Positions 1 to 49,593 of a stretch of DNA of 49,593 nt are shown here, in pieces. The notes beneath the pieces were generated by a model, which ran no database searches, had not been told where the DNA came from, and was given only the letters and a program-made list of their open reading frames with translations. This DNA comes from Flavobacteriales bacterium. Its GTDB lineage: Bacteria; Bacteroidota; Bacteroidia; Flavobacteriales_D; Sanyastnellaceae. Within the stretch, counting starts at the first letter, position 1; every line of letters starts with the position of its first letter. Both the position numbers and the translations under genes were made by a program. The stretch is taken from assembly GCA_002683345.1 (NCBI GenBank), contig NYSX01000040.1, forward strand, positions 1 to 49,593, written 5' to 3'.

Positions 1-1
1 C

Positions 2-2275
2 ACGGTTGACGTTCCACGCGCATTCTTGCTAGTGTGTTTGGTGGCGCTTTCCTCTTTCACGGGGAGGTGCCAAACGTCGATGGCCGTGGAAGGTCATGTG
101 TTGCAAGCCTCCTCAAGTTCGAAGTTGCCAGGAGTGCTGGTGATGGCCTGGCCTTGTGGCCTCGCCACGTCCACCGATGCCCTGGGTGCGTTTCGTGTGT
201 CGTGTCCCCACGGCATCGATTCGCTCACGCTCTCCTGCGTGGGGTTTGACACCCAAGTGGTGATGAGCCCTTCGTCGCACGTGGACGTGTGGATGGAGGA
301 ATTGCAGGTGATGCTGGGCCAAGCCCAAGTCGCGGTGAATCGCTTCAGCGAATCGGAAGCTTCCGTCCTCGACCAGCCCATGCTGATGCAGGCCCTCGAC
401 CGGACGCCCGGCCTTCAAAGCCTCGACCTGGGAGCAGGCATGATTCAGCCTGTCGTACGGGGCCTCTTTGGTTCACGGGTGGCTGTGCTGGAAGACGGCG
501 TTCCTCAGCAAGGAGGGCGCTGGGGCTCGGACCACGGTGTCCTTGTCGCCCCGGAACTTCAGGTGGTGTCGGCGTGGGTTCCTGGAGGGGGGCACGTGTG
601 GATGGGGCCAGAAGCTGTGGGGGGAGGGCTGCGATTTGAATCGCCCAGCCGTGCCAACGCCCCCAGAACCCAAACGCGATTGGGGCTCTTGGCGCAAGTG
701 GGACAACTCAAAGGCGGGCTTCACGCCCTTCACATTGCGTCCACGCCCAAGGTCCATTGGCACGCGGGCATGTCCGTCACGGGTTTCGGTTCGTCGCAAG
801 TTCCACAGCGTCGGTTTGCATACCTCGGACGGGTGTACCAACTCGAGACAGGCGCGTTGACCAACACCGCTGGACGTGCGGGCCATGCGGTTCTTGGCCT
901 CGAGCGCGAAACACGTTCAGGCCGATCCGTGGCTTGGTCCATGAGACTTTCAGATGTCCATCAGGGCTTGTTTCCTGGCATTGTGGGGTTGCCTCGTCAA
1001 GGAGACTTGTCGCCCAATGACGGGTTGTTGGAGATTCGTCTTCCCAATCAGCACGCTTCCCGCATCCAGTCGGTCCTGAAATGGTCCGGTTCGGAAACAG
1101 GCGTGGATGCGGGCTGGGGGTACATTTTGTCAGGCTCCTGGAACCAAAGGAGAGAACATGCCCCGCCTCACGCCCACGGTTGGGGCCCTTTGCCCGACTC
1201 AGATTTAAGCCTGGCCTTGGAAGAGTGGACAGCCTTTGGGGAGGCGCGGCGCAATTCGGCGCACGGTTCGGTCGGCATGCAGTTTGAGGGTCAGCACGTG
1301 ACCACCACGGGATGGGAGTTCTTGCTGCCTAGCCATCAGCGCATGCGTTTGTCGACCATGGGGGAGTTCAATGCGGCGCATTCGACTTTCTCGGGCCGGT
1401 TGGACGTCGTGGTTGCCCAGCAAGGAAGCTACTCCGAACCCCTTTACAACTCGGAGGGTGTGGTCGTGGGAACGGACGTTCGGGCCTTGGCCTTCGACAC
1501 CTTGATGCCAGGCGGCATGCTGTCTTGGCAACGACCCCTTTCTTGGAAAGACAGTAGGGTGGAAGGCCTTGCCACGTTGGTGGCCTATGGACGCGTTCCA
1601 AGCAGCCACGAATGGGGTGCCAACGGCATTCACCACGGGTCGTTCCGTTTTGAACAAGGCAATCCGGAACTCGGCACCGAATGGGCCTTGGAAGGGCGAT
1701 TGTCTCTGGACAACGGGTCTCGTTCCATGGGTTGGGGGTGGAATGCGCAAGCGTTTGCCGCCCTTCACCAAGGATTCATTTCGATCACCCCAAGTGCACA
1801 ATTCGCACCTATCTCGCATGCGGGGCAGATCTACGAGTTCCGGGCGAACGACGCATTTCGCACAGGCCTGGAGGCTGAAGTGCGTCACATCATGGAGCGA
1901 CAAACCCTGTCGTTCACCGGTTCGACCCTTGGTCAGTGGGACCTCCAAACAGGACTTGGCTTGCCGTTCACAACCCCTTCACAGGCCCGTCTCAGCTGGG
2001 AAAGGCGAGCGCGTGAAGGCTTTGCCGTGCAACTGAGCGGCTTTGCCGTGGCACCCGCTGTCCTCACCGCCAGAAACGAAGACACCACCCCAGGTGCGCT
2101 TTTGGCGGACATCACACTTTCTCAAACCACCGCGAGGGGACAATGGACGCTCGACGTCTCCAATGTGTTCAACCGCGCGTGGCTTGACCACACCAGTGCC
2201 TACCGCACTTTGGGACTCGTGTCTCAGGGGCGTTGGGTGCAACTACGCTTCACAACTACGTTGAAGCAGGGATAA
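2..2275 (+). CDS. TonB-dependent receptor, 5' end outside window
   Basis: Outer-membrane TonB-dependent transporter. The frame is open to the left edge; an in-frame TTG lies at 26, but the hydrophobic signal (FLLVCLVALSSF) continues upstream, so the true start is probably off-window. After the signal comes a carboxypeptidase-regulatory-like beta domain (about residues 20-95: VEGHVLQASSSSKLPGVLV, then DALGAFRVSCP and SCVGFDTQVV). A plug domain follows with the hallmarks PVVRGLFGSRVAVLEDGVPQ and RWGSDHG, then a long beta-barrel ending in NVFNRAWLDHTSAYRTLG and GRWVQLRF, the usual barrel closure of this family. The DUF4625 lipoprotein gene begins 20 bases downstream and is probably co-transcribed, which suggests one uptake system, perhaps for a metal. 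The substrate cannot be read from the sequence. The receptor assignment is firm. Confidence 0.9.
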   Translation, partial: TVDVPRAFLLVCLVALSSFTGRCQTSMAVEGHVLQASSSSKLPGVLVMAWPCGLATSTDALGAFRVSCPHGIDSLTLSCVGFDTQVVMSPSSHVDVWMEELQVMLGQAQVAVNRFSESEASVLDQPMLMQALDRTPGLQSLDLGAGMIQPVVRGLFGSRVAVLEDGVPQQGGRWGSDHGVLVAPELQVVSAWVPGGGHVWMGPEAVGGGLRFESPSRANAPRTQTRLGLLAQVGQLKGGLHALHIASTPKVHWHAGMSVTGFGSSQVPQRRFAYLGRVYQLETGALTNTAGRAGHAVLGLERETRSGRSVAWSMRLSDVHQGLFPGIVGLPRQGDLSPNDGLLEIRLPNQHASRIQSVLKWSGSETGVDAGWGYILSGSWNQRREHAPPHAHGWGPLPDSDLSLALEEWTAFGEARRNSAHGSVGMQFEGQHVTTTGWEFLLPSHQRMRLSTMGEFNAAHSTFSGRLDVVVAQQGSYSEPLYNSEGVVVGTDVRALAFDTLMPGGMLSWQRPLSWKDSRVEGLATLVAYGRVPSSHEWGANGIHHGSFRFEQGNPELGTEWALEGRLSLDNGSRSMGWGWNAQAFAALHQGFISITPSAQFAPISHAGQIYEFRANDAFRTGLEAEVRHIMERQTLSFTGSTLGQWDLQTGLGLPFTTPSQARLSWERRAREGFAVQLSGFAVAPAVLTARNEDTTPGALLADITLSQTTARGQWTLDVSNVFNRAWLDHTSAYRTLGLVSQGRWVQLRFTTTLKQG

Positions 2276-2295
2276 AAAATATTTCTAATCAATTC

Positions 2296-3093
2296 ATGAT
2301 GATCAATCACAAAACCAACATTCAAAACGTGGCCCTTCTCGGATTGGCCATTTTCTTCACTTCATGTCAAACAGATACAGAAGCACCGACCGTTTGCACA
2401 GGTCTTGGTGCCATGAACAGCATCACTGCCGATGAAATCGAAGGAGTGGCTGGGGACCATGTGGACATCGAAGATGTTTTCTGCGACAATGAAGGGCTAA
2501 GTCAGGTGCGATATGACATTCATTCCGCTGAGGGGCATGCTCACGAGGTCTCAGATGAAGACGACGAGCACAACGACGGTTTGATTTTGCACAGTGGTAC
2601 AGATTGGAGTGTGCTTCGCACCATCGAACTCGACGGCACTGAAGCCGAAGCTGATTTACACGTGGACGTGCCTTTAACCGCCCGCGGAGTTTGGCATGTC
2701 ATTGTTGATTTGGTCGACAATGAAGGCAATACAGCAACGTTTCTTTCTGATTTACACATCGAGAATAGCCATATGCCTGAATTCTCATTGACCTCTGTGG
2801 GCGGAGAAGACCCAGCCAACTGGCACGGTGAGCCTACTTGGTCTGCAGGGACAGAGGTTGTGGTTGAAGGTGCGGTGACCGACGAAGACGGCATTGCCTC
2901 GGCAGAGCTTGAGCTCATCGATGAGGCGACCGAAACCGTCGTCTGGTCTGCGGAGCTCACTGCATTTGAAGCGTTCAGCGAGACCGTCACCGTGCCTGCT
3001 GCTGCAGGTGAGTACCACTTCGAAATGAAGGCGACAGATGCAAGCAATGCGGCTGTGAGCATGGAAACCGGCTTCCACGTGGAAGTGGAGTAA
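2296..3093 (+). CDS. DUF4625-like lipoprotein with His/acidic segment
   Basis: Predicted surface or periplasmic lipoprotein of 265 aa. The signal ends in a lipobox-like FFTSC about 22 residues in. The chosen start is the first of two tandem ATGs at 2296 and 2299; an upstream extension would lie inside the receptor gene and lacks a signal. The body looks like two Ig-like/DUF4625 beta domains (about 35-165 and 175-265). The first contains a loop rich in His, Asp and Glu (HSAEGHAHEVSDEDDEHNDG, about residues 76-95), which could bind divalent metal. DUF4625 proteins in Bacteroidota are often encoded beside TonB receptors, as here. The gene is visibly more AT-rich than its neighbours. The DUF4625 assignment is from memory of the family pattern; metal binding is inference. 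Confidence 0.7.
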   Translation: MMINHKTNIQNVALLGLAIFFTSCQTDTEAPTVCTGLGAMNSITADEIEGVAGDHVDIEDVFCDNEGLSQVRYDIHSAEGHAHEVSDEDDEHNDGLILHSGTDWSVLRTIELDGTEAEADLHVDVPLTARGVWHVIVDLVDNEGNTATFLSDLHIENSHMPEFSLTSVGGEDPANWHGEPTWSAGTEVVVEGAVTDEDGIASAELELIDEATETVVWSAELTAFEAFSETVTVPAAAGEYHFEMKATDASNAAVSMETGFHVEVE

Positions 3094-3117
3094 AGCTTCG
3101 TCAAACACAACTTTGGC

Positions 3118-3141
3118 AAGGGCGTCCTGCGGGGCGCCCTT
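3118..3141 (+). terminator. Hairpin after the DUF4625 gene
   Basis: AAGGGCG (3118-3124) and CGCCCTT (3135-3141) form a 7-bp stem about 25 bases after the DUF4625 stop codon. The downstream T-tract is weak (TGTTCGTTT), so this is a probable but not classic intrinsic terminator. Confidence 0.45.
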
Positions 3142-3186
3142 GTTCGTTTGGCATCAACAAATGGCGTCTTCGAGGGTTGTTCCAAC

Positions 3187-3450
3187 ATGGATACGCCGGA
3201 TCATTCGCATCAGACCCTTCGCGCCTTGTGGTGGCGGCATGGAGGATTGGGCTGCTTGCTGATTGGGGCAGGCCTGTCGGTGACGTTGGACACCTCAGCC
3301 CAGCGCGTTGCAGGAGAAGCATGGTGGCTTTGGGTCCTGGAGGGAACGCTCGGCCTCGTGATTTTCATGAGTGGTCTCGGCTTTTTTGGGAGTTCCGTGC
3401 GCTATCTGGTGCTGATGAACCTTGCAGAAAAAGAAGGCGGTCAGTCCTGA
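3187..3450 (+). CDS. Small two-helix membrane protein, unknown
   Basis: 87-aa protein of unrecognised family. Two hydrophobic segments are visible (GCLLIGAGLSVTL, about 20-35; LWVLEGTLGLVIFMSGLGFF, about 46-66), followed by a short polar tail (NLAEKEGGQS). The ATG at 3187 (MDTPDHSHQ) is preferred over an in-frame ATG at 3160 (or 3148) that would add unconserved-looking residues close to the upstream terminator. The 3' end overlaps the convergent redoxin gene by 10 bases. It is probably an inner-membrane protein; no function can be assigned. Confidence 0.55.
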   Translation: MDTPDHSHQTLRALWWRHGGLGCLLIGAGLSVTLDTSAQRVAGEAWWLWVLEGTLGLVIFMSGLGFFGSSVRYLVLMNLAEKEGGQS

Positions 3451-3905
3451 GGGGCTGTCGGGCGTACCCCTTCGATGGGGCATCCCACGGCGTCCGTCAC
3501 GGGGGTTGAGACGGCGCGCCCGGCCAGGCAATCGCGCAGCGCAGCATCGAGGTCGCGCCGCTTGGTCTTGGGTTTTCGCTTTCCAGGGGCGAAGTAGCGG
3601 TCGTTGATGCGGCCTCGATACACCACCGAATCGGCCGCATCGAGGACAAAGACTTCTGGGGTCCATCTGGCGCCCAAGGCCTCTGCCCAATGCGCGGTAT
3701 CCTTGCCCATGGTCATGTTGAGGTCGTAGGTCTGCTGGAAGGCGGCGATTTGGGCCTCGGTGGTCGAAGCGTTGGGGAACACGCCCACAAATTCCACGGG
3801 TTCGCCGGCAAAGTCCTTCTCCAGCTGACGCAGGTCGAAGGACATGTTTTGGCAAATCGGACAGAGTGGGGCCAAAAAAATCAAGACGCGCCAGACGGGT
3901 TCCAT
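3441..3905 (-). CDS. Redoxin/thioredoxin-fold protein with CPIC motif
   Basis: 154-aa thioredoxin-fold protein of the redoxin type. The CxxC site is CPIC (residues 15-18) within FLAPLCPICQNM, followed by PVEFVGVFPNAS, the cis-Pro region ARWTPEVFVLD and VVYRGRINDRYF. A C-terminal VGCPIEG adds a further Cys. There is no clear cleavable signal; the N-terminus (VWRVLIFLAP) is the first strand of the fold. The gene lies 10 bases after the cytochrome c/PHM-like gene on the same strand, and a -7-like element sits 4 nt before its ATG, so it may be both co-transcribed and separately started. Redoxins with this tail are, as I recall, found with or fused to copper-monooxygenase-like proteins in other phyla, so a role in redox or copper maturation of the upstream product is a reasonable inference. 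Confidence 0.75.
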   Translation of the reverse strand: MEPVWRVLIFLAPLCPICQNMSFDLRQLEKDFAGEPVEFVGVFPNASTTEAQIAAFQQTYDLNMTMGKDTAHWAEALGARWTPEVFVLDAADSVVYRGRINDRYFAPGKRKPKTKRRDLDAALRDCLAGRAVSTPVTDAVGCPIEGVRPTAPQD

Positions 3906-3909
3906 GGGA

Positions 3910-3917
3910 CAAAGGTC
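3910..3917 (-). promoter_or_regulatory. -7-like element GACCTTTG, 4 nt before redoxin ATG
   Basis: GACCTTTG on the minus strand, a one-base variant of TAnnTTTG, lies 4 nt before the ATG at 3905 and overlaps the stop of the upstream gene. It fits leaderless transcription. Confidence 0.45.
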
Positions 3918-5373
3918 AACAAGGTTCGCCGAACGCGCTCAGCAGTTGCAAGAGGTCCGCAATCGTGACGGCGTCGTCAAGGTCGACGTCTGCATTGCAG
4001 TCCGTCACGCACCCAAAGTCGGACAACAGGTACAGCATGTCTTCCACACTCACCACGCCGTCGCCCGTGAGGTCACCCACACAGGGGACGTCGTCGGAGG
4101 GGCCGAGGGCAATGAGCTCGTCGCCTTCCTCGTAAAGGACATAGTCGAAGAAGACGAAGAACATCTCGTCGGTGGTGCCTTCGCCGAACGTGACGTTTTG
4201 GGGTGGATCATTGGGGTTGAATGGGTTCGCACTTGTGTTGTCGTAAGACGCGATGCCATGAAGCGTGTAGCCCGCGGGGATCTTGGTCAGCGTGGGGAAC
4301 GTGAAGAAGCCCTGCCAGTTGAAATCCCATGATGGAATGGAGATCAGCGGGATGGTGTCTTGGTTGTTCGGCGAGGTCGCAAACACCTCCCAAGAGACGC
4401 CGATGAGGTGGCAGTGTGGAGCCACGCTGAGCAAACTCAGGTCGGCGGCCACGTCCATGGTGCCGTGAAACGTGCGCTCTTGGTTGGCGGGGAGGAAAAA
4501 GAACTGGTCCAAATGTTGAGGCCCCATGATGCCCGTTTCCACCTCGCGCTCAATGGGTTCCTCTGCAAAAAACACATTCACTTCTGTGAGGTCGGTTTCC
4601 TCAATGGGTGAGGGCCCGTAGTGCATTTGGAGCAGGAGATCGGCCCCTGCGGGAATGACACGTCCAATGCCGGGAGGATACTCGAGTGTCAAAGCCCCAG
4701 GGACCCATGCGCCAAAGAAGTTGCTCTCTGCGGAGAAGCCAAAGCCGCCGAAACTCTCGTACCCAGGTTCGGGGTCCTGCGCATCGAGATTAACCGCCGT
4801 GCCGGTCACATCCAACCCCAAGATGGCGTGGTGCGACACCGTGCGGTTGCCGGGCCGGACTTCAAGGGCGCGAATGGCGAGGTCGTTGTCCGGATCTGCA
4901 GGAAGCACAAACACCTGGTACTGGTCCGTCATGTCGCCACCGTGGGTATAAGGTTCTGCCATGGGCATCACCATGTCGGGTGCTCCGATTTGGCTGCCTT
5001 CAGGGAAAGACGGGATGCCGGGGTTGTCCGCGGGATTGCCTTCCGGTTTGCCTGCCGCCACCCATGCGCTCAGGGTGGCCTTCTCGTCGTCGGTCAACAC
5101 GCGCTCTCCGACAAAATGTGAGTAGGTGTCGTCGGGCGTCCAGGGGGGCATGTAGTCGGTGGCGGTCACGTACTCGATGAACTCTCCATAGACAAAGACC
5201 TCGTCGTAGGTGGTCAGAGGCATGGGCCCGATTTCTCCCACGCGATGGCACTCGGTGCAATGCGCGTAGATGATGGGTGCCACGTCGGCATGGAAAGTGA
5301 CGCTTTGGGCTTGACCGACGAAAGAGGAGCCAAGCAACGTGCTGAGCAACAAAGGAGTGGACCACCGTATCAT
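3916..5373 (-). CDS. Secreted cytochrome c/PHM-like copper monooxygenase, dockerin-like tail
   Basis: 485-aa exported protein. A signal peptide (residues 1-27) is followed by a cytochrome-like haem site CTECH (Cys39, Cys42, His43). A domain resembling copper type II ascorbate-dependent monooxygenases (PHM/DBH) comes next. All copper ligands of PHM have visible counterparts: HH in TVSHHAILG, H in LLQMHYGPS, HxH in APHCHLIG, and the Met in GTTDEMFFVFF. The C-terminal 55 residues are two Asp-rich dockerin/EF-hand-like repeats (DLTGDGVVSVEDML, then DVDLDDAVTIADLL), each ending FG.xC. The start at 5373 is set by the signal peptide and a TACCTTGA element 5 nt upstream; an ATG at 5403 would lie upstream of that element. 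The protein is probably periplasmic or extracellular. The substrate is unknown. Its paralogue is at 12847-14448. Confidence 0.8.
   Translation of the reverse strand: MIRWSTPLLLSTLLGSSFVGQAQSVTFHADVAPIIYAHCTECHRVGEIGPMPLTTYDEVFVYGEFIEYVTATDYMPPWTPDDTYSHFVGERVLTDDEKATLSAWVAAGKPEGNPADNPGIPSFPEGSQIGAPDMVMPMAEPYTHGGDMTDQYQVFVLPADPDNDLAIRALEVRPGNRTVSHHAILGLDVTGTAVNLDAQDPEPGYESFGGFGFSAESNFFGAWVPGALTLEYPPGIGRVIPAGADLLLQMHYGPSPIEETDLTEVNVFFAEEPIEREVETGIMGPQHLDQFFFLPANQERTFHGTMDVAADLSLLSVAPHCHLIGVSWEVFATSPNNQDTIPLISIPSWDFNWQGFFTFPTLTKIPAGYTLHGIASYDNTSANPFNPNDPPQNVTFGEGTTDEMFFVFFDYVLYEEGDELIALGPSDDVPCVGDLTGDGVVSVEDMLYLLSDFGCVTDCNADVDLDDAVTIADLLQLLSAFGEPC
3919..4083 (-). other. Dockerin/EF-hand-like C-terminal tail
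   Basis: Region encoding the last 55 residues of the copper monooxygenase-like protein. Two Asp-rich loops are each followed by a hydrophobic helix ending FG, with paired Cys between them (FGCVTDC). A near-identical architecture closes the metalloprotease at 44230-47418. Confidence 0.6.
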
Positions 5374-5378
5374 GAGAG

Positions 5379-5386
5379 TCAAGGTA
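5379..5386 (-). promoter_or_regulatory. -7-like element TACCTTGA, 5 nt before ATG at 5373
   Basis: TACCTTGA on the minus strand lies 5 nt before the chosen ATG of the copper monooxygenase-like gene and supports that start over the in-frame ATG at 5403. Confidence 0.5.
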
Positions 5387-5414
5387 GGCAAAGCACATGA
5401 CATGCCGAAAACAG

Positions 5415-5422
5415 TACCTTCG
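5415..5422 (+). promoter_or_regulatory. -7-like element TACCTTCG, 4 nt before ATG at 5427
   Basis: TACCTTCG lies 4 nt before the DUF808 start codon. Together with the element at 5379-5386 it makes a compact divergent promoter region of about 50 bases. Confidence 0.5.
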
Positions 5423-5426
5423 CTTC

Positions 5427-6263
5427 ATGCCCAGTGGATTCTTTGCATTGCTCGACGACATTGCCGCGTTGATGGACGACGTGGCCGTCATGACGAAGGT
5501 GGCGGGCAAAAAAACGGCCGGCATCTTGGGGGACGACCTCGCCGTCAATGCAGAGAAAGCCGTCGGGTTCTCTTCTTCCCGTGAGTTGCCTGTGTTGTGG
5601 GCCATCACCAAGGGTTCCTTCTTGAACAAGCTCCTCATCCTGCCTGCGGCGTTCGCCCTCAGTGCCTTCGCGCCTTGGATGATTGAGCCCATCCTGTTGT
5701 TGGGTGGGGCGTACCTGTCGTACGAAGGCGTGGAAAAGGTCGTTCACTACGTGCGGCCTTCGCGTCACGCCCACAGGTCGGAAGAGGTGCCCAACGAGGC
5801 CCAGCGCATTCGCTCGGCTGTGATGGTGGACTTCATCTTGTCCGTGGAGATTGTCATCCTGGCCTTGGGTCAAGTGATGGAAGCGAATCTTCCAGTCCAA
5901 ATCGCGTCCGTCTCGCTCATCGCGTTGCTTGCCACAGTGGGGGTGTACGGCGTGGTGGCCCTGTTGATCCGGATGGACGACGCCGGCATGGCCTTGATGA
6001 AGCGTCCATCACGTGGGGTTCAACGTCTGGGGATGCTCATGGTCGCGGCTTTGCCCTGGGTCATCAAAACGTTGGGGGTCGTGGGCACCGTGGCCTTGCT
6101 TCTGGTGTCCGGAGGCATTTTTCACCACCACCTCCCTGGAGTGCACGAGGCGATGCATGCGTGGCCCGGCTTGGTTACGGATGCGGTCTTGGGGTTGGTG
6201 GGCGGTGCCTTGGTCATGCTTGTGGTGACTTTGGTTCAACGGCTCCGCGCGGAGCTGCAGTAA
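5427..6263 (+). CDS. DUF808 family inner-membrane protein (YedI-like)
   Basis: 278-aa polytopic membrane protein matching the DUF808/YedI family. The characteristic N-terminus MPSGFFALLDDIAALMDDVA is followed by KKTAGILGDDLAVNA, then WAITKGSFLNKLLILPAAF, LLGGAYLSYEGVEKV and about six hydrophobic segments. Length and order are as expected for the family. The ATG at 5427 matches the family N-terminus exactly and has a -7-like element 4 nt upstream; the alternative at 5397 would add residues lying upstream of that element. Function is unknown even in characterised relatives. It is transcribed divergently from the copper monooxygenase-like gene. Confidence 0.85.
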   Translation: MPSGFFALLDDIAALMDDVAVMTKVAGKKTAGILGDDLAVNAEKAVGFSSSRELPVLWAITKGSFLNKLLILPAAFALSAFAPWMIEPILLLGGAYLSYEGVEKVVHYVRPSRHAHRSEEVPNEAQRIRSAVMVDFILSVEIVILALGQVMEANLPVQIASVSLIALLATVGVYGVVALLIRMDDAGMALMKRPSRGVQRLGMLMVAALPWVIKTLGVVGTVALLLVSGGIFHHHLPGVHEAMHAWPGLVTDAVLGLVGGALVMLVVTLVQRLRAELQ

Positions 6264-6346
6264 GAAGCTCCGAATACGCCACCTTTTCCCCAATGGATGT
6301 GGAGAACTGAGGCCCTTGAGGTCCGGTTGAATCACGTGGGCTGAGG

Positions 6347-6354
6347 CATCTTTG
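6347..6354 (+). promoter_or_regulatory. -7-like element CATCTTTG, 4 nt before ATG at 6359
   Basis: CATCTTTG lies 4 nt before the VOC gene. A TTG (-33-like) is found 17 bases upstream of it, in GGTTGAATC. Confidence 0.5.
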
Positions 6355-6358
6355 CCGC

Positions 6359-7414
6359 ATGGGAAAACGCATCAGTGGCATTCAACAAGTGGGCATCGGC
6401 ATTCCCGATGTGCACAAAGCGTGGAAGTGGTACCGCAACGCATTTGGCATCGACATCCGCATGTTTGAAGAGGCTGCGGAAGCGGCACTCATGACGCGCT
6501 ACACCGGAGGAGAAGTGCATGCTCGCCATGCGGCGCTTGCCTTGCACATGGGCGGAGGCGCTGGCATGGAGATTTGGCAGTTCACAAGCCGAGAGCCACA
6601 ACCCGCGCCATTCGAGGGTCAGCTCGGTGACACCGGCATTTTCATTTGCAAAGTCAAGTGCAAGGACGCCGATGCCATGCATACCGAGCACGCCCGTCGC
6701 GGCATCGCTTCCTTGGGGCCTGTGCACACCCGTCCCGACGGAAGCAAGCACTTTTACTTGAAAGACCCGCACGGCTACTTCTTTGAGGTGGTGGAGAGCA
6801 ACGAGTGGTTTGGTCCTGCGCCTTACGGCGGTGGGGTTGGAGGCGCCGTGTTGGGGGTCAGCGACGTCGAGAAGTCGCTCAAGCTCTACCGCGACGTGTT
6901 GGGGTACGACCATGTTGTCATGGACGAAACGGCCGTTCACCCGGCGTTTGCGCCACTTCCGAGCGGAGGCCAAACCTGCCGCCGCGTCGTCCTCAAGCGT
7001 TCCCAACCTACCGAAGGGGCATTCAGTGAATTGCTTGGAGGAGGAGAAATCGAACTCGTCCAAGCTATGGACCGTGAGCCGCGCAACTTGTTCGAGGGCC
7101 GCTTTTGGGGCGACCTCGGGTTCATCCACCTCTGCTGGGACATCCGGGACATGAAGGCCCTTGGTCAGGAACTTGAAGCGGCAGGATTTCCATTCACCGT
7201 GGACAGTTCGTCGTCGTTTGATATGGGCGAGGCCAGCGGGCAATTCACCTACGTCGAGGATCCCGACGGCACGTGGATTGAGTTTGTCGAGACGCACAAG
7301 ATTCCCATTGTCAAAAAGCTCAATTGGTACCTCGACACCCGCACACGTCCCCAGGACAAGCCCCTTCCCAAGTGGATGTTGAAGATGCTACGCTTCAGCC
7401 GCGTCAAGGACTGA
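6359..7414 (+). CDS. Two-domain VOC (glyoxalase/dioxygenase) family protein
   Basis: 351-aa cytoplasmic protein with two vicinal-oxygen-chelate modules. Module 1 (about 5-145) starts GIQQVGIGIPDVHKAWKWYR and closes FYLKDPHGYFFEVVES. Module 2 (about 160-315) starts GGAVLGVSDVEKSLKLYRDV, has GFIHLCWDIRDM near the middle and closes VEDPDGTWIEFVET. The closing glutamates and the His in GFIHLCW are candidate metal ligands; the first strand of module 1 has Gln-Val-Gly rather than His, so the metal site of module 1 may be altered. The C-terminal tail is basic. Two-module VOC proteins include extradiol dioxygenases and hydroxyphenylpyruvate dioxygenases, but this sequence lacks the HPPD C-terminal signature. 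The substrate is unknown. Confidence 0.8.
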   Translation: MGKRISGIQQVGIGIPDVHKAWKWYRNAFGIDIRMFEEAAEAALMTRYTGGEVHARHAALALHMGGGAGMEIWQFTSREPQPAPFEGQLGDTGIFICKVKCKDADAMHTEHARRGIASLGPVHTRPDGSKHFYLKDPHGYFFEVVESNEWFGPAPYGGGVGGAVLGVSDVEKSLKLYRDVLGYDHVVMDETAVHPAFAPLPSGGQTCRRVVLKRSQPTEGAFSELLGGGEIELVQAMDREPRNLFEGRFWGDLGFIHLCWDIRDMKALGQELEAAGFPFTVDSSSSFDMGEASGQFTYVEDPDGTWIEFVETHKIPIVKKLNWYLDTRTRPQDKPLPKWMLKMLRFSRVKD

Positions 7415-7479
7415 CGTGTTGTGAATGGCCTTGGGATAACTGAGGCTTCTGCGGAGAATCAACTGGTCAGGCGTCGGGT

Positions 7480-7487
7480 TACTTTCG
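7480..7487 (+). promoter_or_regulatory. -7-like element TACTTTCG, 5 nt before ATG at 7493
   Basis: TACTTTCG lies 5 nt before the ATG of the prolyl oligopeptidase lipoprotein and rules against the upstream in-frame GTG at 7421. Confidence 0.5.
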
Positions 7488-7492
7488 ACGTC

Positions 7493-9630
<2,138 letters not shown>

Positions 9631-9634
<4 letters not shown>

Positions 9635-10182
9635 TTGGCGGGCGCAAGGTGGGGGTGTTCGCGGCCATGAGCTTGGACGGGCACCTTGCCGAGCCCAACG
9701 ATGGGCTGGATTTTTTGGCCAGTGTTCAACGTGAAGACGAAGATTATGGCTACATGGCTTTTGCCAGCCGCGTTGTCGGATACGTAGTGGGAAGGCGCAC
9801 GTTTGACGTGGTGACTGAATTGTGTGGCGGGCAGTTTCCCCATGCCGGCAAGTGGCCCATTTACGTGGTGACGTCCACGGCATCCGACCGTTCTGACATG
9901 GACGGCGTGACTTTTGGTTCCTTGGAAAACCTCGCGTCTTGGCTTGAAGCAAACACGCCTGAGACCCAAGGTGACGGCATCATATGGTGCGACGGAGGAG
10001 GTCAGCTCATTTCGGCGTTGTCAGACCAAATCGACGAGTGGACACTCAGTGTGGTGCCAACGCTTCTCGGGGCGGGAATCCCATTGTTCCGGGAGGGCCG
10101 GCCTTCGGTGCGTCTTCTAGCTGTGGGAGCGGCCTCTTACGATTCAGGACTCATTCAACTTCGGTATACCCTCGCACCTTAA
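9631..10182 (+). CDS. RibD C-terminal/DHFR-like reductase
   Basis: 183-aa cytoplasmic protein of the dihydrofolate reductase-like/RibD C-terminal fold. Visible signatures are KVGVFAAMSLDGHLAEPNDGLDFL at the N-terminus, YVVGRRTFDVV (NADPH-binding loop region), KWPIYVVTS, IIWCDGGGQLISALSDQ and the closing PTLLGAGIPLF. It is probably an NADPH-dependent reductase of a pterin-like or other small substrate; the substrate is not known. The ATG at 9631 overlaps the TGA of the peptidase gene. The 3' end overlaps the convergent PNGase F-like gene by four bases. Confidence 0.85.
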
Positions 10183-11375
10183 CGCGCTTGGATCTCGAGC
10201 CAGCCAGCGAGGTTCCAAAAGTTGAATTCCTCTTCTGTCCAGCGCTGGGCACCCGGCACGGCGACGGTCAGGGTGTGATGGCCTGCGTCGAGGTGACCGA
10301 GTGAAATGCGGCGCGGCTTGACCTGATCGCCAGGGCACCAGTTTGATCGGCTCAAGTCAGACGACGCCACGCGCTCCTCCAACGTGTCTCCACCCAATAC
10401 ATAGGTGGAAGGCCAGAATCCGCTCGTAGGGTTGAACCGACGGAAGGCGCCACAGTCATTACGCCAAGGGGTCCAAGCATCGACCGTGTCGCCATCCATC
10501 ATCACAATGTGGGGTTGCTCGGTGAATTCGTCTCCACCGGCGTGCCCACCGTGCCCGGTGGTCAAGAACAAGAGGTCCACGTCGGTGGCATGCTCGAGCT
10601 CAAAAGACACCTTCAACGCCGTGTCGGGGAGTTGGGTGAAGGGCCTTTGGTCGTGGGCCAGTTTGGTGGTGTTGAACAGGGGAGAGATGGCATGTGAAGG
10701 TGCCCAATCGCAAGGCAGTTCGCTTTCCCGCATGTCCAGCCTTGCCGACAAGGCATAGCCCTCGGCCGTCCAGGTGTCGATGTAGGCGCCCACCCAGATC
10801 GTGTCGGCGCCGGACATCCAAGGTTGGAGAGAAGACAGGTCGGCTTGCCACGAGGCACTGTCGGCCCACGCCGCCACAGCCTCCGGTCGGTAGGCATTGG
10901 CGCGCTCGGTGTGGCTGAAATGCCCCACGCCAAAGGGAGTGATGAACCGCATCCATTCCAAGGCCGGAAGACGGTCGCCCTCACGAACGATGCCTGCAAA
11001 CTGCGTGGTGTCCGCGTCGTCGCCCTCGAGCATGCGTTCCAGGTAGTCTCGGCCCGCGTCGTCCGCCAAGGCGAAGAGCGTGCCGCTCTTGTCCCACGGG
11101 TCGCCGGCCGAAGTGACGGAGACGTCAAGACGCACTTCGCACCTTCGCGCGTGGTCGGGCACAACAACGGGCTTGAGGAGGATGCGTCCGGCATCGAGGC
11201 GGTAGGTGCCGTCCTCGAGTTGAACCGAATCGGGGTCGATGCCCGGCGTGAACTTCACCGCAGCCTTGTGCCAAATGTCCACGTGATGTGACCCCACAGA
11301 CGGGGCATGTCCGGATTGACACCCTACCCATCCGAGCACGGCGAGTGCAACACCAACAAGCATCTCCTTCTTCAT
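10179..11375 (-). CDS. PNGase F-like lipoprotein (peptide-N-glycanase fold)
   Basis: 398-aa predicted lipoprotein (signal MKKEMLVGVALAVLGWVGC) resembling peptide:N-glycosidase F, which releases N-glycans from asparagine on glycoproteins. The first jelly-roll (about 30-215) contains RCEVRLDVSVTS and DPWDKSGTLF, a candidate for the catalytic Asp region. The second (about 225-398) contains FLTTGHGGHAGGDEF, MMDGDTVDAWTPWRNDCG, NPTSGFWPST and the diagnostic LSRSNWCPGDQVKP, ending in FNFWNLAGWLEIQ. The ATG at 11375 is set by the lipobox and a GACCTTGG element 4 nt upstream. An alternative is a PNGase F-domain protein without glycanase activity; confirming the catalytic residues needs an alignment. 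The call rests on the C-terminal motif. Confidence 0.75.
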   Translation of the reverse strand: MKKEMLVGVALAVLGWVGCQSGHAPSVGSHHVDIWHKAAVKFTPGIDPDSVQLEDGTYRLDAGRILLKPVVVPDHARRCEVRLDVSVTSAGDPWDKSGTLFALADDAGRDYLERMLEGDDADTTQFAGIVREGDRLPALEWMRFITPFGVGHFSHTERANAYRPEAVAAWADSASWQADLSSLQPWMSGADTIWVGAYIDTWTAEGYALSARLDMRESELPCDWAPSHAISPLFNTTKLAHDQRPFTQLPDTALKVSFELEHATDVDLLFLTTGHGGHAGGDEFTEQPHIVMMDGDTVDAWTPWRNDCGAFRRFNPTSGFWPSTYVLGGDTLEERVASSDLSRSNWCPGDQVKPRRISLGHLDAGHHTLTVAVPGAQRWTEEEFNFWNLAGWLEIQAR

Positions 11376-11379
11376 GAAA

Positions 11380-11387
11380 CCAAGGTC
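11380..11387 (-). promoter_or_regulatory. -7-like element GACCTTGG, 4 nt before ATG at 11375
   Basis: GACCTTGG on the minus strand lies 4 nt before the start of the PNGase F-like gene. Confidence 0.4.
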
Positions 11388-11495
11388 GTGGATGTGTGGA
11401 CTCCCCACAAGTCTTCTTTCCTTCATGTACTTTTGCCACTCATTTTTACACCCTGCGACGTGATTCAGCTCCTTTCTTCCCCGTTTTCCTTTGGC

Positions 11496-12215
11496 ATGCC
11501 CTCAGAGAACGATCAGTTGATGTTGGCGGTGTTGGGATGGAGTTTGTTCGGCTTTTTGGGATATTGGTGGGCCCATTACCATGCAGGCTTTCAATCATGG
11601 GTGGAGGAGAGGTGGCCGGGCGATCGCGGAAAAGTCATCCGCATTGTGGCTGTGAAAGTGTGGGGATTATTCGTGTTGGGAGGCATCCCGGCGGCGATGT
11701 TGATGGCGCAGTTTGGCTTGTCACTTGCCGACCTCGGCGTGGCTTGGCCAAGTCAATGGCCGACCCATGTGATGCTCGCCTGGAGTGCCCTCATCGCAGG
11801 CACCCTCGTCATGACTGTGGTGGGAGAAAAAGAGGTGGCCAAAAACTATCCCCAAATGAAAGCCAGGGTGTGGTCCGTATCCACCTTGGGATGGAGTGCC
11901 TTGGGATGGATGTGTTATTTGGCAGGATACGAGGTCATGTTTCGCGGTTACTTGCTGTTCCCGCTGGCCGCGATGTTGGGCGTGTGGCCGGCCATTGGCA
12001 TAAGCACCATGATTTACACGGTCATGCATTTCCACAAAGGCATGGGCGAGACCTTGGCCTGTCTCCCTGCAGGTGTGTTGATTTGTTGGATTACACTTCA
12101 AACGGAAAGTGTCTTCCTCGCCTGGGCTGGGCATGCCGTTGTGGCGTTGTTCAACACCACCTATCAAGTGCTTCGTCGCCCTGAGATTGAATGGGCAGGT
12201 TGGACGCGCGGCTGA
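11496..12215 (+). CDS. CPBP-like intramembrane protease homologue
   Basis: 239-aa protein with about seven hydrophobic helices, resembling the CPBP/CAAX-protease-like (Abi) family. The core motif reads YEVMFRGYLLFPLAA: the second Glu and the Arg of EExxxR are kept but the first Glu is Tyr. Downstream are a His in YTVMHFHKGMGE and a His/Asn pair in AGHAVVALFN, matching the later metal-ligand motifs. The ATG at 11496 gives MPSENDQLMLAVLGW; longer starts add a segment lying in the divergent promoter region. The first-Glu substitution makes proteolytic activity uncertain. Confidence 0.7.
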   Translation: MPSENDQLMLAVLGWSLFGFLGYWWAHYHAGFQSWVEERWPGDRGKVIRIVAVKVWGLFVLGGIPAAMLMAQFGLSLADLGVAWPSQWPTHVMLAWSALIAGTLVMTVVGEKEVAKNYPQMKARVWSVSTLGWSALGWMCYLAGYEVMFRGYLLFPLAAMLGVWPAIGISTMIYTVMHFHKGMGETLACLPAGVLICWITLQTESVFLAWAGHAVVALFNTTYQVLRRPEIEWAGWTRG

Positions 12216-12231
12216 ACAGGGGCAGAAGCCG

Positions 12232-12768
12232 TTACGGGGTGGAGGTCAACCGGTCCACCAACGTCACCATGCGTGCAAATTCGTCTTCGTCAAACAGCCG
12301 TGTAAGCATGGCAATGCGGCCGTCAGAATTCACCACAACATTTCGGGTCACGCCTGACTTTGGGGCGGCAATGCTGTAGAAGACCGTCCCGTTTTCGTCG
12401 GGACACATGGGGTAAGAGACGCCCATTTGCGAGGCAAACGCGGCCACTTTGTCCCGTGGTTCATTCAGGTCGACCCCCAACAATGTAAAGTTGCGGTCGC
12501 GAAAGGGTTGCCATACTTCAGCTTCGAGGTGCGGCATTTCTTTCCGGCACACGCTGCACCACGACGCGGTGAATTGCAGAATGTAGGTTTGACCGAGCAG
12601 GGATTGGTCGTTGTACGTTTGGCCGTTCACGTCCGTCAACGAAAAGCTTGGAACGGTGTCGCCCACCTGAACGATGTACCCTCGGGCATCCGGCGTTTGA
12701 GCCGTCAAGAGGGGAGGGAAGCACAGGGCGGCGACCACGAGGGCAAAGCGAGGGAAGGCAAGTCTCAT
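12232..12768 (-). CDS. TlpA/ResA-like secreted thioredoxin-fold protein
   Basis: 178-aa exported thiol-disulfide oxidoreductase. A signal peptide (MRLAFPRFALVVAALCFPPLLTAQ) precedes an AhpC/Redoxin-like domain: VGDTVPSFSLTDVNGQTYN, then LQFTASWCSVCRKEMPHLEAE with the CSVC active site (Cys73, Cys76), VDLNEPRDKVAAFA, and SGVTRNVVVNSDGRI around the cis-Pro region (no Pro directly visible). Proteins of this type reduce or mature periplasmic disulfides and cytochromes. The gene is divergent from the second cytochrome c/PHM-like gene, 78 bases apart. A CATCTTTG element lies 5 nt before the ATG; longer upstream readings run through the divergent gene and are rejected. Confidence 0.88.
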   Translation of the reverse strand: MRLAFPRFALVVAALCFPPLLTAQTPDARGYIVQVGDTVPSFSLTDVNGQTYNDQSLLGQTYILQFTASWCSVCRKEMPHLEAEVWQPFRDRNFTLLGVDLNEPRDKVAAFASQMGVSYPMCPDENGTVFYSIAAPKSGVTRNVVVNSDGRIAMLTRLFDEDEFARMVTLVDRLTSTP

Positions 12769-12773
12769 GGTTG

Positions 12774-12781
12774 CAAAGATG
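12774..12781 (-). promoter_or_regulatory. -7-like element CATCTTTG, 5 nt before ATG at 12768
   Basis: CATCTTTG on the minus strand lies 5 nt before the TlpA-like start, forming one half of a divergent promoter pair with 12835-12842. Confidence 0.5.
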
Positions 12782-12834
12782 GGTTGCAGAACACGCACGG
12801 CTGGCCAAAAGTTGAACCGCGTTTCATTCTGGGG

Positions 12835-12842
12835 TACCTTCC
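12835..12842 (+). promoter_or_regulatory. -7-like element TACCTTCC with -33 TTG, 4 nt before ATG at 12847
   Basis: TACCTTCC lies 4 nt before the ATG; a TTG at 12812-12814 sits 20 bases upstream, matching the Bacteroidota TTG-N17-20-TAnnTTTG layout. Confidence 0.55.
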
Positions 12843-12846
12843 AATA

Positions 12847-14448
12847 ATGAACATGATGCAACAGACCTTGGTGATCGCAGCCCTGGGCTTGGCCGCCGTG
12901 CCGCGCCTTCAGGCACAGACGGTTACGTTTCACGAAGACATCGCTCCGCTGATTTACTCGCAATGCACGGAGTGTCATCGAGAGGGTGAAATCGCTCCCA
13001 TGCCCTTCACCACGTACGAGGAGGTAGCTGCGTTTGGCACCTTCATCGAGTACGTCACGCAGACGAACTACATGCCCCCGTGGACTCCTGATCACAACTA
13101 CAGCTCCCTTCGTGGCGAACGTTTTTTGACCGACGACCAAAAGGCGTTGATCAGCGCATGGGTCGAGCAGGGGATGCCTGAAGGCGATCCCGCCAACAAT
13201 CCAGGGTTGCCCGATTTCCCTGAAGGAAGCCAAATCGGCGAGCCAGACCTCGTGTTGAGCATGCCAGAACCCTTCACGCATTTGGGCAACATGCAAGACC
13301 AGTATCAGGTCTTTGTCATTCCGACAGGATTCACGGAACCCACCGAGATTGCCGCTGTGGAAATCCGTCCCGGCAACAGTGCGGTCGACCATCATGCCTT
13401 GATCGGATACACGGACAATCCTTCCGTGATTGCCCAGGCCCAGTCCATGGACGCCGCCGATCCCAACCCGGGCTACGAGAGCTTCGGGGATTACGGCGTG
13501 GATGTGGAGCAATTCTTGTTTGGTGGGTGGGTGCCTGGCACGCCGCCGCTCGAATTTCCGCCCACCATCGGCCACGTCGCCGAACCTGGGAGCCACCTGT
13601 TGCTCCAAATGCACTACGGCCCCTCAGCCGTGGAGCAGGTAGACCAAACCGAGATCAACCTCTTCTTCGCCCAAGAGCCGATCCAGCGCGAGGTGGAAAC
13701 GTACATCATGAATCCGGAGCACCTCGATGGCGGTTGGGGATCATTCATCATCCCGCCCAACCAGGTCACCACGTTCCACGGCTCCATGCCCATTCCCGAA
13801 GACATGAGCCTCATCAGCATCACACCACACTGTCACTTGTTGGGCAAAGCGTGGGAGGTGTTTGCTCGGTCTCAGGATGCCCAAGACACCATTCCGCTGA
13901 TTTCCATCCCAGACTGGGATTTCAATTGGCAGGGGATTTTCACCTACCCCCAAATGGTGCACTTGCCGGCGGGCTACATTTTGGAAGCGTACAGCACCTA
14001 CGACAACACGGCTGACAATCCATTCAACCCCAACGATCCGCCTGAAACCATGTGGTGGGGTGACTTCACCACGGAGGAGATGTTTGTCCTCTTTTTGCAA
14101 GGGGTGCCCTACGAAGAGGGGGATGAAGACATTGTCCTCTCCACCCCAGACCAAAACACCATGGTCGTCTACCAACACGACAACCTCTTCCCGGCGTGGC
14201 CCAACCCTGTGGTCCAAGGAGAGGTCAAAGTGGGCTTCCACTTGCGTCAAGCGGCCGAGGTGACCTTGTCGCTCTACGATCTTCAGGGACGACAAGTGCA
14301 GTCATGGCTTACCGCGTCAAGCCGCCCCGCCGGAAGGCATCTCGAGTCTTTTTCTGTGGACGGCTTGACTGCAGGAACGTACGTCTATCAACTGCGTACG
14401 TCCACGGGGACGGTGCGAAGTGCCCAGCTTCAGGTGCTCGGACAGTGA
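12847..14448 (+). CDS. Secreted cytochrome c/PHM-like copper monooxygenase with T9SS tail
   Basis: 533-aa paralogue of the protein at 3916-5373. The signal peptide ends near LQAQ (residue 21). The haem site is CTECH (Cys40, Cys43, His44) in a closely similar context (APLIYSQCTECHREGEIAPM). Copper ligands correspond to HH in VDHHALIG, H in LLQMHYGPS, HxH in TPHCHLLGKAWEV, and Met in TTEEMFVLFL. The C-terminus is a type A T9SS sorting domain (AWPNPVVQGEV, VTLSLYDLQGRQV, GLTAGTYVYQL), so the protein is exported across the outer membrane by type IX secretion, unlike its paralogue with a dockerin-like tail. It starts at 12847, just after a promoter-like element, divergent from the TlpA-like gene. 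Oxygenase chemistry is inferred from the fold; the substrate is unknown. Confidence 0.83.
   Translation: MNMMQQTLVIAALGLAAVPRLQAQTVTFHEDIAPLIYSQCTECHREGEIAPMPFTTYEEVAAFGTFIEYVTQTNYMPPWTPDHNYSSLRGERFLTDDQKALISAWVEQGMPEGDPANNPGLPDFPEGSQIGEPDLVLSMPEPFTHLGNMQDQYQVFVIPTGFTEPTEIAAVEIRPGNSAVDHHALIGYTDNPSVIAQAQSMDAADPNPGYESFGDYGVDVEQFLFGGWVPGTPPLEFPPTIGHVAEPGSHLLLQMHYGPSAVEQVDQTEINLFFAQEPIQREVETYIMNPEHLDGGWGSFIIPPNQVTTFHGSMPIPEDMSLISITPHCHLLGKAWEVFARSQDAQDTIPLISIPDWDFNWQGIFTYPQMVHLPAGYILEAYSTYDNTADNPFNPNDPPETMWWGDFTTEEMFVLFLQGVPYEEGDEDIVLSTPDQNTMVVYQHDNLFPAWPNPVVQGEVKVGFHLRQAAEVTLSLYDLQGRQVQSWLTASSRPAGRHLESFSVDGLTAGTYVYQLRTSTGTVRSAQLQVLGQ
14173..14445 (+). other. T9SS type A sorting domain
   Basis: Encodes about 91 C-terminal residues with the type A pattern: WPNPV opening, LSLYDLQGRQV in the middle, GLTAGTYVYQL and a short basic/hydrophobic end. 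It directs secretion by the type IX system. Confidence 0.8.
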
Positions 14449-14465
14449 TTCCCTGAGTTGGGCAC

Positions 14466-14493
14466 AAAAAAAGGCGCCTTCTGGCGCCTTTTT
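14466..14493. terminator. Strong bidirectional intrinsic terminator
   Basis: A-tract (14466-14472), GGCGCC (14473-14478), loop TTCT, GGCGCC (14483-14488), T-tract (14489-14493). It stops the copper monooxygenase-like gene and would also work for the minus-strand lipoprotein pseudogene ending at 14514. Confidence 0.9.
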
Positions 14494-14513
14494 CATGAAC
14501 TGAAGCCTGTGGC

Positions 14514-14867
14514 TCAGTAGAAGTTCCAAGTGTAGTTGCCACCGCACATGGTCTCAATCGTGGTGTCACGCTCCGTGCAGAGGGTGATGAAAGAGAGCTC
14601 GGCAGAAACGTTGTAGGTGCCTTCGTCCAATTCAATGACAACAGAATCACCGGGGACGTCCACGAGGAACGTGGCGTTCAAGTCTTCTCCTCCGGGGACC
14701 ACGTCTCCATCCACCTCGATGGTGGGGGTGCAGGCAGTGTAGTTGTAGACAGTGAGGGCGGCCTTGTTGCCTTCTTAACATGCGAGAGGCTCTTCACAAC
14801 CCGTGAAGGCTGCAGCGGCGGTCACGAAGCCGAGGAGGAAAGTTGCTTTTTTCGTTTTCTGAGAAAT
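14514..14867 (-). pseudogene. Small lipoprotein gene broken by in-frame TAA
   Basis: Reading the minus strand gives a small lipoprotein signal (KTKKATFLLGFVTAAAAFTGC) and then EEPLAC, a TAA at 14777-14775, and in the same frame EGNKAALTVYNYTACTPTIE continuing as VDGDVVPGGEDLNATF to MCGGNYTWNFY. The continuity of frame, Cys content and beta-rich composition across the stop argue for one gene of about 117 codons interrupted by a single nonsense change (TAA could derive from GAA). The expected start position reads ATT (14867-14865) before TCTCAGAAAACG, where ATG would be natural, so the start may be lost too. An assembly or read error could mimic both. No family recognised. Confidence 0.6.
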
Positions 14868-14939
14868 TTGGGCGCGAGGGTAGGCAAAGGGAGAGAAGCG
14901 CACCAAAACATCCCATTGGCAGAAACCAAAATCAATGGT

Positions 14940-14947
14940 TATCTTCA
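14940..14947 (+). promoter_or_regulatory. -7-like element TATCTTCA, 5 nt before ATG at 14953
   Basis: TATCTTCA lies 5 nt before the second in-frame ATG of purU and overlaps the codons after the first ATG (14935), favouring the start at 14953. Confidence 0.5.
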
Positions 14948-14952
14948 GTTTC

Positions 14953-15837
14953 ATGGAAAAGGGGCAAAGAGAAAGTTGGCGCATTGCGCTGTCCTGTCCG
15001 GACAAGCGCGGGGTGGTGGCCAAGGTGAGTGCATGTTTGGCAGAGTTGGGCGCCACAATCCTCGAGGCGCAGCAGCACTCGGATGAAGTGTCTGGTCACT
15101 TTTTCATGAGGTACGAAGTGACCCAAGACGAGGCCACTTCCCAAGCTTCACGTTGGCCGCAGAAGCACCTCGAGGATGGTTTGGCCGACTTGAAGCGTGA
15201 GCTGCAGCTGGACATGCGCATTTCCTCGCTCGCCTACAAACCCCTTGTGGCGCTGTTGGCCACCAAAGCGAGCCACTGCCTTGTGGATGTGTTGCAGAGG
15301 TGGCGAAGCGGGGAGTTGCCTTGCGACATTGCTTGTGTCATTGCCAACCACCAGGAAATGGGGGAATATGCCGGGTGGTACGACGTGCCATTCCATCACG
15401 TGGATTTCCAAGGGCAGCCGAAAGCCGAGGCGTTCAAGGAAGTCGATGTCTTGCTGGACGAACATGGCGTGTCCTTGACCGTGCTGGCCCGATTCATGCA
15501 GATCATTCCCCCCGCGTTGATCGACAAGCATCCAGGCCGCATCATCAACATTCACCACAGTTTTCTGCCCAGTTTCATTGGTGCCCGGCCGTACGACCAA
15601 GCTTTTGAACGCGGGGTGAAGCTGATTGGGGCGACTTGCCACTACGTGACCGCCGACTTGGACGAGGGCCCCATCATTGAGCAAGAAGTCATTCGGGTGT
15701 CACATACAGACACGCCCGCAGATTTGCGACGCAAAGGCCGAATGTGTGAGCGCGAGGCCCTCGGCAGGGGGCTGCGGCTTCACTTGGAAGACCGCGTGTT
15801 CATCCACGGCAACAAAACCGTGGTGTTCGCCGACTGA
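14953..15837 (+). CDS. purU: Formyltetrahydrofolate deformylase
   Basis: 294-aa cytoplasmic enzyme that hydrolyses 10-formyl-THF to formate and THF, balancing one-carbon units for purine synthesis. An N-terminal ACT domain (IALSCPDKRGVVAKVSACLAE, about 10-85) precedes a formyltransferase domain (about 95-285). The active-site regions are intact: RIINIHHSFLPSFIGARPY (Asn and His) and GATCHYVTADLDEGPIIEQ (Asp). Length matches PurU. The start at 14953 is chosen from the promoter-like element at 14940-14947; 14935 would add six residues. Convergent with the AIM24 gene 11 bases downstream. Confidence 0.95.
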   Translation: MEKGQRESWRIALSCPDKRGVVAKVSACLAELGATILEAQQHSDEVSGHFFMRYEVTQDEATSQASRWPQKHLEDGLADLKRELQLDMRISSLAYKPLVALLATKASHCLVDVLQRWRSGELPCDIACVIANHQEMGEYAGWYDVPFHHVDFQGQPKAEAFKEVDVLLDEHGVSLTVLARFMQIIPPALIDKHPGRIINIHHSFLPSFIGARPYDQAFERGVKLIGATCHYVTADLDEGPIIEQEVIRVSHTDTPADLRRKGRMCEREALGRGLRLHLEDRVFIHGNKTVVFAD

Positions 15838-15848
15838 GGACCTCGAGG

Positions 15849-16643
15849 TCAGAATCCGTCTCCGTCCACCATGCGTCCCAAGGAGCCCAACACGGACCCT
15901 TCGCCTTTGGCCGAGCCCTTGAGGGCAGGTGCGTGACGAATGACACGGTCGGCCAAGCGGCTGAAGGGCAGGGTTTGGAGGTACACCGTTCCCGTGCCGC
16001 GCAGGGTGGCGAGAAACAGTCCTTCACCGCCGAAGAACATGGATTTCAATCCTCCCGCGGCCTCAATGGCGTAGTCAATGCCAGGAGTGAACCCGACAAT
16101 GCAGCCTGTGTCCACCCGAAGGGTCTCGTTGTTCAAATGGCGCTCCACCACGGTGCCGCCCGCGTGCAAGAAGGCCAGGCCATCTCCTTCCAGTTTTTGA
16201 AGGATGAAGCCTTCGCCACCAAAGAATCCAGCGCCAATGCGCTTGGTGAAGGCAATGGACACTTTGGTTCCTTTGGCCGCGCAAAGGAACGCGTCCTTTT
16301 GGCACATGAGTGTGCCCCCACGCTTCGCCAAATCCACCGGCATGATCTTGCCGGGGTAAGGGGAGGAGAAGGCCACCCGACGCTTGGACACACCTTGGTT
16401 GGTGAAGTGGGTCATGAACAGCGACTCGCCTGTCAGCACACGCTTCCCCATGGACATCAGCCCGCCCAAAATGCCTGAGCTGGCCGCCGTTCCGTCGCCC
16501 ATCCGAGCTTCAAACGCGATGTCCGACTCCATCCAGTTCATGGCCCCGGCCTCCGCCACCACTGTCTCTTGGGGATCCAGTTCAATTTCGACGGCCTGCA
16601 GGTCGTCGCCGTAAATGGTGTAATCGATTTCGTGGCTGTTCAT
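15849..16643 (-). CDS. AIM24/TIGR00266 family protein
   Basis: 264-aa protein of the AIM24 (TIGR00266) family, a double beta-roll fold of unknown biochemical role. Diagnostic segments are [34 protein letters not shown], the [26 protein letters not shown] stretch (about 50-75), [54 protein letters not shown] and [20 protein letters not shown]. There is no signal peptide, so it is cytoplasmic. The ATG overlaps the TGA of the nitric oxide synthase gene by four bases, so the pair is translationally coupled; whether this link is functional is not known. Confidence 0.9.
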
Positions 16644-17950
16644 TTCCAGAGAGATTGAAAGGTTTTGCTGATCGTAGAAAAAGGGCAACGTTTCGGCACA
16701 TCCTCGTCTTCAAAGGCGTCCGGTGCCAGAAGGCGGTGGGTTTCCTTGGCCTTGGAGGTGAAGGTCATGCCGCTCACACTCGGTGGCGCTTGGTAGAAGT
16801 AGTTGGTGTGGGTGATGACCCCGTTGGTGAAATGCCTGTGGTATTGGGGGGTCAAACTGCCAGACATCGGCGGCGTCAACCAAGACCAATCGCCCGGCAC
16901 CTCGTGGCCTTGACGCTGCTCGGCCTGACACCATTGTTCAAACGCCCTTCCAAGTTCGTGGTGGTCGCCCACGGTGACACCGGCATTGTCAAAACTTGCG
17001 AGCAGCGCCTGATTCAGCCGCACCAGGGCCTCGTCCTGCCACAGCGCCCGCTTGGCCGAGGTGGAGATGCCGCACGCTTGCGCCCACGGCTCAAGCACGT
17101 TGTACCTGTCCGGGTCCGTCAAATTGCGGGCGGCGATTTCCGTGCCGAGGTAGTGGCCGTTGAAGGGGGCAAAAGGATAGACCACCCCGCCAATCTTCAG
17201 GGCCATGTCGGCCAAAATCGGAACGGCGTACCACCTCAAGCCCAAATCCTGCGTGGCCGGAAAATCGGGGTGGGAGATGATGACTTCGTGGGGCAGAAGC
17301 GCTCCGTTTTTGAAGACATCTCTGGGAGGCAGGGCCTTGCCGTGTTGGACCATGACCCAAGGAAGGGGCGTCCAAGGCGTCTTGGGTGCGTCCCAGCCTT
17401 GCTTGAGGCAATAGCTGGTGAAGTCAACGCTGTCGGGGTCGCCCAACACCGTTCCGTCGGACTGGGTGAATCCGGCATACCGAATCAGCTGGTGGTTGGC
17501 CATGCGCCAGGGCACATCCTCACTGCTCTGCGCTTGGGGAAAGATGGTGATGACATTGGTGATCTTTCCCCCGTTGAAGGCGGTATTGACGTGGCGCTCC
17601 AAATGGGCGTAAGCCTCTTCCGCCGTCTTACAATTCCGTGCGTCATGCACTTGGAGCGTGCGCCAAAAGTGCCGTCCAATGCATCGGTTGGAATTCCTCC
17701 AAGCGAGCTTTGCTCCGAATTGCAACTCTCTCTTGCTGTGATTGTAAGTACCTTTCTCCTCAATCTCAGATTCAACCTGCCTCCAGCGCAATGCAAGGTC
17801 CGGCACCCAAGCGCTCGCCACCGAGTCAGCGGCCATGGCGTCCAAGAAGGCCCGGGCTTCTTTTTTCAATTGCGCCATGCCTTTCACACCCGCAAAAGGC
17901 GAGATGGGGTCCAAGTGAAAGGGGGAGGATTGTGCGCCTGAAAGATTCAC
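16640..17950 (-). CDS. nos: Bacterial nitric oxide synthase oxygenase domain
   Basis: 436-aa haem enzyme (412 aa if started at ATG 17878) converting L-arginine to citrulline and NO using partner reductases, as no reductase domain is fused. The haem ligand is Cys90 in [10 protein letters not shown]. Further signatures are [39 protein letters not shown] with the substrate Glu271, [27 protein letters not shown] and GDWSWLTPP (pterin/dimer region). The motif usually written FNGWYMGTEI is [10 protein letters not shown] here, so the tryptophan is His266. The C-terminus has about 50 extra residues. A GTG at 17950 sits 4 nt after a TACCTTCA element and is used as start; ATG 17878 aligns better with the short N-terminus of Bacillus NOS. 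Confidence 0.9.
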
Positions 17951-17954
17951 AGGG

Positions 17955-17962
17955 TGAAGGTA
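17955..17962 (-). promoter_or_regulatory. -7-like element TACCTTCA, 4 nt before GTG at 17950
   Basis: TACCTTCA on the minus strand; the first in-frame start-like codon is a GTG 4 nt downstream, the spacing seen at many other genes here. This decides the NOS start tentatively and argues against the ATG at 18010. Confidence 0.5.
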
Positions 17963-17994
17963 CGTGTTCCATTGCAGCAACAGGGGGCATTCAC

Positions 17995-18002
17995 GACCTT
18001 TG
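17995..18002 (+). promoter_or_regulatory. -7-like element GACCTTTG, 6 nt before ATG at 18009
   Basis: GACCTTTG lies 6 nt before the rluF start, in the divergent region shared with NOS. Confidence 0.4.
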
Positions 18003-18008
18003 GCATCC

Positions 18009-18740
18009 ATGAGCGACGCAGCACCACAGGGAACCCGAATCAACAAGTACCTCAGTGAGGTGGGCCATTGCTCGCGCCGGGCGGCGGACGCCTTGTTAGA
18101 GCAAGGACGAATCACCATCAATGGCGTGGTCCCCGAAATGGGCACCCGCGTGCAGCCTGGCGATCGCGTGGCGGTGGACGGGGTGGAAGTGGCCACCAGC
18201 GACCAAGAGCGCATTGTCATCGCCTATCACAAGCCTGTGGGCATCGTGTGCACCACCGACACGCGCCGTGAGAAAGACAACATCATCGACGCCATCAATT
18301 TTCCGACCCGCATCTATCCCATCGGGCGCTTGGACAAGATGAGCGAGGGGTTGATTTTCCTCACCAACGACGGCGACATCGTCAACGACATCCTCCGCGC
18401 CCGTTATGGCCACGAGAAGGAATACCACGTCACCGTCAACGGCCCCATCACGCCCGAGTTTGTGCAGAAGATGTCTTCAGGGGTGGCCATTTTGGACACC
18501 GTGACCATGCCCTGCGAGGTGGAAGCCACGGGGTCACAATCCTTCAAAATCATTTTGAAGCAGGGGCTCAATCGCCAGATTCGTCGCATGTGCGAGGAGT
18601 TGGGCTACCGAGTTCGACGCCTGAAGCGCGTGCGCATCATGAACGTCGAACTCGGAGATTTGCCCGTGGGCACCTACCGTCCCTTGGACGATTTGGAGAT
18701 GCGCAAGCTGCGTGCGCTCACCCAGGGTGCCAAGTCTTGA
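18009..18740 (+). CDS. rluF: 23S rRNA pseudouridine synthase RluF
   Basis: 243-aa RNA-modifying enzyme of the RsuA/RluB/E/F family. An S4 RNA-binding domain (RINKYLSEVGHCSRRAADAL, about 10-65) precedes the catalytic domain with the Asp motif IYPIGRLDKMSEGLIFLTND and the C-terminal KQGLNRQIRRMCEELGYRV, LKRVRIMNVELGDLPVG. The combination HEKEYHVTV plus RIMNV resembles RluF (U2604 of 23S rRNA in E. coli) more than RluB or RluE. The ATG at 18009 (MSDAAPQGT) is preceded by a promoter-like element. A short inverted repeat (CCTCC/GGAGG, 18743-18760) follows the stop, too weak to call a terminator. Confidence 0.88.
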   Translation: MSDAAPQGTRINKYLSEVGHCSRRAADALLEQGRITINGVVPEMGTRVQPGDRVAVDGVEVATSDQERIVIAYHKPVGIVCTTDTRREKDNIIDAINFPTRIYPIGRLDKMSEGLIFLTNDGDIVNDILRARYGHEKEYHVTVNGPITPEFVQKMSSGVAILDTVTMPCEVEATGSQSFKIILKQGLNRQIRRMCEELGYRVRRLKRVRIMNVELGDLPVGTYRPLDDLEMRKLRALTQGAKS

Positions 18741-18770
18741 GGCCTCCCGCAAGCAGGAGGACGTGAAGTG

Positions 18771-20048
18771 TTAGGCTTCGCCTTTGGCAGGCAGCACGCG
18801 ACCGGCGATGAGCGCCACCACCAGACCGATGCCGAGGCCCTTGAGAAGGTCAATGAAGACGATGGCCAAAATCGTCACCACAAATGGAATGAAGACCGCC
18901 ATGCCGCTGTCAAACATCTTCTTGAAGTTGGCAGGTTTGGCGAGCTTGTATCCGACCACAAACAGCACGGCAGCGAGGCTGCCGAGTGGGATGTAAGTCA
19001 AAAGCGTGGGCGCGAGCAGGAAGAACACCATGAGCCATGCGCCGTGGAGTATCGCGCTCATTTTGGTGGCGTTGCCGGTTTGGATGTTTGCGGAGGAACG
19101 CACAATCACTTGGGTGATGGGAAGGCCTCCAATCAAACCGCTAACGGTGTTTCCGACCCCTTGGGCCAACAGTTCGCGGTTAGTGGGCGTCACGCGCTTT
19201 TGGGGGTCCAACTTGTCCGTGGCCTCCACACACAACAGCGTTTCCAAGCTCGCCACAACGGCGATGGTCGCGCCCAAGACCCAAATGGCACTGTCACCGA
19301 TGGCTGAAAAGTCAGGGAAGGTGAGGAGGGATCCCCAAGCCGTGGGGTCGATGCCGTTGGCGGCGTGGCCCGTGGGCACGTCGACCAATTGCTTGGCGGT
19401 CAGGGCCCCAGCACCACTTTTCGTCAGGAGGTTGACCACCACACCTGCCAACACGGCCACGAGGGATCCCGACAGGACTTTGGTGAAGCTTTGGGCCTTC
19501 ATGAAGGATGTTTCCCAAAGCAACAAAATGCCGAGACTCACCGCGGTAACGGTCATTGCCGTGGGCGCAGCGTAGGCCAGGTTGTCGCCCAACAACAAGA
19601 GAACGTCAAACACCTTGTCGGCCTTGGTGGTGCCTTCCGCACCTGCGTAACCGAGGCCGTGCGGGATTTGTTTGATGAAAATGATGATGCCGATGGCGGC
19701 GAGCATGCCCTGGATGACGCTTGCAGGGAAGTACTTGCCGATGATGCCAGCGCGAGCGATTCCAAGCACGAGTTGCGCAAGGCCGCCAATCACGACCGCC
19801 AACAAGAAGGCTTCAAAGCCCACTTCTTGGATGCCGTCGTAGACAATCACAGCCAAACCGGCTGCAGGACCAGACACGCCAACATGGCTGCCTGAGATGG
19901 GGGCGACAATGATGCCGCCGATGATGCCGGCAATCAAGCCGGCAATGGGTGCCGCACCTGATGCGAGGGCAATGCCGAGGCACAGGGGAAGGGCAACGAG
20001 AAAAACAACGATGGAAGAGGGCAAGTCACGCCCGATATGCTGAAACAT
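18771..20048 (-). CDS. SulP (SLC26-like) anion transporter lacking STAS domain
   Basis: 425-aa inner-membrane protein with the SulP transporter core: LPSSIVVFLVALPLCLGIAL, APISGSHVGVSGPAAGLAVIV (anion-binding region), FPASVIQGMLAAIGIIIF, VASLETLLCVEATDKLDP, and GLIGGLPITQVIVRSSANI near the TM10 region. It ends shortly after the last helix (IGLVVALIAGRVLPAKGEA), so the usual C-terminal STAS domain is absent. STAS-less bacterial SulP proteins are often annotated as sulfate permeases, but some family members carry bicarbonate. The same-strand genes upstream encode a small membrane protein and an iota-carbonic-anhydrase-like protein, which favours bicarbonate; this is inference. The ATG at 20048 gives the family-typical N-terminus. 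Confidence 0.88.
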   Translation of the reverse strand: MFQHIGRDLPSSIVVFLVALPLCLGIALASGAAPIAGLIAGIIGGIIVAPISGSHVGVSGPAAGLAVIVYDGIQEVGFEAFLLAVVIGGLAQLVLGIARAGIIGKYFPASVIQGMLAAIGIIIFIKQIPHGLGYAGAEGTTKADKVFDVLLLLGDNLAYAAPTAMTVTAVSLGILLLWETSFMKAQSFTKVLSGSLVAVLAGVVVNLLTKSGAGALTAKQLVDVPTGHAANGIDPTAWGSLLTFPDFSAIGDSAIWVLGATIAVVASLETLLCVEATDKLDPQKRVTPTNRELLAQGVGNTVSGLIGGLPITQVIVRSSANIQTGNATKMSAILHGAWLMVFFLLAPTLLTYIPLGSLAAVLFVVGYKLAKPANFKKMFDSGMAVFIPFVVTILAIVFIDLLKGLGIGLVVALIAGRVLPAKGEA

Positions 20049-20072
20049 GAGAGTGGGGTTGAGAACGTCAGA

Positions 20073-20080
20073 CAAACACA
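20073..20080 (-). promoter_or_regulatory. -7-like element TGTGTTTG upstream of sulP
   Basis: TGTGTTTG on the minus strand lies 24 nt before the SulP ATG, giving a short leader instead of a leaderless start. Confidence 0.35.
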
Positions 20081-20090
20081 CTGAGGCCAG

Positions 20091-20106
20091 GCGCTCCATG
20101 GAGCAC
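20091..20106. other. Palindrome/hairpin between small membrane gene and sulP
   Basis: The 12-base perfect palindrome GCTCCATGGAGC sits in a 7-bp hairpin-capable context, starting 11 bases after the stop of the small membrane protein gene and before the sulP promoter-like element. It may be a weak terminator, an attenuator or an operator. Confidence 0.35.
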
Positions 20107-20117
20107 TGAATGGCCCT

Positions 20118-20441
20118 TTACAGGGTGCGTTGGTCTGGTGGGTCCAGCAACCGCGAAGCGTAAAGACGCTCGTGGAGGCGCACGTTGACAAGGTGCGCAA
20201 TGTGCCAAAGGTCAGCAATCAAAGGGGTTGAGGCGTTTGGTTCAAACGTGGTTTCATCCCATTCAATCGTCATTTCTTCTCCTTCTGTTTCTTGTTCGTT
20301 GTGTTCGAACTCCACAACGGCGACGGTGTCATTCACATTGACCGGGACACACGGCAACAAGATTGTCACCATCCAGATTCCCAAAATCACCAGAGTCGCG
20401 GCTTTTTTTGAGAAGAACGGTGTCATTGTCGTGGCTCGCAT
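20118..20441 (-). CDS. Small single-helix membrane protein between CA and SulP genes
   Basis: 107-aa protein of unrecognised family. One transmembrane helix is visible (KAATLVILGIWMVTILLPCV, about 13-32), then an acidic stretch (EFEHNEQETEGEEM) and a His/Arg-containing C-terminal helix (DLWHIAHLVNVRLHERLYASRLL). The ATG at 20441 has a CACTTTTG element 5 nt upstream. It lies 28 bases after the iota-CA-like gene and 69 bases before sulP, all on one strand. A role as accessory subunit of the transporter is possible but only positional evidence supports it. Confidence 0.6.
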   Translation of the reverse strand: MRATTMTPFFSKKAATLVILGIWMVTILLPCVPVNVNDTVAVVEFEHNEQETEGEEMTIEWDETTFEPNASTPLIADLWHIAHLVNVRLHERLYASRLLDPPDQRTL

Positions 20442-20446
20442 TCGGT

Positions 20447-20454
20447 CAAAAGTG
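20447..20454 (-). promoter_or_regulatory. -7-like element CACTTTTG, 5 nt before ATG at 20441
   Basis: CACTTTTG on the minus strand in the 28-base gap after the iota-CA-like gene; it suggests separate transcription of the small membrane gene. Confidence 0.4.
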
Positions 20455-20469
20455 CTTGGCGACTGTGCC

Positions 20470-20931
20470 TCAAGGGTTGTATGGGAATGAAGAATGATGA
20501 AGGTCAATTTTCAGTGCACCATCGATGAGCTTGTACCCAAACGTGTACTCGACCTTGGCTTCATTGCCGTCCAAATCGGTGAAGAAGTAATTCCCCATGG
20601 CAATGGCGCGGTTGTCCTCAAGGATCATCCCGGTGTTCTCGAAGCGAACCTTAGTCCAAGGGTTGATGGCAAAGCCGCCGTCTTCCTGACAAGCACGGTC
20701 ATCACCTGCAATAAAGTAAGATTGCGCCTCACCTTTCGTTGCCCGAAATTGCTCTATGGCACACTTGGTTGGTTTGAACAGGACGGTGCCCAAATCAAAA
20801 GCATACATGTTGTCGAGAAAGTTGCTTGCAAATGCTTCGCATTCCGCTCTTTTGTCGCGCAAAGCACCGATGGCAACGACACCTGAGCCCCACTCGTTTT
20901 GTGCGGCGATTACTTGTTCTTTCTGAATCAT
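20470..20931 (-). CDS. Iota-carbonic-anhydrase-like protein (COG4337 type)
   Basis: 153-aa protein with no signal peptide, so cytoplasmic. It matches the COG4337/CaMKII-association-domain-like family to which iota-carbonic anhydrases (the diatom LCIP63 type and bacterial members) belong: an N-terminal helix (KEQVIAAQNEWGSGVVAIGA), FDLGTVLFKPTKCA, INPWTKVRFENTGM, AIAMGNYFFTDLDG, EAKVEYTFGYKLIDG and the near C-terminal IDLHHSSFPY with the His-His-Ser-Ser signature (145-148). These enzymes interconvert CO2 and bicarbonate. Related sequences are sometimes misnamed phosphoribosyl-AMP cyclohydrolase. The nearby SulP transporter fits an inorganic-carbon role. The fold and family call are fairly strong; enzymatic activity is inferred from the family. 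Confidence 0.75.
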   Translation of the reverse strand: MIQKEQVIAAQNEWGSGVVAIGALRDKRAECEAFASNFLDNMYAFDLGTVLFKPTKCAIEQFRATKGEAQSYFIAGDDRACQEDGGFAINPWTKVRFENTGMILEDNRAIAMGNYFFTDLDGNEAKVEYTFGYKLIDGALKIDLHHSSFPYNP

Positions 20932-21065
20932 GAGAAGTTTTTATGAGGTTTGATTTTGAGCATGTCTAGCCGTCGGTGGCCGAGGTAAATTTAAGCAGGA
21001 GTTGGGCTGCTTGGTCTGAAAGATTGTCAACAGGCATGCATTCCCTTGGGAAGAAAATCAAAGCG

Positions 21066-21073
21066 TATTTTTC
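21066..21073 (+). promoter_or_regulatory. -7-like element TATTTTTC, 4 nt before ATG at 21078
   Basis: TATTTTTC lies 4 nt before the ATG at 21078 and favours it over the upstream in-frame ATG at 21036. Confidence 0.45.
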
Positions 21074-21077
21074 TGGG

Positions 21078-21524
21078 ATGAAGGACAAAGTGTTTGACGC
21101 GCTGGAGTCGCACCTTCAGGCAGCTGTGAAAGAGGGGGAGAGCCACCTTTCTTCCCTCCAAGGTTCGTTGGCATCCGAAGCCAAAAGCACGGCCGGCGAC
21201 AAGCACGAAACGGGTCGGGCCATGATCCATCAAGAGATGCGTCAAGTCAACGACACCCTGCAGCGCAGTCAATCTGCACTTGATGAATTGACCCGACTCA
21301 GGCAGGTGTCAATCGCCCCCGTTCGGGTTGCCGCAGGGGTTTTGGTGGAGACCACGGGACCATGGGTGTTGGTGGGGCTGCCATTTGGAAAACTCTCACT
21401 CGACGAAGACCTCGTGCTGGGCGTCAGCGTGGAGGCACCTTTGGCGCAGGCGTGGCATGGCGCCCAAGTGGGAGATGAGGTCCGACTCGGGCCGAGCACG
21501 CTGCAGATTGTAGCCCTTCACTGA
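21078..21524 (+). CDS. GreA-like small protein of Bacteroidota
   Basis: 148-aa cytoplasmic protein resembling a Bacteroidota family often mislabelled 3-oxoacyl-ACP synthase. An N-terminal coiled-coil segment (about 1-75) contains SEAKSTAGDKHETGRAMIHQEM, the characteristic core, which recalls the SSAGDKYETGRAM motif of relatives. The C-terminal half (GVLVETTGPWVLVGLPFGKL, VSVEAPLAQAWHGAQVGDEV) resembles a GreA/GreB-type C-terminal domain. It may act on RNA polymerase, but this has not been shown. The start at 21078 gives the family's usual length and follows a promoter-like element. The 3' end overlaps the convergent beta-mannosidase gene by 7 bases. Confidence 0.75.
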   Translation: MKDKVFDALESHLQAAVKEGESHLSSLQGSLASEAKSTAGDKHETGRAMIHQEMRQVNDTLQRSQSALDELTRLRQVSIAPVRVAAGVLVETTGPWVLVGLPFGKLSLDEDLVLGVSVEAPLAQAWHGAQVGDEVRLGPSTLQIVALH

Positions 21525-24001
21525 GGGACGCTGGTCTGGCAACGGACGACCACGTGGATGTCCGCGGTTGCAATGGGCGCCTCGGGGGTGAACTGCACCA
21601 CACAAGTTTGACCAGGTTCCAAGGCCATGCCGTTGTCCGACCAATGTCCCGGGACACTGGCCGTCAGCTGCACAAGTGGCACGTAGGTGTTGGCCGAGAG
21701 TTCAAATCCGTCACCGGTGGGGGTGCATTGCACGAAGGGCTCATGGAGTCGGGCCTCGACCGGGGCACACCAGAGTGCAGAAGAGGAAGACGACCACATC
21801 TCCGTGGAATCCTGCCATTGCCAACTCAAATAAGCGTCGAAGGGTTGTCCACGCCACACGTCCATCTCGCCAAGGTTGACCAAAAGGGAACGACTCGCCG
21901 AGACGTCCACCGACACCGATGTTTCGTGCACCACGCGCCCTTCGAAATCCTTGGTGGCCACTTGAAGGGTGCCTGAGGTCCCCTGCGGTAAGTCGTTGAA
22001 GAGCTCGAAGCAAAGGGAGTCCTCCCGTTGTCGCATCCAAAGCGCGGTGCGTGGGGCATTTGCACGTCGCGCAGCGTAGTGGGCGAGCTTCCAACGCCCG
22101 GCGTGATCGACGGTCGACCAAGACACCGCAGGCCAAACGTCGTTGAGCGACCAGTACAAGGATCCGGCATAACGGCCTTCGCTTGTGCGGTGACGCTCCA
22201 AAGCTTGTCTAAGGCCTTCGGCTTGTGTCCATTGGCTCTTGAAAATCCAATCGTCCAGATCTTCAGGTGCAGGCGCACCCGTGGTCTTGGACATGAAATG
22301 ATGCATCATGTCCCAGCCGTCAAATCCCGGCTCCAGCCAGTCCATTCGACTGCGTTGCCGAAATTGAAGGGCTTCATCGGTGAACGCGTCGATGCCCGCC
22401 TCCTCGAGGGTGTGCCTCGAAGGCAGGCTCTGCAGCCCATATTCACTGGCAAAGCGTCCGTTGTGGCGGCTGTAGTAGCTGAAATCGTTCAGCCCAAACC
22501 ACACCCCCCAAGCATGCTCGTCGCCACTTTGTCCGTCCAGGGTCGGAGAAGTGGGCAGGTAAAACGCATCCGATTCTTGAGAGACGACTTGGGGCAAGAC
22601 CTCGTAAAACATCTTGTGATACGCGGCTGCAAGACGTGCACTGTCCGGCCCGTACAGGTCGTACATGTCTTGCCAGCCCCATGATTGCCATGCCCGCTCC
22701 ACCTCGTTGTTTCCGCACCAAAGCGCGAGAGACGGGTGATGGGTCAGCCGCCGAACGTGTTCTTCGGCCTCCCGCTTGACGTTTTCCGTGAACGCGCTGT
22801 CGTCAGGAACCATGGCGCAGGCAAACATGAAGTCTTGCCAAACGAGCAACCCCTGTTCATCGCAGGATTCGAAGAACGCGTCCGGGGGGTACACGCCACC
22901 GCCCCAAACCCGCACCATGTTCATGTTGGCATCCCGCGCTTGCTTGGCGAGCGTCTTCCAGCGCTCCGCATCTTGGGTTTGGTGAAAGTCTGGAGGGACC
23001 ACATTGGCGCCGCGGACTTGAACGGGAATGCCGTTGACCTCCAATTGAAAGGACGTTCCCCAACCATCCGACTGCTCAACCCATTTGAGCATTCGCATTC
23101 CCAAGACATGTCTGTGTACAGTGCCCGATGGCAGGTGCGTCCAAGTCCACTCGTACAAGGGGTGTGTACCCATGTCTGCAGGCCACCACATGGCGGGTTG
23201 TACGAGTCGCACCTCTTTTCCGGTCCACGTGTAAGGGACGTCTTGACCTTCCAGGGTGATGTCCAGGGTCCAGCCTTTGTGGCGTCGTACGGTCACGCGT
23301 GCCAGGGAAGAATCCACATGGAGGACGGCGCAGACGGGGGGTGCCGGTGCCTCAGTCGCTTCAGGATTCCAAGGGCGCAAGTGCATGGGGCCGGAGATGC
23401 CCGGACCAGCCAAGCGCGGTCCCCAATCCCAACCAAACTGATACCCTGGCTTGCGCGTCATGGGGCTGGTTTGGGTTCCGAGGGGTTTGGCCTCGTTGCT
23501 TGCAGGAACCACAAGGCCATGGGCGTCCAACGCCAACTGTCCACGCGCCGCAACGGGGGCAAAACGCAGCTCGATGGTCCAGCCGTCCTCGGTCACAGGG
23601 AAGGGGGAAGTCGTCCACGACCGGTGGGTGTTGTTGGCGGACAACACCTGCACGTCATTGACAAACACCGAGGCATAGGTGTCGATTCCTTCAAGGCAAA
23701 GCACCGCACTGTCAGTGGGCACACCCGTGTTTGGGAGGTGCGTCTGCAAATGCCACGGGAGGATTTCCACCCATTGGACATCGCGTTCATGCGTGCCCAG
23801 GTATGGATTCGGAGCGAGGTCAGCCTCCACCAAGGCCTCGAGGACATGGCCTGGCATGCATGCGTCAAATGGACGGATGGCCGAGGAATCGGGAGACGAC
23901 CACTTCCAATCCGCCTCGGCCAGGTCGATGACTGAGACGACTTCTTGCTGGCACGACGCCAGCCCGAGGGACACAGCGAGGGCCAGAAGCAGGTGTTTCA
24001 C
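21518..24001 (-). CDS. Beta-mannosidase-like GH2 lipoprotein
   Basis: 827-aa glycoside hydrolase family 2 enzyme with a lipoprotein signal (KHLLLALAVSLGLASC), placing it in the periplasm or on the surface. Order: sugar-binding domain (PGHVLEALVEADLAPNPYLG, typical of beta-mannosidases), Ig-like GH2 domain, then the TIM barrel with NMVRVWGGGVYPPDAFFE, the acid/base Glu433 in WCGNNE and the nucleophile Glu520 in SEYGLQ, followed by SLYWSLNDVWPAVSW. It hydrolyses terminal beta-mannose from oligosaccharides or glycoproteins. The start is a GTG at 24001, 9 bases after the universal stress protein stop codon, so the two form an operon. Confidence 0.9.
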   Translation of the reverse strand: MKHLLLALAVSLGLASCQQEVVSVIDLAEADWKWSSPDSSAIRPFDACMPGHVLEALVEADLAPNPYLGTHERDVQWVEILPWHLQTHLPNTGVPTDSAVLCLEGIDTYASVFVNDVQVLSANNTHRSWTTSPFPVTEDGWTIELRFAPVAARGQLALDAHGLVVPASNEAKPLGTQTSPMTRKPGYQFGWDWGPRLAGPGISGPMHLRPWNPEATEAPAPPVCAVLHVDSSLARVTVRRHKGWTLDITLEGQDVPYTWTGKEVRLVQPAMWWPADMGTHPLYEWTWTHLPSGTVHRHVLGMRMLKWVEQSDGWGTSFQLEVNGIPVQVRGANVVPPDFHQTQDAERWKTLAKQARDANMNMVRVWGGGVYPPDAFFESCDEQGLLVWQDFMFACAMVPDDSAFTENVKREAEEHVRRLTHHPSLALWCGNNEVERAWQSWGWQDMYDLYGPDSARLAAAYHKMFYEVLPQVVSQESDAFYLPTSPTLDGQSGDEHAWGVWFGLNDFSYYSRHNGRFASEYGLQSLPSRHTLEEAGIDAFTDEALQFRQRSRMDWLEPGFDGWDMMHHFMSKTTGAPAPEDLDDWIFKSQWTQAEGLRQALERHRTSEGRYAGSLYWSLNDVWPAVSWSTVDHAGRWKLAHYAARRANAPRTALWMRQREDSLCFELFNDLPQGTSGTLQVATKDFEGRVVHETSVSVDVSASRSLLVNLGEMDVWRGQPFDAYLSWQWQDSTEMWSSSSSALWCAPVEARLHEPFVQCTPTGDGFELSANTYVPLVQLTASVPGHWSDNGMALEPGQTCVVQFTPEAPIATADIHVVVRCQTSVPQ

Positions 24002-24010
24002 CTGGTGGGA

Positions 24011-24844
24011 TTAGAAGGAGAACGGCGTTTGGCGGATGATGCGCGTCTCAAAGGGATTCAGCACAAGCACAGGGATCTCCGCTTCGTTCGTGATGATTTG
24101 TTGCTCGTAAGACGTCCCCAAAATGCCCATCAAGCTCTTCTCGTGGAAATTCATGATGCTGATCAAGTCCGCTTCAATGGAGGCAGCGTAGCGAATCACA
24201 TCCTTGACAAAGGCCCCAGAATCGTGCTCACTGATTTTGGTGGTGTATTGAATGCCTCGCTCTTCGAAGTAATCCGAGGCAAAATCCACATTGCGTCGCA
24301 ACTGGTTGCCCAAAAACTCATCGGACTCCGCAGGCGAAATGATGTGCACCCGGCCTTTGAAGTACGTCGCCATTTCTGCCACAATGGCCAGCTTTTGCTT
24401 GGTGTCTTGGTGCAGGTCGAGGGGCACCACAATGTCGTCGTATCCCGTTTCGCGAATGGGGCGCGATTGGGTGATGATCACCGGTACCGAGCATTCTCGT
24501 ACAATTTTCAGGGCCCGTCCACCGGTGATGAATTGCATGCCCTTCAAGCCATGGGTTCCCATGATGACCAGGTTGGCATCCATTTCCACCGACACATCGT
24601 CAATGTCGTCGAACAAGTGTCCAATGCGAACCGTGGTCTTCACAACCCCTTCGAACGAAGACAATTGCTCCCTGGCAAAGGCCTCAAGTCGCTGACGGGC
24701 CTCTGCGAAGCTCTTCTTTTTGGCCACGATGTGGAGGAGGTGCAATTCACTGTTCAGCGCCTTGCCCACAGCGAGCGCGTGGTTGACAGCGTTGGCGGAC
24801 ACAGGAGTGAAGTCCACGGGGACCAAAATGCGGTGTTGTGACAT
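24011..24844 (-). CDS. Tandem universal stress protein
   Basis: 277-aa cytoplasmic protein with two Usp domains. Domain 1 (1-135) shows HRILVPVDFTPVSANAVNHAL and the nucleotide-binding loop ANLVIMGTHGLKGMQF, then VPVIITQSRPI. Domain 2 (about 140-277) is more degenerate (YDDIVVPLDLHQDTKQKLAIV, then DLISIMNFHEKSLMGIL, VPVLVLNP) and lacks the full ATP-loop glycine pattern. The TACTTTTG element, a perfect TAnnTTTG, is 4 nt before the ATG. The downstream beta-mannosidase gene is 9 bases away. The physiological stimulus is unknown. Confidence 0.9.
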   Translation of the reverse strand: MSQHRILVPVDFTPVSANAVNHALAVGKALNSELHLLHIVAKKKSFAEARQRLEAFAREQLSSFEGVVKTTVRIGHLFDDIDDVSVEMDANLVIMGTHGLKGMQFITGGRALKIVRECSVPVIITQSRPIRETGYDDIVVPLDLHQDTKQKLAIVAEMATYFKGRVHIISPAESDEFLGNQLRRNVDFASDYFEERGIQYTTKISEHDSGAFVKDVIRYAASIEADLISIMNFHEKSLMGILGTSYEQQIITNEAEIPVLVLNPFETRIIRQTPFSF

Positions 24845-24848
24845 GGCG

Positions 24849-24856
24849 CAAAAGTA
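24849..24856 (-). promoter_or_regulatory. -7 element TACTTTTG, 4 nt before ATG at 24844
   Basis: TACTTTTG on the minus strand matches TAnnTTTG fully and lies 4 nt before the Usp start; it probably drives the Usp/beta-mannosidase operon. Confidence 0.6.
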
Positions 24857-24935
24857 GAGAACATGGGGTTCAGAAACAGGACTTTGAGGTGGTTGACTGT
24901 ACCTTGTTGGTCCCTGTTGAATTTAACCTCAAAAC

Positions 24936-26213
24936 ATGATCCAAACTGCCTTCTACCCGGGGCTCAAAGCCCTTGCTTTTCTCTGTGTGCTGACGACTGC
25001 GTTTCCTGCGTTCTCGCAGGATGAGTGCGACGGTTACCGATACCGCTACACGGGTGCGTTCGACGGGATTGCGGTGGACTATGACATTCCGTACGGCGAA
25101 AACTTCAACGTCAATTTTTTGCCTGAAGAGCTCGTGGTCGATGTCTACACGCCTGAAGGAGACACCCAAGAGGCGCGCCCCCTGGTGGTGGTTGCGCATG
25201 GCGGATTTTTCTTGGCGGGGAGCAACGACGGCGTGGATGTGGTTTCCTTGTGTGAGGATTTGGCCCAAATGGGCTACGTCGTGGCGTCGATGAGCTACCG
25301 TCTCGGGGTCAACATCCTCGGTGACCTTCCCACGGAATTTGTCAAAGCCGTGTGGCGTGGGGTTCACGACAGCCGGGCCGCAGTGCGCTTCTTCCGTCAC
25401 TCTGTGGACTACGGCAACCCCTGGGCCATTGACACCAACCGCATTTACCTGGGCGGTGTCAGTGCGGGTGGGTTCATCGCACTCCACCACGCTTACGTGG
25501 ATGAGCAAAGCGAGATTCCAGCCCAGATCGACGTGACTGACGTGGGCATGGGCGGTGGTCTCGAAGGACTGTCAGGAAACACGGGCTACAGCAGCGCGGT
25601 GAACGGGGTGTTCAACATTGCAGGTGCACTCCAGACGGCCGATTTCATGGATTTGGGAGAAAACGAACCCTTGTTCAGCATCCATGGCACAGACGATGAA
25701 ACCGTGCCCTACGGCGAAGGCAACATCTCGTACCTCGGCATCAACTTGATTGACGTGGATGGCAGTTCCGTGGTCCATGAAAAAGCTGAGGAGATCGGCC
25801 TCGACCATTGCTTCATCACGGTGGAAGGTGCGGGACATGTGCCCCACATCGACGTCTTCAACCCCGATTACTACGACCTCACCATCAGCGCGCTTGCAGG
25901 CAAGTTGGGAGAGTGGGCATGCGAAGATTACGTGCATGTGTGCGGCGGCTATGACTACACGGCGGAAACCTCCGTGGAGGACTTCAGCCAAGAGGTTGCG
26001 CCGCTCGTGTTTCCAAACCCCGCCAGTTCAATGGGACGCGTGTTTGCCACGTTCGCGCAGTCCACGGATTGGAAGTTGGTGAACGCCATGGGCCAAACCC
26101 TCGACCAGGGTCGCGCCGTCGCAGGAACGCGGGTCGTGTGGCAGTCGTTGTCTCCCGGGATGTACGTGCTTCAAACCAATTCCGGCGCCACGCCTTTGGT
26201 GGTGGCGCACTGA
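24936..26213 (+). CDS. Secreted alpha/beta-hydrolase (esterase) with T9SS tail
   Basis: 425-aa exported esterase/lipase-type enzyme. The signal peptide ends near AFSQ (residue 28). The hydrolase core has the oxyanion HGGFF (about 89-93), the nucleophile elbow GVSAGG, an Asp in IHGTDDETVP and a His in EGAGHVPHID, the order seen in feruloyl/carboxyl esterases and BD-FAE-like proteins. The last 75 residues are a T9SS type A sorting domain (VFPNPASSMGRV, WKLVNAMGQTL, SLSPGMYVLQTN). It probably cleaves ester groups on polysaccharides or lipids outside the cell; the substrate is unknown. The region just upstream of the ATG is A-rich (CAAAACATG) and has no clear -7-like element. Confidence 0.87.
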   Translation: MIQTAFYPGLKALAFLCVLTTAFPAFSQDECDGYRYRYTGAFDGIAVDYDIPYGENFNVNFLPEELVVDVYTPEGDTQEARPLVVVAHGGFFLAGSNDGVDVVSLCEDLAQMGYVVASMSYRLGVNILGDLPTEFVKAVWRGVHDSRAAVRFFRHSVDYGNPWAIDTNRIYLGGVSAGGFIALHHAYVDEQSEIPAQIDVTDVGMGGGLEGLSGNTGYSSAVNGVFNIAGALQTADFMDLGENEPLFSIHGTDDETVPYGEGNISYLGINLIDVDGSSVVHEKAEEIGLDHCFITVEGAGHVPHIDVFNPDYYDLTISALAGKLGEWACEDYVHVCGGYDYTAETSVEDFSQEVAPLVFPNPASSMGRVFATFAQSTDWKLVNAMGQTLDQGRAVAGTRVVWQSLSPGMYVLQTNSGATPLVVAH

Positions 26214-26247
26214 TTGAACTCAGGCTGCACTCGGGCTGCCGTCCGTG

Positions 26248-27156
26248 TCACGTCCACGCGTCCAGCGCGGCTTTGAATGTGTTGACGTGGGCCTGCACCA
26301 CGGTGTTGACGTGGGGGGAGTAGCCTCCCCCCATGGCGCACACCACAGGAATGTCGTGTTCCACGCAGCGCTGGAACACCATGCGGTCGCGCGTCATGCA
26401 CCCTTCGAGACTCATGCCCAGCCGCCCCAATTTGTCCGAGGCCAAGACGTCCACGCCACATTGGTACATCACCAAGTCGGGCCGCATATCTTCGTTGGGG
26501 ATGAGTTGATTCAAGTGGGATTCCAGCAAGCTGAGGTAGTCCTCGTCTGACGTCCCGTCGGGCAGCGCGACGTCCAGGTCGCTTGCCTCTTTGTGCAGGG
26601 GGTAGTTGGAGGCCCCATGCATGGAGAAGGTGGTGACCCGTGGCTCGTCCGCGAGGAGGACCGCACTGCCATTGCCCTGGTGAACGTCGCAATCGACGAT
26701 GAGCACGCGTTCAAGCTTCTGGGAGTGGAGGAGCCATTTGGACGCCAAGGCGAAGTCATTCAGAATGCAAAAGCCCTCGGCGCGGTCGGCATACGCGTGG
26801 TGTGTCCCGCCTGCGATGTTCATGGCGACGGTGCCTGAGTCGAGGGCCTTCTTGGCGCAATCGAGGGTGCCCTGCATGATGACGCGTTCGCGCTCCACCA
26901 TGGCCGCAGACCACGGAAAGCCGCTTCGTCGCTCTTCTTGTCGCGTCCACTCGCCGTGCAGCGTTCGGCGCCAGTAATCGGGGTCGTGGGCGAGGAGGAT
27001 GGTTTCCTCGGGCATGGTGGTTGGCTCGAAGAAGTTGGACTCGGAGACGATGCCTTCGTGCAGGATTTGGTCTTTCAGGAGGGCATACTTCTCCATGGGG
27101 AATCGGTGGCCCTCCGGAACCTCCAAAACATAGCACGGTGCGTAGGCAATGTCCAT
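26248..27156 (-). CDS. Histone-deacetylase-family (class II-like) deacylase
   Basis: 302-aa cytoplasmic zinc-dependent amidohydrolase of the HDAC/AcuC/APAH family. Catalytic segments are intact: GGTHHAYADRAEGFCILND (paired active-site His), VLIVDCDVHQGNGSAVLL (Zn-binding Asp-x-His), and a later Asp in YQCGVDVLASDKLG, with the C-terminal VVCAMGGGYS (the transition-state region is Gly rather than Tyr until GGGY). Bacterial members deacetylate polyamines, acetoin-related enzymes or other small molecules; the substrate cannot be told. The ATG at 27156 gives MDIAYAPCYVLEVPEGHRF; longer readings run into the divergent DUF389 gene. Confidence 0.9.
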   Translation of the reverse strand: MDIAYAPCYVLEVPEGHRFPMEKYALLKDQILHEGIVSESNFFEPTTMPEETILLAHDPDYWRRTLHGEWTRQEERRSGFPWSAAMVERERVIMQGTLDCAKKALDSGTVAMNIAGGTHHAYADRAEGFCILNDFALASKWLLHSQKLERVLIVDCDVHQGNGSAVLLADEPRVTTFSMHGASNYPLHKEASDLDVALPDGTSDEDYLSLLESHLNQLIPNEDMRPDLVMYQCGVDVLASDKLGRLGMSLEGCMTRDRMVFQRCVEHDIPVVCAMGGGYSPHVNTVVQAHVNTFKAALDAWT

Positions 27157-27214
27157 TCCTGACGTAATCTTGAACGGCGTCCGAATGTTCGGTCGCGCGC
27201 AAAGGTCGAATGGA

Positions 27215-28621
27215 ATGAGTGCATCAGAAGAGAATCCCACAACTCCCCAGTCCGGTTTTGTCACGTGGTGGAAAGACACCGTGGCGTTGCTGCGGCCGCA
27301 TGTGCTGGACCGTTTGCGGATTGTCGACTTGGCAGAGCCTGCCCAAACCATGGAGGGCATTGAACGAGACACGGAATTCCGAGGCTTCAACGTCTGGATC
27401 CTCGTGTTCAGCATTGTCATTGCCTCCATTGGCCTCAATGTGAACTCCACAGCCGTCGTGATCGGCGCCATGTTAATCTCCCCCTTGATGGGGCCCATCA
27501 TGGGCGTGGGACTGGGGGTGGGGGTGAACAACCTCGATTTGGTCAGGCGCTCGTTGGGCAACTTGGGCGTCGCCACAGGCATCGCCATCCTTTCCTCGGC
27601 CTTGTATTTCTTGATTAGTCCCATCAATGAGGCGGGGAGCGAGTTGTTGTCGCGAACCACGCCCACGTTTCTCGACGTGATGGTGGCGTTTTTTGGGGGT
27701 CTCACGGGGATTTTGGCGGGCTCGCGGAAAGAGAAAAGCAACGTGATCCCCGGGGTGGCCATCGCCACGGCTCTGATGCCGCCCCTCTGCACGGCAGGCT
27801 ATGGGTTGGCGCACCTCGATGCGACCTACTTCTTCGGCGCGCTTTACCTCTTTCTGATCAACATCATGCTCATCGCCACCTCGACGACGCTTGTGGTTCG
27901 GTACCTGCGCTTTCCCATTGCACAGCCGTTGGATGCGGCCAAAGAGCAGAAGTACAAGCGCGTCTTCACCCTCGGGTTGCTCGCCTTGGTGTTGCCCTCC
28001 GCGTTCATTCTGTACAACACCGTCAGTCGCTCAGTAACCTCTTCCAAGATTCAGGCGTTTGTATCTGAGACGGTCGAGTTTCCTGGGACTGAAGTTGTGA
28101 AGCGTGAGGTGGAATTTGTGGAAGGGAGGCCCGTCGCCCACGTGGTGTTGTTGGGGGCCACTGTGCCGGCTGACTTGATTGCACAATGGTCCAGCAAGCT
28201 GAGCGAACGCATGCCCGAAGCGACCCTGGAAGTCGTCCAAAACGACGGTCCTTCGGGCCTCGAAGATTTGCAGCGCATGGTCAACCTCTACGCCGAAGGA
28301 CAAACCGCGTTGTCCCTGCGGGACGCGGAGTTGGTCAAGCTCCGGACGGCCATGGCCGACATGCAACGTCAGGAGTTGCCGGCGTCCTTGCCGGCTGAAA
28401 TCTTGGCTCAGCACGAGGACATTGTGGCTGTGGAGGTGGCCAACCGTCGTCATGTCGAACGCGATGGCGGCGAGTTGATGGTCCCTTGGGTTCACGTGAC
28501 CCATGCTCCCCAAGATTCAACCGACACCTCATGGGCACTGGAACAGCAACTTGGAGCCTGGTTGTTGCTTCGTTTGGACACCGACACCTTGACCTTGGAA
28601 ATCGACGCTGTGCGCCCCTAA
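27215..28621 (+). CDS. DUF389 (TIGR00341) family membrane protein
   Basis: 468-aa membrane protein matching DUF389. The core is ASIGLNVNSTAVVIGAMLISPLMGPIMG, then SELLSRTTPTFLDVMVAFFGGLTGILAGSRKEK, VIPGVAIATALMPPLCTAGYGLA and a last helix near residue 280. A cytosolic or periplasmic C-terminal domain (about 300-468) carries no recognised motif. Function is unknown in the family. The ATG at 27215 is 58 bases from the divergent HDAC start. Confidence 0.87.
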   Translation: MSASEENPTTPQSGFVTWWKDTVALLRPHVLDRLRIVDLAEPAQTMEGIERDTEFRGFNVWILVFSIVIASIGLNVNSTAVVIGAMLISPLMGPIMGVGLGVGVNNLDLVRRSLGNLGVATGIAILSSALYFLISPINEAGSELLSRTTPTFLDVMVAFFGGLTGILAGSRKEKSNVIPGVAIATALMPPLCTAGYGLAHLDATYFFGALYLFLINIMLIATSTTLVVRYLRFPIAQPLDAAKEQKYKRVFTLGLLALVLPSAFILYNTVSRSVTSSKIQAFVSETVEFPGTEVVKREVEFVEGRPVAHVVLLGATVPADLIAQWSSKLSERMPEATLEVVQNDGPSGLEDLQRMVNLYAEGQTALSLRDAELVKLRTAMADMQRQELPASLPAEILAQHEDIVAVEVANRRHVERDGGELMVPWVHVTHAPQDSTDTSWALEQQLGAWLLLRLDTDTLTLEIDAVRP

Positions 28622-28639
28622 GTCCGGAAACGCAGTCTG

Positions 28640-29611
28640 TCAAGCCGAGGTGGCGAGTCGCGCCTTGATGGCCTGTGCCAAGGTCTGAGCTGCCTCTGGA
28701 TGAAATCGGAACCACAGTTCCGGTTCCACCATTTCCAGTTCGGACACCAGCCATTCACTTTCTTCGTTGCGCATCAGATCCACCCTGGCGTACAAGGGCG
28801 CCTCCCAGCCTTGAGAGGCACAGTGCTGGAGGCACTTGGTCATGATGTCCTGCGTCAGGTCCTTGTCGGTTTGCGTTACCGAAAGGGGAGCCACGGTGCC
28901 GCCGTGGTCGTCTTGGACCCTGAAATCTCCCGATTTCGCACGTTTGAGAACCCCGTGGGTCACCTCACCGTCGATCCAAATCAGGGATTTTTCCCCTGAC
29001 TCGATCACGTGAGGGAGAAAGGGCTGGACAAGCATGTCTTGTTTGGCCAAAAGCGCATCCCAAAGCGATTCGCTGTCCCCGGTGGATGGGGGTTCAGGCG
29101 ACAAGGTGACTACCTCGCCGGCGCGGGTCACGCGATAGGTGTCCACGGCGGCACCCGCAATCGCGGGCTTGATCACCACGTCGGACCATCCGCGTTGGGC
29201 CATCAATTCAAACAAGGGAAGAAAAGATTGGCGTCGGATGAAGGCGGTGGGGACCACCTTGACACCTTGTTGTTCCAGGTCTTGGAGATAGTGTTTGTCC
29301 AGGTTCCAGTGGACGATGGGTGCGGCGTTGAAGAGCCTGGTTTGGCCTTGGACACGATGCAGCCAAGGGGAAAAGGCGTCCCAACGGTCGAAGTAATCCC
29401 ACGTGGTTCGGAACAGTGCCGACTTCGTCAGTGACCAATCCATGCGGGTGTCACACCACGCCCTGCGATCGACCGTGAGTCCGCACGTCTCGAGAGCTTC
29501 CATGACCAAGCGGTCTTCGGTCAGCAAGTTGTCGATGTACCCCTCCATGGGGTCTCCATGGCCCAAAGAAGGGCCGAGGTAGCGCTTGTCGGTCAACACC
29601 ACGACATCCAT
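28640..29611 (-). CDS. ATP-grasp domain protein
   Basis: 323-aa cytoplasmic ATP-grasp enzyme, related to glutathione-synthetase/DcsG-like ligases. The pre-ATP region (ALFRTTWDYFDRWDAFSPWL, about 66-85) is followed by HWNLDKHYLQDLEQQGVKVVPT, the nucleotide-binding DVVIKPAIAGAAVDTYRV, LVQPFLPHVIESGEKSLIWIDGEVTHGVLKR and the Mg site YARVDLMRNE...LVSELEMVEPELWF. It probably joins a carboxylate to an amine or thiol; substrates are unknown. A TGACTTTC element is 6 nt upstream of the ATG. Confidence 0.85.
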   Translation of the reverse strand: MDVVVLTDKRYLGPSLGHGDPMEGYIDNLLTEDRLVMEALETCGLTVDRRAWCDTRMDWSLTKSALFRTTWDYFDRWDAFSPWLHRVQGQTRLFNAAPIVHWNLDKHYLQDLEQQGVKVVPTAFIRRQSFLPLFELMAQRGWSDVVIKPAIAGAAVDTYRVTRAGEVVTLSPEPPSTGDSESLWDALLAKQDMLVQPFLPHVIESGEKSLIWIDGEVTHGVLKRAKSGDFRVQDDHGGTVAPLSVTQTDKDLTQDIMTKCLQHCASQGWEAPLYARVDLMRNEESEWLVSELEMVEPELWFRFHPEAAQTLAQAIKARLATSA

Positions 29612-29617
29612 GGTTCA

Positions 29618-29625
29618 GAAAGTCA
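29618..29625 (-). promoter_or_regulatory. -7-like element TGACTTTC, 6 nt before ATG at 29611
   Basis: TGACTTTC is a weaker match to TAnnTTTG, but the position fits the pattern of the other genes. Confidence 0.3.
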
Positions 29626-29687
29626 TGCAGATTCGAAACCGGGCCAAAAGAATGCGTTTCATGCCTTGAAGGTAATTCCATGTAACG

Positions 29688-29696
29688 CATCTTTTG
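29688..29696 (+). promoter_or_regulatory. -7-like element CATCTTTTG, 3 nt before ATG at 29700
   Basis: CATCTTTTG ends 3 nt before the ATG of the SdpI-like gene. Confidence 0.4.
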
Positions 29697-29699
29697 GCC

Positions 29700-30416
29700 A
29701 TGGATATGGTGTCTTTGATTTTGCTTTGGTTCCCCGCAGTGTTCATGGTGGGACTGACCTTGATGCTCCACCGATTTCCGCCCCATGCATCGAACATGAC
29801 CTACGGGTATCGGACGCGTCGAAGCATGGCTTCCACGGAGGCGTGGGATCATGCCCAAGCCCGGTCCTTTCAGGTGATGAGAGACTGGACGATTTGGATG
29901 GTGCTTTGGACGCCGCTAGCGCAATGGAGATGGGGAGGGGAGAGCGCCATTCTCGTCATGTCAGGCTTGCTGACGCTTGGCGCCCTGCTGCCGCTCTTTT
30001 TTGTGGAGCGCGAATTGAAGCAGGAGCCGCCTTACACAGCACAAGGCGGCGTTCACGGAACCGCATTGGTGTGTTGTTTCCTGCTGTTGTTGTCGGTCTT
30101 CAGGCCGATCACCCACGACGGTTCAGAACCGGAGCGCCGAGAAACCGGCGAGTTGTCCTCGGTGGGTTGGAGCACGTCCAGTGCCGATGTGTTTTTGCGA
30201 TTGGAGGACGACGAATGCCATTATTACATCAACCGGGGGTTGGAGATGGGCATCGACACGCTCAGGTGGTCAGAGGTGTTGACAGGACGTGAAATCACGT
30301 TGGAAGTCGTGGACCGTCCTGCGGGTCTCAATTGGTTTGGGCGCGTGGGGCCCGTCCGTGGCGTGATGTTTCAAGGCGACACGTTGTACCGAACCGGCAC
30401 GGTTCGCAATCCCTGA
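29700..30416 (+). CDS. SdpI-like membrane protein
   Basis: 238-aa protein with three hydrophobic segments in its N-terminal half (about 3-22, 82-100 and 118-136). Between them is NMTYGYRTRRSMASTEAWDHAQ, the hallmark of SdpI/YfhL-type immunity-like proteins. After the third helix the C-terminal 100 residues are soluble and mostly beta (SADVFLRLEDDECHYYINRG, GVMFQGDTLYR), with no recognised domain. The start at 29700 follows a promoter-like element; a TTG at 29694 is less likely. The role, if any, in toxin immunity is not supported by neighbours. Confidence 0.65.
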   Translation: MDMVSLILLWFPAVFMVGLTLMLHRFPPHASNMTYGYRTRRSMASTEAWDHAQARSFQVMRDWTIWMVLWTPLAQWRWGGESAILVMSGLLTLGALLPLFFVERELKQEPPYTAQGGVHGTALVCCFLLLLSVFRPITHDGSEPERRETGELSSVGWSTSSADVFLRLEDDECHYYINRGLEMGIDTLRWSEVLTGREITLEVVDRPAGLNWFGRVGPVRGVMFQGDTLYRTGTVRNP

Positions 30417-30430
30417 TGGCCTGCTGGGAT

Positions 30431-31531
30431 TCAGGCTGCTGCTTGGGGGGCAGTGCCCAAAGACCGGAGCATTTTCGTGTGCAGACCGAGGGCTTGCCAG
30501 TACGTGGTCGAGGCCCGGTATGGAATGCCGAATTCTTCTGCCGTTTGCTTGACGATGGGGGCCAGCTTCCGCAAGTGAATGTGGCTGATTTGCGGGAACA
30601 AGTGGTGCTCGATTTGGTGATTTAAGCTTCCACACATCCACGTCAAAATCGCGCTTCCTGTTCCAAAGTTGGAGGTGGTGCGCAATTGGTGGGTCATGGG
30701 GTCGACGTCCAACACCGCGCCTTTTTCAGCTGGGACGTAGTCGTGCTCCTCCATGACGTGCGCAGGTTGGAAGATGACTGCCAACAGGAACCCGGCCACA
30801 AGCTGCATCACCACCCATCCACCGAGGATTTGCAACCAGTGCACGCCGCTGAGGACCATGGGGAGAACCCAGATGTAGGTGAAGTACAACGTTTTGGTGA
30901 CGGCGAGCGAGGTCGACAGTTTGGCCACAGAGCTGCCGGAAGGTCGGATGAGGTCTTTTTTGTGGTAGCGACGCACTTGGAGCCAGTCCTTGGCGATCAT
31001 CCAAAACACCGTCATCAGAGAGTAGAGGAACCACGAGTAGATGTGCTGGAAACGGTGCCACCAGTAGCGAGGCTTCAGCGGGCTGAAGCGCATGATGGGG
31101 TGCATGTCGATGTCTTCGTCCAGCCCGTCAAGGTTGGTGAAGGTGTGGTGTAGGACGTTGTGCTGGATTTTCCAGATGGCGGCGTTCCCACCCACCAAAT
31201 CAAGGATGCGACCGACCCAGAGGTTGACCCACTTTTTGTTGCTGTAAGCGTCGTGGTTGGCGTCGTGCATGACGTTCATGCCAATGCCGGCCAACCCCAA
31301 TCCCATGGCGATTTCGGCCACCCAGAACATCCATCCGCTTCCTGCCAAGCCCCACGTGATCAAGGCCCAAGGAACAAAATAGAGGGCGATCATCAAACCG
31401 GATTTCAGGTGCAGACGCCAGTCGCCCTTGCGGCTCAGGTTGTGTTCCTTGAAATAGGCGTCCACCCGGGCGCGAAGCGTCTTGGTGAAATCGGATTTGT
31501 CGCGGCTGTAGCGAATGACAGGAATTTGCAT
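30431..31531 (-). CDS. Membrane fatty acid desaturase (acyl-CoA desaturase-like)
   Basis: 366-aa di-iron desaturase introducing double bonds into acyl chains at the inner membrane. The three histidine boxes are present: MHDANHDAYS (HxxxH type), QHNVLHHTF (HxxHH type) and NHQIEHHLFP (HxxHH). About four hydrophobic helices flank them (ALITWGLAGSGWMFW, ILGGWVVMQLVAGFLLAVIF). The pattern fits the linoleoyl/acyl-CoA front-end-like desaturases common in Bacteroidota, though no cytochrome b5 domain is fused. A TACCTTGG element is 4 nt before the ATG. Regiospecificity cannot be predicted by eye. Confidence 0.92.
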   Translation of the reverse strand: MQIPVIRYSRDKSDFTKTLRARVDAYFKEHNLSRKGDWRLHLKSGLMIALYFVPWALITWGLAGSGWMFWVAEIAMGLGLAGIGMNVMHDANHDAYSNKKWVNLWVGRILDLVGGNAAIWKIQHNVLHHTFTNLDGLDEDIDMHPIMRFSPLKPRYWWHRFQHIYSWFLYSLMTVFWMIAKDWLQVRRYHKKDLIRPSGSSVAKLSTSLAVTKTLYFTYIWVLPMVLSGVHWLQILGGWVVMQLVAGFLLAVIFQPAHVMEEHDYVPAEKGAVLDVDPMTHQLRTTSNFGTGSAILTWMCGSLNHQIEHHLFPQISHIHLRKLAPIVKQTAEEFGIPYRASTTYWQALGLHTKMLRSLGTAPQAAA

Positions 31532-31535
31532 TCAG

Positions 31536-31543
31536 CCAAGGTA
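31536..31543 (-). promoter_or_regulatory. -7-like element TACCTTGG, 4 nt before ATG at 31531
   Basis: TACCTTGG on the minus strand lies 4 nt before the desaturase start. Confidence 0.45.
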
Positions 31544-31605
31544 CGGGGGGCTTTCAGCAGCCACATCTATCAAGGGGCACAGGATGCCCACAGAGTTCTT
31601 CACAA

Positions 31606-33387
<1,782 letters not shown>

Positions 33388-33407
33388 GAGGTGGGGGTTT
33401 GCGGGCG

Positions 33408-33415
33408 CAAAGGTC
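33408..33415 (-). promoter_or_regulatory. -7-like element GACCTTTG upstream of typA
   Basis: GACCTTTG on the minus strand, 20 nt before the typA ATG; one of the few leadered examples in this window. Confidence 0.4.
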
Positions 33416-33451
33416 GTTCATCCCACAACAGGGATGGGCAAACAACGGGCA

Positions 33452-35014
33452 TTAATTTTGCTCTTCACCTTGACGTCGGGCCTTCGCTTCCATCTCCATC
33501 CTTGGGTCTGCCTCGTTTTTGACGGCCATGCTCTTCAGGACGGAGGGCAGGAGGGACTCAAATTCATCCAGCATGTGCACGAGATCGGCTTCTTCGGTCA
33601 ACGGATTCATCAGCGTGCAGCGCAGCCAGACGTTGCCCCCGAACTCGGTTTGGACGACGTAGCCAGACCCTTCGGCCAAGTGACGTTTGCGCAGCGTTTT
33701 CACCACCTCGTTCCACCTGTCGGCATGGAGGTGTTCGCGGAGGTGTTCGCGGGGTGAAGGACGAAAGCAGACGATGTTGGCCTGCGGCGCCATCGCCAAT
33801 TCCCAGCCGTTGCGACCCTCGATCAAGGTGGCGAGCGCTTGTCCCAAAGCCCACATGCGGTCCACGAGTTCTGCCCAGATGCTCCAGCCAAACTCGGCCT
33901 TGATGGCCGCCAACCGCGTGCTCAACATCCGCTTCGTGCATTCAAAGGTGCGTTTGCCGGTGTCCCACCAATCGAGGTCGTCGGCGTCGTCCCAGAGGTA
34001 TTCGGCATGCTGGGAGAAAGGCAAGAAGCTTTCGGCATGGCGGGCATAGAACACGCCGGTGCAGAGGGCGGGAATTCCACACGTTTTGTGGAAGTCGAGC
34101 ACCACAGAGTCTGCGTGTTCAATGCCCTTGACGAGGTGACGGTGGGCGTCGCTGAAGGCTGCGGAGGCCCCGTGGGCCCCGTCCACGTGAAACCAAATGC
34201 CGTATTCCTTGCACGCTGAGGCAAGGCCCTCAAGGGGGTCGTAGGCGCCAGCACTTGTGGTGCAGGAGCTGCCCACCACAGCAAGGACGCGTTTCCCCTC
34301 GTCGTGCACGCGCTTGATTTGGGCCTGGAGGTCGTCCACGCACATTTGGTGTTTTTCGTTGGTTTGGACAAGCACGGTGCCATCGCCGCCCCAACCCATG
34401 GTGCGCATCGCGCGATCAATGCAGTAGTGCGCCTTGGCTGAAACGAGGACGACCAACGGCGTTGGAAATGCGCGAACGCCGTCCTGCCAAGAGTCCAACC
34501 CCATGTCTCGGGCCACTTTGCGTTGCGCAGCCATCAGCGCCACCAAATTGCCAAGCGTTCCCCCGTGACACAACACGCCACCGCATCCAAGAGGGAGGCC
34601 GAGTTGTTCCCCGATTTCGGACATCAAGAGGTCTTCTTGGGCGGCGTTGCTCGGCCCCATCTCGTAAATCGCCTGTCCGTTGTTCAGCATGTCCGTCACC
34701 ATGCCGGTGGTGGCCGCCTCGGGAAGGACGGCTGAAACCTGGTGTCCCATGTACCGGGGATCGTGCAGGTGGTTGGAGCGCGCGATGACTTGATCGTGCA
34801 TCCCTTTGCGCCCCGTCATCCAAGACGTCTCGTTTTGCCAATGCGCACGTTCCTGTTCCGGCGAAGGCGCGGGATAGGAGGAAGTTGCGTGCTTTCGCTG
34901 TGCACGTTCCAAGTGGCCGGACAGGGCTTCTGAAGCTTCGGCAGCGGCCTCGGCAAATCGAGCGGGGTCAAACGCGCGTTTCAGGGCGTCGGAGACGGGG
35001 GGCAAAGCGGGCAT
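33452..35014 (-). CDS. PLP-dependent group II amino-acid decarboxylase
   Basis: 520-aa cytoplasmic pyridoxal-phosphate enzyme of the glutamate/aromatic/2,4-diaminobutyrate decarboxylase fold. Visible are the N-terminal RYMGHQVSAVLPEAATTGM, GGVLCHGGTLGNLVALMAA (phosphate-cup loop), SAKAHYCIDRAMRTMGWG, WFHVDGAHGASAAFS (PLP-N1 Asp) and the Schiff-base Lys in VVLDFHKTCGIPALCTG. The HxK context (DFHK) is as in group II decarboxylases. The exact amino-acid substrate is not assignable. A TATGTTTA element lies 4 nt before the ATG. Confidence 0.88.
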   Translation of the reverse strand: MPALPPVSDALKRAFDPARFAEAAAEASEALSGHLERAQRKHATSSYPAPSPEQERAHWQNETSWMTGRKGMHDQVIARSNHLHDPRYMGHQVSAVLPEAATTGMVTDMLNNGQAIYEMGPSNAAQEDLLMSEIGEQLGLPLGCGGVLCHGGTLGNLVALMAAQRKVARDMGLDSWQDGVRAFPTPLVVLVSAKAHYCIDRAMRTMGWGGDGTVLVQTNEKHQMCVDDLQAQIKRVHDEGKRVLAVVGSSCTTSAGAYDPLEGLASACKEYGIWFHVDGAHGASAAFSDAHRHLVKGIEHADSVVLDFHKTCGIPALCTGVFYARHAESFLPFSQHAEYLWDDADDLDWWDTGKRTFECTKRMLSTRLAAIKAEFGWSIWAELVDRMWALGQALATLIEGRNGWELAMAPQANIVCFRPSPREHLREHLHADRWNEVVKTLRKRHLAEGSGYVVQTEFGGNVWLRCTLMNPLTEEADLVHMLDEFESLLPSVLKSMAVKNEADPRMEMEAKARRQGEEQN

Positions 35015-35018
35015 GCCG

Positions 35019-35026
35019 TAAACATA
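35019..35026 (-). promoter_or_regulatory. -7-like element TATGTTTA, 4 nt before ATG at 35014
   Basis: TATGTTTA on the minus strand lies 4 nt before the decarboxylase start. Confidence 0.45.
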
Positions 35027-35080
35027 CTGCGCCGCATGAGCTTGAAGATGTCATGCGGCGCAGATGGTTCGAAGGGTGCG

Positions 35081-35389
35081 TCAGTCGGCGAGCACCATCA
35101 ATTCACGGGGAGATTCGATGACGTAGCGCATTTTGCGTTCCTCGAGGTCTCCTGCCTTGACGGTCAAATCCCACATGACTTGGCCTGAAGCTTCATGCAC
35201 TTTGGCGCCGTCCAGCTTGAGTCGGTCGATGACGATCTCCTCGGTTCGAACAAGCGGAAGCTGGTCCTCCAATTGCAAGTGAATGTCGTGTTTCTTCCGG
35301 TTGATCACAGTGAAGGTGTACTCGCGGTTGAATTCCTTTTTGCCTGTGAAGGCCCAACCTTGTCCTCCCGCAGCGTGCCAAAAACAGTT
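35081..35389 (-). pseudogene. C-terminal remnant of a DUF4139 family protein
   Basis: The minus strand encodes about 100 residues resembling only the C-terminal end of DUF4139 proteins (mucoidy-inhibitor MuiA-like, normally 500 aa or more): FNREYTFTVINRKKHDI, LQLEDQLPLVRTEEIVIDRL, KVHEASGQVMWDLTVKAGD and the closing MRYVIESPRELMVL. Upstream the frame stays open but becomes the antisense of the ABC transporter gene start and no longer resembles the family. There is no good in-frame ATG; a GTG inside FTVIN is the nearest start-like codon. It is therefore probably a truncated relic left by a deletion or rearrangement next to the ABC operon, although a short expressed protein cannot be excluded. 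Confidence 0.6.
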
Positions 35390-35442
35390 GTCGGCCGGGG
35401 CAACAAGTCCAAGTGGCTCAAGGTTAGGGATAGGACCACCTG

Positions 35443-35450
35443 TATCTTCG
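35443..35450 (+). promoter_or_regulatory. -7-like element TATCTTCG, 5 nt before ATG at 35456
   Basis: TATCTTCG lies 5 nt before the first gene of the five-gene ABC export operon. Confidence 0.5.
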
Positions 35451-35455
35451 CACGA

Positions 35456-36130
35456 ATGATTGAGCTCCAGAGCATCACCAAATCCTACACCACAGGCAGC
35501 CAATCGCTGCAGGTGTTGAAGGGGGTGGACATGCAGGTTTCGGCCGGAGAGCTCGTGGCCATCATGGGGTCGTCAGGTTCCGGCAAATCGACCCTCCTCA
35601 ACATCCTCGGCCTGCTCGATGCGTACGACGGAGGTCTGTACCATTTGGATGGGAAAGACATGGCCGGACTTTCGGAGCGTCGTGCCGCCGAATTGCGTCG
35701 CGAGATGCTGGGATTCGTCTTTCAGAGTTTCAATTTGATCCCCTTCAAATCGGCGGCGGAGAATGTGGCGCTGCCCCTGTATTACCAGAAGGTCCCGAGG
35801 AAGGAGCGCGCGCGTCGGTCGCATGCCTTGTTGGAACGGGTGGGACTTCTTGAATGGGCCGACCACTTGCCTTCCCAGATGAGCGGAGGCCAAAAACAAC
35901 GGGTCGCCATCGCACGCGCGTTGGCCGCATCTCCGCGGGTCATCCTGGCGGACGAGCCAACAGGGGCGTTGGACAGCGCGACCTCTGAAGATGTCATGGC
36001 TTTGTTGAAGGAACTCAATGGCGAAGGAATGACGATGGTTGTGGTGACGCATGAGGCGGAGATTGCTGCAGCATGCGGACGCACCATTCGCCTTCGAGAT
36101 GGCTTGGTTGAATCCCAAGGCCATGTTTGA
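35456..36130 (+). CDS. ABC transporter ATP-binding protein (MacB/LolD type)
   Basis: 224-aa cytoplasmic ATPase. Walker A is GSSGSGKST (about 37-45), Q-loop FVFQSFNLIPF, signature MSGGQKQRVAIARAL, Walker B VILADEPTGALD and the H-loop His in VVTHEAE. The arrangement and the LNILGLLDAYDGG stretch match the MacB/LolD/FtsE group. Its stop overlaps the start of the first permease by 8 bases (ATGTTTGA). It powers the two permeases encoded next. Confidence 0.95.
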   Translation: MIELQSITKSYTTGSQSLQVLKGVDMQVSAGELVAIMGSSGSGKSTLLNILGLLDAYDGGLYHLDGKDMAGLSERRAAELRREMLGFVFQSFNLIPFKSAAENVALPLYYQKVPRKERARRSHALLERVGLLEWADHLPSQMSGGQKQRVAIARALAASPRVILADEPTGALDSATSEDVMALLKELNGEGMTMVVVTHEAEIAAACGRTIRLRDGLVESQGHV

Positions 36131-37364
36131 CCGCGACGCGTGGTTGGAAGTGGCCCACAATGTGCTGGCCCACCCCTTGCGCACAACCCTCACGGGCGTC
36201 AGCGTGGCCCTTGGCATCTTCATCCTCGTGGTCATGCAGGGCCTGGGCTATGGCTTGCAGCACGGCGTGGAAGGCCAGTTTGCGGACGATGCGGTCAACA
36301 GCATTTCGGTGGAAGGGGGGCGAACCCAAATCGCCTACCGTGGCAACCAAAGCAACCGCCCCGTGCGATTGACCAATGAGGACTTGCCAGGCATCGCAAG
36401 CCAAGCCGACACGATCCCGGCCTTTTCCCGGCGCATACGCTTGTGGGGTGCAGAAATCGTGTGGGAGAACCCAGAGGGAGAAAACAAGGGGGGCAGTTTT
36501 GGTGTCCGAGGTGTGGACCCTGCCCACATTGAGCTCGAGCCATCGGTCCTGCTCTCCGGGCGTTACATCAACGAACGGGACGTAAGCGACTCGCGGAAAG
36601 TGGCTGTCGTAGGCCCCAACATCGTGCGCGATCTCTTTGGGAAAACAGATCCCATTGGGGCGTTCATCCGCATCAATGCGGTGTTGTTTCAGGTGGTGGG
36701 CACGTTTGAGGACCCAGGCTCACGCTGGGAAAACCGGGTGGCCTACATCCCATTTTCCACGGCACAGCAACTGTACCGCACAGAAGGATGGGTGGACCAA
36801 ATCTTCTACAGCACAGGAGACATGGAAACGGAAGCCACCGTCGCCCAAAGCGGCCGCATGCTTTCGTGGTTGAAAGACGTCAAAGCGGTTCATCCTGAGG
36901 ACAGCCGGGGGGTTCGTGTCGACAACAACAACGAAGAATACGCCATGTATGCTTCCATCTTTGAAGGCATTCGCCTGTTCATTTGGGGCATTGGGTTGAT
37001 GACGCTCCTTGCCGGTGCTGTGGGCGTGGCAAACATCCTCGCCATTGGCGTCAAAGAGCGCACCAAAGAAATCGGAGTGCGCAAGGCCCTTGGGGCGACC
37101 AACGGCAGCATTGTGAGTCTGGTGGTCATGGAATCGACCGTGCTCATGCTTGTCAGTGGCAGCCTGGGTTTGATGTTGGCGGTCGGTTTGCTCTCCGTGG
37201 TGGCCCCGATGGCCGACCATGAATATTTCCAAAATCCTCAGGTGGATCACCGCATTGCCCTTTTTGCACTGGGCGTGCTGGTGCTCACGGGACTTGCCAG
37301 TGGCCTTGGGCCTGCATTGCGAGCAGTGGCCATCCGACCTGTCGAAGCATTGCGTGACGAATGA
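36123..37364 (+). CDS. MacB-type ABC permease 1
   Basis: 413-aa inner-membrane permease with the MacB topology: one N-terminal helix (LAHPLRTTLTGVSVALGIFILVVMQGL region, about 16-42), a large periplasmic MacB_PCD domain (GVDPAHIELEPSVLLSGRYI, DVSDSRKVAVVGPNIV), and a C-terminal FtsX domain with three helices (IRLFIWGIGLMTLLAGAVGVANIL, KERTKEIGVRKALGAT, ending LRAVAIRPVEALRDE). The ATG at 36123 overlaps the end of the ATPase gene; ATG 36099 would start within it. It pairs with permease 2 to form a heterodimer. Confidence 0.92.
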   Translation: MFDRDAWLEVAHNVLAHPLRTTLTGVSVALGIFILVVMQGLGYGLQHGVEGQFADDAVNSISVEGGRTQIAYRGNQSNRPVRLTNEDLPGIASQADTIPAFSRRIRLWGAEIVWENPEGENKGGSFGVRGVDPAHIELEPSVLLSGRYINERDVSDSRKVAVVGPNIVRDLFGKTDPIGAFIRINAVLFQVVGTFEDPGSRWENRVAYIPFSTAQQLYRTEGWVDQIFYSTGDMETEATVAQSGRMLSWLKDVKAVHPEDSRGVRVDNNNEEYAMYASIFEGIRLFIWGIGLMTLLAGAVGVANILAIGVKERTKEIGVRKALGATNGSIVSLVVMESTVLMLVSGSLGLMLAVGLLSVVAPMADHEYFQNPQVDHRIALFALGVLVLTGLASGLGPALRAVAIRPVEALRDE

Positions 37365-38623
37365 GGTGGTGGGAACGCGATCCGTGGATTGAACTTGCGC
37401 AGGTGCTCTTGCGCAATCCCTTTCGCACGTTCCTGAGTTCGCTCGGCGTGGGGTGGGGGTTGTTCATGATTTTGATCACCGTAGGTGCGTCCAACGGCTT
37501 GGAAGAAGGGGTCAAGTCCGACATGGGCAACCGCGTGAAAAACAGCGCTTTTCTGTGGGGCGAGTCGACCACCCTGCCTTACAAGGGCTACCCCCGGGGT
37601 CGATGGATTGAACTCACAAGCCCCGACGTGGAATACCTCGTGGAGAATGCCACCACGCTTGACGCCGTGGCGCCTCGAAACCAGCTCGGCGGTTGGCGCA
37701 GAGGGAACAACGTGACGCACGGGCTGAAAACGGCAGCATGTGGCGTGTACGGCGACATGCCGATCTACAAGGACATCGATCCCATCCTCATCACCGAGGG
37801 ACGGTACATCAACCAGCGCGACCTCGACGACCGACGCAAAGTGGCCGTCATTGGAAAGCGGGTGAGGCAGCTGCTTTTTGACCGGGAGGAACAGGTCCTT
37901 GGCAGCCACATCCAAATCCAAGGCGTGACGTTCACCGTGGTGGGCGTGTACAAGAGCCAGCAAACGGGCGAAGATGCGGAGGAGGCCGAGAACAGCATTT
38001 TCACGCCCTACACCACCTTCAACCACGCGTTCCACATGGGCGACAGGGTGGGGTGGTTGAGCCTGCTCATCAAAGAAGACGTGCCTGGGGACACTGCGGT
38101 GGCGGAGGTGCTCCGTCTTTTGAAAGCCCAAAAAAGCGTCCACCCCGACGATCCACGCGGGTTTGACCATTGGAGCATGGCCGAGATGCACGAAGAAATG
38201 TCGACGGTATTCGGCGCCTTTCGCTGGGTGTCGTTTGTGTTTGGCGGGCTTGCGCTCTTTGCGGGCGTCATCGGCATCATGAACATCATGCTCATCACCA
38301 TCAAGGAGCGTACCCGTGAGTTGGGGGTGCGTCGTGCACTGGGCGCCACACCGGCGAACATCGTCGTTCAAATCATGGTGGAAACGTTGACGCTCACCGT
38401 GCTCGCCGGATTGATCGGCGGCATCCTGGGCGTGTTTGCACTCGAAGCCTTGGACGCCTACCTCATCAGTGCCGAAGACAACGGCATTTTCCGCCATCCC
38501 CACGTCACACTTGATGTGCTGGTCACGGCACTGACAACCATGACCATCCTCGGTGCGTTCGCAGGTGTGTTGCCGGCACTGCGCGCGTTGCGTGTTCAAC
38601 CTGTGGAAGCCCTTCGAACCTAA
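37361..38623 (+). CDS. MacB-type ABC permease 2
   Basis: 420-aa second permease with the same architecture: N-terminal helix (NPFRTFLSSLGVGWGLFMILITVGASNG, about 19-46), periplasmic domain (VYGDMPIYKDIDPILITEG, VAVIGKRVRQLLF), FtsX domain (VFGGLALFAGVIGIMNIMLITIKERTREL, GVRRALGATPANI, closing PALRALRVQPVEALRT). It starts with an ATGA overlap on permease 1. Two distinct permeases suggest a heterodimeric exporter. Confidence 0.92.
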   Translation: MRWWERDPWIELAQVLLRNPFRTFLSSLGVGWGLFMILITVGASNGLEEGVKSDMGNRVKNSAFLWGESTTLPYKGYPRGRWIELTSPDVEYLVENATTLDAVAPRNQLGGWRRGNNVTHGLKTAACGVYGDMPIYKDIDPILITEGRYINQRDLDDRRKVAVIGKRVRQLLFDREEQVLGSHIQIQGVTFTVVGVYKSQQTGEDAEEAENSIFTPYTTFNHAFHMGDRVGWLSLLIKEDVPGDTAVAEVLRLLKAQKSVHPDDPRGFDHWSMAEMHEEMSTVFGAFRWVSFVFGGLALFAGVIGIMNIMLITIKERTRELGVRRALGATPANIVVQIMVETLTLTVLAGLIGGILGVFALEALDAYLISAEDNGIFRHPHVTLDVLVTALTTMTILGAFAGVLPALRALRVQPVEALRT

Positions 38624-38645
38624 TTTGACCTCAGAATCTCAAGTC

Positions 38646-39752
38646 ATGAAAAACGGAAAACTTGTTGCCCTCCTGATTGGCGTTTTGCTCGTGTTGGCGG
38701 GCACGGTGTACACGGTCAAGCATCTGCGCGACCAGGAACAACAGGCCGAAGCAACCTACGGCACGGAAACGCCGCGGGTGGCGGACATCGTCCTGAAGAC
38801 GATCGCTTCGGGCAGCGTCCAGCCACGTCAAGAGATCCTCATCAAGCCACAGGTGTCAGGCATTGTGCGACGGGTGCTCGTGGAAGCGGGGGATGCCGTG
38901 GAGGCAGGCGACGTGCTTGCCGAGGTCATGATCGTGCCGGACGTGGCGGCGTTGAGCAACGCGGAGTCGCGTTTGGCCAGGGCGCAGATCACCTTGGATG
39001 ACGCGCAGCTGAACCACGACCGAAACGCCGACCTGTTGGCCCGCGGTGTGCTCGCTCCCGCCGAGGCACAACGCACAGAGCTTGCCCTCAAGCAAGCCCG
39101 CGAGGAGCTCTACGCGGCCGAGGACAACCTTCGCATTGTGCAAGAAGGCGTGACGGCCCGCGGCGGAGGCAACGCATCCAACACCCTCGTGAAAGCCACG
39201 GTGTCCGGGATGGTGCTCGAGGTGCCCATCAAGAAAGGCAACAGCGTCATTGAGGCCAACAACTTCAACGAGGGAACCACCATCGCGTCGGTGGCGGACA
39301 TGGCGGATTTGCAATTCGTGGGCAAAATCGACGAGAGCGAGGTGGAGAAGCTTCACGAGGGGATGCCCATTCGTTTGACCGTTGGCGCCATTGAAGGAAG
39401 CCAAATCCCTGCCACCCTCGAGCACATCGCACCCAAGGGTGTGGCGGAAGGAGGTGCCATCCAATTTGAAATCAAAGCCGCGGTGATTCTCGAAGAGGGA
39501 CAATTCCTTCGTGCGGGTTATTCTGCCACCGCCATTGTGGTGTTGGACGAGCGCAAGCAAGTGTTGGCGGTCAGTGAACGCCTCATTCAGTACGACGGGG
39601 ACCAGCCGTTTGTGGATGTGCTGGTGGGAGAGAACACCTACGAGCGGAGAGATTTGAAGGTGGGATTGAGTGACGGATTGATCACAGAGGTCTTGGAAGG
39701 GGTCGAAGCGCAGGAGGCCATCAAAATCTGGAATCAGCCGCGCTACGAATGA
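38646..39752 (+). CDS. HlyD/MacA-type periplasmic adaptor
   Basis: 368-aa membrane-fusion protein with one N-terminal anchor helix (LVALLIGVLLVLAGTVYTV, about 6-24). Order: lipoyl half (IASGSVQPRQEILIKPQVSG), a coiled-coil hairpin (about 95-160: SNAESRLARAQITLDDAQL to EDNLRIVQEG), the second lipoyl half (LVKATVSGMVLEVPIKKGN), a beta-barrel (LQFVGKIDESEVEKLHEGM) and a membrane-proximal domain. It links the permeases to an outer-membrane channel (not encoded in this window). It starts 22 bases after permease 2; no SD is visible. Confidence 0.93.
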   Translation: MKNGKLVALLIGVLLVLAGTVYTVKHLRDQEQQAEATYGTETPRVADIVLKTIASGSVQPRQEILIKPQVSGIVRRVLVEAGDAVEAGDVLAEVMIVPDVAALSNAESRLARAQITLDDAQLNHDRNADLLARGVLAPAEAQRTELALKQAREELYAAEDNLRIVQEGVTARGGGNASNTLVKATVSGMVLEVPIKKGNSVIEANNFNEGTTIASVADMADLQFVGKIDESEVEKLHEGMPIRLTVGAIEGSQIPATLEHIAPKGVAEGGAIQFEIKAAVILEEGQFLRAGYSATAIVVLDERKQVLAVSERLIQYDGDQPFVDVLVGENTYERRDLKVGLSDGLITEVLEGVEAQEAIKIWNQPRYE

Positions 39753-40273
39753 GTTTTTCCGAGGCCAAGCTTCGCACAGGATTGCCCGCCACAGAGGCCA
39801 AGGCCTTTGCCGCGGAAACCACGCGTCACCCCGAATGGGTGCACGACTTGATTCGCATTTCTGCCCATCCGGAAGGAGGGACTGTGCCTCGAAAGGCCGC
39901 GTGGGTGTTGCGTCATGCTGCGCTCAAAGACCCTTCCTGCGTGGCGGGTCAGGCGCGGGCCATGCTAAATGCGGTTGACTCCTGCCAAGACACCAGTGTC
40001 CATCGAGAAGTGCTCAAGGCGTTGCTTGAAGTTCCGAAGGAGGAGCTGCACACCATGGGGGAAGAACTGTACGACCTCGGCTTGGGGTTGTGTGCCGACC
40101 CTTCGTTGCCCGTGGCCATGGTGCACGTGGGCGTGATGCTTCTTCACGCCAGTGGCCAGACGCTGGGAGAGGAAGTGGCCTTGGTGTGGCGAGAACGCGG
40201 GGCACAGGCGGAGACGGCACCGCTGGCACGCTTTCTGTCCAAGCAGCTTGCGGCGATGCGTTCCCGTCGTTAA
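39749..40273 (+). CDS. HEAT-like helical protein coupled to ABC exporter
   Basis: 174-aa alpha-helical soluble protein with no signal peptide. Repeating helices with KAAWVLRHAALKDP, SVHREVLKALLEVPK and DPSLPVAMVHVGVMLLHASG suggest an ARM/HEAT-like fold, but no family is recognised. The ATG overlaps the TGA of the adaptor gene (ATGA), so it is translationally coupled as the fifth gene of the operon. A cytosolic partner or regulator of the transporter is possible; this is only positional inference. Confidence 0.65.
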   Translation: MSFSEAKLRTGLPATEAKAFAAETTRHPEWVHDLIRISAHPEGGTVPRKAAWVLRHAALKDPSCVAGQARAMLNAVDSCQDTSVHREVLKALLEVPKEELHTMGEELYDLGLGLCADPSLPVAMVHVGVMLLHASGQTLGEEVALVWRERGAQAETAPLARFLSKQLAAMRSRR

Positions 40274-40286
40274 GCCCGACTGAAAA

Positions 40287-41756
40287 TCAGGAGCCCTGCG
40301 GCTTGGGGCCGCGGAATTTGGGCTTCTTTTTCCACCGGCGGTTGCCGCTGGGACGTCCTTGTTGCGGTCCTTCTCCTTGAGGTCGACCCTCGCGGTTGGG
40401 ACGGCCTTCGCGCTTGGGTCGTCCGTCTTGGTTGGGGCGTGCTTCGCGATGGCCTTCCTGGCGTGAACTGTTCTTCTGCCCGGAACGTCGGTTGGAGGGT
40501 TGTCCTTGCCCCCCGCGCTTGCGTTGCCCCCCGCGGCCTTTTCGTGAGGGTTGTTTGCCGCCTTGGACGTCGCCCTCTTTGGGCACCTTGTGGGTCTTGG
40601 AATCGGCTTTGATTTCAGGCAGATCTAAATGCCATTGGTGGCCCTTCTCCAAAGGGATGTCGCGCTTGATGAGTCGGACAATGTCGCGCATGTGATTGCG
40701 CTCGTCGCCCTCGTTGACCATGGAAATGGCTACGCCTTCGCGTCCAGCACGTCCGGTGCGGCCAATCCGGTGCACGTACGTTTCACTGATGTTGGGGATC
40801 TCAAAGTTGATGACGTGACTCACGCCTTCGACATCGATGCCGCGGGCCGCAATGTCTGTGGCCACGAGCACGCGAATCTTGCCTTTGCGGAAGGCGTTCA
40901 TCGCCTTTTCTCGTTGGGGCTGGCTTTTGTTGCCGTGGATGGCTTCGCCTCGGATGTCGTTCTTTTTCAAGTAACGCACCACCTTGTCTGCGCCGTATTT
41001 GGTGCGGGTGAACACCAGGGCGGTTTCCACTTCCGGTTGATTCAGCAACTGGACGAGGAGGTCACGCTTGGCGCCTTGGCTGACAAACATCATCCGCTGC
41101 TCGACCGTCTCCGCGGCACTGCTGACGCGGGCCACCTCCACACGGATGGGGTCAGTGAGGATGGTTTTCGACAGCTTGACAATGCTGTCAGGCATGGTGG
41201 CGCTGAAGAACAGGCTCTGTCGTTTCTCGGGGAGCATGGCAATCACGCGACGGATGTCGTGGATGAACCCCATGTCGAGCATGGTGTCCGCCTCGTCCAA
41301 GACCAAAAACTCAATCCATTCCAGCGACAACAGGCCTTGGTTGCACAGGTCGAGCAGGCGACCGGGCGTGGCCACAAGAACGTCGGCGCCCTTGCGGAGT
41401 TGGGCCACCTGCTTGTGCTGGCTCACCCCGCCAAAAATCAACGCCGTCCGCACTTTGACGTTTTTGGCGTAGGCCTTGACGTTGTCGTCGATTTGGGCGG
41501 CGAGCTCACGGGTGGGGGTCAAAACCAAGACCCGGGGCACAGCGCGGCCATGCATCATGTTGTGGGCGAGGTGGTGCACCAATGGGAGGGAGAACGCGGC
41601 GGTTTTGCCGGTACCTGTTTGGGCAATGCCCATCACATCACGGCCGTTGAGCACGTGAGGGATGGCTTGTTCTTGAATGGGGGTGGGTTGCTCGTAACCG
41701 AGCGGAATGAGGGCTTCGAGCACCTTCGGGTGCAGGCCCATGTCAGAAAACTTCAT
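40287..41756 (-). CDS. rhlE: DEAD-box RNA helicase RhlE-like
   Basis: 489-aa RNA helicase. Q-motif GYEQPTPIQEQAIP, motif I AQTGTGKT, Ia TPTRELAAQI, II DEAD in LVLDEADTMLDMGF, III SAT, then IV-VI with TDIAARGIDVEGV and HRIGRTGRAGREG. The C-terminal tail (about 395-489) is highly basic, with repeated RG-rich and GRPxREG units that probably bind RNA. Start ATG at 41756. A strong -7 element and a structured leader of about 140 bases precede it, unlike most genes here. Probably acts in ribosome assembly or cold adaptation. Confidence 0.93.
   Translation of the reverse strand: MKFSDMGLHPKVLEALIPLGYEQPTPIQEQAIPHVLNGRDVMGIAQTGTGKTAAFSLPLVHHLAHNMMHGRAVPRVLVLTPTRELAAQIDDNVKAYAKNVKVRTALIFGGVSQHKQVAQLRKGADVLVATPGRLLDLCNQGLLSLEWIEFLVLDEADTMLDMGFIHDIRRVIAMLPEKRQSLFFSATMPDSIVKLSKTILTDPIRVEVARVSSAAETVEQRMMFVSQGAKRDLLVQLLNQPEVETALVFTRTKYGADKVVRYLKKNDIRGEAIHGNKSQPQREKAMNAFRKGKIRVLVATDIAARGIDVEGVSHVINFEIPNISETYVHRIGRTGRAGREGVAISMVNEGDERNHMRDIVRLIKRDIPLEKGHQWHLDLPEIKADSKTHKVPKEGDVQGGKQPSRKGRGGQRKRGGQGQPSNRRSGQKNSSRQEGHREARPNQDGRPKREGRPNREGRPQGEGPQQGRPSGNRRWKKKPKFRGPKPQGS
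40320..40470 (-). repeat. Repetitive basic tail of the helicase
   Basis: Region encoding repeated Gly-Arg-Pro units (GRPKREGRPNREGRPQGEG-type) in the helicase tail. It is low complexity and may slip in length between strains; it is not a separate gene. Confidence 0.6.
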
Positions 41757-41871
41757 TGAAAATGGGTTCGCCACAAATCAAACACGCTGTGGCCTACGCA
41801 CCGGATCTGTCAAGCCTTCGTTCTGCCTCGTGCAAACTTCAAAGGGGGCGTGCCGATCTCGGTGAAACACG

Positions 41872-41893
41872 CACGTGGCATCGCAACCACGTG
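41872..41893 (-). other. Hairpin in the rhlE leader
   Basis: CACGTGG and CCACGTG form a perfect 7-bp stem with an 8-base loop just after the predicted transcription start. A second possible stem (GCGTG/CACGC) follows. A cold- or autoregulatory leader is possible, as known for some DEAD-box helicase mRNAs in other phyla. Confidence 0.5.
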
Positions 41894-41896
41894 AGA

Positions 41897-41904
41897 CAAA
41901 GATA
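41897..41904 (-). promoter_or_regulatory. -7 element TATCTTTG upstream of rhlE
   Basis: TATCTTTG on the minus strand is a full TAnnTTTG match, lying between the DUF5777 stop and rhlE and about 140 bases from the rhlE ATG. Confidence 0.6.
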
Positions 41905-41909
41905 CGGTT

Positions 41910-42788
41910 TCACGATTTGACCGTGAAGACGCGGCTCAGGTTGAACCCAAAATACAGGTCGCCGTTGGCCCAGCTTCCGGCGGGTTCTGCGAGGAAAGAG
42001 CGTTCGAACATGCCACGCGCATTGGTGATGTGCAGTTGGAACACGTGGCCTCCTGTCTCAATGTCCACGCCGAGAGAGAGGCTGGGAGAAAAGGCATCGC
42101 CGAAGGACTCCGTCAAAAAGTGGTGGTATTCGCCATTGACGCTGAACCGCGGTCCGAGTTTGCACCGTCCACCCACGCCGAGCAACGCCAAATCGTGGGC
42201 CTCGCCACTTTCTTGCACAAAGTTTCGGTGCACAAAGGAGGGGACGAGGGCCAAGCTCCACCGCTCACTCATTTTGCGCGCCACGACCGCCTGATGGACG
42301 TAGCTCAACCTCCGGGTGAAGGGATAGGGCGTTTCCTCGGGCGCCACCCGGGTGCCGTTGGCCATGGCGACGCTGTACCATGTCACGCTCAACGGGAAGG
42401 CTTCAGGGCCTGTTTTCTGGCGTAGAAGCCGTGCTTTGACATTGGCCTCGTAGGTTTTTTGGTAGGTATTGCGCGCCACCCCGACCGCCAAGCCGTCCGT
42501 GAGGCCATAGTCAAAGGCCATGCGCATTTGGGCATTGTCCAATCCCCACAAGTCGTACGCGCCGGAGCTCAAGGTGCCAAAGCGGTGTGCGATGACAAAG
42601 TGCAGGACGCCCTCGGCGGGGGTCTCGTTGCTCTGCACGTTGACGATGCGGGTGTCCTTAAAGGTGGCGCGAACCGGAAGCGTGGGTTCCTCGGTCACGG
42701 CATTCAATTCGTCCAGCAGGCCTTGGGCATGCAAGGCGCTTGAGCCGATCCAGACGAGGCCAAAGAGCCACCAAGTCAGGCGCGTCAT
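41910..42788 (-). CDS. DUF5777 family outer-membrane beta-barrel
   Basis: 292-aa exported protein; the signal peptide is MTRLTWWLFGLVWIGSSALHAQ. The mature part alternates hydrophobic strands with the pattern of DUF5777 proteins: GVLHFVIAHRFGTLSSGAYDLWGLDNAQMRM, GLAVGVARNTYQKTYE, SYVHQAVVARKMSERWSLALVPSFVHRN and a C-terminal strand (GDLYFGFNLSRVF). It is probably an outer-membrane barrel. The ATG overlaps the YceI stop (ATGA), so it is the third gene of a coupled operon with cytochrome c and YceI. Function unknown. Confidence 0.8.
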   Translation of the reverse strand: MTRLTWWLFGLVWIGSSALHAQGLLDELNAVTEEPTLPVRATFKDTRIVNVQSNETPAEGVLHFVIAHRFGTLSSGAYDLWGLDNAQMRMAFDYGLTDGLAVGVARNTYQKTYEANVKARLLRQKTGPEAFPLSVTWYSVAMANGTRVAPEETPYPFTRRLSYVHQAVVARKMSERWSLALVPSFVHRNFVQESGEAHDLALLGVGGRCKLGPRFSVNGEYHHFLTESFGDAFSPSLSLGVDIETGGHVFQLHITNARGMFERSFLAEPAGSWANGDLYFGFNLSRVFTVKS

Positions 42789-43348
42789 CGCGGCATCAAT
42801 TGGGCCTCGACATCGATGGCGATGACGGGGGAGATGTTGTCTTTGACCACCGCGGGAATGACGATGTTGTGGTCGGCCAAGGTCACTTCGAAGTTGGCCT
42901 GGAGATTCCAGGCGCCGTCCATCCACTGCATTGTGCCTTCGATCCGTTGGGGTTGGGTTACTCCGTGGATGTCGAACTCTCCTTCGGCCACGACGTCGTG
43001 TCGCATGCCATCGTTGGGGATGTTCTCCCACGACGCGATGCTTCCCTGAAACGTCGCCTTGGGGTGGGTTTCTGACTCCACGTAGCTCTCGTTGAAATGC
43101 TCTTCCATCAGGGCTTTTTCAAAGTGAAAAGCGCGCATTTGGACTTGAAAGACAAAGTCGCCTGTGGATGCGTCAAGCAGCCCGCTCATCTGCCGGTTGT
43201 CGGCTTCAATGTCCTCGATGGGGGTCGAGGAGAAAAAGTGCACATGCCCTTCGCGCGTCATGAATTGTTGCGCACCTGCATCGGGAGCGAATCCCATCAT
43301 CAGAAGGGCGAGCAAGGAGCCAAAAAGGGGAGTCTTCATGAGGTTCAT
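42785..43348 (-). CDS. YceI-like periplasmic protein
   Basis: 187-aa exported lipid-binding-fold protein. The signal peptide is about 27 aa (MNLMKTPLFGSLLALLMMGFAP then DAGAQ). The mature part shows the YceI layout: EGHVHFFSSTPIEDIEADN, DASTGDFVFQVQMRAFHF, HFNESYVESETHPKATF, and EFDIHGVTQPQRIEGTM. YceI proteins bind isoprenoid or fatty-acid chains. The start is set by the 4-base gap to the cytochrome c stop; an in-frame ATG at 43339 is an alternative. Confidence 0.88.
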   Translation of the reverse strand: MNLMKTPLFGSLLALLMMGFAPDAGAQQFMTREGHVHFFSSTPIEDIEADNRQMSGLLDASTGDFVFQVQMRAFHFEKALMEEHFNESYVESETHPKATFQGSIASWENIPNDGMRHDVVAEGEFDIHGVTQPQRIEGTMQWMDGAWNLQANFEVTLADHNIVIPAVVKDNISPVIAIDVEAQLMPR

Positions 43349-43352
43349 GGGG

Positions 43353-43754
43353 TCAATTGTTGAGAGCGCCTTCCAAAGCCCAAAACTCGAACAACGCGAT
43401 GTCACATGCCGGCAAGGGATTCCCATTCAGGGGCATCATTCGGATGTCGGTTTGGGGCAAGTTGAGACGCTCAAGAAGGCTGCCTTCGAGCACGCTTTGC
43501 GCCACCGAAGCGTGGTTTTCCAAATTCAATCCCGCGCTGGGACTGCCGCCGCTGTGGCACCCATTGCAATGCACGTCGAGCAAGGGCAAAACGTCTCCTC
43601 CGAAGGACACGCCAGCGATGTCCCCACAAGGCAGGGGAGGCGGCGCCACTTCGTAGGTGCAGCCTTCCATGACAGCGATGCCCATGACGACAAGCAGCAC
43701 GGCAAGGATGCGGAATGCATGGAAATTGGGCGATTTGGTCGTATTTTCTGTCAT
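43353..43754 (-). CDS. Small c-type cytochrome lipoprotein
   Basis: 133-aa predicted lipoprotein; the signal ends in MEGC about 33 residues in. The mature domain carries one haem motif CNGCH followed by SGGSPSAGLNLENHASVAQSVLEG and MMPLNG, where the Met may be the distal ligand (the order of a planctomycete-type or class I cytochrome). Start ATG at 43754; a longer reading from 43814 lacks a signal. It heads the operon with YceI and DUF5777 and lies downstream of a strong dyad. Confidence 0.82.
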   Translation of the reverse strand: MTENTTKSPNFHAFRILAVLLVVMGIAVMEGCTYEVAPPPLPCGDIAGVSFGGDVLPLLDVHCNGCHSGGSPSAGLNLENHASVAQSVLEGSLLERLNLPQTDIRMMPLNGNPLPACDIALFEFWALEGALNN

Positions 43755-43774
43755 CGCGTTGTTGCAAGGAAAGA

Positions 43775-43800
43775 AGAACAATGTTCTAACACAAGAACAT
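43775..43800. promoter_or_regulatory. Inverted-repeat operator candidate upstream of cytochrome c operon
   Basis: Three half-sites in 26 bases: AGAACA (43775-43780), TGTTCT (43782-43787), AGAACA (43794-43799). The right pair extends to ATGTTCT-N6-AGAACAT, a perfect 7-bp inverted repeat. It lies 21 bases before the cytochrome c ATG and in the divergent region with the 109-aa gene, a natural position for a dimeric repressor or activator site. The regulator is unknown. Confidence 0.45.
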
Positions 43801-43871
43801 GTTTTTGAGTGCATTGGTTCTTTCCATGAGGCAACGCGAAAGAAAACGCCACGTCAAAAAAGGAGAGGACC

Positions 43872-44201
43872 ATGGAGGACAGCAACAAGAAATACGCCGC
43901 GTTTTTGACGCGTTTGCAAGAGGAATTGATGACGGCCGCAACCCAACATTCAGTGGCCTGGCGGTTCGGCAATTGGACCGCCCGTCAGCGCCTGTTGTTG
44001 GTTCACGAACGATTGTTGCGCGACGTTCGAAAGAACCTGCAGCGGCTCAACAACCACGTTTTGAAAGAGTCCCCCGAATTCAGGCGGGCCTTTGGCGCTG
44101 AATTCCAGCGCTGGGCCAATCAACTTCCTGATCCGGCCAAAGAGCAGTTGTCCCTTTTGAAGGAATACACAGAAGTGTTTGCCGAACCCAAGCGTCGGTG
44201 A
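43872..44201 (+). CDS. Small basic cytosolic protein, unknown
   Basis: 109-aa protein with no signal peptide and no recognised domain. It is helical, Arg/Gln-rich (LLLVHERLLRDVRKNLQRLN) and contains FRRAFGAEFQRWANQLP. Its ATG has one of the few Shine-Dalgarno-like stretches in the window, AAAGGAGAGG 5 bases upstream, which sets the start. It precedes the metalloprotease gene by 28 bases and could be co-transcribed, but no functional link is visible. Confidence 0.6.
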   Translation: MEDSNKKYAAFLTRLQEELMTAATQHSVAWRFGNWTARQRLLLVHERLLRDVRKNLQRLNNHVLKESPEFRRAFGAEFQRWANQLPDPAKEQLSLLKEYTEVFAEPKRR

Positions 44202-44229
44202 GGCCTTCTCAACCCAAAACCACTCCCGA

Positions 44230-47200
44230 ATGAAACATTGTCAACGCCTTCTGTCGCGTTTCGCGACCACTGCATGTTTGTTGGCCACGGCTGGCCTCTC
44301 TTTCGCTCAAGGTTCTTTTTGGTCGACGCCCCGGAACACTCGGACCGATGCGCCCACCACAGAGGTGGCAGAGTACCGCGCATTTCAGGTGGACGTGGCG
44401 TCTTTGGAATCTTGGTTGAGCGAGGTTCCCACGGGCAAGGCCTTCGAGGCGTCGCGATCGTCCTGGATTTTGGAATTGCCCATGCCCGACGGGGAGATGG
44501 AGCGCTTCTCCGTGCTCAACAGTCCTGTGATGGCTCCTGCATTGGCTGCGCGTTATCCCGAGATTCAGGTGTTTGCGGGGCAAGGGGTGGATTCTCCAGA
44601 AGCCACTGTGCGCTTTGACATGACGCCCCAAGGGTTCCACGCCATGATTTTGAAGGAAGGGGAGACCGTGTACATCGACCCCTATCACCCCGGGATTCGC
44701 GACGAAGTCATTGTCTACACCCGCACAGCGTTTTACCGTACGACCTCCAAGCAGGTCGAGGGTTGCATGGCGCTGGAGGTGCCTCAAAGCACTTCACCCA
44801 AAACGGGCCCCACGGTTGGTTCTGGAAAGGAAGTCAAGGTCATGGGGCGCCCCACAATCGCCACCAACCGTGCAGACAACGGCTCGCAACTGAGAACCTA
44901 CCGACTGGCGTTGGCGTGCACGGGGGAATACGCCCAATTCCACGGAGGAACTGTGTCCAGTGTCCTGGCGGCGATGAACACCTCCATGGCACGGGTCAAC
45001 GGCATTTTTGAGCGGGACGTGTGTTTGACCATGGAATTGGTCCCCAACAACGATCAGCTTGTGTTTTTGAACTCAGGAAGCGATCCGTACACCAACAGCA
45101 ACGGTGGCAGCATGTTGTCCCAAAACATCAACACCTGCAACAGCGTCATCGGTTCTGCCAACTACGACATCGGTCACGTGTTCTCCACGGGGGGCGGCGG
45201 CGTGGCCTACCTGCAGTCTCCTTGCGGAGGAAGCAAGGCAGGCGGAGTCACCGGCCAAGGGGCCCCGGTCGGCGATCCCTTTGACGTGGATTATGTGGCA
45301 CACGAGATGGGGCACCAGTACGGGGGGAATCACACCCAAAACAACAGCTGCAACCGCGCCTCTTCGGCCGCTTATGAGCCAGGTTCAGCTTCGACCATCA
45401 TGGGGTATGCGGGCATTTGTGCGCCCAACTTGCAGAGCAACTCTGACGACCACTTCCACAACCACAGCATCAATGAAATGGTGGCCTTCACGGTGAATGG
45501 AAACGGCAACACGTGCGCTGTGAAAACGGCCACGGGCAACGGCATTCCCGTGGTGAATGCAGGAGTGGACGGCTTGACGATTCCCATTTCAACCCCCTTC
45601 GAGTTGACGGCGACTGGCTCGGATCCCGACGGCGATGCGGTGACGTACAACTGGGAGCAATACGATTTGGGCCCATCCACGGCTTCTGGCGACAACAACC
45701 TGACCAACCCGTCGGGCAACCAGCCCATTTTCAGGTCATTCTCGTCCACTGCTTCGCCCACGCGTACGTTCCCTCGTGCCCAAGACTTGGTGAACAACAC
45801 CACGACCATTGGAGAGCATTTGCCCACCTACAGCCGAGGGTTGAAATTCAAGTGCACCATCCGTGACAACCGAGCCGGTGGTGGTGGATTTGCGGACGAT
45901 TTGAAGTCGCTCAACGTGACGGCCGACGCAGGCCCGTTCCTTGTTCAGGCACCCAATGGAGGTGGCAGTGCGGTGGGCAACACCCAGCTGCCTGTGACCT
46001 GGGATGTGGCAGGCACCAACGGCAATGGGGTCAATTGCAGTGCGGTGGACATTTTCTTGAGCACAGATGGTGGCTACACCTTCCCGACGCTGCTTGTGGC
46101 GGGCACCCCCAACGATGGAAGTGCCTCGGTGCTTGTGCCCAATGTGACCACCGCTCAAGCGCGCATCAAGGTCAAGGCCAGCAACAACGTGTTCTTCGAC
46201 ATCAGCAACGCCAATTTCAGCATCACGCCCGGCGCGGGCGACATTGACTACGACTTGGCCATTGTCTCGGTTCAAGGGCTCGAATCGGAGTCGTGTGAGA
46301 GCGTGTTGGATCCCAAAGTTTCGGTGTTCAATGTGGGGCAGCAGGCCGTCACAGCATTCTCAGTGTCTCTTTCGTTTGACGGCGCGGCCCCGCTGGTGGT
46401 CAATTGGACAGGAAGCTTGGCGAGCGGCGAGGGGGTGGACGTCGAATTTTGTGAGAGCGGGCCTTGTGTCGTGCTTGCCGACGGAGACCATGTGGCCAAT
46501 GTGTCCGTGCAGCTTGCAGGAGCCACCGATGAGAACCCTTCCAACGACGATTACACGGCAAACTTTACGACCGCTTCAGGGGCGGAATTGACGTGGACCA
46601 TCGTGACGGACAACTACCCTGGGGAGACCACGTGGTCCGTGACCAACGATGCCGGGTCGACCGTGTGGTCGGGCGGTCCCTACGCTGCGACAGGAACGAC
46701 CTATTCCGAATCGGTTTGTTTGCCATACGGATGTTACACGTTGACCGTGAACGACAGCTATGGAGACGGCATTTGCTGTGCCTATGGCCAGGGGTCATTT
46801 GAATTGACTTCAGGGGGGGCGGTCTTGGCTTCCGGCGGCGAGTTTGGAAGTACGACGAGCGCCAATTTCTGCCTCGACGCCCCGAGCGTGCCAGGCTGCA
46901 CGGACCCCACAGCGACCAACTACAATCCCCAGGCGACGGAGGACGACGGCTCGTGCATTGAGGCGGTCGCAGGATGCACGGACGAGAATGCGTGCAACTA
47001 CGACGCGTCAGCCAACCAGGAAGACGGGTCTTGCGAGTACCCAGCGCCAATCGTGACTTCATGCGGAACGTGTGAAGTGGATTGTGGCGGCACCTGCTTG
47101 GCGGACGCCGATTTGGACGGCATCTGCGACGCCTGTGAATGCGCCGGTTGTCAGGATGAAACGGCATGCAACTACGATGCCACTGCCACAGATCCAGGGG

Positions 47201-47418
47201 AGTGCTTTTACGCCGATCCCGGATTCAATTGCGACGGAACGCCGCTCTGCACCGAAGACCTCAACGGCAACGGAGCCGTGGAAGTGGGGGATGTGCTGCT
47301 GGTTCTTGCGGAATTTGGTTGCGAAGCGGATTGCACGACGGATTTGACAGGCGATGGCTTTGTGGCCGTGGACGATGTGTTGATTTTGCTGTCGGTCTTT
47401 GGGACGAGTTGTCAGTAA
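44230..47418 (+). CDS. Secreted reprolysin-like zinc metalloprotease with Cys-repeat and dockerin-like tail
   Basis: 1062-aa exported protease. The signal peptide ends near SFAQ (residue 27). After a propeptide-like region the zinc site is HEMGHQYGGNHT (His358, Glu359, His362, His368), with a Met-turn IMGYAG near 392, the reprolysin (M12B-like) type of HExxHxxGxxH. Ig-like domains follow (SDPDGDAVTYNW, VTWDVAGTNGNGV), then a CARDB-like region (DLAIVSVQGLESESC). Three Cys repeats of the CTDPTATNYN type (46894-47205) and a dockerin-like tail (DLNGNGAVEVGDVL, FGCEADC, DLTGDGFVAVDDVL) end the protein, with no T9SS domain visible. Probably extracellular; substrate unknown. Confidence 0.88.
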   Translation: MKHCQRLLSRFATTACLLATAGLSFAQGSFWSTPRNTRTDAPTTEVAEYRAFQVDVASLESWLSEVPTGKAFEASRSSWILELPMPDGEMERFSVLNSPVMAPALAARYPEIQVFAGQGVDSPEATVRFDMTPQGFHAMILKEGETVYIDPYHPGIRDEVIVYTRTAFYRTTSKQVEGCMALEVPQSTSPKTGPTVGSGKEVKVMGRPTIATNRADNGSQLRTYRLALACTGEYAQFHGGTVSSVLAAMNTSMARVNGIFERDVCLTMELVPNNDQLVFLNSGSDPYTNSNGGSMLSQNINTCNSVIGSANYDIGHVFSTGGGGVAYLQSPCGGSKAGGVTGQGAPVGDPFDVDYVAHEMGHQYGGNHTQNNSCNRASSAAYEPGSASTIMGYAGICAPNLQSNSDDHFHNHSINEMVAFTVNGNGNTCAVKTATGNGIPVVNAGVDGLTIPISTPFELTATGSDPDGDAVTYNWEQYDLGPSTASGDNNLTNPSGNQPIFRSFSSTASPTRTFPRAQDLVNNTTTIGEHLPTYSRGLKFKCTIRDNRAGGGGFADDLKSLNVTADAGPFLVQAPNGGGSAVGNTQLPVTWDVAGTNGNGVNCSAVDIFLSTDGGYTFPTLLVAGTPNDGSASVLVPNVTTAQARIKVKASNNVFFDISNANFSITPGAGDIDYDLAIVSVQGLESESCESVLDPKVSVFNVGQQAVTAFSVSLSFDGAAPLVVNWTGSLASGEGVDVEFCESGPCVVLADGDHVANVSVQLAGATDENPSNDDYTANFTTASGAELTWTIVTDNYPGETTWSVTNDAGSTVWSGGPYAATGTTYSESVCLPYGCYTLTVNDSYGDGICCAYGQGSFELTSGGAVLASGGEFGSTTSANFCLDAPSVPGCTDPTATNYNPQATEDDGSCIEAVAGCTDENACNYDASANQEDGSCEYPAPIVTSCGTCEVDCGGTCLADADLDGICDACECAGCQDETACNYDATATDPGECFYADPGFNCDGTPLCTEDLNGNGAVEVGDVLLVLAEFGCEADCTTDLTGDGFVAVDDVLILLSVFGTSCQ
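46894..47205 (+). repeat. Three Cys-rich GCTDxxAxNYD repeats
   Basis: Three degenerate coding repeats: CTDPTATNYNPQATEDDGSC, CTDENACNYDASANQEDGSC, CQDETACNYDATATDPGEC. They are common spacer-like units in secreted Bacteroidota proteins. Confidence 0.75.
47257..47415 (+). other. Dockerin/EF-hand-like C-terminal tail of the metalloprotease
   Basis: Encodes two Asp-rich loops with a hydrophobic helix ending FG, linked by GCEADC and closing FGTSC. It parallels 3919-4083. Confidence 0.6.
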
Positions 47419-47432
47419 CTTGGGCGCCGCCC

Positions 47433-47933
47433 ATGGCACAACCCCAAACACGAGAATGGCGAAGCACCTTGACGGTGTGGAGCCCCGACGACTTGGACGC
47501 GGCTGACCGCGAGCTTCTTCGTGAGGCGCACGAAGCCGCGTCCAAGGCGTACGCCCCTTACAGCCTTTTTCAGGTCGGAGGGGCCGTGTGTTTGGAGGAT
47601 GGCACGGTGGTGCGCGGAAGCAATCAGGAAAACATGGCCTACCCGTCCGGCATGTGCGGAGAACGCGTGGCCGTGTTTGCGGCTGGCGCCCAACATCCCG
47701 GAGCGGTGATGCGTGCTGTGGCCATTGTCTCGCCGTCCCCCAAGGCCATCGCCGACGCCTTCATGCCTTGCGGAGGATGCCGCCAAGTTCTTGTCGAGGC
47801 GGAGCGTCGCCAAGGACAGCCCTTGCGCGTGATTCTTCAGGTCCGCGACGAGGACGTGATGATTTCAGAAAGCGCCGTCAACCTCATGCCGTTCGCCTTC
47901 GAAGCGCACGGTCTGGGCGGTCAAGAATCCTGA
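47433..47933 (+). CDS. cdd: Cytidine deaminase
   Basis: 166-aa homotetrameric-type cytidine deaminase of pyrimidine salvage, converting cytidine or deoxycytidine to uridine. Core motifs are YAPYSLFQVGGAV, GSNQENMAYPSGMCGERVAVF (Cys ligand and catalytic Glu of CGE) and MPCGGCRQVL (PCxxC ligands). The ATG at 47433 is preceded by a small G/C hairpin (47420-47434, TGGGC-GCC-GCCCA) that overlaps the start and could affect translation. The 3' end overlaps the convergent asnB by 13 bases. Confidence 0.93.
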   Translation: MAQPQTREWRSTLTVWSPDDLDAADRELLREAHEAASKAYAPYSLFQVGGAVCLEDGTVVRGSNQENMAYPSGMCGERVAVFAAGAQHPGAVMRAVAIVSPSPKAIADAFMPCGGCRQVLVEAERRQGQPLRVILQVRDEDVMISESAVNLMPFAFEAHGLGGQES

Positions 47934-49593
47934 GGGGCGTCGTATCCGTCTTCGTGAATGCCGGTGACCGCGCGACCGGACGGGTCCACGACGTTCTGCA
48001 GTCGGGCGTCCCACTCCAAAGCCTTCTCTGTACTGCAAGCCACCGATTTGCCGCCGGGCACGGTCGACGCTGCAGAGGCCGAGGGGAAGTGCTGTTCAAA
48101 CATCTCACGGTACCAATACCCTTCTTTGGTGGTGGGGGGATTGATGGGGAAGCGCGAGGCAGCCCGGGCCAAATCTTGGTCTGAAACGCGCGCTTCAGCC
48201 TGGGCCTTGAGCGTGTCGATCCACAGGTAGCCCACGCCGTCTGAAAATTGTTCTTTCTGGCGTCGCAAAATGGACTCGGGCAAGAGGCCCTCAAAGGCAT
48301 GGCGAATGGCCTCTTTTTCAAGCTTGTCGTTGCCGGCCATTTTGGCCTCGGGGTCCAAGCGCATGGCGTAATCAATGAACGACTTGTCCAAGAAGGGGAC
48401 ACGCGCCTCAATGCCCCACGCCATCATGCTTTTGTTCGCCCGGGCACAATCGTACTTGTGGAGGTCCAAGACCTTCCGCACCGTTTCCTCGTGGAATTCC
48501 TGTGTGTTGGGCGCCAAATGAAAATAGAGGTAGCCTCCGAACAGCTCGTCTGCACCTTCGCCGCTGAGCACCATTTTGATGCCCATGGTTCGGATGCGAC
48601 GGGCCATGAGGTACATGGGGGTGGACGCGCGGATGGTGGTGACGTCGTACGTCTCGATGTGCTTGATGACTTCGCTCAGGGCGTCAATGCCTTCCTGCAC
48701 GGTGTAGGTCAAACTGTGATGCGTCGTGCCAATGTGGTCAGCCACGCGTTGGGCAGCGGCCAAATCGGGGCTCCCTTCCAGGCCGATGGCAAAGCTGTGC
48801 ACGTTGGGCCACCACGCCTGCGAGGCATTCTCGTCGTCCACACGGCGGCCTGCGTGACGCATGGCGAGGGCCGCAACCACAGAGGAGTCCAATCCGCCTG
48901 AAATGAGCAATCCGTAGGGCACATCTCCCATGAGGTGCGATTGCACGGCGCGGTCGAGTGCATCGTGCAATTCTTGTGGTCGGTAGGGTAGCTTGGGGTG
49001 GGTGTCCCAAGACATCCAGTCTCGCTGGTAGCGCTGGACAGGAGTGTCGTCGGTGTTGGACAAGGTGTGTCCAGGGGGGAACGGCTGCACCTCCACACAC
49101 ACGTCTTCAATCGCCTTCATCTCAGAGGCCACCCACGTGTGCCCCTCCGAATCCCTTCCGTAATAGAGGGGGATGATGCCGATCGGGTCGCGTCCAATGA
49201 GCCAGTGACCTGTCTCGGGTTCCAAGAGGACAAACGCATACATGCCCTCCAAATGCTGCACCAACTCTGCCCCAAACTGGGCGTACAAAGGCAAGATCAC
49301 CTCACAGTCGGATTCGGTGGTGAACGAGGCCTCGCGCAACAGCGTCCGCTTCAGCGCGCGGTGGTTGTAGATTTCTCCATTGACGGCCAAAAGGTTTCCG
49401 TGGACGGGGTCTTGAAGCGGTTGCGACCCGCTCGCAACATCGACAATGGCCAGTCGCTCGTGCGACAAAACGGCGGTGGGCGTTTGGACCACACCGGACC
49501 AATCCGGGCCGCGATGGTGTTGCTTGGACGACGCGTGAATCACGGCGTCGCGGTGGGTTTCGGTGCTTTGGTCAAGGCCGAGAAGGGCAGTGA
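47921..49593 (-). CDS. asnB: Asparagine synthase B (glutamine-hydrolysing), first residues outside window
   Basis: About 556 residues are visible. The frame is open to the right edge: TALLGLDQSTETHRDAV precedes HASSKQHHRGPDWSG, so only the N-terminal MCGI, including the nucleophile Cys, is off-window. The glutaminase domain has HRGPD, LSHERLAIVDVASGSQPL and AVNGEIYNHRALKR; the synthetase domain has LLISGGLDSSVVAAL (PP-loop), SGEGADELFGGYLYFH and EARVPFLDKSFIDYAM. It converts aspartate and glutamine to asparagine with ATP. An in-frame ATG at 49543 is internal. Length and order match AsnB; the C-terminal 30 residues are variable. Confidence 0.95.
   Translation of the reverse strand, partial: TALLGLDQSTETHRDAVIHASSKQHHRGPDWSGVVQTPTAVLSHERLAIVDVASGSQPLQDPVHGNLLAVNGEIYNHRALKRTLLREASFTTESDCEVILPLYAQFGAELVQHLEGMYAFVLLEPETGHWLIGRDPIGIIPLYYGRDSEGHTWVASEMKAIEDVCVEVQPFPPGHTLSNTDDTPVQRYQRDWMSWDTHPKLPYRPQELHDALDRAVQSHLMGDVPYGLLISGGLDSSVVAALAMRHAGRRVDDENASQAWWPNVHSFAIGLEGSPDLAAAQRVADHIGTTHHSLTYTVQEGIDALSEVIKHIETYDVTTIRASTPMYLMARRIRTMGIKMVLSGEGADELFGGYLYFHLAPNTQEFHEETVRKVLDLHKYDCARANKSMMAWGIEARVPFLDKSFIDYAMRLDPEAKMAGNDKLEKEAIRHAFEGLLPESILRRQKEQFSDGVGYLWIDTLKAQAEARVSDQDLARAASRFPINPPTTKEGYWYREMFEQHFPSASAASTVPGGKSVACSTEKALEWDARLQNVVDPSGRAVTGIHEDGYDAPQDS

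Follow-up and report, generated by a model that had tools for sequence, protein, structure and literature searches.

A predicted c-type cytochrome domain joined to a PHM/DBH-like dicopper core, with an adjoining redoxin, in a marine bacterium of the Flavobacteriales and its relatives

Organisation of the locus

The window (the whole 49,593-nucleotide stretch of DNA analysed here) comes from a marine bacterium and carries two copies of a protein in which a haem motif precedes a PHM/DBH-like copper core, copy 1 with a redoxin gene beside it and copy 2 divergent from a second thiol-redox gene. The genes, tails and redoxin motifs are as follows.

3916..5373, minus strand: copy 1, haem plus dicopper monooxygenase-like protein, predicted to be exported (485 aa plus stop)
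3919..4083, minus strand: GC-type dockerin-like tail of copy 1, residues 431-485 (NF041540, Z score of the model, genome-wide recurrence)
3441..3905, minus strand: redoxin of 154 aa (Pfam Redoxin, 3.5e-9; model fold)
3863-3852, minus strand: CPIC motif of the redoxin (C15 invariant in an alignment of 22)
3482-3480, minus strand: C-terminal GC142 of the redoxin (Gly-Cys nearly invariant in the alignment)
12847..14448, plus strand: copy 2 of the haem-PHM protein, with a T9SS type A sorting tail (TIGR04183, 2.6e-7)
12232..12786, minus strand: ResA/TlpA-like thiol-disulfide oxidoreductase with a signal peptide and the motif WCSVC, divergent from copy 2

The coordinates and lengths that the initial annotation gave for copy 1 and the redoxin were correct, as was its placing of the redoxin start 10 bases past the stop of the enzyme; an in-frame upstream ATG at 5403 provides a 495-aa alternative for copy 1. 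The signal peptide of copy 1, read by eye and from the family alignment, is MIRWSTPLLLSTLLGSSFVGQAQ, and it is followed in order by the CxxCH haem domain, the PHM double jelly roll and the tail. This tail, absent from the earlier description, looks like a GC-type dockerin without passing the NF041540 model (3.4e-5; 24.1 bits, below the cut-off of 29), and in the structural model it matches dockerin 2y3n_B with Z 9.5. Similar dockerin-like tails occur at 23 further places in the source genome, which suggests that the tail of copy 1 is a generic sorting or anchoring element lying outside the chemistry.

Copy 2 is 61% identical to copy 1 over the core. Its T9SS tail had likewise been overlooked, and T9SS PorP-type components are present in the source genome. 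The divergent arrangement of copy 2 and the ResA-like gene is kept in genomes of the same genus (L089-L093, L133 and L134). Three other genes in the window deserve mention in their own right: a PNGase F family protein with both N-glycanase domains between the two haem-PHM copies (10179-11387, minus strand), a bacterial nitric oxide synthase oxygenase domain (16640-18061, minus strand; PF02898, 1e-126) and a reprolysin-like metalloprotease with a GC-type dockerin-like tail of its own (44179-47418, plus strand).

Copper core and haem domain of copy 1

The two redox parts of copy 1 and their candidate ligands lie at the following positions.

4999..5301, minus strand: c-type cytochrome domain, residues 25-125 (family invariance; Pfam Cytochrome_CBB3 in relatives)
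5259-5245, minus strand: CxxCH motif, C39xxC42H43 (CxxCH in 150/151 relatives)
5151-5140, minus strand: M75PPW, candidate sixth haem ligand (Met in 151/151 relatives)
4120..4986, minus strand: PHM/DBH-type dicopper core, residues 130-418 (profile match with ligands aligned; model fold)
4833-4828, minus strand: H181H182, candidate ligands of the CuH-equivalent site (register with PHM H107/H108)
4623-4621, minus strand: H251 of QMH251Y, candidate ligand of the CuH-equivalent site (register with PHM H172)
4416-4408, minus strand: H320xH322 of PH320CH322, candidate ligands of the CuM-equivalent site (register with PHM H242/H244)
4164-4162, minus strand: M404 of DEM404, candidate ligand of the CuM-equivalent site (register with PHM M314)

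Searched singly against Pfam, NCBIfam and the PDB, copy 1 returned its dockerin tail or nothing, and Cu2_monooxygen was not reached. The PHM match that these single-sequence searches missed was supplied by a profile from 60 relatives, which matched solved PHM structures at E 1.9e-12 with the six copper ligands in register. Among the same 60 relatives, Pfam matches at E up to 0.1 were found for Cu2_monooxygen in 34/60, Cu2_monoox_C in 43/60 and Cytochrome_CBB3 in 51/60, and one locus (L114) exceeds the Cu2_monoox_C cut-off; a Pfam Cu2_monoox_C search of the source genome was empty, a result without weight given that control genomes were equally empty.

The AlphaFold model of copy 1 (pLDDT 90) gave, as its first 31 Foldseek matches, DBH and PHM structures throughout, and VIA realignment of residues 130-418 returned Z scores of 18-22.7 to PHM/DBH (22.7 to PHM, 21.7 to DBH), with the next unrelated folds at about 8. 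The structure prediction and superposition on PHM that the initial annotation had proposed thus agree in overall fold, and copy 1 belongs with the PHM/DBH enzymes by its predicted fold and by the register of its candidate ligands. Rat PHM (1phm/1sdw) shares the double jelly-roll core and the two His/Met copper sites in identical order, and the equivalent of its Q170 is kept in 117/151 family sequences, whereas identity is only about 15% and Arg240 of PHM is not conserved in the family. Dopamine beta-hydroxylase (4zel) shares the core fold and likewise has an additional domain N-terminal to that core; in DBH this is a DOMON domain, whereas copy 1 has a small c-type cytochrome domain, mostly helical, in that place. 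Unlike PHM, the family of copy 1 is bacterial and carries the c-type haem domain together with a sorting tail or a lipoprotein anchor, so that it is set apart from the PHM/DBH enzymes by the haem module, the tails and its occurrence in bacteria.

The haem domain has the sequence features of a c-type cytochrome, namely CxxCH and a candidate axial ligand, the invariant M75 of MPPW, which had not been remarked on before; the single exception to CxxCH among the 151 sequences has a gap at that position. Cytochrome c assembly proteins were found in 9/10 genomes of the same genus, and the missing match in the source genome assembly probably reflects its incompleteness (73% complete). A 442-aa PHM-like ORF of Nonomuraea gerenzanensis (L159:2638-3966, plus strand), apparently a lipoprotein and without an annotated gene, keeps the copper motifs and lacks CxxCH, which shows the haem domain to be a module that can be separated from the copper core.

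Constraint across the family and pairing with the redoxin

A first scan of bacterial and archaeal genomes yielded 76 related loci, and the ten haem and copper residues were all invariant in 71 sequences. Because these loci had been found partly via conserved peptides, copies from whole-genome profile searches of other genomes (tandem and dispersed paralogues among them) were added, giving an enlarged set of 151 sequences from several phyla in which each copper ligand is kept in 150. The one exception (L139:2219-3586, minus strand), which sits in an array of six haem-PHM paralogues, has lost all six copper ligands and kept CxxCH and M75; such joint loss is what one would predict for six residues that work together as a unit. 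The profile match with its six aligned ligands, taken with invariance in 71/71, 90/90 and 150/151, argues that the motifs are not there by chance, and the earlier claim of a CxxCH motif joined to a PHM/DBH-like core stood up for every motif named.

The enzyme was present in 37/60 relatives of the source genome and in 12/60 genomes in a survey of another phylum, and two single genomes (G078 and G064, loci L139-L158), of which one is the Terriglobia genome that carries L038, hold expansions of about 20 or more copies. Carriage this wide suggests that the substrate matters to the cells concerned. Similar redoxin-haem-PHM proteins may also occur in Planctomycetes, a phylum outside the genomes sampled. 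No description of the bacterial haem-PHM family was found in the literature searched, outside which most subscription papers lay, so that its novelty is unproven; the family looks broad, constrained and, in that literature, undescribed.

The redoxin model (pLDDT 93) has a thioredoxin fold in which the reactive Cys stands where the first helix begins, and matches the Thermus thermophilus thioredoxin-like proteins 2cvb/2ywo over its whole length (Z 18.8 to 2ywo, 148 residues, 28% identity). Unlike them it is shorter N-terminally, where its sequence opens with the first core strand, and it has a genetic link to a copper enzyme. A redoxin lies beside the enzyme gene in 30 of the 76 first-survey loci, and in 13 of these it is preceded by one enzyme gene, mostly of the dockerin-tailed kind, and followed by another; the other enzyme gene of the window is about 8 kb off on the opposite strand. 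By manual count, the redoxin directly adjoins the enzyme on the same strand in 24 of the 37 enzyme-bearing relatives, far beyond chance given the 1-3 such redoxin matches per genome. The neighbourhood survey suggested in the initial annotation therefore found non-random pairing, which extends to fusion of redoxin, haem and PHM domains in a single frame at L101 (582 aa) and L104 (833 aa); the redoxin is adjacent and unfused at L106, L107, L108, L112 and L113. Mapping the redoxin label onto a tree of 129 enzymes took 8 changes, against 39 for shuffled labels, a difference to which near-copies contribute. No redoxin adjoins the enzyme in many members of the family, among them the expansions of about 20 paralogues per genome.

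Three further ideas about the redoxins were tried and rejected. The in-frame TGA flagged in several redoxins and considered as selenocysteine is the natural stop; fusion of enzyme and redoxin by readthrough or frameshift in the window clade is contradicted by their differing frames and, in L019, by an intervening stop; and an association of redoxin presence with a likely C154-C207 disulfide (raw counts 2/49 vs 37/80) was unsupported once relatedness was counted.

Electron route, substrate and role of the redoxin

PHM draws on ascorbate for one reducing equivalent per copper; O2 binds at CuM, and the two coppers keep a distance of about 11 angstroms (PMC6123673). On the strength of sequence and model, copy 1 is best read as a haem-fed, ascorbate-independent dicopper hydroxylase, and we think it reasonably probable that it is an exported, dockerin-tailed, haem-fused PHM-type monooxygenase in which c-haem would feed CuH and then CuM for hydroxylation, with the redoxin as thiol partner. 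Electrons from a respiratory or periplasmic donor would enter at the c-haem, pass to the CuH-equivalent copper (H181, H182, H251) and move on to the CuM-equivalent copper (H320, H322, M404), where O2 would be activated to hydroxylate a substrate other than a peptidylglycine; the haem would thereby take over the work of ascorbate in animals. The haem residues match the copper ligands in invariance, and the haem domain lies N-terminal to the subdomain with the candidate CuH ligands, both of which fit electron entry by haem; the idea of haem as a substitute for ascorbate fits as well.

A haem domain that regulates the copper enzyme as a redox or gas sensor, or serves as an anchor, in place of donating electrons, would also accommodate the fact that haem and copper are linked by sequence position alone, and the copper-less L139:2219-3586, in keeping its haem motif, indicates that the domain can be useful by itself. 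However, the invariant Met of MPPW suggests a low-spin electron-transfer haem and not a gas-binding one, and we consider this reading quite improbable. Less easily set aside, yet still unlikely, is a PHM-fold haem-copper protein that is no O2-dependent hydroxylase at all, acting as an H2O2-driven peroxygenase, a reductase of a small molecule such as nitrite, or an electron-transfer protein. PHM crystal entries with bound nitrite and azide exist, H2O2 is able to bypass O2 and reductant in PHM (PMC6123673), the paralogues are many and divergent, and a search of gene context for a substrate or pathway partner found none; against this, the six ligands of both sites are kept, which would be needless in a one-site reductase or a simple shuttle.

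Arg240 of PHM binds the carboxylate of the substrate glycine, with roles likewise attributed to Asn316 and Tyr318. Copy 1 has A318 at the Arg240 position, where most relatives carry Ala, Phe, Thr, Val, Met, Gln, Tyr or Asn. This makes peptide amidation unlikely, and the positions of Asn316 and Tyr318, mostly hydrophobic or aromatic in relatives, speak against a peptidylglycine as substrate. An ordinary ascorbate-using, peptide-amidating PHM with the haem domain as bystander would share the fold and copper ligands seen here, but these substitutions, together with a haem motif that is invariant and not decaying, make it very improbable; copy 1 is thus unlikely to be of the amidating type. At 16 acidobacterial haem-PHM loci a cytochrome P450-like gene lies downstream (PF00067 for L059:7247-8611, plus strand), placing two oxygenases side by side, and upstream genes at Acidobacteriota loci read by eye like ispD and ispF; as clues to a substrate in that phylum these neighbours are suggestive only.

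For the haem-fed hydroxylase, the redoxin would be a thiol partner dedicated to the enzyme, and its most likely task would be either to act on the two cysteines of CxxCH prior to haem attachment or to assist in copper loading. The part of copy 1 that precedes the dockerin tail contains no cysteines other than those of CxxCH and C321. The redoxin is therefore unlikely to form disulfides in the copper core, which leaves the CxxCH thiols or copper loading. The earlier proposal of a thiol partner for maturation holds in part: it agrees with relatives whose redoxins would be exported, those placed upstream of the enzyme mostly having a signal peptide or lipobox, but sits less well with the few cysteines of copy 1 and with the downstream-placed redoxins of the window clade, which start at the first core strand and show no signal peptide by eye, a point previously overlooked. 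Since the enzyme is exported and these redoxins carry no visible signal, neither maturation nor electron donation is a proven role for them, and the thiol-partner part is much less certain for the window clade. A variant in which the redoxin donates electrons directly, from thiol to haem to copper, would suit the fusions at L101 and L104, where a stoichiometric role in turnover fits better than one-off maturation; yet the second Cys of CPxC is replaced in L101 (CPLS), L106 (CPIS), L124 (CPLS) and L040 (CPIA), the window redoxin again lacks a visible export signal, and we rate this variant as rather improbable. More speculatively, and on the unlikely side, some bacteria may make the entire chain from thiol through c-haem and CuH to CuM as one polypeptide and others as an operon, placed at the cell surface via T9SS or dockerin tails, for ascorbate-free C-H hydroxylation of the PHM type.

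Lytic polysaccharide monooxygenases have a different fold with a single copper site and are unrelated to PHM. Bacterial ones are nevertheless reported to be reduced by c-type cytochromes (PMC8981238), and so resemble the proposed enzyme in drawing their electrons from such a haem protein. In a structural survey PHM is assigned to eukaryotes and PNGase F, which is related to it in fold and falls in the same Pfam clan, to bacteria (PMC8812541).

The relatives of copy 1 in many bacteria point to an unstudied copper enzyme family whose electrons probably come from haem and not from vitamin C. Textbooks treat PHM and DBH as eukaryotic enzymes, and animals amidate peptides and make noradrenaline with this two-copper core. 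A large bacterial family with both copper sites and a built-in haem would offer a simple system for the electron route to CuH, and would bear as well on how two coppers about 11 angstroms apart share electrons, and nature already supplies controls in the redoxin fusions and in the paralogue that lost its copper ligands but kept the haem motif.
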